The translations under genes were made by a program, and so were the position numbers. The notes beneath the pieces are model-generated. The model made no database searches and was not told where the DNA came from. It worked only from the letters and a program-made list of their open reading frames with translations. Of a stretch of DNA of 64,000 bases, positions 1 to 64,000 are shown piece by piece. Location: contig NC_061068.1 of assembly GCF_021917145.1 (NCBI RefSeq), positions 1,834,884 to 1,898,883 of the forward strand, given 5' to 3'. Position 1 is the stretch's first letter. Each line of letters opens with the position of its first letter. Source of the DNA: Hypomesus transpacificus (taxonomy: Eukaryota > Chordata > Actinopteri > Osmeriformes > Osmeridae).

Positions 1-1830
1 CCTCACGCCCTGGCTACTCCTACAAGAGAAGTCAGCAGGTCTAGTAAAAAATGTTTGTTCCTGCGCGGAAGAAACTATTATTAACTACCCTGTTCTTAAC
101 TCACAGCTGGTCACACTGATAACTGTCTGAACCAACCTTTGAAGCATAATAGTGATTAGCTTGCTGTGGCCTCTTCTTTGATTACAGTTCTCACCCATTC
201 CACAGCTCAGATCGCCTCATCTTATCAGTATTCTGGCTTATGTGGCAGGGTCATCGTTGTCCAGCAGGCTGCTGACAGGATGCCAAGAGCATCACAGCTG
301 TCTGCTGTTCTCATGACCCTGTGTTGCCTTGGACTAATCCCCTGAGTGGTGACACACACTCACACCTAGTAACACCCAGGTTTCTGACTGTTGACTCACT
401 GTCCAGAGAGCAAACCAAAACACATGTCTTAAATCTTTGGCAACTTGCTCTCTCACCAATTCCCTAACTCTACCTGAGCCATTTACTGTGCTTAAAGAGA
501 AACAGAATCAGAGAGAATGTAAATAGAGAGCTGTAGAAAATATACACAATTCTACAACATAAATAATTATATATTTTCAAATGTGAGATCAGGGCAGACC
601 ATTAAAGTGCAACACACAGCTCATGACTTTTCTCCTTTGAGTCCACTACTGTGCATGTCCTTCACAGAACAGTTCCAGTTCTAATAGAAATCCCCCAAAA
701 GTCTCATGTTGAGCAAAAGCATTATACAGATGTCTTGAAAGTGCCGATTAGTAGCATGAATATGCTGATAAGTAATCAATGACAGTGACTTAAGTTCATG
801 AGCTTACAATAAAGCCCTTAGGACAACATTATTTTGTTCAGTGGGATCCTTTGTATCCATGGTGATACTGTCGGCACACCATGTCTTAACAGACACCACC
901 CATCCATTCATTCAGAGGACGTGTCTTGCTGATGCTTCAGCAGACCCCAGTGCACTGCCTAAATCCCCTCTTAAATCTCTCCCCCCACCACACACATAGC
1001 TACTGAGCAATGATCAATTACAATGTGGTTCATGAACAGGACGGTTAACGAACTATGCTGCTTCCACAGGCTTGTGGAACTCCACAGGGTTCCACTAGTA
1101 ATTTCCTATTACAAATATCCTTCAGCAGAGACGGACACGTTTGGACTTGAAGACAGCATCACATCAGTACAAACTCAGCTGGAGTCCGTCACTCTGATTC
1201 AACGATGCAGAAACCTTCAAAGACATGCACTAGCATACGGCACTGTCATGTTCAGAACATTCTAAATCTACCTGCCAGGAATGGCTGTACTGTAGGTTGA
1301 ATGTACTCTACCTACTTCAGCGATTTCTTTTTAGAATAGAACACATGCCTTCAGTTAGTCTCTGAAAGTATTGAAAGTTGGAGACTTTCAGATTGAAACA
1401 TGGAGTCCTCAGCGTAATGTGGTGTAGCCAACACTGTAAACCATTTTAGTGTTTGAAATGTTAAGCTACACAGTGTGAAATGTCATAAATTCTCAACAGT
1501 AGCACTTCATACAGAGACAAATCCATCTACTCAATTCATCTCATTGCTATGTTATGTAATCCACTGAGCCCTTCAGCCCCCATACTGGGTAGTCTTTGTT
1601 CATCTTTTGCCCAAAGCTGAATGGAACTGCAGTCCAGTTCAGGTCTGGCCTCTGATGTGTGGCCAAGACTGAACACCACATGATATAGAGTATTGTTTTC
1701 TCACACATATCTCACATGGCACTGGTCATCTCAGCTGACTGTGAAGCTGAGGCACGCGTTCCTGGTCAGAGTTCTGTTTAACACAGTGAATCTGGATTAA
1801 TGTGATGCAGGTGTGGGCAAGGTAGGGAGA
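1..1830. other. Intergenic DNA, no gene seen
   Basis: AT-rich DNA without a supportable exon. The open frames are short, lack splice context and resemble no family I know. No tandem repeat or recognisable transposon end was seen. Confidence 0.6.
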
Positions 1831-1960
1831 TGGGGATGAAGGTGGAGGAGAAGAGGGGGGTGAAGGTGGAGGATTAGAGGGGGGTGAAGGTGGAGGATGA
1901 GAGGGGGGTGAGGGTGGAGGAGAAGAGGGGGGTGAAGGTGGAGGATGAGAGGGGGTGAGG
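1831..1960. repeat. Purine-rich 24-bp minisatellite
   Basis: About five head-to-tail copies of a unit of roughly 24 bp built from runs of G, GTGAAGGTGGAGGA and either TGA, TTA or GAA. The reverse strand has an open Pro/Ser-rich frame across it, which is a by-product of the repeat and not a protein gene. Confidence 0.85.
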
Positions 1961-4900
1961 CTGTGAGGGATGGAGGCCAGAAGACTGTGTTGTAATTTTG
2001 AACAGAGGCTAAAGATTAATGGGAACAATGTAAATAAGACCTTTACAATGATCGGTATAGTAGATGTTTGAGGGCCCAATTGTTTATCAGTCACTTTCTT
2101 TGAATGTGCTACCTCCAGACTGTTTGTTGTTTGAAGGACATTTTACAGTATGAATAGTTTGGATTACAAGAGGTAAACTAGACCTTTGGCTGTCTGAGTG
2201 AGAAATAAGGCAGAGATTCCTAAAGTGTTAATGGTTAAATGTTTTTATGACTATTTAGATATTTTGCAGTGATACTTGATGGTGATGTATATATTTTTTT
2301 TAATTTTTCAATTTCATCATTGATTTATTTAAGCAAGGGGAGTCCTAGCCTCAAATCCATTGTAACCTTCTTGCATCATGCTATCAATGGGAAATCATGC
2401 TTGATGGATCACATTTTTCTGTACAGTATATTTTGCTCTACCAAGCTCTAAACAGAGTGGTCACAAGGGAGCCTGGAGTTGTGTCTCTCAGTCTATTTTA
2501 CTTGCACTAATTACACAAAACAAATCCGTATGGGATGAGAAGAGTTGGGATCCTAAGGTCTGTAATTCAATAAAATCCTAATTAAATGCTGATAGTTATT
2601 GAATAAACTAAGGAGCCAGTGGATGTATTGCAACCCTTTACGAAACCTGGTGAGTTCTTCTTCAGCATTAACTTTGATCTGTAATCGTAAAGTGCATTTA
2701 AACAATTAACGCAGTTCTCAAGGGATGTGAGAATCCACTTGATATGAACATGTTTTCCTTTTTTTAAATTCTCATTAAAATCTTACCTCCGGTTAAAAAA
2801 AAATACAGGTGGATAGTAGTGTGCTACGGTGTATAGCATATTAATTGAAAAAGAAGATAATGGAATTAAAATGTGAGCTCTACTTTGGGACTGTAGCTAC
2901 TTTCTATGTGTGCCACTATTAACTATTAGTAGTAAGTCATCTTACTACTACTTCTAATAATGAGTCTTGATTGCTTGCAAAATATTTTTGAATCCGAAAA
3001 TGATGGCAGTTGACACATTCTTATGTTGATTTGAATACCTTTTTTTCTGAAATGCCTTTTTGCAGGATACCTTGATTGCTGAAATGACACACAACAGGAC
3101 TCCATCATTTATCAGACAGTGGTAACATAAAAAGGACCATGGCTACTAGTGTCAAATCATATTATAGCAAGTAATTTATATATTTTTGTTTGCTTTTATG
3201 CTTTGCCATTAACATTTCAATCTCTATGGAAAATAAAAACTAATCGAGTTGAAATTATATGGTGATGGATGTTGATTTGGTGTGAAAGAAAATAAGGAAA
3301 AATGTAGTATTGCTGATTGAACTGGTTACAATGCAGGGAGTGATGGGGAAATCGGGATGGGGGGAGGGGATCAGATAACTTTCTATACTCATCTGAGTTG
3401 GCTGTTGTTATACCAACACCCACAAACAATGACACACACATTGAGCTGGCTTGCTATAGCATACAACTGCTGGTGAGATACCATACAGCTCTAAGATTTT
3501 TCTCTCCTCAAAGAGTCTTTGATTAGCTGCCTGCACTGTGAGACAGCAAGGAGACAAGGCTAATTTGTTTAATGCTAATGTGATGGAAAAGAGATGAGGT
3601 CAGCGAGGTATGAAACTCCTCAGGGTGTAATTGATTCCAGAACAGATCTCACTTACGTGAGAAACATGGGTCTGAATGTATTGATTATGAATACTCAGGG
3701 ACGAGTCCTGGTTTCCTCTGGCTCCTGAGAGCCAGAGTAGAGTAATGTCCTTCTCCACTGTGCCCTGTCCTTCTCAGCATGACAAGACGAGATCTGCTTC
3801 AGTCAGCTTTTTCCTGCGCTAACGTGGCACTATCGGCCCTGGCTTGGGTTGGCTTTACTGGAAATCAAAGTGACTCAAGGTGTAATTAATAGATGCATGT
3901 TTTACACATAGGCCTCCTCAATTTGACATCAAACAAAGCCATGGGAAGACCAGGGTGCAACGGCTAAACAGTGCATCAAGACTCTGTAGAGCTGCACTCT
4001 GTTGCCCATGCTTTTAAAAATGGAACTGAATAGTGATTTTGTTGTTGCTTTAGAACAATTTTCACCAGACAAGATGAATGTGTTGCATGTACCTGTGTCA
4101 ATGTGCTTTGCTAGGGTGTTTTTCGTCAAGGCAAATTATAGATGCCAATCAGGACATCAACTTTAATGAGAAGCCAAACTTGGTCGTCAGTACTATCAAT
4201 AACTATTAAGTTATTTTACAATTAGTTGAAACGCAAGTGGTGAATCATTAATGTTATTTAATTGTTTTGTGTGTTTGTTTTTTGGGAAGTATCTGGGCTG
4301 CTATGTGTTGTAGAGTAAGTAAAATTCATGAGACTGCCCTAACCTCTGAGGACAAAGCGTCTCACCTTCTGACTCTCAGGGTGACACTTCTCAAGTCAAC
4401 CCCCACCCTCACAGGTCTCAATCACAATCTGCATTTAGATACAGCATTGATTAGGCCTGTGAATGTAAGATCCAGCAGGGAATTCTTGCCTGCGAGTGGA
4501 GGGAAAGTGAAAGGCGAAACAAACAAGATTAATAATAGCTGGTGGTGTTTATCCCAGGGGCCTGACAGCTAACAACTCTTGACAAAAACAGGCTTAGAGA
4601 GGCAGATGGATTGTCTGTAGACATGAAGGGAATATGCACTGGGATTGTAATAAGGAGTGAGAGCTGGGGGCTGGCCTGTCCCCAATTCCCGCTCAGGGAG
4701 GCTGGTGTATGGAAATTAAATCAGCTTGTGACAGTTCCTGTCCACAGCCTTCACCTGGGGAAGCCCACCGTGGTGACCATGACTGTGGATAAGCATTATT
4801 CAGACTTTGTTTTCCCTTAAAAGGCTTTTATAATCAGAACCGTGGAGAAAATAAGTTTGAAATCTTTGGGGAGTTTTGAAAAACGGTTTGACAAGAGTTT

Positions 4901-7510
4901 ATAAAGGTTGCATTCATATCTATGTGTTCTTGATCAGTTTTTTTTTAATGCACAATACTGTTCATTGTGTAATATCTATTCAATTTATTTCTGTATTTTG
5001 TAACTACAGTGAAACGAAAAAACATGTATTTTCTTCTCACTATACAGTAAATGTTTAATGTGGTCCAGCATGAATGCTTGATCCTCCATCAGGCTGCACT
5101 TCCTGTCTTCACAGTGACAGGTGACAAGCTGCTCAAGTGGATGGTCAGGGATCTCCCAGAGGGCTACGGGCATCACAGTGTCACAGCTATAGTCTGCAAT
5201 GATAGTGACAAATGTAGGCTTTGCTACAGGCAATTCTCTACAGGGTTGGGATTCAGGTCAGTAATAAAGGCTGTGCAGGTCTGAGATGAGATCAGACAGC
5301 CGCTTTGTTGAACTTCTATTGACAAGACACTCAGTGGGAAAGGGTCAGCTTGGCACTTTATCAATTCATTTCCAGATAGCAGAGTACAATGGCCACCAGT
5401 CCTATCATTTCATGTGTTGACACTGACATCACACTTCACAATCCCTGAGGTTGAAGTTAACACCTCTGGTGCAGTTTGTGCTTTTCATAAACATGTCCAC
5501 ACAGATAATAATTGTAACCAAAGGTCCATGTACTTATAAGTAATAGCATATCTCGTGTTGTTGAAAGATCAAATTGAATTCAATGGGTGAGCAAAAAATA
5601 TGGAAAAAGACTCGCCACTTTCAGTAAATCTTGACTGATCTAGAATGTTTTTGGGGTGTTGTGTAGATTTTTCACATGCTACTGAAATGTATGTTTTGGG
5701 TATAAGTTCCTTTTCATTAAGAGAGGTTTGGGACGTTGTGTAGGAAAGTAGTTTAGCCATATATATGTCTAATGTGTGTCTGTTACTGCACCATTAACCC
5801 TGAGTGTCCCATGGGCAGCCTTCCTTATGTCAAATCATCCACAACTCCCTGTTCTGCTAAATCTTTCTCTGCTTCTTTAAAAAAATTACAAAATTACATC
5901 TACCTCTTCCCATTGCATGACAGAATAGTTGGCAGTGCACTTGAAACCTGGCTTGGCAGCCTGGCTTGACATTCTCTTCCAGATGAAACATTGCTTTTAG
6001 ATGATTGGAGAGCCATGTAAATAGTTATTGTCCTTCCTTCTATTTTTTAGGAGAACAAAACATGGTCTCTCTTGCAAAGTATTCTTTGATCTCTGTTAAT
6101 ACAAACCTGTATAAATAAAGGTTAAATAAGTCAAATGAATTAATGATACATAAAAAAGATAGAATCATGACTTCTCTTAAATTAATTCATTTTCAAACTT
6201 TTTGGAGCTGTTGGTTTCAGAGATCTAAGCAGAGGCAATACAAACACATTTATTGTTAATGGCACATTAGTCGTTGTGGGCATTAATACAGACTAGTCTT
6301 TGAAGAGACAAGATTTCTCAGTGTGTATTTATGCTTCAATCGAAGATTAGTGTGCCTAATTAAACCTCAAGAGAATAAACAATGTGCTTTGGTCTCCTTT
6401 AGGACAGCTGAGTTTTAAGAAAAACAAAAACAAATCTCTGGATTGGGTTCACTGAGGAACAGCATCTTCTCCTCCTTAGCTTGTCTTTCTCTTCCCTTTA
6501 GTGACCAACCATGTATATGTGTCCATGAATGTACAACATCAACAGTTCTAGATGTCTAAAATGTCAATGTACACTGAGTTCTGGTTAGGGGATGTGTAAT
6601 GTTGACTATTTGTCACCATTGTGCAACATGCAGTATTGATTTGAACATGGATGGACTGGAATTAATTGTTTTGCAGTTACTGAAACTTGCAACCAATTAA
6701 GGGCAGTGCCATATGTTTGATGGAAAATGCAGGGAGAATTATTCCATTCGCATGTACCAATCATATATACATTTACATCTCTCAAAAAAGTAGAGATGTC
6801 ATGCATAAAGAACTGGCCTCAGAAAAGCTGAGGACCATGCATAGTTAATACTCTTAGGCCAAGTAATTGGTGGTTACTTCTTAATAACCAGGTTTAAGTG
6901 TTAATTTGTTCAGTTCATGAAAGTGCACTGTCAGATCACTAACCTAACCAAGAATCCCATGGGGCGTAGCATCACTGAGGGCCGGCAATTACTTGGCACA
7001 TTTAATCAAGCATGTGGGCCTACTCGTAGAAAGGAAGAACCCACAGGGACCTGTCTCAACGTTCTGAAGGTCCCTATATCAAGGAGAGGAGGAAATATCT
7101 TGTCAGAATCTAGCTTTGCTTTAGGTTCTCCATTTGAATGTAGTCATGGAGACATTTGATGACAATGACTTTTTCAATAACTGGCTGAGTGACTTTTCCG
7201 ACAGCATTGCAAATTACCTTTTCTCGGCGCACTAATTAATGTTTTTGAAAATTAGTCAGTCAATTATTAGATTGAGAAAAGTATTTATTTTTCATTTCAC
7301 ACAAACTAGAAACAGATTGTTGAATTAGCAGATTTACTGACTTAATACTTCAATGATAAAACATTTTAATTAACTTTATTTTATATCTGATTGTATGTGA
7401 CATGTTTACACACTTGATTTTGTTGCATACCATAATGTCAGTCATATCTGTGTATGTTGAGTACATTATAAGCTGCATCTAAAATAAGAATGTTTATGTT
7501 TGCAGGTCTG
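1961..7510. other. Intergenic DNA, no gene seen
   Basis: AT-rich sequence with no exon that can be supported by splice sites or protein resemblance. Human CFAP20DC lies next to FHIT, so FHIT-type exons with the HxHxH motif were looked for and not seen. The 3.5-3.65 kb part, rich in homeodomain-like TAAT/ATTA cores and of even composition, could be a conserved non-coding element, but this is only an impression. Confidence 0.5.
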
Positions 7511-7680
7511 TTACATTTAGTCATTTAGCAGACACTCTTATCCAGACCAACTTACATTAAGTACAGGGACATTCCCCTGAGAAAAGTCGGGTGAAGTACC
7601 TTGTCCAAGGACACAACGTTATTTTGCACGGCCAGGAATCGAACTGGCAACTTTCAGAACCGCTCAGCCACCTGACTCCC
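7511..7680 (-). mobile_element. tRNA-derived SINE
   Basis: Read on the minus strand, the element starts with a tRNA-like head: an A-box-like GTGGCTGAGCG (plus coordinates 7661-7671) and a B-box-like GTTCGATTCC (7634-7643). A body with a GTCCTTGGACAAGGTACTTCACC block follows in two parts, then the common fish SINE tail ending near GTCTGCTAAATGACTAAATG. The head resembles the class II tRNAs (Leu/Ser type). It is a retroposed copy transcribed by RNA polymerase III in its active form; this copy is diverged. The assignment rests on the A and B boxes and recalled fish SINE consensus sequences. Confidence 0.8.
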
Positions 7681-10600
7681 ATACATTATTATTTTGTTAT
7701 TGCCAGACAGTACCTCTTTTTCACTTGAATTGTTTTTGTAACCATAGACACATGTCTATGGTTGTAACATTACAAGACCATGCATATATTTTGCTCTCTG
7801 TGACACCACAAGGTCACCATCATCATGGTTAATTGCAATGTGTACTTGAAACAAAACAAGCCTTATGAGATTGGTGTAAGCCTTAATCAAAACTGTGAGG
7901 ATCAGTAGACATGAAATAATGAATGTCATAGAGTTTCTAGATAAATTCCACATGAACATAAAATTATAATGACTTTGTTAAAGTTATTTGTTTTAGTTAA
8001 TCAACTAAATCACATCTTGATCTATGATCATAAAAACAACTATATATCATCAGCCTTGCCAGCCTGAGTTGCTGTAACAATAGAAATAACTTTGATATTG
8101 ATTGTTTCAGTGCTGGTAAAATAAATACAATTAAAAAACACTTATTCTTATGGACAATCTTAATAGAAGGGCAGGAAAAGAAGGGTGGATGTGTTATGCC
8201 CTCTAATAATGCACAGTTTCCCATCCCACTGACAAATAATAGTCTTTGTGATTTTTTAACGAGCAAATCTATAACAAATATGGTAAAAGATGATCACCTA
8301 AAGTGTCAGTAAAAGGAATAAGATAATGTATCCTCTCACAAATCAGTTTGTATGAGTGGGTGGCCAAACCCATCTGTAAGAGCAAATAAAAACACATGCT
8401 CATGGTTTCATTTGGTTCCTATGCTAACTTACTTTGTGTAGTGTAGTGTATTAGTGTTAATGTAGCCTGACCTGATATGAATGGTTTCAGCTAGGTGATC
8501 AGTCTGGCTGTCAAGAATAGAATAAAAGGGGACATAATATATCACAGTGGCATCAGTATGGGCTTGTATAAAATTAAAGGCTGTGCATGTTTAAGCACAT
8601 ATCCAACTGTTCATCTGATATCACGTCTTGAATTTTTTAGAACATTCTTTTTTCCCTTGAAGCCTTGTGAATTTGCTTGTCCTACTGCAGAACTGACAAC
8701 ATTCACCAGTGATGGGTTTCATCACTCAAGTGGCAGCACAATGCTTGAACTCGTTTAGCTGAACATATGGAAGGCCCCATCGAGTTCTCCCCTCGATGGC
8801 TTCTTTGCAGATCCGCGGGCACAAGTGCCATACACAGAGCCCATCACAGAGAACCAGGCTGCTGTGAATTTACAGTAACGGAAATTTCACCTTCCCAAAT
8901 ATGTCTTCTGACGTTCAAGCTGACTGCAATTTGAATTTTGATTGCAATACAAGAGCAAACTAAGTGCAGCCACAACAGAGTAAACCTGGGTTGATTTCCA
9001 TCTAAAATGCAAATACTAGCATGATCAGGGACAGTGAAAAATATCCACCCATCACCAGCATTCTCTTCTGACTGCATGCTGCTTCAGTATTTTATTGAAA
9101 GTAATACAAAACGAATCATTTCTTAAACATGTTCAAATTGATTTGTATCATGTATTACATTCTCATCATGAATCAATGACCTCCACATCGAGACTTTACA
9201 GCCTGCTTGCGTTTGTTCTATGCATAGAGGGAAAGACATTTTAGGCAAGCAGGCCATGGCAGGGCAGGCAGAGAACTGACAGATCCTGACTAGTCATTTG
9301 GTACAGATTGTTTCTCCCTTTCTCCAGCTGTTTCATGAATGCACATGTGGCTTGGGGATGAGACATTTCAAGTTTACAATAGAGGAGCTCAGAGTGTGCC
9401 CTACAGGACCACATATATTTAATCAAGGAAATACTCCCAGCAGAGTGGAAAATAACCATCCAGGCTTTAGCGTTTACTTCCGTTGACTTATTTTTCTTCA
9501 GGACTGCATCACAAGTGAGCAATCATTGTTATGTTGGTTTCACTTGTTTAGTTTTTTTATCTGGGGCTTAGGAATAGTGTTGCTTGAACATTGGCAACAC
9601 ATTCACAGTTTCCTGTATTTTAGTTGCTTAGGCAGGTGTATTGGTTGTTAAAGGTAGTTAGAGAACATTCCAATTCATTCACAAACATATAATCCATACA
9701 TTTTGTCTTGTTTTCTTTGCTGAGCTTAAAGGCCAAATCTTGCATATGTATGAGAGTGACATTTCAAAAGGAAACACCGTTTAAGAACAAGCTTTGAAAA
9801 TCAATTGTCTACTGGGCTGATTATTTACATCAGAAAATAAAGTAATTAACCCTGGGCACATACATTTCTCATGAGAGCTATCACTGTGTCTAAATATAGG
9901 AGATAAAGTGGTGGTTGTTAAGTTTTGATTAAGTAAACTACAGGGATTGATAATATGCATTGGTTAGATCAAGCAAGGCAAGTACTGAACCGCTCAAAAG
10001 TCCTTGTTGTTCTTAACTCTGATTACTGCACCGTTGTTTGTTTATTTACAGTAATAGAAGATAGCAGGTGTCTCGATAGTTACTGCACAAATTGTCGTCA
10101 AAGGACGTGTGCATTTCTGTTACTTGTCTATCTGATTTCAATTAATTAATTTATTGTTTGATAAAACTATTTTTACTGACACCATCATGAACAAAAAAAT
10201 AATGGATTGCGAATAGAAAGGATTCCAACATGCAGATACAAATGTGAGGCAAATTGTCACTCTGCAGATTATTTGACCAAGTCTGGTGTGGCACACTGTT
10301 ATGTATAATGATGTGCCCTGATTAACAGATACCCTCCATGCCAAAATAAGAGGCAAAAGATTAAGCCATGGTCTGCTTATGTGTGTGGCACTTAGATGAA
10401 GTGAGACAATAAATGGGCAAAAATATCAATTACCATGGCATAGCATTACAATACGATTCAAATGCTTTGCATAGTTCAACTTATGACACTATATGAATGC
10501 AAACTGTAAACAATAACGTTTAGTCTCATAATGAAGCATTTATTTAGCTTATGTATATTGCTTTTGTGGCCCTTGGCATGGTGTTTTGGCATACAACACT

Positions 10601-10763
10601 ACACTACTATACACCTACAGTTCAAGACATAAGGGATGATGCCCAAGGAGGTGTAGACCTACAATATCATAAAATAATGGACGAGGCGAAGCGTGAACCG
10701 TCCGACTTGCAACGGGGTCCGTGGGCACGTGCTTCAGTGACCTGAAGTCTGCTGTGATCACAC
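7681..10763. other. Intergenic DNA, no gene seen
   Basis: No supportable exon, RNA gene or repeat. Short open frames here have no splice context. Confidence 0.5.
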
Positions 10764-11292
10764 CAAAGGCAAGGCAAAGCCAGTTTATTTATATAGCACA
10801 ATTCATACACCGTGGTAATTCAATGTGCTTCACATAAATCCACAACAATGTGCTCCACATACATAAATACACAATGGGAATACAATGTGTAAAAAATGTA
10901 TTGGAAATAAATAAATAAAAGCAAAAGGTGATCATCAAAACATGATCATAACAGCAGTAAATTATAGGAAATAAAAGCACAAGTTTGGTGTTTAATCTAG
11001 ATTTAAAACTAAAAATAGTTGGAGCGTTTTTAATGTTTTCTGGAAGTTGGTTCCAGAGGTGAACCGCATAGTGGCTGAGTGCTGCTTCACACTGTTTAGT
11101 TTGGACAGTGGGTGTTACCAATAGAAATGTATGCTGCAATCTGAGAGATCTAAGTGGTATGTACTGCTGAAACATGTCAGATAGATACTTTGGCCCTATC
11201 CCTTTCAGTGACTTGAAAACAAGCAGCAGTGCTTTAAAGTCTATCCTGTAACTTACTGGGAGCCAGTGCAGGTATTTCAGTATAAGTGTGAT
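10764..11292 (-). mobile_element. 3' end of an L2-like LINE retrotransposon (degenerate)
   Basis: On the minus strand an open stretch reads like the C-terminal end of an L2/CR1-group reverse-transcriptase polyprotein: the LHWLPV.YRIDFK block, a PKYLSDM block, then HLWNQLPENIKNAP and SFKSRLNTK. These are the standard motifs after the RT domain of fish L2-type LINEs. The 3' end (near 10,764-10,800 on plus) is the AT-rich tail with TATATAAATAAAC typical of these elements. The copy is 5'-truncated, as is usual for LINE insertion, and the upstream part is replaced by unrelated repeat sequence. Confidence 0.75.
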
Positions 11293-11450
11293 GCAGGGGC
11301 GTTCCTACACGGGGGCCTACAGGGGCCAGTGCCCCTGTAAAAATGTCCCTGGCCCCCCCTGTGGCCCCCCTGAGCTGACTGGAAAAAACAAAACACGTTT
11401 TTCTTCTTGTAGTAGTCATCATGAACCGAGGACGGGACGTTGCAGCCTTT
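11293..11450. mobile_element. DNA-transposon-like remnant with GGGGCC-rich end
   Basis: A short block with nested inverted motifs (CAGGGGCCAGTGCCCCTG and many CCCC/GGGG runs) resembles the end of degenerate hAT-type elements common in fish. There is no transposase reading frame. It abuts the 5' break of the LINE fragment. Confidence 0.35.
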
Positions 11451-11876
11451 TAGATAAAAAAGTTTGAGAAACATATCAAGGTATTGAGAGAGTTGAGGAG
11501 CTGGAAGAGGGAGACCCAGAGCATTTTGTATGATTTTAATTTAAAGCAAAATTAAAGTATTTAATATTAAAATATATAGGCCTAGCCGAGGATGCCCAGA
11601 GACAGCTTCAATACTCTTGACCTCCATTTCTTCTCAGCGTTGATTGATTTTACATGTAGCTTAATCTCGATGTGCGAATAATTCGCTTCGCGTTTGATGT
11701 AAACACAGCATGTGTCGCGAAAGTTTATCAATGTTGAGATGTCGCTGACGTTAGAAGACACTGACACAGTAAATTCATAAAATGTATATTCTCCAAGGAG
11801 GTATTTTTTTAAGGCACTCGTTGGAATAAGATGTTAACTTGTTAAAGTGTTTCAATACATTGTCAACAGAAGGCTT

Positions 11877-12066
11877 TAGGTGTGTTCGACTTCATGCAGC
11901 CCCGACGTCGCCTGCAGCCGCCTGCAGCCCGGCTGACTTGAAGCGGCCAATGGCATTCTCAGCTTCAAGGCAGCCGGTTGCAGCCGACTGTCGATGCCAC
12001 CGGCGCTGCATGAAGTATAGAAGCATACAGTCAATATAAGTTATTTGATGAAGTTGAACACACCTA
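11877..12066. mobile_element. MITE with 16-bp terminal inverted repeats
   Basis: The left end TAGGTGTGTTCGACTT and the right end AAGTTGAACACACCTA are inverted copies with one mismatch. They enclose 190 bp rich in GCAGCC repeats, including a second inner inverted pair (CTTCATGCAGC and GCTGCATGAAG). The size, terminal repeats and lack of coding capacity define a miniature inverted-repeat element. The parent transposon superfamily is not clear. Confidence 0.75.
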
Positions 12067-15000
12067 GTAACTGCATCCCTGTAGCTATGGTTACTCATTT
12101 ATACATAGGCTCAAAGGCTACGATATGTATCCAGCGCAATTATTTAGATCGGTGAACAGACAGTTTTACTGGAACTACTTAGTAGGTGTACATTATCACA
12201 TGATAATGGTCAGCCAATCAGAATTGAGTATTCACTCAGACCATGGTATACATTTTCATAAAATATATTTTCACTCATGTCAGTAACCAGTTCTCTTTTT
12301 CATCTCTGAATGTAAGTGGGTTAGGTAGGCTACAGTATACAATTGTATCTATTCTATAAAATTATGGAATTTATATAGGATCAAACACCACATTATTTTC
12401 ACAATATTAGATCCTAAAGTAAAAGCACACTGTTCACTTTCCAGACATGTAACACCAGCTGCAGTAACAGGAACACTGATCTAGGTAAGAAAATGATTCT
12501 TTCTCAGAGATAAGAAGAAAAAACGAATTGCCTTCAGAAAACTAACTTTTCAATAAACATTTTTTTGAAGGCCCTACCATTAAAGCTCTAACTTGTTTAA
12601 AATGGGCTTAGGTTATAGTATCAAAAGTATGATAACTAATTCTGCATTCTTCACTAAATATTTTCCCTGAGAGCACTCTACTAAATGTTAAAAGGGTGTT
12701 TCAACCATACTCTTATATATGGTTCTACAGGCCTGTGTCTAATAAGGCCAAGGCGGGGATAATTAATACAGACCAGGGGAGCACACGGAACTCTGGTTAT
12801 CACCTGTGTACCCGGACGTGGCTGCTGCTGGCTCCTTAATGAGGGCTGAGAGCTCTCCTTTTGTCGGTAACTGAAATGTGAAGGCTTGTGAGACTTTCTG
12901 TGAAGGCTTTCTGTAGACAGTGCTGTACTGTATGGATCATTAAAGCATTGCAAATACACACAGGAGAAGTGTAGAAGTAAAACTATTCATGCTGTTCCTT
13001 TGCCTTTGACTAAATCAATGGTAAGATCATTAGAGGAATGAGCAATGTCAAGGTCAAGAACATATTGAATACTGGGAAACTGCATTTTACTTAACTCAGA
13101 AGCACTCCAAAGTACGTATACTGTATGGCTTTATTCTTCATCCTCCATTGTTGGAATATAATAATGTGTCCTGTATATAATAATATTATTATAATGTGTC
13201 CGGAGTATTTGGGTAGTATTTGGGAGTATTTGGGTATTTTATATACTTGATATAACCCCAAAATAACTCAGATCAAGAGAAAGTGTAAGTTTCTTCCTTG
13301 GAATAAGGCAAGAGGTGAGGGACAGTAGCTATGATGTGTTTTTGTGAACATGCTTGAGGACAGTTATACCCAGACACGCCCTGGGAGAACAGCGTCAGAG
13401 GCCCAGTAGACTGAGTCAATGTGACAAAGATCTGGGGAAAATGCTCTAAAGGCCGGGTGGCTGTCTATAGACAGTTCCAGCTGCAGGGTGAAATTTCCGC
13501 TGCAGTATGATAATATTAGGTGACGTTGTCTAAGAATTGTCTACATTTAACAATTAATTAATGTACATATATTTTACTCAGGTCTACATACCTTCTATAT
13601 GTACCACATTCTATTTTCTTATTGCAAGCATGTCTTCATTGTTGAACAGAAAAAACACATACAAGCATATTGTTCTGTATACTGTTGCTTGCGCAACATC
13701 ATTTGGTAATAAAAAAAAAGTGGTGTTTCTATACAATCAACTGTGTTTCTGTAAAGTAAGAATGTATGAAAATCACTAATACAGTATGAAGTTCTGGGGG
13801 TTAGTTTTGAATTTATGATTTTAAAGATGAGAACTACTTCTGGCATTGATTTATAGTATCATACGTACTCTCTTCCTTGTCCACTTATGAATGCCCCAGA
13901 ACAACTCTAGGTTTTGCTGTCCAGCAGTAAGCTTTAGGTGTATGTAACTTCCCATTAATCACAGATATTACTAGGTCAAGTCTGGCTTCATTTGGTGGAT
14001 GTTAAGATAGTTATAGTTCAGAAAGTCTTCTCTGAAGGGGGGAAAATGCTTGCTGCCTGTGACTAACAGAAGCAGCTGCAGCTTTAACAGCAGTAGTAGA
14101 CCTGCAGTGGCAGATGTGGAATTACTCTACAACTCGAGTGAGATGACTTGGACATCCCAGGGGATGGGAGGATGTCAAACAAGGAAGACAGGAGAGAGGA
14201 AATCCGTCCTCTCTTCATTCCATATGAGTATTATACTGTAGAGTACATGCATATACAATGAACTCAACATGGACCCAAGGCAACTGTGTGTCTGACAACT
14301 GTAGCATTTGAGGCCCTGCCTGGTGAGCCCAGAAGCCAAGACCTGGCCATCATATTTCAGGGCGCACTGCTTTTCTTTGCAGTGGTGGCTATTTTGATAG
14401 AAAGCAGGTAACCTGAGGGAAAGATGCAGCAAAACATTCGACTGGCATTTCCCAAAGGTATTAGTGCAAGGATGATGGGAGCTTTCAGTCTGGTAGCTAA
14501 TAGATTCAGTTGCATGCGCCACTTATCGCCTTTGCAGATGGGATTGGAACCCAGCTGGTCTCACATTCTAACAGGGCTTATGAAAAGATTCTAAAGTGAG
14601 CCACAGACAAAGCTGGTTACAGAGTAATGCTACAGTATTGCAAGTAATTAAAGTCTGACCTTATTAATTCACAATTTAAGGAAAGAATTGCCTATATGAT
14701 GCAGGATTTGTTGAATCTTGCTGTTTCATATTCCCCAGGGAATATAATACTTGGTTGTGCAGCAGTGTGAGCTGGAGTTAGCAATCATACTGTACATACT
14801 GTTTACGTTATACTCAGTAGTGCTAAGGATCTCCCCAACATTCTCAGACTATGTATAAAGGTCATTATTTAAGTTCTGTGGAAGCTAACACTACAGTATG
14901 TAATTATGGTGATTTCCATGCTGCTAGTAAAGTTCCTTTAGTCAGTAGCTCCTGTACTTCACTTTGATACTGTATGCCTCTGAGAATTCAGACATGGAGT

Positions 15001-18000
15001 ATCTCAAATGAAATCCGATAAAGATAGACCACAAGAGAGGGACTAGTTTGATCATATTCTCTACATCTCATATTTCATTTTATTGATTTCTGTTTGTTCT
15101 TTTTTCTTCTCTGGTTTATGACATATGGGGACTCAATAATCTTTTCTTTTTTCTCGGGAGTTTGGGGATGCTGTTTCATAGAGCTCAGAGGAACAATTAA
15201 ACCATCCTTGCTAGCAGGCAAATTTTGTATTTTCCACACATCCCAAAGCGATTGTAAAGTCTTTACATGGGATAACCTTTAAACCCTCCACACGTCTGGG
15301 TCCACATCATTTTGTTTATGAACAGTCTGGGGCCAATACCCACAGAAATCTATTAGCCAGTTTGACATGACAGCAGTTCCGAGTAGAATGGGTTTTTATT
15401 TCCCCTGTGAGTCCTAAATTTGGATTGGATCTCTGTGTCACAAAAGTTCTCAGGAAATGATTTCTTCCATAGTTTCATGGAGGACAAATAGGAAAGCATA
15501 TTGACTGCAGACTCAGGCCTCCCTTTCAACGACACAGTACTGGAGTTGGGCAAGTTTGATATTCTAAATATATTTTATTAGACTGACACAACTCTCATGT
15601 TTGTGCCTGAAGAAAGAATAACTATCCACATTCTGGTTCACATTAGATATTGAACAGTGGGTCATTAGAGCTCCTCATCCTTTTGAAATGCAAAAAAGAA
15701 AAGTAAAGAAAATTCGACATTGTCATTGTCACCCTGTTTACTCTGGCAGCAGGTTTATTAAGAGATCAAAAACAATCATTTTTAATTAGCTACTGAGGGA
15801 GCACACATCCAGAAGTGGGGCTACATGGCTTGTTGCTTATTTACGGGTTTGCAAATGTTTGATTCAACCACGAGGTGGTCTCCGTTATTTGTGGATGTGG
15901 AACAAAGGAGACCACACAGAAACCCAAATCTGCCCACTAAAGCCTCTGACTCTGAAGGGAATGTTGTGCCGAGGACATCCTTTCATGCCATAAACTTTGA
16001 TGTTTGTGCTCCGGTTTTCTTCAGTGTTCACTATTTTCATGGACATGAATGGGTTTAAGTAGCCAATCACACAATCACGTTGTTTCCAAACTTATGCAAA
16101 GACACTGATACTTTTTTTGGACCATCAGAGGAAAGTATCTCCAAAAAGTTTGCAGCTTTTTTTCCATACAGTTGTTGTTTGCAGCTTGTTTGCAGCAATA
16201 CTACTGTGCTAATCACCTTGCAGATTACTCTGGTGCGGTGCCACATCAAGAGAGAATTCTAATGTTCCAGAAAAAGAAAGGCTGGTAATTGACTTCTGTC
16301 ACCAGCAACGTCCTGACAATGATTGGGACTGGCACTATCATTAGAATACAATACAACCCGGTATGAGGTCCTCACAGAACAAACTAGCTTGGGGATTTTT
16401 CCAATTTTTACACCCTGCCTCTCTGCCTTCACAACATGCTTGATAACATACTGTTCCAATTATCAATTTATTATTTTCAGGAAGCCAGAAGAAAGTTATG
16501 TATGTATGTATAAGCTAAACAATCAAAGTCGACTTGCTATTAATATTTTACTGCGGATTCCACATGCAACTTTTACCATCCTTGTGTTTGATGACATCTG
16601 GAGGAATTAAAAGATATTTATTGATGGTTGCATCATCCTTGGTCCTTAGGTGGCATCAGTGATCTCAGCCCATGTACTACTGCAATAATAGTCTATATTT
16701 ACGCCATCATCCATGCATTAAAGATGATAGATTTTCAGTGACCACATCTTAAAATAGATTACAAATGTATCTGAAAAGATATTCAAATACAAAATGTTGT
16801 CAGCAGATCTTAAAAGACACCACCAAGACGTAAACATGTAGACCATAAAGTCAATAAGCACATTAACAACATTATATTGAATGTAGGTTATTGAACATTA
16901 TTATCAGCATTTAGAGTTTTTCTTGTGTGAAACTTGTAATACTATGCCACAATGAAGTGTAACTGCAGTTCCTGCAGTTTCTATGTAACTACAATATTGT
17001 TATTTCAGGTATTGCCTTGCAGTTACATGGTAGATAATGTAACCTTATTCAAAAGTGTGCCCCAAAAAATGCCCCAAAACATAATGAACATCCAAATGAA
17101 GTGTAAACATATACATGGAAGCTACAAACCAGGCAAATTCTACACACATGATTTGTGAACATACTTTATGGCAAAAAATGAAGGTCAATTCATTGTTATC
17201 CACCAGCAGGGGCACCACATGTCAAGTATCTCTCTAATAATGCCAGGAATCTCTGTCCAGTTTGTTCTGTCAAGGGTGATGCAGAGCAAGAAGACCCATA
17301 TGCAGGAAACAGACAGGGAATAGGGAAATGTTATGTTATAAACATTATGTTTAACTAGAAGTTCTAGCCACCGATCACAGTCTGAAATATATACCATGGG
17401 CACTTTGTGAAAATAATGAGAGTGGGTAGATAATTACTAGACACAGGCTGTCCCAACTTCTGTGCTATTAGCAGGTGGCATTACACATGAAACAGGAATG
17501 TCACTGCATGGGATATAAAATGCAGTTTCTTTTGTCAATAATCAGCAAATTAGTCAGTGTCAAAAGAGCAATCTTTGTCCTCACTATAGACAGCAAAAGT
17601 TGAATCAATGGTAGTAGACTCCTCGCTGATTCTAGAGGCTTTTATCTGAGGTTTAATGGGTTCTTAGCTGTAATGATTAATGGGCAGTTAGAAGATCCAC
17701 CTATCCTAGAATAACAGTGAATCAGAGGTAGGCAAAAAATTCACCTGAATCCTCAACGGTTTATTGCGAAAAAAGGAGATAAATTATCGTGACCTTAATG
17801 GTAACATATGAAGTCAAAATTAAAAATAATAATTCACAGAGTCAACAATAACTGATATAAAATAAATAATAGCAAGCAATTAAGCTAGGTGTCAGGTAAG
17901 TAAAAAACATTGCAGCCCTATTTCAGATCTCCGCCATGGAATCAAGTCGTTCCGATAACTTAGAGGCTACTTCAGACACACTCCTCAAAGTGCCTGATCA

Positions 18001-18591
18001 AAATTCAGTTTGCAGAGGAAATAGGCCTATGTCTCAGAGTAAAGCAACACATCCTTGTTGGTAGGGCATCAACCTACTAAAATACAAAATAACAAATAGA
18101 TTGTGTGACACTATAAGTCACAAACTGTAATACTCTCCAGCTCCCCCTCTTAGTGTATTATTTTGCACAAAGCAAGATGAAACCATATGCTATTTGTATA
18201 TCTTTGGGATGTGGTTGTCTAAGGCTGTGACCCTCACTTTATTTAGGAGAAAAGGTCAGGCCCACAATCCAATCTTGGCTCTGGCCAATCTGCAAATATT
18301 TGACTCCACACAAACTTGGTATCCAGAGAAGCAGCCCTTGAATACAAAGCCATGTGTATGACCTGATCATCTTCCGGTCAGTCCCAGCAGATTGTTTCTC
18401 CAGAACTCATTTCACAGGGCCCTCCCTAACCCCTTCCCTCCCCCACCACTCACTGGCTATATGCACTCTTGTTGTACCCCTTTTTTGTGTACTGAGCATA
18501 TAAAACTCTATTTCTGTCCATCAAGTGCATGTTAGCAGTTTTTTTTTGCCACAGCCGCCCTCCACATTAAGGGTGGCGGATGTTTACATAG
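12067..18591. other. Intergenic DNA, no gene seen
   Basis: No supportable exon. Small local duplications occur near 13,150-13,240 (GTATTTGGG repeated and AATGTGTCC repeated). The remainder is AT-rich unique-looking sequence. Confidence 0.5.
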
Positions 18592-18617
18592 ATATATATA
18601 AAGGCCTTTATATATAT
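18592..18617. repeat. Perfect 26-bp AT-rich palindrome
   Basis: Two 13-base arms meet at AAGGCCTT with no spacer: ATATATATAAAGG followed by its exact reverse complement. It could extrude as a cruciform, or be chance within a TA-rich stretch. Confidence 0.9.
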
Positions 18618-19618
18618 ACATATGGATGTTCAGACCAATATTAACTCCAAGGTAACATACTTGTGCAATTATCGGCTACTATTGAAACATTTTGTATTAA
18701 CATCTTTATAAATATGATGTATAATGACCTAATTGAGTGGATGAGAATCAGGCTTTTGATTCGTTTTTTAAATTGGTGTACACAAGCATGTCCAAAATCA
18801 CAAAGCGGCAGAAGACAAACCTTTCGTTTTATATATATATAATGTATTTATTTATTTCTAAAATGCAATTGGGTGTACTACATTTCAGAAATTGTTCACA
18901 TCAGTTAAATATTGATGTCTGAGTTCTCATGAAACAATCAATGGATAAAGACACCACAACAGACTGGCAGCTTCCCATAACACCAAAGAAAGGAAGAAAT
19001 TATGTTTGCTGATGAGAGGTATTCTCCATGCTTGACAAAAGTTACTGAAGTTCACTGAATAAATGCAATTAAGTCTGTATGATCACTACCTCACTGCATG
19101 TGAACAATTCATTAATCACAGAAAGACACGTACTTAAAAATACACATTAGTCTGAAACTGAAAACATTAAATTAGTTTTGGGCTTCATTGTAATTCCTAA
19201 AGGTCATACAAATTCAATTCCCTGGTTTGGAAGGAGGCATGCTGCCTTTTAATGAAGGCATTTCACAGTTGTTCATATTCTGGGGACACTATTACAGGTT
19301 AAGCTCTTAAAAGTAAAATGATGATGTGTGATGACATAACCGAAATTGTGCTTAAATCCTTCTGAAGTAAAAATACCCAAAAGGCGAGAAGGTCTGCTGT
19401 AGTACGGTTTTCATTTTAAGCTTGTCCTATTCACGAAATGGCAATATCGGTCTAGTGTAAAATGTTACTCCCAGTGTTTGCAGATGTTGTCCAACTAAAA
19501 GCATATTTACAACACTTTTATGGCTATGACTTTGTTTACATACGGGACTCGGGACTCAGCAGATACGGGAGAGTCCACTTGACACCACGCGCGCTGGCGC
19601 TCAGTTAAAGGAGGGCCT

Positions 19619-19632
19619 GTCACCATGGTAAT
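19619..19632 (+). promoter_or_regulatory. X-box-like RFX site upstream of cfap20dc
   Basis: GTCACCATGGTAAT fits the X-box pattern GTNRCC-(0-3)-RGYAAC with a single mismatch at the last base. RFX factors use such sites to switch on genes of motile and sensory cilia. It lies about 450 bp upstream of the cfap20dc start codon, in the least AT-rich part of the upstream region, which includes CG dinucleotides (19,560-19,610). The ATG inside the site opens only a ten-codon frame, so it is not the gene start. Confidence 0.5.
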
Positions 19633-19710
19633 CACTCTAACACAGCAGCTCCCCTAGATGCGTTGAAATAATAATGTAAATGTGTATAGCGATTCAGCTA
19701 TCAACAAATG

Positions 19711-19750
<40 letters not shown>

Positions 19751-19752
19751 TA
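19711..19752. repeat. (TA)n microsatellite
   Basis: About 20 TA dinucleotides in the upstream region of cfap20dc. Confidence 0.95.
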
Positions 19753-20075
19753 AGAGTTTCAATGTTTTCATGGATTTAGTGACATAATACAAAACCAAGT
19801 CAGAATGCGTCAACTATCGGTGTAGCCGAAGACGCAGCATATAATGTTGTTGTCTGGGAGGGACTGTATCTACTACTAGTACTAGTAAGTACTGTACTAT
19901 GCAGCACTGCCCACTCAAACTATTAGTAGCTTGCTGGATAACGATAGCAAGCTACATTTCTATATGTAACACCAGCTAGCTAGCAGGCTTGTTACCTGCT
20001 GAAGTAGCCTACTTGGCACGACTGAAGTTTGTATTGATCCAGACCCCATTGACGAGGAAAGAAATATAGTTCAAC

Positions 20076-23000
20076 ATGTTTAAGAATGACTATCAGGTGA
20101 GTGTAAATGTCGCCATTGATTTGATTGGTCAATCAAAACAAGATATCGTTATCCTGTTCAAATATAATAGTTAAACCCTTTGATATTATGCAATATCCAA
20201 GGGTGGAGCTGTGGTTGAGATCTTCAGTGCACATGGCAAAGATCCTGTGGCAAAATGGAAGCTCTATGGAGGGCAGTCAGCAATAAGGAAAGTGAGTATT
20301 CATTTTCATACAAGTCAAGTGTTAGAGTACTGTACACCTATGCTACATAAAACCCTATGTATTAATCAGGCATTCCGTTAGACACAATGTTAGACTATTC
20401 TTTGCATAGGTGCATTATATAGCCTAATACATGTTCTTATTTCTGTATAGGACTTTGACAAAGAGGTCAAAGGCTTTGTGTATATATTGGAGGGTAGCAG
20501 TCAAACAATTAAAATGCAGATGCCAAAGGATAGCAAAATGTCTCGTAAGTGAAAAAACTAAAATCACCTTTTTAAGCATCTGTACTAATATTCTGTGGTT
20601 GGTGCTAGATATTCAGAGTGCTGTTATTTCCTATTGATTTAGAAGTGATTCTATTTTCCATTAGCAATGGTGTTTAACAGATATTTCTCTTTTTACAGTT
20701 GGCCTTGTTCAGAGATTCTTGGTCCTTCAATTGAATGTTCCTCTATGTAAAGAATTTTCGACAGAGCTTGTGTAAGTAGGCTTTTTTTTTAGCAAGTTTT
20801 TGTTTCATGATAATACATTCAATTAGTGACTAATATCATGAAGGCCATTTTTGTCAGGAAGATCTGCCTAGATATAGTAATACAGATATTAGCTTACCTA
20901 CATATTTTCATAAACCCTTGGCAATAGTCCCCCCAATTTTCTTTTTTAACTTGGATCTTTTGAAAGACTAATTAAAAAAGACACAGACTGTGATAAAAAC
21001 ACAAAATTGTGATTGTGTTCTGATCACAACAAACTAACTTTTTAAGTTATTTTTTACAAGCAATCGCCACCATGTAATTATTTTAAAATGCTTGCTGAAG
21101 AAATTGCAGTTCATCATAGGCCCCATGGTCTACTCTGGTAATCAAGTAATCATTCAGAAGCTCCATGTTCGATCGAAAAACTGTTAGTTTTTCCCCTGTA
21201 GAGTCAGACGTTGGCATCCTGTTGGAAATATGTAACCCAGTCTGCGTTATTTGTTCTCTTGCTACATTCTTTTTGTATGTGACCTTCCTAAATACTATCC
21301 CTTGTATCACCTGTTCATACCTATTTAAAAGTTCAATGTTCTTTTCTTCTTCTTCTACTAAGTACTTAATGCTTTAATGACTAAATGACTCAATTTAAGG
21401 AGGTTCAAGAATGTTACCATTTGATCTCTTTGTGACTAACTCAACTCACAAAATCTCTCTTCCTTTTAATTTGTGAGAGTGGGTGCTGAAAGTAAAGTAG
21501 CACGTTAAGTGAGTTCTTTCCTTCATGACATGTTTAAAACAACCAGGGGATGGATGCATTGTGCTGTGTAGAGTCCAAACCTTACATTGAAAATGAGAAA
21601 CTGCTAACATTTTCTGTTCTCAATGTTTTTATTTATGTGTTTTCAGAATAACTGATTCGGGGTATCTTAAAAGAAGACTTTACTTTTCAACCGTTCATAA
21701 AGAGTTTTCTGCAACACCTTTGCATGCCAGGATACCTTTTGTTGGACTGAAACGTTGCATTGTGAGTGTGTGTATTACCTCAAAAAAATTGAACCTTTTT
21801 CACCTTCAATGTTAAATTAAATCCATGATTATTTAGTCACGTTACCACTTCAAACTAGTTTCTGCAACATTTTCCCCCTTTGGTGTTTAGTGGTGCAACA
21901 TGTGCATCGACCTGGTTTCATTCATCGCCGAGCTGTTTAAAGGAGCTGGCTACTTGAGCTTGGATGGCATCACTTTATCTGCCAGCTGTAAGCTCAGAAG
22001 AATCTTCACCATGAAGGAGGAGCCTACAGGGGCCTCAGTTGGAGGTAAGGCAGTCAGTCACAGCTCACGCCTAGTTATGGTCCCTGCCAAAACAGAGCTT
22101 AGACAGTTCACCTTATCTCTGGAGGAATAACCACCCACACAGTCTGATGTTTCTTGGTGACACTCATCTCATTACCAACTTATAATTAACTTATCTGCAC
22201 CCTCGAAAACACCTCAGACATTTTCATTTGAATTTGTCTTTTGAATCCTAACTGTGAAGTGTTTACTTTCCTGTGTGCTTTGAAGTGCAAGCCAAGATGA
22301 TTGAATTTGGGTATAAATGTGTGTGTGTAACTTTTCCCAGCAGTGGGGAAGGTTGTCTTACTTTTTTTTATCATTACCCAGAGAGCACTGGAATGGTAAT
22401 GTTAAGGACAGATGTGACCCAGCAAAGTGCAGCCACTGTCTCTGGTGAATTCACCTGTAGAATACTAGGGATTACCATCGTTTAAAAAAATTATATATAT
22501 ACATTAAGAAGCACGTGTGTAATTTGTGACCTGTTACCTGTCCCCTCACAGACTTGTTTCTCAGTGGGAGTGGTCCTAGAGATCTTATTCCTCGGAGCTG
22601 CCAGTTTCCGGCTGACGTACAACATGAGACTCAAGTCTTGAACATGGAGAAAATAAAACTGTCAGATGCAAGGGTAGCCCCTGTGAACTGTGAATATGGT
22701 AGGTGAGACAGCAAATAAAAGAAGAAACTTAGTTTTGTTATTCTTGTATCTTGCAACTGAGTGCATCTCCAGGAAGCATTACTGTTCTCACTATCATGTA
22801 CAGCAATAATTACTAGTTTCAAGCAAGGACAGGTGTTCTAGGAAATCAAGTATGATTTAGAAGTTTATGGAGAGATAAGTAAAATATCCTTGCACAATCA
22901 TTTAGTTTATATGTGATTACTCTTGTGCAGAAACAAGGGGGGAGAGCAGTTATGTCTACTCCAGCTTGTACAGCTTGAACTGAGTTTTAATCTGAGGTAG

Positions 23001-25365
23001 GCTATTCCTTTGACATACAGTTTGGAGCACTTTGACTCTTTTGGTGCAGCGTTTGCTATATTAAGTAATATTAAGCTAGTTATGCTTGCAGGCTTGGAAT
23101 GAGGTAATGTGCAGTGTACACCTGTACCAAGAAACTGCAATAATTTATTCTGGGTACAAAAAACTAGTTATTTGTTCTGACAGCTGTCTAAGTCATGTTG
23201 ACTCATCCGGCTGTGTACATAGAAATCCAGAGCAATCACACACTGAGTTGTCATGGAAATAAGCTCTCATAATTGGTGTTGTATTATTAGCATAACAGGC
23301 CTAATAATGATTTAAAAGGATTGCTATTGAAGCAGGCACCAAATCTGCTTGTATAAGATGGGCCGTTGCTAATTACCGTTGCTTCAGTACATTTGTCAGA
23401 GGCAAAAAAAATCAGTTTTGTTGACAGAAGCAATCACACTCTGGGTATAGTAATAACCAATCGCATTTTTGTTCTCTCAAGGTCATCCAGTTACCAAAGG
23501 CCAAGTGACTGTAAAAACATAAATTCCATGTTTGGTTTTCAACAGTCTTTTCAAATCTAAGAATTATGAAACCTTCCCCTTTTACTATGAAACCTTAAGA
23601 ATTATACCTTAAGAAATATAAACAGACATTTTCCCCAGTCAACACTTTCCAATCCCCCTATTGCTTTATAACTGGTACCAAGTAAACTGTAAACAGCCTT
23701 TGTGTCCCTTTCTGATGAGAAGAAGTGTCTGCTCTGATAGAGATCAGACAGAGGGTGTCAGTGGGAGTTGCCATCGCTTGAGCAAATCAAGACTGGCACA
23801 CAGGGACACTAATAGACTTACCAGCCAGGGCCATGGTACCAGTCAAGCCCTGTCCTTCCAGCCTACTTCCTGCTCTAGACTGGGCCTCGCTGGGGCTTGG
23901 TTGGCTCAGCATGTTTAGCTACAACCATTGTAATGAAAAGTCTCTCTGTACCTGACAGATCAGTCAAGCAGTGCCCGGTTGACCAGCGCACGAGGTTTGA
24001 AGACCCAAGAAGCCTCCCACATAGCGTTTGGGTCAAGGGTTGCAGGACCCCCCCCTCTCACTGGGAGAAAGAACAATGGACCACAAGAGGTATACCGTAC
24101 ACCTAACATGGTAGTCCATTGTTAAATATGCTTCTCAGTTTACTGTATTAAAGTATTTATAAGTTATAACATTGATCTTGTTTTGTACCACAACCTTCAC
24201 TTGCCCCTTTGCAACATGCACTTGCCCAATACAGTAAACCCCATCCTGTGTCCCATTAAAGCAAAAAAACACAGGAGGGCGTGGTATATTGAAGCAATAA
24301 ACCACGAGAGGGTGTTGTTTATCGCCAAATAACTCATGGGTTGTGCTGTGGTCATAGGCACAAGGTGCATTCTGCTATCAACCAATCACATTTTGAGGTT
24401 GAAATTACCCATTTTATAAACTTTAATAACCTTTAGCTAACACTAGCACATAATAACATTCAATAACATAGCAATTCCTATGTACCTACAATATTTAACA
24501 GAAGGCATTACTATGGGAGTTAATGCAACATAAATGTTGCCAAAAGTTATTTTCAAGAAGAACTGGATTTCTCACAAGGAAAAAGTTTTTTTTGTAGATG
24601 TAACTCATTAGCGTTGTGTCATTACCATGATCCAACTCCAAAGTCTCTTTCAAGTGTTTTTATTAAACGTTTCCCAGGAGTGTGGTCCTGAGCCCAGACC
24701 AAGCCAAATGTGGGCTGCTGTAGAAAGACTGAATAATGCAGAGAGGAATGAGAGACAGCCTTGTCCCTGTGCCCAGGAGAATGACATTGTTCATGAGCTG
24801 TCAGGTAAGAAAAAGACTAATCTGCTTTTACTTCACCAGAATGAACTACTAAACTCACAGGAGGACTTGATCGCTAGTTTAGTCTCAGCAGCTTTGGAAA
24901 ATCAATGTCAAATTGACAGATGTTTGGCTTTACAATTATTGATATAAGAACTTTGTAAGAAATATATGGTAAGTCTGTTATATTTCAAATACTTTACCAT
25001 GATGACAGCAATAATTGATCACTGCCACCTATTACCAATCCCTTGTTAACTTTAAGCAATTATTTATCATTTGTGGAATACTATGGCATGAAATTACTGT
25101 CTCAAATTATTAAAGCTCCTTGACTTGGCTTTACTGACTAGTAAATCAATTTATGTTACATAAGTGTGTGTGTTACAGAACTATTTACTGACTAGTAAAT
25201 CAACTGTCTGTTGTATTTTGTACTAGCAGCTGCATATTGTAGTCTGGCCTACATTTGCTAATATTAGACTTGGTAATGATATACTGTATTTTGAGTGGGT
25301 TGGAATGCAAAAGAGGAAGTCTGTACTGATTAATTTCATAGCACATACAATGTATTGTATATACC

Positions 25366-25421
<56 letters not shown>

Positions 25422-28400
25422 TTCACTGCCTCACAAGGTTTTTTGAATATTTTTCTCTTAGGGTTTAGATTGGCATATGTGTGTGTACACATACACTGTA
25501 CACACGTATATATATACATATATATATACATCTGTACTATATACAGTATAAAATTGTGTTTCTGTAGTAACTAACACAGGAATTCGAATACATCCGATTT
25601 ATTTTGATGGTGATTATTAATTATTTGTAATGTTTTTTCTCTAATGTGTTCCTGTAGTGTCTACGGTGCAGCCAGGGAGTCTGCAGCCACAGCCCCCCAG
25701 AGAAAGAAACAGGGCCTCTGATAGGCTGGCCTCTAGGAGGCTACGGCTTCACAGTGCTGGGAAAGAGAAACAAGCTCCCACAGGTAAAATCTGTGTTGGA
25801 AATGGAGAAACACATAATTCAAGGACGTTTTCTTACAGTGTGAATGCTTCTTGTCTGTGGTATACAAAGGGACATCTGACATGGTGCATGGCTTCAGTGG
25901 AGACATGAGAGCCTCTGGTCTGATGTCAGTTCCTCCATCCAGCAGGGACAAGAGGAGCCAACAACCTCTGGTCCTCAGACAGACGAGAGAGAGCCGGCCA
26001 TCAGGTCGGTTTCTAATCCAAAGAAAGTAGAGGGTCTTCTGTCTGACACGTGGCAATTGGCCTTGTCAATCAATCTTCTATTAGGCTATACAGTAAAGTT
26101 TCTGCTTGCTAGCAGTAAGTGTGGTTTTACAATAAAGAGTATTTTGTTCCGTTGCCTTTTATGGACCAACTTCAGTCCCCCCCTCCCACACACTTACCCC
26201 GACACCCATCAACTGTAAATGAACCCGTATGTGAGCTTAATGTGTTTGAAGCACATTTATGAGCTGATCCCACAGGCAATAGCACACTCGTGGCCTCTAA
26301 CTGAATGCAGTAAGTTCATTAATGGTAATGGAACATTAAGTACTAGTCAGAGAGCTGCCTCTTGGGTCCAGGGTCCACCACACCGTGGGCAATTACAGAA
26401 TTTGATGACACTGTTGGGACATCTAAATGTGTTCTGAATGTGAAGTCACTCAAACCCATGAAAGTAAGACTTGTGTGAAGTATTGTACCTTGCACCAAGA
26501 TGTTCTGATTGTGAAGGTGTCAGGATTGACGTGAGCCCTGCCAGCGGTCAAGAACAGTTTGCTTGACACTGTTGACGGAACCTGAGTCAATTTGATTCCT
26601 CGTTTAAAGTTCTGGCAACTTAATTGAGTCTGGCAGCATTTTTTAACTTTCCTGATAAAATCTCAGTTTGGTGTTTCACAGTAGCTACATGCAGCTTCGC
26701 CAGCGCAATAAGCAAACATTGTTAGTCAGCTTGGACAAGAAGTCTCTAAGGCGGCCTTTTCCTGGGTGTTTTTGAACGTGGGGCCTGGTGGACCCCCTAG
26801 GCGGAAGTATCCGTGTGTGAGTGATGACTCTGCAGCAAAGTGGCGCCCTCACTACTAATGATGTCGTTTGTGTGCCGGCGGGTAAGCCCAGCTCTGCCAA
26901 GGCGACGCGTTTTTCTCCCTGCATACCGGAGACAAATATATTAGCATTGTTTCCAAGGCTTCGGCTCTGCTTAATGCATATTTGAAATGCTCATTAAGGC
27001 ATTACACTGCTATTAACAAAACTGCCGAAAATATATCTACACTGGAGAAATTAATATGCAGCTTTTGGCAAGTATCATGGAATTCATTTCACTCTGCCAT
27101 ATTGTGATTAGGTGGCTATTTCCATATGAAAATGAACTGAGAACAACAGAAGCCTCCTGAAGAGGGATCCATTTCTCCCTGTAATTAGATTGCTATCATT
27201 ATTCTCTATTCGATCTAGCCAGCACAGGAGAAACACAAGTGGCTTGTGCTGTGTATTGTGCACTATGCTCATTGATTTGAAGTGCTAACTCGTGTGTTGT
27301 ACGATCTCTTCTCTTGAGATCCAAAACATAATTTAATTGTGTCATAAATGAGGTGCAACTGTTTTAGTTTCAAAGAGACAATTTGTTGCGTCTTAGAATC
27401 ATCAAATTAGCTCATCAAGTCAACAAGAATGCTGAGATAACAACCAGACCACAGTCATGTTTGTTCTCTTCCTGCTCTTCTTCCAGATGAGGAGGAGAGG
27501 AGCTGTTGGCATCCCTTCTCCAGGCCTCCTGCCAGGCCCCAGTCTAGGCAGCCCCCCACAGGCCTACTCCCCTCACACCTCCAGCGAGGGAATGAAGATG
27601 GCAGTGAGCCCCATCTGTCCATGGATGAGGTGTTCACGTTTGCCTCCCAGCCCCACTCTGCCAGGAGAGGGCAGGGACGGCGGGAGCCAGAAGAGCCGAA
27701 AGATGAGGAGAAGGATTTGGAGATCTCTGACATACAGATGGATACTGGAGGATGCAGGGGAGCCAGGCCAGAGGACGACTTCATTGCTAGTGAGAGTGAT
27801 GAGGTATGGTGTGTTCCACACACGCACACATGAGCACACTACACCTGAAGAGTTACTCTCACCTTTACTTTTACTGTTTTAAAAGTAAACTTGTTTACTT
27901 TCACCTTTGATATTATAAAAGTTTAAGACTAATGAAATACTGTAATGTCAATATTTTACTGAATAAAAAAAGGCTGAGTGGAAAGTGAAATGACTTTTAA
28001 ACAATAGATATATTCAGGGGAAAGTAGAGATTATACAGTAGATCTATTCATTGGAAAATTGATTGTCTTTACTGGTTCTAAATTTAAGAATATAATTAAA
28101 TATTCAGACTTAAGCCTTACATTAATGATCAAATTGATTATGAATGGCTGAATATTCAAAAATAGCTCTTCATGTTTCTTTTCTTGGCTTAGTCTAATGA
28201 TTTTCACTCATCTCTGAACCTTTTTGTTCTAAAGTTAAAGTTGAACACAGTTGGACTGAAAATAACATCTTCAGTTGTTTTGTAGTAATCTTTCTCTCTT
28301 TGCCCTTACTCATGTTGTACCAAAATAAGCTATCAACCTAGGCTACACTCTTTTCTATTGCTGCCCTTGGCTATGAACCATTAGAAGCACTAACTGTTTC

Positions 28401-31400
28401 CAGTTAATAACAATTATTCTATTTCTAGCAGATAGTTTGGGTGAAATATATGTGAGTGTAGCATATGTGAGTGTAGCATCGTGTAGTCATTATGTTGAGT
28501 ATGTGGGCCTGGATTTCTGGAAGATACACAGGAGTTGAGGTCAGACTGGTTTACACACAACTCTGTGGTGAAAACACATCACAGCTTTGTTTCAGTCGGA
28601 AATAACATAACCACAACAGTAGTTAGACCAATTGGGTGTACTCACATATGATAAATTCCATTCAGTGTTGTGTGAGGTCCATTTCATTTTCAAGATACAC
28701 ATGCTCTGCCTCTGTTAATTAGGCCACTGTGATTGATGTCTGGGAGGTTTTGTTTTTAGCCCTAACTGCTGAGCGAGGACAAAACATTTGACTCTTGAAC
28801 AGCACTCTTTCCTTGTTGTTCTACTTGACAGTCTGTGGACCCTTTCAATGCACTGTAGTTTATTGGGGGTTGAATATTCCCCAAAAATCAGAAGCATGCT
28901 GCTTACATGTCTGTTTTTAACATTGAAAACAGATATCAACCTATTCTTGTGGCCTGTTGTGGACAAACCCAACAGAAACTAGTGAATATAGTAAATATAT
29001 ACTACATAGTTACTAGACAATTATTAACAGTCAGCTCTTCTCAACAGCAGATCCACTCCTATCCACAATGGTACAGGGAAATGAGGTTACAAATAAGTGG
29101 AAGTGGATGGAAAGTTTCTATCAGGAAAGATAGGAAATCTTATCAGAGGAGGGATGAAAGGTAAATGGGGATTGAGGAAGGAGTCAAATATGCCCTTTCA
29201 CCAGGTTGTCCTCATTAGAAGGCAAATAGAACTGTCCGCTTTCAAGCCAAACATAAGAAGACCATTAGGAAGGATGAAAGCCATGCAAGTTTAAAGACAT
29301 CGCCTTTGCTGGATACACTAATGTTGTGCCTTTTTAGATAGCATACTGCCATACCTAATTGCAAGTAATTTGTGATGTTATCCCAGATCCAGTTAGTCAC
29401 ATTTGCTTGACTTTATTTCTCATTCATCAATGACAAGTTTTTCTATGCAGAAGTTATTCCTTTCAAGGTACTGCATCAGACCCACCATGATGCAGTTTTA
29501 GATGTCTCTTGTATTTAATCAGACCCAAAACCGCTTGGACATTTTAATATCCATTATCTCCACAGAATGAATCAAATTAAAATCAAACTTTTGACAAACA
29601 AACGAAGTTGCAGAAAAGTATATTTTTTTTAGCTGGAAAGTTAAAAATGTTTTTTCTGATTCATTGTTTTCCATACAGGAAGAGGCCTCCACTAGGTTCC
29701 TTCAAAAAAGGTGCAGTATTGTCTACATTCCTGCCACCCCGAGGCCATCCAGTCCAGGTGGGGACACTCCTCTCAGGCCTGAATCCAGTGCTGCAGACCG
29801 CACACCTATCAGACGGACCATCCCAGCTGACTCTCCATCCAGCAGGAGTGCAGAGGTGGCAGGGATGGTCCCAACTCGCTGTCTCTCTCCCAGCACAACC
29901 ACCCAGGGCCATGGCCTGGGACCTGAGGGACTGAGCCGGGACCAGAGATGCAGGACATCAGTGAGCAGGACCTCCCTCAAAGAGATCCCCCCAGGAGACT
30001 TCAGACTGCTGAAGGTTGTACTGCTATTTAGTATTCAGATCCTTACCATACCTCCTCATCAGCTCATCCCCCGGGATGGAAGCACATGGTTTCAGAAGAG
30101 AAAGTTCTGTTGACACTCTTATTCGCCATTTTATTTTTTAGTGGTGCTGGTGATTTGAACATCTGTCAGGTTGCTTTCACTCCATAATTGCTCCTCCAGG
30201 TGGCCCCGGCAACCATGCTGTCTCATGCCACATAGGGAATTTGAGGTCCAGTCAAAGTTCAATCCTGTGCAAAAACAACATGTGATTCTACCCTGTTTCT
30301 TTTTTAACTATATTGTAGACTACATAATTATAGAGTTGTAGAATATACAACACTGAAGGCCCTGAGCAGTAGCTGATCAGAAGCCCTTATCTCAGGTTCT
30401 TTTTTACATCATCAGCACATTTTCAACACTTATTTGGCTGTATTATACCAAGTATAACTCGGGGACATCGTTGAACACAAAACGTTTTGTTGTGCTGATT
30501 GAATCCTCTAACTCAGTGGTTCTCAAACAGTGGGGGTGAAATCCCCATGGGGGGGCAATGAAAGAATGGATAATGGGAGGGGGGGGTCCAAAATGAATTT
30601 ATTTTTCAAAGGGAGTCCTCAAAAGTGTCAGAAGCACTAATCTAAACCTTCTTCAATCTTCAGAAAAGTGCAGCTCTCTTTCTGATGGATGATGAGTTTG
30701 TGACCCCAGTTGATCTCTCAACACCCCAATCTCTGGAGGTGCAGTAAGAATCTCTGGAGGTGCAGTAAAAATGATAAAGCTTTGAAAGATCATGGGAGAA
30801 TATTGTGATAGTGATAAAAACCTGAAGGAAGTTGCAAGTGAAAGGGACGAAAATGATTGCTGGGACTCTGTGAGGAGGGCATTGTTTACCTGGACCAACC
30901 TGACTCAGAACTCAGATCTGAGACTGGAATCAAAAACATGTGTAAAGGTGGATGTTTGTGTGAAGAGAAAGGTTGAGACTAGAAGAGAGAGGCTCCTGTT
31001 GACAGAGAGTAGTTCTGACAGTCAGTGCATGCCACAGTCTCCTGTGGACAGGCTGGGCTCCAAGGCTGCTAATTTAATCTGTGATTTGGACAGAGTGGGT
31101 TTTGGATAAGAGGGGAAGGGGGGGAAGCTTGTTAAACGGTGGGCATTGTGCTCTGCCTCCTGTGGCAAACTTGTCGTGCTGCTACCCCTCTTCATCCCCT
31201 CTGCTCATATTAAAGTGTGGGATGTGCCGTAGAGGGCAGAACAGGATTTGAGAGCAGGTTTGTCACGCTGCACTGAGGAGGATTTCAGAGAGGGTTGTCT
31301 CACCTTGAGGAGGCTTCTGCTGCTCCTGGGGGAAACCAGGATCAGAGGACAGTCAAGTGGATGGATCACAGGGCCACAGGGGAGGCTGCTTCAGGGTTTG

Positions 31401-34400
31401 CCCAGGTTCAGACCCTGCAGCTCAGTCTAAGACAGCCCTCACCTCCCTGTTCCTGGTTGCTGGATAAAAAACATTTTAGCCTTCCTCTTGTCTCTGCCTC
31501 AGAAGCAGCCCTTGATTATTATGCCTGGGTTGCTTGTCTGGTAGCCTAAGTTGCCTTAGAAGTGTATTGAATCAATAACTGTGCTACTGTTTTATAGATG
31601 TTTCTTCTGAGCCACGAACTAGTGGGTGGTTTGTCCAGACGTACCCCACGTTCTGGTTTAAACACCTTGTCTCTTTTCCTCACAGGGGATTTTCTCAGAC
31701 TCTTGGTTTCGTAAAATAAACATTGTAAAAATTCTCTTGGTTTTGTTGCGATGGGTGTAAAGGTGCAGGGGGAGAGGAGTCTGGTGCGTGTCGGAACCAG
31801 CAGCTGTGACCTGCATCTGCTGAGCAGTCTGCACATGCAGGAGGAGGAGGAGGAGGAGGAGCTGCGCATGCTGGCAAGTCTGCGCCGGGAGCAGGAGGAG
31901 GAGGAGGAGGAGATGGGAGGAGCAATAGGTCTCACTTCCTCCCAGATCCACCAATGCAATGTCAGCATCAGCACCAGCAGTGACGACACCTCCACCTGGA
32001 CACTCATCCCCGCGGTCCGTCCCATTTGTATCCTGCACACGCTCACTGTTGTTATTGATTTCACTCAGCTCCATTCATAATCTACAAACCTCTATTCTTA
32101 CCTACCAGCCACTCATTCCAATGGCCAATTCCATTCATACATGTTCAAGAGGAGCCCCAGGAATCCTGTATTATTGATGGGAATGTTTAATCCCATCTTT
32201 CTCTTACCTCCCACTATCTTTACATTTCCAGTTGTTTCTGGTTTGTGACGATCTCATGGTATTACATACAAAACCTTTTTTTTTTTTAAATAGCTACAAA
32301 TGGGCAACACTCCTGAATATGAGAACATGATGTCCTTATTGACTCCCAAATAATCCCCAGCAGCCCTCCTCACAATGCAGCTTGCTACAGGAAAATACAA
32401 TATGTGACAATACCTTAATTGAGTGCACAAGCCTGTAGAGACCGTTGTATCTCTGATGGATGCCTTCATTTCAGAAGCTCCAGCTGTAGAACTGTAATCC
32501 AAACTGCTCACAGGCCTTTTCTGTTTTCACGCTGAGACTCACAGAGCTGAGGCACAAGCTGTCATTCCGTGTCAATATCATGCTTAATCTCATACAATCT
32601 CATACAATGGGGAGCAATACAGTCATACTACATTATTAGTAGTTTTTTTGATGGTATTACAAGGGGCATACAGGCTGCTGCCAAGGCCTCTCCCTACTCA
32701 CCTTTAGTTTGGAGTTAGTTTTGAGGCTTTAGTTACACAGGGTTATTCTGCTCTGCTGTTCTGTATTGAAAACATATGTAGCAACAGTGCCACCGTTAGA
32801 CATGTTAGGAAACTGATCACCATCACACAGGCTTACTACAATGTTATAAAACTAAATATATAATATACTATTATGTGAAGACAAACGCTTAATGAACCTA
32901 CAGTACATGATGGATCCTCACTGCCTCTTACTACCCTCATCTATTGTGTCCTTCCATTTCACCCAGCCATCCAATCAAGGACATCACTATCAAAATGAAA
33001 TGAACCCTCTCCTACGCTCCAATCCAAGGTGAGCATTGATCGTGCTTTCTAATGTGTATTAATTTAGGTCAATCAGATTTGGCTTTCTTTCATTACACAC
33101 TTTCTTATTTTTTGTATTGTGTTTATCAACTACAATGGAAAGGTAATAACATAAGATAAAGGGAAATGAAAACATTTCCACAGTAGCCCTGCCTTGGTGT
33201 TGGTGTTTAACTTCAGCCTCGCTTATTAGCTCTGGCTGTCAGGGGTGATTAACACAGTGTTTCTGGTACTTGGCCCAGACACACACACCCACACACACAG
33301 AGGTCTGGTTTCAGTCACTTGGCTGTCAGTGCCTGGACCAGTCTTGCCATGCAGGGTTACAGAGTGCCCCTCCCCATTAGAGGGGGTGTCATCTAGTTCT
33401 CTCTCCTCATAGGCTAGCTCGGCTCCCCACTGCTGCAGCAGCCAGAGCACAAGCCTAGTCAAGTACCAACGCCTCATCAAGCATGTTACACAGGAGACAA
33501 AGTTATTGCATCACTCTTCCACCATTTCAATTATACATAGTCCATCAACATAAAAACATTTTTTTTGTGAAAACAAGGCAAACTCATGTGGACATGTGTA
33601 GATATCCATGCCTGTAAATGTAATAATTGTTATTTTTTATAGATCTAAAGTCAACAGAAAATAATTGTTGGGGAGGTATCTTAGGACAGACTGCAGGAAC
33701 AAATCAAAGACCATCACCATTACTGCATATAGACAGCTGTAGTCAGTGACTGAATCTGTGTCAAGGCTTTTTCTTGCTTTTCTGCAGTCTGTGCATTGTG
33801 AAGCCTGAAAGTGAGATCTGTCACTGCGTTGAGTATCCTGGCAGTGCTGCAATCTGTTGTTTGGAGTGGTAGTCCTCCCCATGACAACTGAAATGCTGCT
33901 CTACCTCTGGTTTGTCGGTGCTTTTCCAACACATTGAACATGTTCCTTTGTGTGGGATTTTTGTGCCTGCCTCTGGCAAACGAGCTTTGAATCCCTTAAA
34001 CATCCTGTCATGTAGATGTTGAGTGGCATTTCCGCTGTTTCAGAAAAGGCTATTTTGAACAGAGGCAGGAATGCCAAACAATATATTTGTTTTCACCTTT
34101 AGCTCTACAGATGTAGCCTGCATATATCATGAATGTAAAAGCCTTAGTTTCATTGTTGTATAAGCTGAAGGCAAGATATTATTATTATTTTCTGCCTGAC
34201 AGTAATGGAAAACATAGACCAAGAGGATTTTTTCCTTTTGGCGAATTATCCACAATTATCCAGTTTGCCTAAATGTTATACATATGAAGATTCTTTATTT
34301 ATTTAACAATTACATCTTTTGCCACGCTGCGTGCCACAGTGTACTGCGTGTACAGTTAGGAGTTAGAAAATAAAGATACCATTGGTGAAAATAGATATCT

Positions 34401-34411
34401 AGATATATATG

Positions 34412-34454
<43 letters not shown>

Positions 34455-36484
34455 AAAAAAATCCTTACTTGTGGTAAAGGTTATCTTTACTTTCTGATGT
34501 GTGTTTAAATCATCAAAGGAGGACTTTTCTCTGTGTGGTGTGTGGCTGTAAAGTGAGAATCATCCTTGACCATGGAGGTTTTCCTCTGAGTGCTGGATAT
34601 TACACAGTGGTGAAACACTAAAAATGGTACTTGTACTTCCCCAATGGGGAATATCTACCTCCCCTACCATTATTGAGAGGGAGAAATGTGTATTGGTACT
34701 TCACTGTCTTTTCTTCTGACAAACACACACACACACAAGCCCACAAGACCAAAAATCCAATTTGGTCATGGATGTCAACAGTCCTTGAGCAGTTTCGGCC
34801 CCATCTGTCAGATGTTGGGGTGGTGTATTGATCTACATTGGACTGTTCCAAGAGAAACCAGCCTGTAATATTCAATTAAATTGTACAAAAGAAAGTTCTG
34901 AAAGATTTTTCCCAAAACCCTGCAATTGTGTTTTACTTTATGTGTGATCCAGAAACAAAAGATCACAAATAACTCCAAGCTCAAGCTTCTGTGTAGAAGA
35001 AGAACAGTCATTACACAGCATAATATAGAGCCATCCACCTCCTACTTACAGCCAGGGGCAAGGTTGAGTCCCCTGCCCTGGACCACAGTGTACAATTGGA
35101 GATCACAGCTGGCCACAGTTTCCTACAGCTAAGCCTCTGTACTGTAGCCAGTAAGAACACAGGAGAGGATCTTAAGAGCAGGTGGTTGGGAGTTGCTCAC
35201 TTGGGGCTAGCAGAGAAGATGGGAGGCATTATGAAGACATCATGTCAAGATAATAATATGAGATATGTACAGGAAGTATTTTATGCTTATATTTGTTTTT
35301 GTAATGGCTGGCTTCTGATCTCTGTTTCCCAGAGAATGGATGGATGTCCTCAGTCCTCCCATTCTCTCATCCAGCCTGCTTAAGGGGTCAGGGGACACTT
35401 TGGACCATCACAAGGATCCTACCAGAGGTAATACAGACACCCTGAACCCAGTTCTCCAAAGATACCCCCAACCCCTCAATTACCTTAACAATGAAAACAA
35501 CACAGATTCACTTGCTGATATTTTCATGATGAAGGGGGAGAGGGAGACCGATCAAATGCTAGGGACATGGACAGAATACATACATTTTGATTTGTCCAGA
35601 AACCTCAGAGATAGCAGCTTTAGCCTGCATAGCGCTAATGGAAACGTTGACTGGGGTCAGAGGTTACACAGGCGGAAATGTTACGCTCCCGTAAAGATGG
35701 CACTGCGTGGAGAGGAGGGCTGTAAAACAGGCTCCAATTAAGGATAAAACCCCCATGGGACTGGAGCGCTCTGTCCTCGGCAGGGCTCTATAGGTCAGCT
35801 GAGATGTGCTTGTTACAAGGCTGGGCTCAGAAGACGAGCCTGCAAGGTTAATTGGTGAAACCTTTTCCATTTACAGCATAATTTTTAAACCTCTGACACA
35901 TTGTGTCTTATAATTAGTTTTCATTATCATCGTTGAGTTCTGATTAGATGACAATGTTCCTCCTGGAGCACTCTATAACCTTTTTAGTAGTTAACAGCCT
36001 GTCAGTTTAACAACTCAAATCGTGTGCTTTAAGCAAGAAGTGAAATTAGATTTTGAGAGGCTTCATGATGTGACTTTGGGTGTGAATGTCTTAAAAGTCC
36101 CTGTCTTGATTGATGAAGGAAGAGTGTTGGAGATGGTGGGAGAAAGGCTCCCATCGCTCTGGGGCAGAAGGTCACCCCACCCTCAAGTCTCCCTGGAGCC
36201 ATTTCCTTCTCCTAATAGTTCATCGGGGACAGAGCAGATTCAAACTTTTTCCTTTGGTGATTCTGTTGGTGATACTGCCATTGATTGTGTCTACATACTG
36301 TGCAGTATAGTTCATTTGGTGTGTATTTGTGTTAGTGAAGACCTTCATGTGTGTTACAGGGGCTGATGGCTCAGACAAGGAGAACAGGAAGGAGAATGAG
36401 GAGGAATATTTAAATCTGCTCTATGATCCCTGTCTAAATTGCTATTTTGATCCCCATACTGGAAAGTACTATGAGCTGGCCTGA
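20076..36484 (+). CDS. cfap20dc: CFAP20 domain-containing protein
   Basis: About 786 residues. Coding exons: 20076-20096, 20202-20291, 20451-20544, 20699-20771, 21647-21761, 21891-22044, 22552-22698, 23959-24089, 24678-24804, 25658-25783, 25903-26004 (probable), 27487-27803, 29679-30014, 31769-32014, 32967-33028, 35333-35427, 36360-36484. All splice phases join. Residues 1 to about 180 form the CFAP20-like domain, with the family blocks [43 protein letters not shown] and [13 protein letters not shown]20 is an inner-junction protein of axonemal doublets, so a ciliary role is inferred. A conserved HIAFGS..GPPPL block follows, then a long Ser/Pro/Arg-rich, weakly conserved middle. The C-terminal part is typical of human C3orf67: a Glu-rich segment before [12 protein letters not shown], then [11 protein letters not shown] and the end [20 protein letters not shown]. 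Exon 25903-26004 rests on an unremarkable acceptor. The donors after 30014 (GTTGTA) and 32014 (GTCCGT) are weak. The human protein is somewhat shorter. Confidence 0.9.
22699..23958 (+). other. cfap20dc intron, no further feature seen
   Basis: Intron between the coding exon ending GAATATG and the exon encoding the conserved HIAFGS block. AT-rich, with no repeat or second exon supportable. A longer open frame ending near 23,918 shows no splice boundaries or family motif. Confidence 0.5.
25366..25530. repeat. (GT)n(AT)n compound microsatellite and AT-rich tract
   Basis: About 12 GT units pass directly into about 15 AT units (25366-25419). A second TATATA stretch lies at 25507-25530. All of it is inside a cfap20dc intron. 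Open frames across it are repeat artefacts. Confidence 0.95.
27804..29678 (+). other. cfap20dc intron, no further feature seen
   Basis: About 1.9 kb of AT-rich intron between two well-supported exons. One short direct repeat (TATGTGAGTGTAGCAT, near 28,450-28,480) was noted. No exon or transposon could be supported. Confidence 0.5.
30513..30630 (+). mobile_element. hAT-type transposon end remnant
   Basis: CAGTGGTTCTCAAAC followed by a G-rich block and runs such as GGGGGGGTCC is the usual look of the terminal region of hAT-family relics in vertebrates. No transposase frame remains. It lies in a cfap20dc intron. Confidence 0.5.
34402..34453. repeat. (AT)n microsatellite
   Basis: An imperfect then perfect AT dinucleotide tract in the 2.3-kb cfap20dc intron between exons ending 33028 and starting 35333. 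The rest of that intron shows no other feature. Confidence 0.95.
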
Positions 36485-36499
36485 TTTAAACCATTTCAT

Positions 36500-36505
36500 A
36501 ATAAA
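36500..36505 (+). terminator. Polyadenylation signal of cfap20dc
   Basis: AATAAA lies 15 bases after the stop codon, implying a very short 3' untranslated region. A later site is possible, but the next gene starts within about 400 bases. Confidence 0.7.
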
Positions 36506-36876
36506 ACAGGTAAAAGTGATTGAAATTGTTTTATTTATATGCCTTTATCCCATACATTTTGTGTTTGTGGTTATGTATTCTTGTGATCTAAGACGTCTAT
36601 AAATTAGCTATGTATATAGGTTGTGAAGTATTTAGCTATCCTACAAACAAACCTTTTGTTTCAATGTACCCTCAAATCAATTGCTGTGTTAAAATGGAGA
36701 CATTCTAGTTTAAAATGTGAGTTCTTATAAATATAAGTATCAACAGACAAGGAAGTTTTCGTTGCTGATAAAATAATGCCTGACAAAAGTGCAATGAACA
36801 ATCGCAGAAGGATCGACTGAAGCTAAGACTCGGTTACAAATGTAATTTCACCCAATCAGAAAGGCCGTTCTTTTCC

Positions 36877-37705
36877 ATGCTGGCTTCTGTCACTACAGGT
36901 AAGTCAAACCAGGAAGTAAACAACGAGTACTCAAAAAAGGCCCAACTCCTCTTACTCGAGGTAGCAACATTTTGTGAGACATCCAAGTCATCATGCAAGA
37001 TTGACTTCAGCTATAAAACGATAAAATTGGATTCCAAAGTGCAGGCGGGTACTGTCAGGAAAATGTCAACCGAACAGGTGTTACACTCTAGCTAGTTGTG
37101 GCGTTTGATTGTAATGTCAAGGCAACTGTGCCAACAATACTTTTCGTTGAGCTTGTATTGGTCTATTAAGCGCCGAAACATGTTAACATGAAGAAATGTG
37201 AAAGTCTGCCTATGTAGCGTAGGCCCACTGTTAAGTGAAATGAACACTCACTGTATGATTTACCTTTCTAAAGCCAGGACAAAGACTTCATCCTGGGATC
37301 ATTGCATCTGTGATATTTGTTTCATTGGTTGCAATTATCGCTGCAGTATTGATTATCAGAAAGTACTGCTTTCCACGCAGGTAATCCAAATGAAATTAGT
37401 GACCTAAAATCTAATACATTTAGGACTGTATTTGTTTAATCTGTACTTCAGTTATGAATTGAGTAAGCTAATGTTATGTTCCCATGTGTTGTCAGTGAGG
37501 CATCATATAGATATTCAGTGCTGATGCGGATGGAAAATGAGGGGCCAGTCGGGACAGATGCTGATAAGGGGCTCCACACAGTGGGAGAAGAGTCAGATGA
37601 GGTGAGGGTTTACTACTACCGTACTTTCACATATGTCTCATTGTAATGCAATGTATTTTTGGAGGCTTATATCCATGTACCTTTCAACAGGACCTTTTGG
37701 AGTAA
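36877..37705 (+). CDS. Small single-pass membrane protein, unrecognised
   Basis: Four exons join in phase to give 81 residues: 36877-36898, 37278-37380, 37496-37601 and 37691-37705. The first donor is the perfect CAG|GTAAGT and the others are normal. The protein has a short N-terminus (MLASVTTGQRLHPG), one hydrophobic helix of about 22 residues (IIASVIFVSLVAIIAAVLII), a basic/Cys stop-transfer RKYCFPR, a Ser/Tyr segment EASYRYSVLMRMEN, and an acidic end EESDEDLLE. No signal peptide precedes the helix, so the positive-inside rule suggests a type III protein with the tail in the cytosol. DEDLLE resembles acidic dileucine (endosomal sorting) motifs. The gene sits 0.4 kb after cfap20dc and 1.8 kb before fam3d, same strand. 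I do not recognise the family, and no enzymatic role is suggested. The intron phases (1, 2, 0) and intact frame argue for a real gene; transcripts would prove it. Confidence 0.65.
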
Positions 37706-37840
37706 ATCTTTAGGCCACGGCATTGATGGAATGACATGGAAATAGTCCGATGTTTTATTTTTGTTGCATGGACTTTTATTTTTACCTCCCTCTTCTGTAT
37801 GCATTGTATTTTACTATAGCATTTCTGTCTTCTGTACTTA

Positions 37841-37856
37841 GGGGGGGGGGGGGGGG
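37841..37856 (+). repeat. 16-base poly-G run
   Basis: An uninterrupted G run in the probable 3' untranslated region of the small membrane protein gene. In RNA it could form a G-quadruplex; length errors in the assembly are likely here. Confidence 0.9.
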
Positions 37857-38486
37857 TTATACGTTATAATACATAAAATATAAATGTTAAATATGATTAA
37901 CATGATAATTAAACATTTTGTTTTGTACAGTTTGTCAGTTGTGGGCTAGCAACTCAGAATCTGATGAAACTTTACATTTGACCAAAGACCATGTGCAATG
38001 GATTATGTAATTTGAAATTGTTTTACACTTAGAGCAACTGTAGCCTTTTTCCTCAAAGATGCCTACAAAGTTCAAGCCCTATCCTGACTCCTGTTGATGT
38101 TTTCTATGGACCATTCACTATAACTTCTGATTAGGAATTAGATCAATTGAGACATCAGGGTTAGCTGTCCATATAGAAGTTATAGCTACAGTCTGAATTC
38201 TTTCCACTTTCCTAGCGTGGTCTGTTGTGTTACTGATCTCTGGGTAAACCCAATATTTTTCTGAAATGATTTTAGAAAAATATTATCAAGTGTTATTTGC
38301 ATATCATGTGACATTGTGTCCTTTGATATTTACGACAAACTACAAAAATGGTTTGTGGTTTTAGTGTTTTTTATTGTGGACTACACTTACCTATATTCTT
38401 AAAACAAAAATACATTGTTAACTTTTATATTTTTCTATATGTATAGTTGTGTTTTATGTTTTCTGCACTTAAAAACTTTGACAAAC

Positions 38487-38492
38487 AATAAA
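38487..38492 (+). terminator. Candidate polyadenylation signal of the small membrane protein gene
   Basis: AATAAA about 0.8 kb after the stop codon is the first canonical signal downstream on the plus strand that I found. It would give a 3' untranslated region of about 800 bases containing the poly-G run. Confidence 0.4.
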
Positions 38493-38798
38493 TATCATGC
38501 TGCTGAAGTAATTTTGTTTGTGTGTGATTGTGAATGTGAAGCTTTCTTCAGTACCAGTAAATACAGTAAGGAGGACATCTACTGGGCTATTAAAGTATCA
38601 CAAGTTACCTGAGTAGACGCTTACCCTTTATTTTACATACACCATGAATTAGTCTTCACACGTAATGAAAGCGTCTGTGGCAAACAATTTACTGATGAAA
38701 GTTTAAATAACGTGTGCATTATCTAAAGAGTAACCCTAATGTGCAATGCACATTACATGTGTTGACAGAATTTACCAGAAGTACTGTAGCTGACCTAC

Positions 38799-38990
38799 CT
38801 TGTAGTTGGTGATCTTCCTGAGCTTCTGTCTGGAGACGGTTCAGGCAGATCACCAACTACAAGCCCAGAGCCCCCCACACCATTAATGACTCGCCTGACC
38901 AAACGCCCTGAACGAGTTCTACTTTCGATTTAAAAGACATTTGGACTATCCTGACCTATATCTACCCACCCTAGAGCCCCCCCCCCCCCT
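38799..38990 (+). mobile_element. LINE ORF2 fragment next to a 17-bp inverted repeat
   Basis: From about 38,835 the plus strand reads like the spacer between endonuclease and reverse transcriptase of fish LINEs (FRQITNYKPRAPHT, then a DSPDQT-like stretch and, after a frame break, an acidic/aromatic block), followed by a run of 13 C. The segment CTTGTAGTTGGTGATCT (38799-38815) is the exact reverse complement of AGATCACCAACTACAAG (38847-38863), so part of the element is duplicated in inverted orientation. It is non-functional and lies upstream of fam3d. Confidence 0.45.
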
Positions 38991-39456
38991 TACCATAGAG
39001 ACGATTATCTCCATTCAGGAAAAATAAGTTTACAGATTGTTCAATAGTGAGAACCCTCGCAAAGCAGCTACTATTTATGCAGCACTAAAGTGTATTGATA
39101 ACAATAGAATGAGTCAGATATTTGTGCTCGCATACTGCTGTGTGAGGTGTTCTATTTGAACACCAGAGGACAGTAAAGACTATGGTAAATACCTGGCCTG
39201 AACAAGCTCATCATTCAGGTCAAACCCATATCCTTCACAGTAGGATACACCACACATGTTATGACTGAAGTCTGAAACCTGTTTTGTTTATTGGGCGTGG
39301 ACAAACTGTATCCTGCTCTTGCAGTGGCCTAACAGGATGGCTGGAACTTTCAAGATTAGGGTGTGTTTTTCATAGCACAAGGTAATAGAAGGGTGCAGAC
39401 GTACTTTGTCAGTAAATGACATTGCAAACCTCACAGTAGGTCATCTAATCGTCAAG

Positions 39457-41714
39457 ATGAGATTGCGAGGTGAGATCACCATGTTTGATATAATAAACTT
39501 TTAGGATGTAATTAGTGTGTCTGTAATATGTGTCTCATGGTTTACAGATCTTGTATATGGTGTTGCTGTCATCTTCGTCACCCTCCTGGTATGGCGAATC
39601 TCTGTCAACTCTTCCCACATACATGAGAGAGCAAGGGACATTCAACACATTTTCAGTAAGCTTGAATTTTCAGTTATTATTGTTCAAGTTCAAGTATTTT
39701 ATTGTCAGATGCACAGGGTCAGACTGGGCACTGAAATTCTTAGGACAAGACAACGCAAAGCAACTTGGAATAACATGACATAAGTACTCGGAACAAGTTT
39801 ACACCTATAACAAGTTAACATATAATATAATAAACCTCCAAAATATAAAAAAGAACAAACAATAGAGTATACTAAACCTATAATACATATAATTTCCTAT
39901 ACTAACTTAGAGAAAAGTAGGGTACCATTACTGCAATATGGTTGATTGTGCAACCAGTAGCTAAAGTGACAGTGTGTAAAGTGACTAGTGTGAGTGTGTC
40001 GACAGTGTATCAATATCCATATCAGTGTTCATTCAGAAGCCTGATGGCCCTTGGGAAGAAACAGTTGTCTAGTCTGCGTGTGCGAGACCGAATGCTTCGG
40101 TATCGCCTGCCAGAAGGCAACAGGGTTAAAGGACGGAAGGATGGGTGGTAACAGTCTCAGTCTTGTCCTTGTCCTGCTTCACTGTTCGGCTGTAATTTCA
40201 TTGTGATTTTCATGTTCAGGTGTTCATAAGATAACCAAGGTCTCTACCAGTGAGTGTGCATATTTGTTATTTATGCATTGTTTATTTATATTCATGTGGA
40301 AAGGACAGTCATTTCATTTATTTTCCACTGTGTTATATATCAGCTACACCTGCAGCCTACCCGAAATGCAAGCTTTCCAAGGTCTGTCCCATCGACCATT
40401 TTGCATTTCACATCAAAAGTGGAGCAGCTGATGTTGTCGGGCCACAGATCTGTTTTGAGGGTAAAATGTGTGTGTCTTCATAATAATAAGGATACATTTA
40501 TCTGTATAATTAGGTATATAAGGTAAATAGTTGTGTTTGTATAATAGAATGTGACCCCTTTCTATATATATATGTACAATTACACCAAATATATCACTTG
40601 CCGATAAAGGTGGAACATTTGATGCTAATTTGTTGCTAATTATGTTTACTTTATCTTCCTGGTCTTTTCTTCATAGTGTGATGAGTGGCGTGATTAACAA
40701 TGTGGGACCTGGGCTTAACATAGTGGTGGTGAATGGTAAATATACATCATCTTATATGCATGCATATGTACTCACATACATACACAAACCTTCCCACTCA
40801 GCCTGTACGCACAGAACAAAGCACAATTGCTTGGTGAAAAACTGTCAAACATTTCACACAACAGGGGGGTATTCCAGAAAGCAGGTTATGCATTGTAACC
40901 AGGTAAGTTAACCCACCAGCTGATTCAGAATGTTACAGCAACCTACTGGCAATTTTGCTACAATGCTGGGTGTCAGCTGGGGAGTAAACTTACCTGGGTA
41001 TGTCACATAATCTGGTTTCTGGAATACCCCCCAGACTGAAAATTCAATGTCCAATTCAATTCATGTTATTTTACGTTAATCGATTTATCTAGGTGAGAAT
41101 GGGACTGTTGAGAAGGTTTCCTACCTTAATATGATCGTTGGAAGTAAGTAAAAGTAAAAAATAGCTATAACAATTCTTAGCAATTTAAATAGCTCTTATT
41201 TGTACATAATGCCTTTTTTTAAGAACCTGAAGATATCCTGGCATACTTGAAAGATATTAAGCCTGGAATGATTGTTTTGGTGGCGTCATTTGATGATATG
41301 ACAACAAAGTATGTAAAATTAAATAGAAACTTTCAATTTGTCACTATAACTTTTTATAACTTTACAGTACACAACTGGTCAATTCTCCTCTCTCCAGGTT
41401 GACAGACGAAATGAGGGAAATATTTGATGTACTTGGGAGCACCATGATCAAGTCTATTAAACACAGAGATAGCTGGGTCTTTGCTGGGGGTGCTGGAACA
41501 AATGAGAAAAGTCCATTTGAAAAGGTAGGCCCCCATGTTTTTATTTACCCACTATCTTCATGGAGTCTGTGAGTGTGTCTAATTACTGTCTATAACTGTA
41601 CAGCATGATTTGTCTCTCACTGGTCAGGTTGCTGTAAGTGATCTGAAGAGCAACGTATATGAGAGCTGGCCAGAGGTTGTTGAGATTGGAGGCTGCTTTC
41701 CCAGGAAGATCTGA
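39457..41714 (+). CDS. fam3d: FAM3 family secreted cytokine-like protein
   Basis: Eight exons give 217 residues: 39457-39469, 39548-39655, 40344-40467, 40677-40735, 41093-41143, 41224-41308, 41398-41524, 41628-41714. The start (MRLR) is followed by a hydrophobic signal/anchor (LVYGVAVIFVTLLVW), then the FAM3 GG-type lectin-like domain. The family blocks are KCKLSKVCP, FHIKSGAADVVGPQICFEGK, NNVGPGLNIVVVNG, MIVLVASFDD, HRDSWVFAGG and ESWPEVVEIGGCFP. The four Cys expected to form two disulphides are present. FAM3 proteins are secreted, four-helix-cytokine-like in name but globular beta-beta-alpha in fold, with metabolic roles; FAM3D is gut-enriched in mammals. Length matches the human protein (224). 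Position beside cfap20dc and fam107a, as in human 3p14, supports FAM3D over FAM3B or FAM3C. Exon 3 uses a GTGTGT donor, because the GTAAAA seven bases earlier would break the frame. The MRLR exon is small and less certain. Confidence 0.88.
39681..40150 (-). mobile_element. Dispersed fish repeat in fam3d intron
   Basis: This block begins (plus view) with TTCAAGTATTTTATTGTCAG, passes through GAAATTCTTAGGACAAGAC, and ends with CAGAAGCCTGATGGCCCTTG and CGGTATCGCCTGCCAGAAGG. The first part recurs at 46,076-46,270 in fam107a, so it is interspersed. Similar blocks are abundant in fish genomes, but I cannot name the family. Orientation is judged from the pyrimidine-rich tail and is uncertain. Open frames across it are not genes. 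Confidence 0.6.
40864..41032. mobile_element. Fold-back MITE, copy 1
   Basis: About 169 bp with end sequences GGGGGGTATTCCAGAAAGCAG and an imperfect inverse at the right. The inverted arms extend inward past the ends to the CAGCTG..CAGCTGG motifs, so nearly the whole element folds into one hairpin. It is non-coding and lies in the fam3d intron between the exons ending 40735 and starting 41093. It is more diverged than the copy at 45,402. Confidence 0.8.
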
Positions 41715-41885
41715 CACACTGAAATCCCAGAGGAACACAGAGGGCATTTGAGGCATCTATTACTGAGGTGGAATAGATATTTTGAAGGATCCCTCCAAAG
41801 AGTTTGAACTTGAATTGAAAAATAGCTTTTCGCTGTACTATTTAGCAAAATGTTCCCCACAACGTGTTATCATGAGAATATGTAT

Positions 41886-41891
41886 AATAAA
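41886..41891 (+). terminator. Polyadenylation signal of fam3d
   Basis: AATAAA 172 bases after the fam3d stop codon, giving a 3' untranslated region of about 200 bases. Confidence 0.75.
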
Positions 41892-42796
41892 ATAATTTAT
41901 AAAGTAAATCATCAATCCTTGATTTATATCAATACATTATTTGTTATTGTTTATTAAGTTTAAGCATGTGTATGTGAAGATGGGGGGGACTTAGAGAGAT
42001 TTCGTCTGGAACAACGCTGCCTTGTGATTCTTTTGTAGCCAGATGATGATGAAGAATATCTTGATCGACCAAATGTATCTTTGGCCGATCAACCTGCCTT
42101 GGGCTGGTAACTGCGTTTGGTTAATGCTTCATAGCTTCTCCTCAGTGAACTTGATTGTACCAAAGATGGTTGTAAATCCCTGACTGCTTTTTTGGAGGAG
42201 CCTGGAGACCCTCTCTGCTCAGAGCTGTGATCTTCCCAACCTGCTGCTCCATCACCATCGATTAGTCTAATCTGCCTTGGGCCCCTCTTAAGCCCCTGCA
42301 AATGTGGGAACACTTGTTACACATGAACAGGTGGTCAAGAGGGCTCTTTTATGTTATTCCACTTATCTCCAACCTCTTTCTCTTCTTTTTTCTCCTCTCC
42401 CTCTCTTCATCTCTTATCCTCTCAAACTCTTATCCCCTTCACCCCAGTATAATTATCTCCTTTTCTTTTTTTCCCACCTCCTCTCCACTTCTCTCAACCA
42501 TCCACCTGTTGTTTTCACGCTTAGGGCTCTTTCATGCTGGGTTAGGGTTAGTCATGCTGTTGGCTGGAAACAAGAACAACTTTGGATTTGTTTCAGTTGT
42601 CTGTTGTTTTCAGGGTTAATGTGTGGAAGGCCCAGACAGAGGGCCCTGTAAGATCCTGATGTCCCACATTAGAGGAGTGTACTGTAGCACTGTCATTGGC
42701 TCTGGAGGGCTGCATTCCGTTATCTTTTCTCTCAACTGTGAGAGTTGTCAAACTTTTCTGCTCCTCTTACTCTGGTTACGGCTCTAAACTCCGCCT

Positions 42797-45700
42797 ATGG
42801 TCATGGGAGTCACCTATGGAAAGAAGGTGAGACTTTTGTTCCTTTCACATTCATTCATTTGCTTTTTGATGTGCACTTCTGTGACAACTCTTAGTTCTTA
42901 GCTTATACATAGCTAAGATTCATTTAAATTGTTAGTTGACTTTAGGTGACGCACAATTTATTATTGTGCATTTTATTAAATTGTTCTAATTCTTCATTAT
43001 ACATATGTTTAATAAGTATAGTAGCTCATATCGGTTTGGACCATTTGTTTATTACGTTATGTAGTGTATATGTTAACCTATATTACATAATATAGGTTTG
43101 TATGGGCTTTAGGGGTTGTCAAGGCAAGCAGGACCAAATCATTCCAACATAGTACCTGTACTTCAATTTGACTACTGTCAAATTAACTTAAAAACTCTTA
43201 GTTCATGTGGTGAGATCGCAACTTTGTGCAGCAGTGACATGCATGATAACATGGTGGAAAGGCTCTCAAATATGAAAACCAGTGTTGGATGAATAATAAA
43301 AGGAAAAAGGTCAAAAGTGAAAGAAAATGTAAAAACTGTTAGATTCAACATACGTTGGTACAAATTGACAATTGTTACAAATTGAGTTTACTTTCAAATT
43401 TGGCTGATGAGTTATGTTTCTGGTGGTTTGATATGTGTGGGTATGTTAACTGTCAAAAAATAAAGAGCCGCAAACATAACACAAAATAAGTAGCTCTACA
43501 TGTTTGCCAGAGTGGTCAAACTAAAACAATCAGGATTGATGAAGCATCCTTCTTTCGTCCATCCTGTTCTGGTTCAGACAAACAGTTAGTCAGTTTGACA
43601 GTGGTAAAATATTATGATATTCTGACAGCAATAGCAAGATAAGGTATTGTTTGTTAGATGTCATAACAGGAGAACATGCCTCGCAGTTTAATGTGTTTAC
43701 CCTTTCATGTCACATTAATGACTCCCCACACAGCTACTCACATCTACTCAGAGAGATTAGCCAATCAGCAGGAATTCCACTTCATTAACGAAAGAGCAGC
43801 CGGCAAAGATGCTATTAGGCTAGCTCAAGGTGATTAAACACAACACTCTCCCTTCATTAACTAGCATTTCAGTATGACCCTGACTACTGTAACAGCTTCA
43901 GACCAAAGTTAGATCATAACATTATTATGACCCATAATGACTTAGTCTTGAATGCCATTACACTAGCCAACAGCTAGATTTAATTTCTTTATGCTGCATT
44001 ATTAAACAGAATGAGCTGTCTTGATGCAACAAATGCTTAGATAATGGTTGCATTAAAAACCAGATGCACACAAGATTTGAAGTTAAACTCTCTTTTTAGT
44101 TTATTTGCCTAGTCCAACCACTGCACTGACATGTTACTCTGAGAGCATATTGTAGTTCTTAATTGGTGGAAGAGAGTTCTAGGTACCCCAGATTGCAGTG
44201 ATGGAGTTGTACAGTAGGGGTATAACTGTTGTTTGTAGCAACCGAGCATTAATGAGGTGGCAGCCCTCCAGTCAGCTAGTGAGGCCTCTCGGTCTACTGA
44301 AGATACAGGGCTGCAGTTGGCCCTGTTCTGTCTTTATTACAATACAGCCTTGTGCTCCTTCAACCCTGATCTCACACAAAGAACTGTTGTTGAATTAGCT
44401 GGCAGTTTTTGAGAGAAACATGCCATGTCAATATTTATAATAAACATTCTAAAATCATTCATATGTACTATTGTAGTTTTACAAAAACATTTGAGATGTT
44501 ACATTGGCAACATCTTGTCCCTATTCCGATAAGGAATTCATTTTGCCATGTGGTTACTGTGAGTTGGAGCTAAACTGGTGAGTTATGACTTGACATGATA
44601 ACCTTTACAGTCTCTCAGCTCATGTTCTCTTACCTATTAACAGAGAGAACATAATCCCCAGCACGCATCTACAGGAAGTAGGACACACGTGAAAGGACCA
44701 GGTAGGAAAATAATCAGGGATCTAAGATCAAATAAAGCACAATGTGCAAAGAATATCTTCTGTTGTCTTTTGCATCTCATCCTTGAAGATGGTTTGAACT
44801 AGGTTTCTGAAATGTTGTTGGGAATAAACCCCACCCATGTTACTGTATGTGTGGTTGTGCAAATAAGGCCAGTGATTTTGTGGGAGGAAACCAATAGTCA
44901 TGTGTGTCACTCATGACTATTGTCACTTTCCCTCGGTCTAAGAAAGACCAATCCTGATCGTCTGCTAAACGGTCAGTCTGGTTTGTCAGAGGTGGTTGTC
45001 AGGAGACAGGGTCATATGTTTTAACTTTATTGTGCCCAGGACCATCCTATCTTTATCAGTATTCCTTTTTGCTTGACTACTATTTTTGGATTAAATGTTT
45101 TACGAATATTCCCTTGTATCCTTTGCCCATGGATTCAAAAGGGCCATACATAGTAGTGGTATTGTGTAACTTGACCTCTCCTTTCTTATACGTTTGTGAA
45201 AATAATGGTTTTATGTTTTCCTGGAGCTGATCTCAAGAACCCCGTCTGCTTCACTAAAAGCGAATTATGACAATTATTTCATTTATGCAATAAATATTAT
45301 ACTGATTAGCAAGTATTGTGCTGTTTTACTTAATGATATATACTTCACAGTCCATGATATTGGCACAAGGTATTTGTGCACTGACACTTACTAACTGAAT
45401 CAGGGGGGTATTCCAGAAAGCAGGTTATGCAACATAACCGGGTAAATTAACCCAACAGCTGATTCACAATGTTGCAGCAACCTACTGGCAATGTTGCTAC
45501 AACGCTGGGTGTCAGCTGGGGAGTTAACTTACCTTGGTGTGTCGCATAACCTGCTTTCTGGAATACCCCCCAGTTCATACATGTTGTGTGTGTCGCTCAG
45601 TCCACTGTGGCCTGCAGAGGGAGGAGGATGGACAACAAGGTGGAGAAGACCTGGGCCTGACTCAGGAACCGGTGGTCCTGGCAGGTGACATGCAGACACT

Positions 45701-46850
45701 TCCTTCACAGCCAGATGACCAGGAAGAGAGCAGTGATCTCATCATTCCCAAAAAACTAATCAACCCTGTCAAAGTGTCCAAGAATCATCAGGAGCTTCAT
45801 AAGGAATTAAAAATGACATATAAGAAGTAAGCACACGGTTTGTTTTACAATTCTAGTGGGGACCAACAATTCACTCCCATTCAAAACACCCTGTTATGTC
45901 TAACCCCTAATCCTAAAACCAACCTTAGCCCTTAATGTAATTCTAACCCCTAGAAAAAAACATTTGAAGGTGTGAGAACCCACTAGGTCCATTATTCTCA
46001 GTTTATGATCTTTTTGGGACTTGGGTCCTCTATAAGGGTAGTTAAACAGGACCACACCTACACATAATCCTACTCGAGTTTCAAGTTTTATTGTCAGGTG
46101 CACAGAACAACACAAGGTCAGAAATTCTTGGGATAAGACAATGGAAGCAACCTAGGATAACATAACATATAAGTACTAAGAACATAGATTTGATACACAT
46201 AATGACCTATACTAACCTTATAGACCTATACTAGCCTAAAACAAGACCTATACTAGCCTAAGCCATACACACATAGACACAAACACCGAAAAGGCCTGAC
46301 TCTGACCATTCACATTCTCTATCAGAGCTGTGTGTCCAGAGGGGAAGCCAGAGCTCCAACGTGTCCTGGAGAAGAGGAACTGGGAGCAAGGGAGGAAACA
46401 GAAGAGAGAAGAGGAAGCAAAGAGAAACACGTCCCCTTTTCACCAGGAACTGCTCAAGAGGCAACAGAGGCTGGAGGAGGTAAAATGGACCAAGCCGTCC
46501 GTCACTTCTAGCTCTGGTAGAGCATTAATCTCATCCATTTAGCTCTGAGTGCTCAATTCATACAAAAGATATCAGTGTTAGGAGCCTGAGTCACGTAGAC
46601 TATGGCAAGGTCAGCCATTTTTGTACTGTATATGTTCATGAATGAGACCATACCATTTGCTATATTACATGGCTAGCTTCAACACAGTGCAACTTTTCAG
46701 TATCTCAGGTCTGACTCCAGTTTTTCCTCCCAGCTGGAGAGAGAACTAGATCTGCAGCAGAATGGGCAAGACAGTTCACCTGAGTTCGTCAGGGTCAGAG
46801 AGAGCCTGAGAAGAACCACGATACTGGACGTTGGAGAGAAGAAGGTCTAA
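42797..46850 (+). CDS. fam107a: FAM107 family actin-associated protein
   Basis: The certain coding exons are 45690-45826 (start of exon ambiguous), 46326-46479 and 46734-46850. From the ATG at 45690 they give 135 residues (human FAM107A has 144). A longer form of 169 residues is possible if a 10-codon exon at 42797-42826, which ends in a good GTGAGA donor, joins at 45618; phases fit. Family blocks are IIPKKLINPVKVSKNHQELHKEL, split as IIPKKLINPVK and SKNHQELHKEL, then GKPELQRVLEKR, a Lys/Glu-rich coiled coil, FHQELLKRQQRLEE and the end SPEFVRVRESLRR. FAM107A (DRR1, TU3A) bundles F-actin, is stress- and glucocorticoid-induced and acts in neurons and glia. The order after fam3d matches human 3p14, which favours FAM107A over FAM107B. 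A fold-back MITE ends about 30 bases before the 45601 acceptor. Confidence 0.88.
42827..45401 (+). other. Presumed first intron or upstream region of fam107a
   Basis: No exon is supported here. The part at 43,690-43,850 is of even composition with CCAATCA, TTAATGA and GATTAA motifs and may be a conserved regulatory element. Whether the stretch is intron or promoter depends on whether the 42797 exon is used. Confidence 0.4.
45402..45571. mobile_element. Fold-back MITE, copy 2, beside a fam107a acceptor
   Basis: The left arm GGGGGGTATTCCAGAAAGCA plus GGTTATGC is mirrored exactly by the right arm GCATAACC plus TGCTTTCTGGAATACCCCCC, 28 bp perfect. The inner arms also pair, with GGTAAATTAACCCAACAGCTG against CAGCTGGGGAGTTAACTTACC in near-complement. 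RNA from either strand would form one hairpin of about 170 nt. It ends 29 bases before the first base after the CAG at 45598-45600. Confidence 0.88.
46076..46270 (-). mobile_element. Dispersed fish repeat, second copy
   Basis: Shares TTCAAGTTTTATTGTCAG, GTGCACAG, AGAAATTCTT, GGATAAGACAA and the following CCTATACTAACC motifs with the block at 39,681. It lies in a fam107a intron and is truncated relative to that copy. Confidence 0.65.
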
Positions 46851-47105
46851 AAGGAAGGAACTTACTTTTGTGCATTCAACTGAAATAATAGGTCAAGCTA
46901 GTCTTTGGGACCTATGGATAGAGGGTGTGGCTGTAGGTGGATGTCTGCAGTTTGGCAGGTTCACCGTGTGTGTGTGAGAGGGCGTGGTGCAGAACAGTAC
47001 CTCCCTAAGAAAACACGGGATTCAACTTCCACTCCATAGAGACAAACCTGTACTTGTTATTTAAACCATGGAAGGTTGTCAATTATACATGTGGTGAATG
47101 AATGT

Positions 47106-47111
47106 AATAAA
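47106..47111 (+). terminator. Polyadenylation signal of fam107a
   Basis: AATAAA 256 bases after the stop codon. The opposing camk1 signal is about 600 bases further on, so the two genes converge without obvious overlap. Confidence 0.75.
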
Positions 47112-47710
47112 AGTGTAGAGAACTTACTGTAGGAGAGAAAGGGATGATAGAAGTTTCCTTCTTGTGAGTCTTTAGTCTTCTGAATCATCATATATATTTT
47201 TTTTCATTTATCAGATAAAAGTCTCATCTATATATGTGTTTTTTTGTTTGGCATTTTACTTATTGAATTCACCCTATTTACAAGGACATGCACCATTCAC
47301 TGCCTTTTACTTGTTCAAGACCATTTACTCTGTTATATGTTTCCCTGTTCTGAATCCCTCTGTGTAAAATTAACTGTGCAACTTTAATGAATTTGGAATT
47401 CAAAATGACATTTTTTAAATGTACACATTTATAGTTTTCTCAATGTGTGTATACTATGAGACGGTGTAAATGTTTCATAGTATAACTACAACAGTATTTA
47501 CCAAATGGTTTCCCAAACATTAAACATACACTGTGCTGTATTTATTGATTTACAACCTCACCTTGGCCCAAAACATCCAAACTCATTTTAACATCAGATA
47601 GTTTTTCACTTCCAAATTAATTTCAAAATCCAAAGACCCTGAGTGTGTGAGCAAGCGTACAAGCTGAGAAAAAGGACAGAACACACAATGCATAGACAAG
47701 GAAGTTGTAT

Positions 47711-47716
47711 TTTATT
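47711..47716 (-). terminator. Polyadenylation signal of camk1 (minus strand)
   Basis: AATAAA on the minus strand, about 2.3 kb after the camk1 stop codon. The stretch 47,717-49,979 has no other exon and is best read as the camk1 3' untranslated region, which is long in vertebrate kinase genes. Confidence 0.5.
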
Positions 47717-49979
47717 TCCCGCAATCAGATCTCTGTGGGTACAAATCATGAACATGTTAATCAATAACCCATGATGCATTGCATCCATACATTTGAGCTC
47801 AAAACAGCTTTTACAAAAAAGGATATACAATATATATACCTATATATATAATATACACATTTCTTTATGCATGTAGATGTCTTGTAATGAGTAACATTTG
47901 CTTCTTACTTATAACAACCAAGGACAAACTAAAATCAAGGAAAAGTTGAAAAGAAGCTAATCTCTAAAGACATAAAAACAGCCAGATCATTAAAGTCATC
48001 AACCGTGAATAGTGTATCTTACATTTAACATGAAGCCCTTCACACACAATTTGCATATTTCCCTCCACTGCAGTCAAAGTCCATTTGATTGCCATCTTTG
48101 CATCCACAATGGATTTTGACCATACACATTTTGAGGCCATATGGCAACATCAAAGTAACTAGCCTACAGTGGTTAATTCATAACTCAAAGTTACTTCAAA
48201 TTCAGCAGAAGAAAAATCTATAGGTCATCCCAATGGCACTCAAGAAACAGTATTGCATCAACAACTTTTAGCACATGCTTGACATATTGATGTATCAATT
48301 GTAATTTGTGCCACTGTGCCTTAATAGGTAATCAATTTACATCCCAAAAATCACTACATTGTTTACCAAGTCCAATCTTATCATTCTTTGGATTTGTGTG
48401 GTGTCAGAAACACAGCACAGCCAGGCTAAGTGTTGTTAGTTAGCCCCTAGATGCTAACAGACTGGGAAAACTATAACTAGCAGCAGTGCAGCTTGGGCTT
48501 CAGTCATCCAACGCTATGTGCTGTGCTCGCGTGTGTGTGCTTATGTGTGTTATGAACTGTTACAACAGCTTATACAGTACCAGGGTGGGTTAGGGAAAAG
48601 TGGGTTGAGACAGACTACCAAAGAAACAAAACTACAAAGAACTCACCCTTACAAAAAACATATTAGGTTTCCTCTAAACAAACATCAAACAGAAGATTAG
48701 TGTCAGGGGATCACTAGGGTGGAGCTGTGACCCTTGTAGTCAACGCAGAGGTTATAGTACAGTTCAGACTGTGCTGTACTTACAACTTTACTTCTGGTGT
48801 TTCTCACTTCACATTATAATATTTCAGAATTACGGAACAGCATTTTCAATACAACAGAGTTATAATAATCATGTGTGTTTATACGTATATGTTGATCTTC
48901 ATTCATGTAAACATATTTAACCAGGTCATGCAAACAGTAGACCAAAACTTCTTCCACAAGAGGTGTACAGAACAGAGCAGACAGAGTGCCCAGACTGAGA
49001 TCCCTTCCACTCTACGCCAGAAAGGGTGGGGTTAGACTAATGATTGACAGGAGACGTGCTCAATCAAGGGCATACAGTGCTGTACACAAAGAGGCTTCAG
49101 TCAGAACACTGCAGATAGAAATGTTACAGGCTTGAATTGTCCTCCCCGTGAAGCCCTAGATATCACCTTGTCAACATGCCCCAATTCCCAGGGAGAGTCC
49201 CAACTAGCAGGGAGAATAGGAGTTACGTCTGGTTTGGTGTTGCCACAGGGATCTCAGTTTAAACCTCTGAAATCAGAACAGCCATAAGATAGAGATGTCT
49301 CCCTTTGATATCCATACATTTCACATTTCATTCCAACTGATGCATGCAGTTTCCCCAGGCCACAACCGTTGTTCAAAGACCCAGTCTGAGCCAGAATATA
49401 GAGTCCAGGCTATCCTCTCAATCCTAGACCTTTAAGTTCCTACCATACAGAAGACAACAGAGGGACGACGCTGCTGATAATGTGTGAGAAAAATGGATTA
49501 ACATGGATAAAGACTTACAGCCACATGAGGTGAGAATGGGGGATTTCTGGGGAAAAGTCTGACAAAATGACCACAGCAGTTTACCCGCTGTTTCCCCTGA
49601 TGATACATACAGATATTATATCTATATACATATCATACAGATATGCTGCATAATAAGTGTAGTCAGGAGCAGAAGATTAAGATAAATATCTGTGGTTTGA
49701 TGGAGAGTATTTTAGGGCTGAACTTCATTGTGTGTAAATCCCTCTGCTCCCTACTTCCACACTCGGTCTTGACTCTGCAACCCCTGAGCCCTGCTAAAGC
49801 TAAGAGATGGCTCTGGACAAGGCACTCAAAGTTTCCCTGCACCCAAACCGTGACCTGCTCAGGATCTCCCCCTAGTGGACCCTGCCTGATACTACTCTGC
49901 ATTCTTGGTCAGACTGGGCGGATGGGCTCTGGTGGCTCCATGGAAACGTATCACCATGGCGACGGGGGGAAGGTTGTGC

Positions 49980-60820
<10,841 letters not shown>

Positions 60821-61680
60821 GTAAGGTCAATCTGATCAGAGACAGGCTAACTGTTCAGATGCAGAGAACAGATTGAAGTGGTTTAGAGGTGCAGCAATCA
60901 CAATGTGAATTCAAACACGTCAGGCAAAGTTTGTGAGAAAAAGAAATATAGCCAACGACAATTACACACTACTAATTAATAATATGGAACATCACAAAAT
61001 GAGTCAGAGGAACTCAGAGGTATAGAATGGTGTCCCTAAGGGTCCATCTGTGGTAACAATTAAAATGGACCATTTAAACAACTCTCCAGAGTTGCTTGCT
61101 TGTGGTCCATTTATTCAAACTCACAAGGGTCAAATAACTAATTGATTACCTCTTGCGGATTTAGGCCTGGCATTAACAAATAACCAGCAGAACGAAAGAT
61201 AATGGGTGGGAGGTTCATCAAGCTTTACTTTGGTAATTGCAAAAAGACAATCACTGTTACATAAATGTGTCTCTCACCAATTAGATTATTACATAAGTGT
61301 ATTTGTACAGGGTAAAGCATACATTATGATCTTTTATTTTAGAATACTGTTTAACATGCGAATCTGTCAGCAACATTGTGGAGAGACACATTTTTCTATT
61401 TCAAGAATAGGCGGCTTGACAAACGCATGCTTACTATAATGATCAGATCAGATACCGTTTTGTGTGTATGTGGTGTGTATGTGATGTGTATGTGTGTGTG
61501 TTTCAACGTTCAAGGGTACATGCATCTTTTGGTTGTAGCCTCAACACAGAATTGTATAATACCGGACATACAGATGCTGCAAAGCAAGCCCACAGAGAAA
61601 ATGTATTGTGATGATGTTTAGAATTTTTTTTAACCTCATGCTGTCCAAATATCGCTTCCAATATCATATAAATAGCATAC

Positions 61681-61760
61681 CTTGATGCCGGAGCTGCTCC
61701 TTCTTGCTCTCCGTGTGCGGTGTGGTTCTGCGCTGCACCAGTTCAGATCTGACTTGTCTC
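61681..61760 (-). other. camk1: Probable non-coding first exon of camk1
   Basis: On the minus strand, CAGCTCCGGCATCAAG is followed by GTATGC, a fair donor at 61680. No ATG in frame with the kinase was found in it, so translation would start in the exon at 60820. The upstream border (transcription start) is set only by the promoter motifs beyond 61,760. Confidence 0.5.
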
Positions 61761-61761
61761 C

Positions 61762-61780
61762 TGACGTCAAGAAGCATTGG
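61762..61780 (-). promoter_or_regulatory. CRE and CCAAT box of the camk1 promoter
   Basis: The palindromic TGACGTCA (61762-61769) is a full cAMP-response element. On the minus strand it is preceded six bases upstream by CCAAT (61776-61780). Both sit just before the putative first exon of camk1. A full CRE near a CCAAT box is the usual layout for CREB/ATF-driven promoters. Confidence 0.6.
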
Positions 61781-62507
61781 CCGCAGCTATACTGTACGCG
61801 CTCAACGCAGCATACCAGTGTGAACATTTGGGAAAATATCACTTTATCAACTCTACTGCTGTGCAGATGCTGTGCTCATATGACTGTATTTGTTTATTAC
61901 ATGCCTAGGAACACACTATCGTTAAACAAAGAATATAATTTAGGCCTAGTCATTTTGTTGTAAACAACATTTGTTGAAAACATATTTCAATTTAAAATTT
62001 AGGACGCTGATCATGTGTACATAGAACGTGTGAAAAGTAAATTGGGAGCTGTGCTTTAAGTAAACCATTAAGGATTTATTCATAATATAATGTTTTAAAT
62101 GTAATCCTATCATTAAACAATGCAATGCGTAGAGTGTGTAATAGGAAGATTCCATAATTTAGGACAGTGATAGTAAACTAAAACCATCGAGGTTGTAAAA
62201 ATTAATCCATAAACCGCAACCGACTATTTGCAGCTCCCTCCTCACTCCTGCATGGACGGTGGCAGTGTGAATAATGTAAACCTTCACTTTATCTAGACCC
62301 AGTGTCACGTGGTCTGATTAAAACATTGGGTTGGGGCCACTTCAACAATATTTTTATATCACGTTGACTTATTTATGGAAAACTCATCCCGTGGGAATGT
62401 TTTAATTATGATCGTAAATGGTTCGTCCCGATGCACCGTTTCGTTTGCCAGTCCGGTTATTCTGAACGAAGTGCATATGTCTCTTTTGTTGTCGACAAAA
62501 AAACACA

Positions 62508-62516
62508 ACTTCCGGG
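62508..62516 (+). promoter_or_regulatory. ETS site in the pbrm1 promoter
   Basis: ACTTCCGGG is a consensus ETS/GABP site (reverse CCCGGAAGT), frequent just upstream of housekeeping transcription starts. It lies about 110 bases before the donor at 62621. Confidence 0.5.
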
Positions 62517-62621
62517 CAAATGCTAAAGAGGACAGCTAGTTGCCTTACTTGCTAATGCACAAGGTTCTGCTCAGGGAATAACGGTATATCTATCAAATTA
62601 AGCCTACTGCATTCATTTAAG
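62517..62621 (+). other. pbrm1: Probable non-coding first exon of pbrm1
   Basis: The stretch ends at TTTAAG|GTAAAA (donor after 62621) and joins the acceptor before 62995. The left border is a guess from the ETS site. No start codon in frame with polybromo was found in it. Confidence 0.45.
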
Positions 62622-63022
62622 GTAAAACTGAATTAGATTGTATAGTTGAATAGTTTGCGAATGTATATTTGTAACCGCTTAGCTATGGTAATCTTAGTTA
62701 GCATGCTTTTTTTTATTGCGCAGCAGTTTGCTATCTGGTATTGGTAGCTTCAATCGCGCTAGCTTCTAGCTTGTGGTAGTTGGCTTGCTAAAAACATAGC
62801 CGACTAGCTACCATTTCATGATTTAGGCGCTCGTTTTGTTTGTTATAAGATACTACAGTAGTGGTAGTAGTTTACCTCTCTAGCAAGTGTTTAGCAGCAC
62901 AACTCATTAGCCCAAGGTAGGCGGCGAATTGCCCTCTGTTGTATTAGCACCCCATTTGTCAAATGATTAAACTTAAGCCCTTTTCTTTCTTTAGGTTTTG
63001 TACTAATTTGGAGCTAGTAGTA

Positions 63023-64000
63023 ATGTCAATGAGCAGTACTAAGAGGAGAAGAGCCACATCTCCTTCCAGCAGTGTGAGCGGTGGAGACTTCGATTATGCC
63101 TCCTCTTCCACTCCCGGTAGTGGCAGAAAAAGGAGAAGGACTTCCAAACTTCCAACGGTGGATCCCGTAAGTAGATAATTCAATTTACAAACGTTTTGTG
63201 TGGCTACTGTGGCTACGAGGCATTTAGCCTATCTATCTTGCATTGTGGATTTTTTTGAGTGTTTTAGTGATGGTCACTTTATAGCTAGTTACCTATCTTG
63301 AATGTTGAATGCGTTTTAATTTAACAGATCGCAGTGTGCCATGAGTTGTACAATGCTGTTAGGGACCACAAGGATGACCAAGGGAGGCTGCTTTGTGAAT
63401 GGTTCATACGAGTTCCAAAAAGAAGGTACTGTATGAAGAAGTGATAAAAAATTGTTTCAGCCACACAACATATGTTTTAGTCAAACTACAAGCCTATCCT
63501 AAGAATTGTTGACATCATTCCAAACAATGGATGTGTGACAATGGATAGATTAGATTGTAGCTATATGTATGCAGTGAGATGCTTATCTGAATATTCCATC
63601 TTTTTCTCTCTTCCATAGGAATCAGCCAGATTACTACGAGGTTGTATCTCACCCCATTGATATGACAAAGATCCAGCAGAAACTAAAATCAGAAGATTAC
63701 CAAGATGTAGACCAGCTCACTGCTGATTTCCAGCTCATGTTTAACAACGCCAAATCCTTTTTCAAGGTAGAGGAATATTGTGCTGTTGATGACACTCATA
63801 CCTAGTTTTAAGAAGGTTGTAGTTTGTTTCAAGTGATAACAAGTGAGTTACTTAGTCATAGGTACAGCTCACTAAAGTTCCTCACTAAAACTCCTCAGGC
63901 TGATAGAGATGAGTACCAAGCAGCCTGCAGGCTGTGGGAAGTCTATGTGCACACCAGGAATGAATTTGTGCAGCCCGGAGATGGGGATGAGGATGATGAT
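63023..64000 (+). CDS. pbrm1: Polybromo-1, N-terminal part (runs off window)
   Basis: Coding exons 63023-63166, 63328-63425, 63619-63766 and 63899 to beyond the window edge; all phases fit. The ATG follows an acceptor at 62994. The product begins with a basic Ser-rich tail containing SPSSSVSG and [14 protein letters not shown], then bromodomain 1 (about residues 50-155). Its key elements are the [19 protein letters not shown] loop region (ZA loop), and FNNAKS with the Asn that contacts acetyl-lysine. An acidic GDGDEDDD linker follows at the window end. PBRM1 (BAF180) is the targeting subunit of the PBAF SWI/SNF chromatin remodeller, nuclear, reading acetylated histone H3. The match to the vertebrate N-terminus is close. 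Fish also carry a second copy (pbrm1l), so the exact paralogue is open. The gene diverges from camk1 across under 1 kb. Confidence 0.93.

Follow-up and report, generated by a model that had tools for sequence, protein, structure and literature searches.

Between a cfap20dc-like and a FAM3D-like gene of the fish Hypomesus transpacificus lies a small gene of four very short exons, and the helix and tail of its 81-residue predicted product are almost certainly homologous to the transmembrane (TM) segment and cytosolic tail of sortilin (SORT1). The account we favour, with somewhat better than even confidence, is that an old partial sortilin duplicate is now a small coding gene for an N-out membrane protein that engages sorting adaptors; that the gene codes for protein at all we consider, from its sequence, a good deal safer and probable. 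The window, i.e., the whole stretch of DNA that was analysed, comprises 64,000 nucleotides (G000:C9:1834884-1898883; contig NC_061068.1) of a 437-Mb genome.

The small gene and its surroundings

The original prediction of four exons with consensus splice sites, intron phases 1, 2 and 0, and an intact frame of 81 residues was confirmed at every position. The joined exons amount to 246 nt, an ATG-started frame of 81 codons plus stop (MLASVTTGQRLHPGIIASVIFVSLVAIIAAVLIIRKYCFPRSEASYRYSVLMRMENEGPVGTDADKGLHTVGEESDEDLLE), and contain no internal stop, frameshift or broken splice site. The features of the gene and its neighbours, all on the forward strand, are as follows.

21888..22019, +, CFA20-domain exon of the upstream neighbour, a cfap20dc-like gene (PF05018, E 5.1e-5; G000:C9:1856771-1856902)
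36500..36505, +, AATAAA just after the predicted stop codon of the cfap20dc-like gene, of which it is the likely, putatively assigned end
36726..36733, +, putative TATA-box-like TATAAATA from a pattern scan, ~150 bp upstream of the small-gene start codon
36877..36898, +, coding part of exon 1, MLASVTT plus one base, ending in phase 1 with the frame intact; a clear sortilin counterpart was not seen
37278..37380, +, exon 2, TM helix and RKYCFPR, ending in phase 2; corresponds to the TM exon of sortilin
37496..37601, +, exon 3, cytosolic tail as far as SDE, including YSVL, entered in phase 2 and left in phase 0; corresponds to the tail exon of sortilin
37691..37705, +, exon 4, DLLE and stop (15 nt, stop included); counterpart of the last sortilin exon
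38487..38492, +, AATAAA from a pattern scan, candidate polyadenylation signal of the small gene
40364..41708, +, FAM3-family (FAM3D-like) exons of the downstream neighbour (best E 2e-11 in tblastn with human FAM3D)

Scored with weight matrices, the exon-1 donor (CAG/GTAAGT) falls in the top 0.08% of the 3,959 GT sites of the window and donors 2 and 3 in the top 2.1% and 0.3%, and the acceptors lie in the top 5-8% of its 4,546 AG sites. Two features count against the favoured account, the weak context of the start codon (TTTTCCATGC) and a short upstream ATG frame at 36776-36820. This frame reads MPDKSAMNNRRRID-stop, and its likeness to exon 17 of a sortilin gene on contig C18 is borderline only.

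Elsewhere, CFA20-domain matches also occur at G000:C13:8138856-8141356, possibly a second cfap20dc-like gene. An inverted repeat at 38799-38863 (23-nt arms, 96% complementary, 19 nt apart) sits in the stretch that separates the small gene from its FAM3-like neighbour, and an array of ~1 kb at 56514-57519 holds about 28 copies of a 33-bp unit, GAGGGAGAAGCAGAGGAGACAAGTCACTGCATT. Rfam gave no match to the window at gathering score, and no paper pairing fam3d with cfap20dc was found in the open-licence PMC literature.

As the exons are small and their chain was picked by eye, a chance assembly in non-coding sequence has to be weighed. When the window was cut into 64 tiles of two kb, counting both strands, two tiles contained some such chain, one of them with a helix, in a count in which one tile covers the small gene itself. 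Against chance, the 2-kb gap was shuffled by dinucleotides 400 times without giving any four-exon chain of 60-120 aa, and the real gap contains six, all with a helix, at thresholds that lie just below the gene's own weakest sites and were set after the gene was known. The shuffles thus bear out the earlier argument that the chain is more than chance, and the sortilin homology and shared exon junctions described below refute a chance origin, to which we assign a negligible probability.

Homology to the end of sortilin

What did not survive was the description of the protein as unrecognised, since it is a divergent copy of the sortilin TM segment and tail, with the same internal exon junctions. 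Its local BLOSUM62 score against the human TM segment and tail is 105, which none of 20,000 shuffles reached when head, helix and tail were kept apart (best 74), and the tail alone scores 61 (0 of 100,000 shuffles; best 54). The human sortilin end and the microprotein share the order helix, KY, RYSVL, SDEDLLE, in which KY belongs to a basic juxtamembrane stretch from which RYSVL is equally distant in both. The ectodomain of the human query matches PDB chain 9i0n across query residues 1-679, and landmarks of the human tail are in print, viz. CGGRFLVHRYSVLQQ and HDDSDEDLLE in PMC3660575, and Y792SVL795, F787LV789 and D823DSDEDLL830, with CK2 Ser825, in PMC6965034. For the helix and the middle of the tail, the query is backed by the agreement with this genome's own sortilin genes (see below). 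A reverse primer for human sortilin exon 20 (PMC10531797) encodes, by our own reading of it, DEDLLE-stop.

The same answer came from a spliced protein-to-DNA alignment made without the predicted exons, in which the 91 C-terminal residues of sortilin scored 90 against the gap, with the alignment terminating precisely on the final codon of exon 4, a score that none of 2,000 dinucleotide shuffles reached (best 66). Among 126 overlapping two-kb tiles (both strands), the two that cover the small gene scored 90 and 87, and the next were 61 and 59 (the latter at 40001). The tile scoring 61, at 41001, takes as its end an acidic stretch, PDDDEEYLD, at ~42040-42065, which was judged by eye to be chance. 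Lengthening the query upstream into the exon 17 region left the gap score at 90; when the whole of sortilin was aligned in the same way to 8.5 kb, the score was 160, an uncontrolled value that is given no weight. Against sortilin genes of this same genome, on contigs C9 and C18, the microprotein scores 73 and 88, where the maxima of 5,000 shuffles each were 59 and 63.

Six comparison proteins, either tails or small membrane proteins (PDZK1IP1, SMIM24, the SORL1 tail, GYPC, CRB3 and SMAGP, with 60 shuffled queries each), gave z of at most 1.5 in spliced alignments, compared with 10.3 for sortilin, and the SORL1 tail, glycophorin C, CRB3 and SMAGP were set aside as relatives on these values. The MAP17/PDZK1IP1-SMIM24 family had to be considered, as the microprotein matches Pfam PF15807 weakly (E 0.033); that match, at 14.7 bits, is half of the curated cut-off of 29.6, PDZK1IP1 and SMIM24 align no better than chance (z 1.1 and 0.5) and a PDZ-type end is absent. 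Given the contrast in z with sortilin, the weak match is not the answer, and membership of this family is extremely improbable.

On the opposing side, the Pfam profile search with the microprotein returned no sortilin match; to our knowledge, the sortilin models of Pfam do not cover the tail. A search of the genome with the microprotein likewise recovered its own exons only (2 of 2 candidates) and no sortilin, even at E <= 10, a PDB search gave one chance match (E 1.4), and NCBIfam nothing at E <= 1. In IMG/VR and GTDB contigs, none of 24 and none of 217 pattern stretches was confirmed as a relative, as expected of collections of viruses and prokaryotes.

Origin, age and constraint

Searching the genome with the sortilin TM segment and tail produced two sortilin genes, one on C9 (minus strand, ~1.733 Mb) and one on C18, assigned in this analysis as sort1a and sort1b, respectively, and both have VPS10 exons. 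The 154-kb contig C125 (G000:C125:48000-67999, about 1.7-9.6 kb) carries a third sortilin gene, more divergent than these two, for which VPS10 exons, TM segment and tail (RFSAL...DSDDDLIE) were likewise seen; the tblastn pieces of this gene are 31-72% identical to human sortilin, and its tail was not among the matches of the TM and tail search. Exon ends, read from genome sequence rather than transcripts, agree in all three genes. The TM exon stops in phase 2, inside the codon that precedes RY (on C125, RF) by four residues; the tail exon runs as far as SDE (on C125, SDD) and closes in phase 0; and the final coding exon, of 15 nt, encodes DLLE, DLLA or DLIE and a stop. On C9, that last exon reads DLLA-stop, not DLLE-stop. 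The small gene has both internal TM/tail junctions at the sortilin position and phase, as well as the 15-nt last exon.

Where the small gene departs from sortilin is in the intron preceding the TM exon, which has phase 1 instead of the phase 0 of all three sortilins, and exon 1 therefore looks newly recruited. Another reading is that the TM and tail exons are real and belong to a longer protein, the 22-nt first exon giving way to unseen upstream exons, e.g., one for a signal peptide, or to alternative splicing from cfap20dc. Use of an alternative acceptor that lies before 37274 would bring back phase 0, as in sortilin, with an exon of 107 nt, the very length of the TM exon of C125 sortilin, and the lack of a clear sortilin counterpart for exon 1 would also fit. 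Against a longer protein, the MLASVTT exon (donor score 8.62) is by far the best of the 28 listed candidates, i.e., open ATG-to-GT first exons in phase 0 or 1 within 36482-37217, none of the others having a donor score above 0 (the next is -0.15). The room is also limited, the upstream AATAAA being only ~0.4 kb from exon 1, and a sortilin ectodomain exon was not detected in the window. We regard a longer protein as quite improbable.

The search for an ectodomain was made at two levels. In tblastn of human sortilin against the window, the pieces other than the TM match (E 0.12) were scattered, not colinear and at E 0.6 or worse, and of the 30 matches to the VPS10 domain (PF15902) scored in the genome, none falls within the window; a hidden full sortilin gene was thereby ruled out there. 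Just upstream of the small gene, one of four queries for sortilin exon 17 gave a borderline match with stops, which 9 of 1,000 shuffles equalled, and for the other three queries 704, 282 and 276 shuffles of 1,000 were as good (502 of 1,000 at the DNA level).

On one 22.7-Mb contig, 138.6 kb separate the TM exon of C9 sortilin from the small gene, and the chance that a random locus in the 437-Mb genome would be equally close to one of the three sortilin genes is roughly 0.2%, and therefore the small gene is likely of local origin. The microprotein is identical to sort1a at 23 of 73 positions, to sort1b at 28 of 73, to human sortilin at 28 of 71 and to the C125 tail at 20 of 71, whereas sort1a, sort1b and human sortilin are 58-65% identical among themselves. 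A small unrooted tree of five tips and about 80 columns set human sortilin, sort1a and sort1b apart from the small gene and C125, both with long branches, at 81% ultrafast bootstrap. From the low identity and this grouping, the partial duplication is probably old, and the tree is too small to say more.

A silent relic has also to be considered, either an old partial duplicate of sortilin or what is left of a lost sortilin gene, in which the three final exons look intact by chance and make no protein. The missing ectodomain, the weak start context and the one borderline exon-17 match are what such a relic might leave behind, as is the long branch of the microprotein (1.07, compared with 0.15-0.31 for the human, C9 and C18 tips), although the tail of C125 sortilin has one of 1.17. 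The intactness of the frame and of every splice site argues the other way, as does the near-perfect donor on a first exon that has no clear sortilin counterpart. So do the codons: compared with those of sortilin, third positions are saturated (29% identical), and first and second positions are 51% and 58-63% identical. When the C18 tail was left to decay neutrally to the observed identity in 4,000 runs, 12.7% were free of stops, 2.4% kept YSVL, 0.1% kept DEDLLE and none kept the frame together with both signals, in a simulation that assumes a static ancestor and follows motifs chosen after the fact. The chance of escaping a frameshift was ~1e-4 at an assumed 0.1 indel per substitution. The codon-position pattern and the outcome of neutral decay thus make purifying selection the better reading of the sequence, which is not proof of translation, and we rate a silent relic as unlikely.

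Topology, sorting signals and a possible role

The single helix of the original prediction was recovered at residues 14-34 (mean Kyte-Doolittle 3.04), and its short N-terminus, predicted to be luminal, and basic stop-transfer RKYCFPR agree with net charges of +1 over residues 1-13 and +3 over residues 35-49. The N-terminus (MLASVTTGQRLHPG) runs directly into the helix, with neither a signal peptide nor a cleaved propeptide, and the positive charge is greater on the C-terminal side, so an N-out, C-in orientation is expected, i.e., type III insertion without a cleaved signal peptide. The Tyr-rich, acidic tail ending in DEDLLE is present as predicted, and what can now be added is that its YXXPhi signal, Y48SVL51, and its C-terminal acidic cluster-dileucine with a CK2-type serine, S75DEDLL80, are sortilin's own signals, as judged by motif presence.

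In sortilin, according to PMC6965034, YSVL and DDSDEDLL bind AP-1, AP-2 and GGAs, the second containing the CK2 serine, and FLV and RFLV are the retromer and PAK sites. RFLV aligns to SEAS in the microprotein, so both of the latter sites are absent from it. It differs further from sortilin in its own first exon, in a juxtamembrane Cys one residue nearer the membrane, in a tail about 6-8 residues shorter, and in having no signal peptide, propeptide, ten-bladed VPS10 propeller or 10CC module. As the propeller and 10CC module define the family, the microprotein is not a VPS10 receptor; it appears to be a tail-only sortilin paralog that should work like the tail of sortilin.

Three known systems resemble parts of such a protein. 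Sortilin is shed by ADAM10 (PMC12603737), and the C-terminal fragment, presumably a membrane stub with the full sorting tail and no ectodomain, would be alike, differing in that it comes from proteolysis of full sortilin and not from its own gene. NSG1 offers a precedent for helix-helix action, as this membrane protein uses its helix to act on sortilin (PMC12603737); it is likened here by mode of action only, with no sequence relation claimed. In PMC1891007, CD8 chimeras carrying DXXLL tails on that unrelated ectodomain raise the recruitment of GGAs to membranes, and these are artificial and overexpressed.

In the mechanism we propose, the small gene would descend from the three terminal exons of a sortilin gene, encoding the transmembrane segment, the tail and DLLE, and a different first exon would have replaced the 700-residue VPS10 ectodomain. 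Y48-SVL would recruit AP-1/AP-2 and S75-DEDLL, with its CK2-type serine, AP-1/GGA, and the microprotein would enter clathrin carriers at the trans-Golgi and plasma membrane. Since it has no cargo-binding domain and no FLV retromer site, it would most likely compete for adaptors or recruit them while carrying no cargo, or pair with the sortilin helix, and so tune sortilin sorting; these roles are favoured because the signals are kept and because of the CD8 chimera and NSG1 precedents. Adaptor competition in particular is put forward tentatively.

None of the titles listed from the open-licence PMC literature, which may lack work on how sortilin evolved in fish, concerns a tail-only sortilin gene. 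It is conceivable, if doubtful, that in fish, and perhaps across vertebrates, a dedicated gene of this kind is kept as a free-standing membrane sorting signal, one that would engage AP-1, AP-2 and GGA like a loaded receptor, with no cargo and no retromer site, so that the microprotein would set the capacity or direction of sortilin traffic. The small gene indicates that an old paralog of a well-studied receptor can hide in very short exons that are invisible to frame searches. With the sortilin anchor and tail and none of the large cargo-binding part, its product may plug into the sorting machinery cargo-less. If expressed, it would represent receptor sorting signals naturally split from their cargo-binding part as a gene of their own, and would make it possible to ask in a living animal whether adaptor capacity is controlled by receptor tails on their own, a question that PMC1891007 approached with artificial chimeras.
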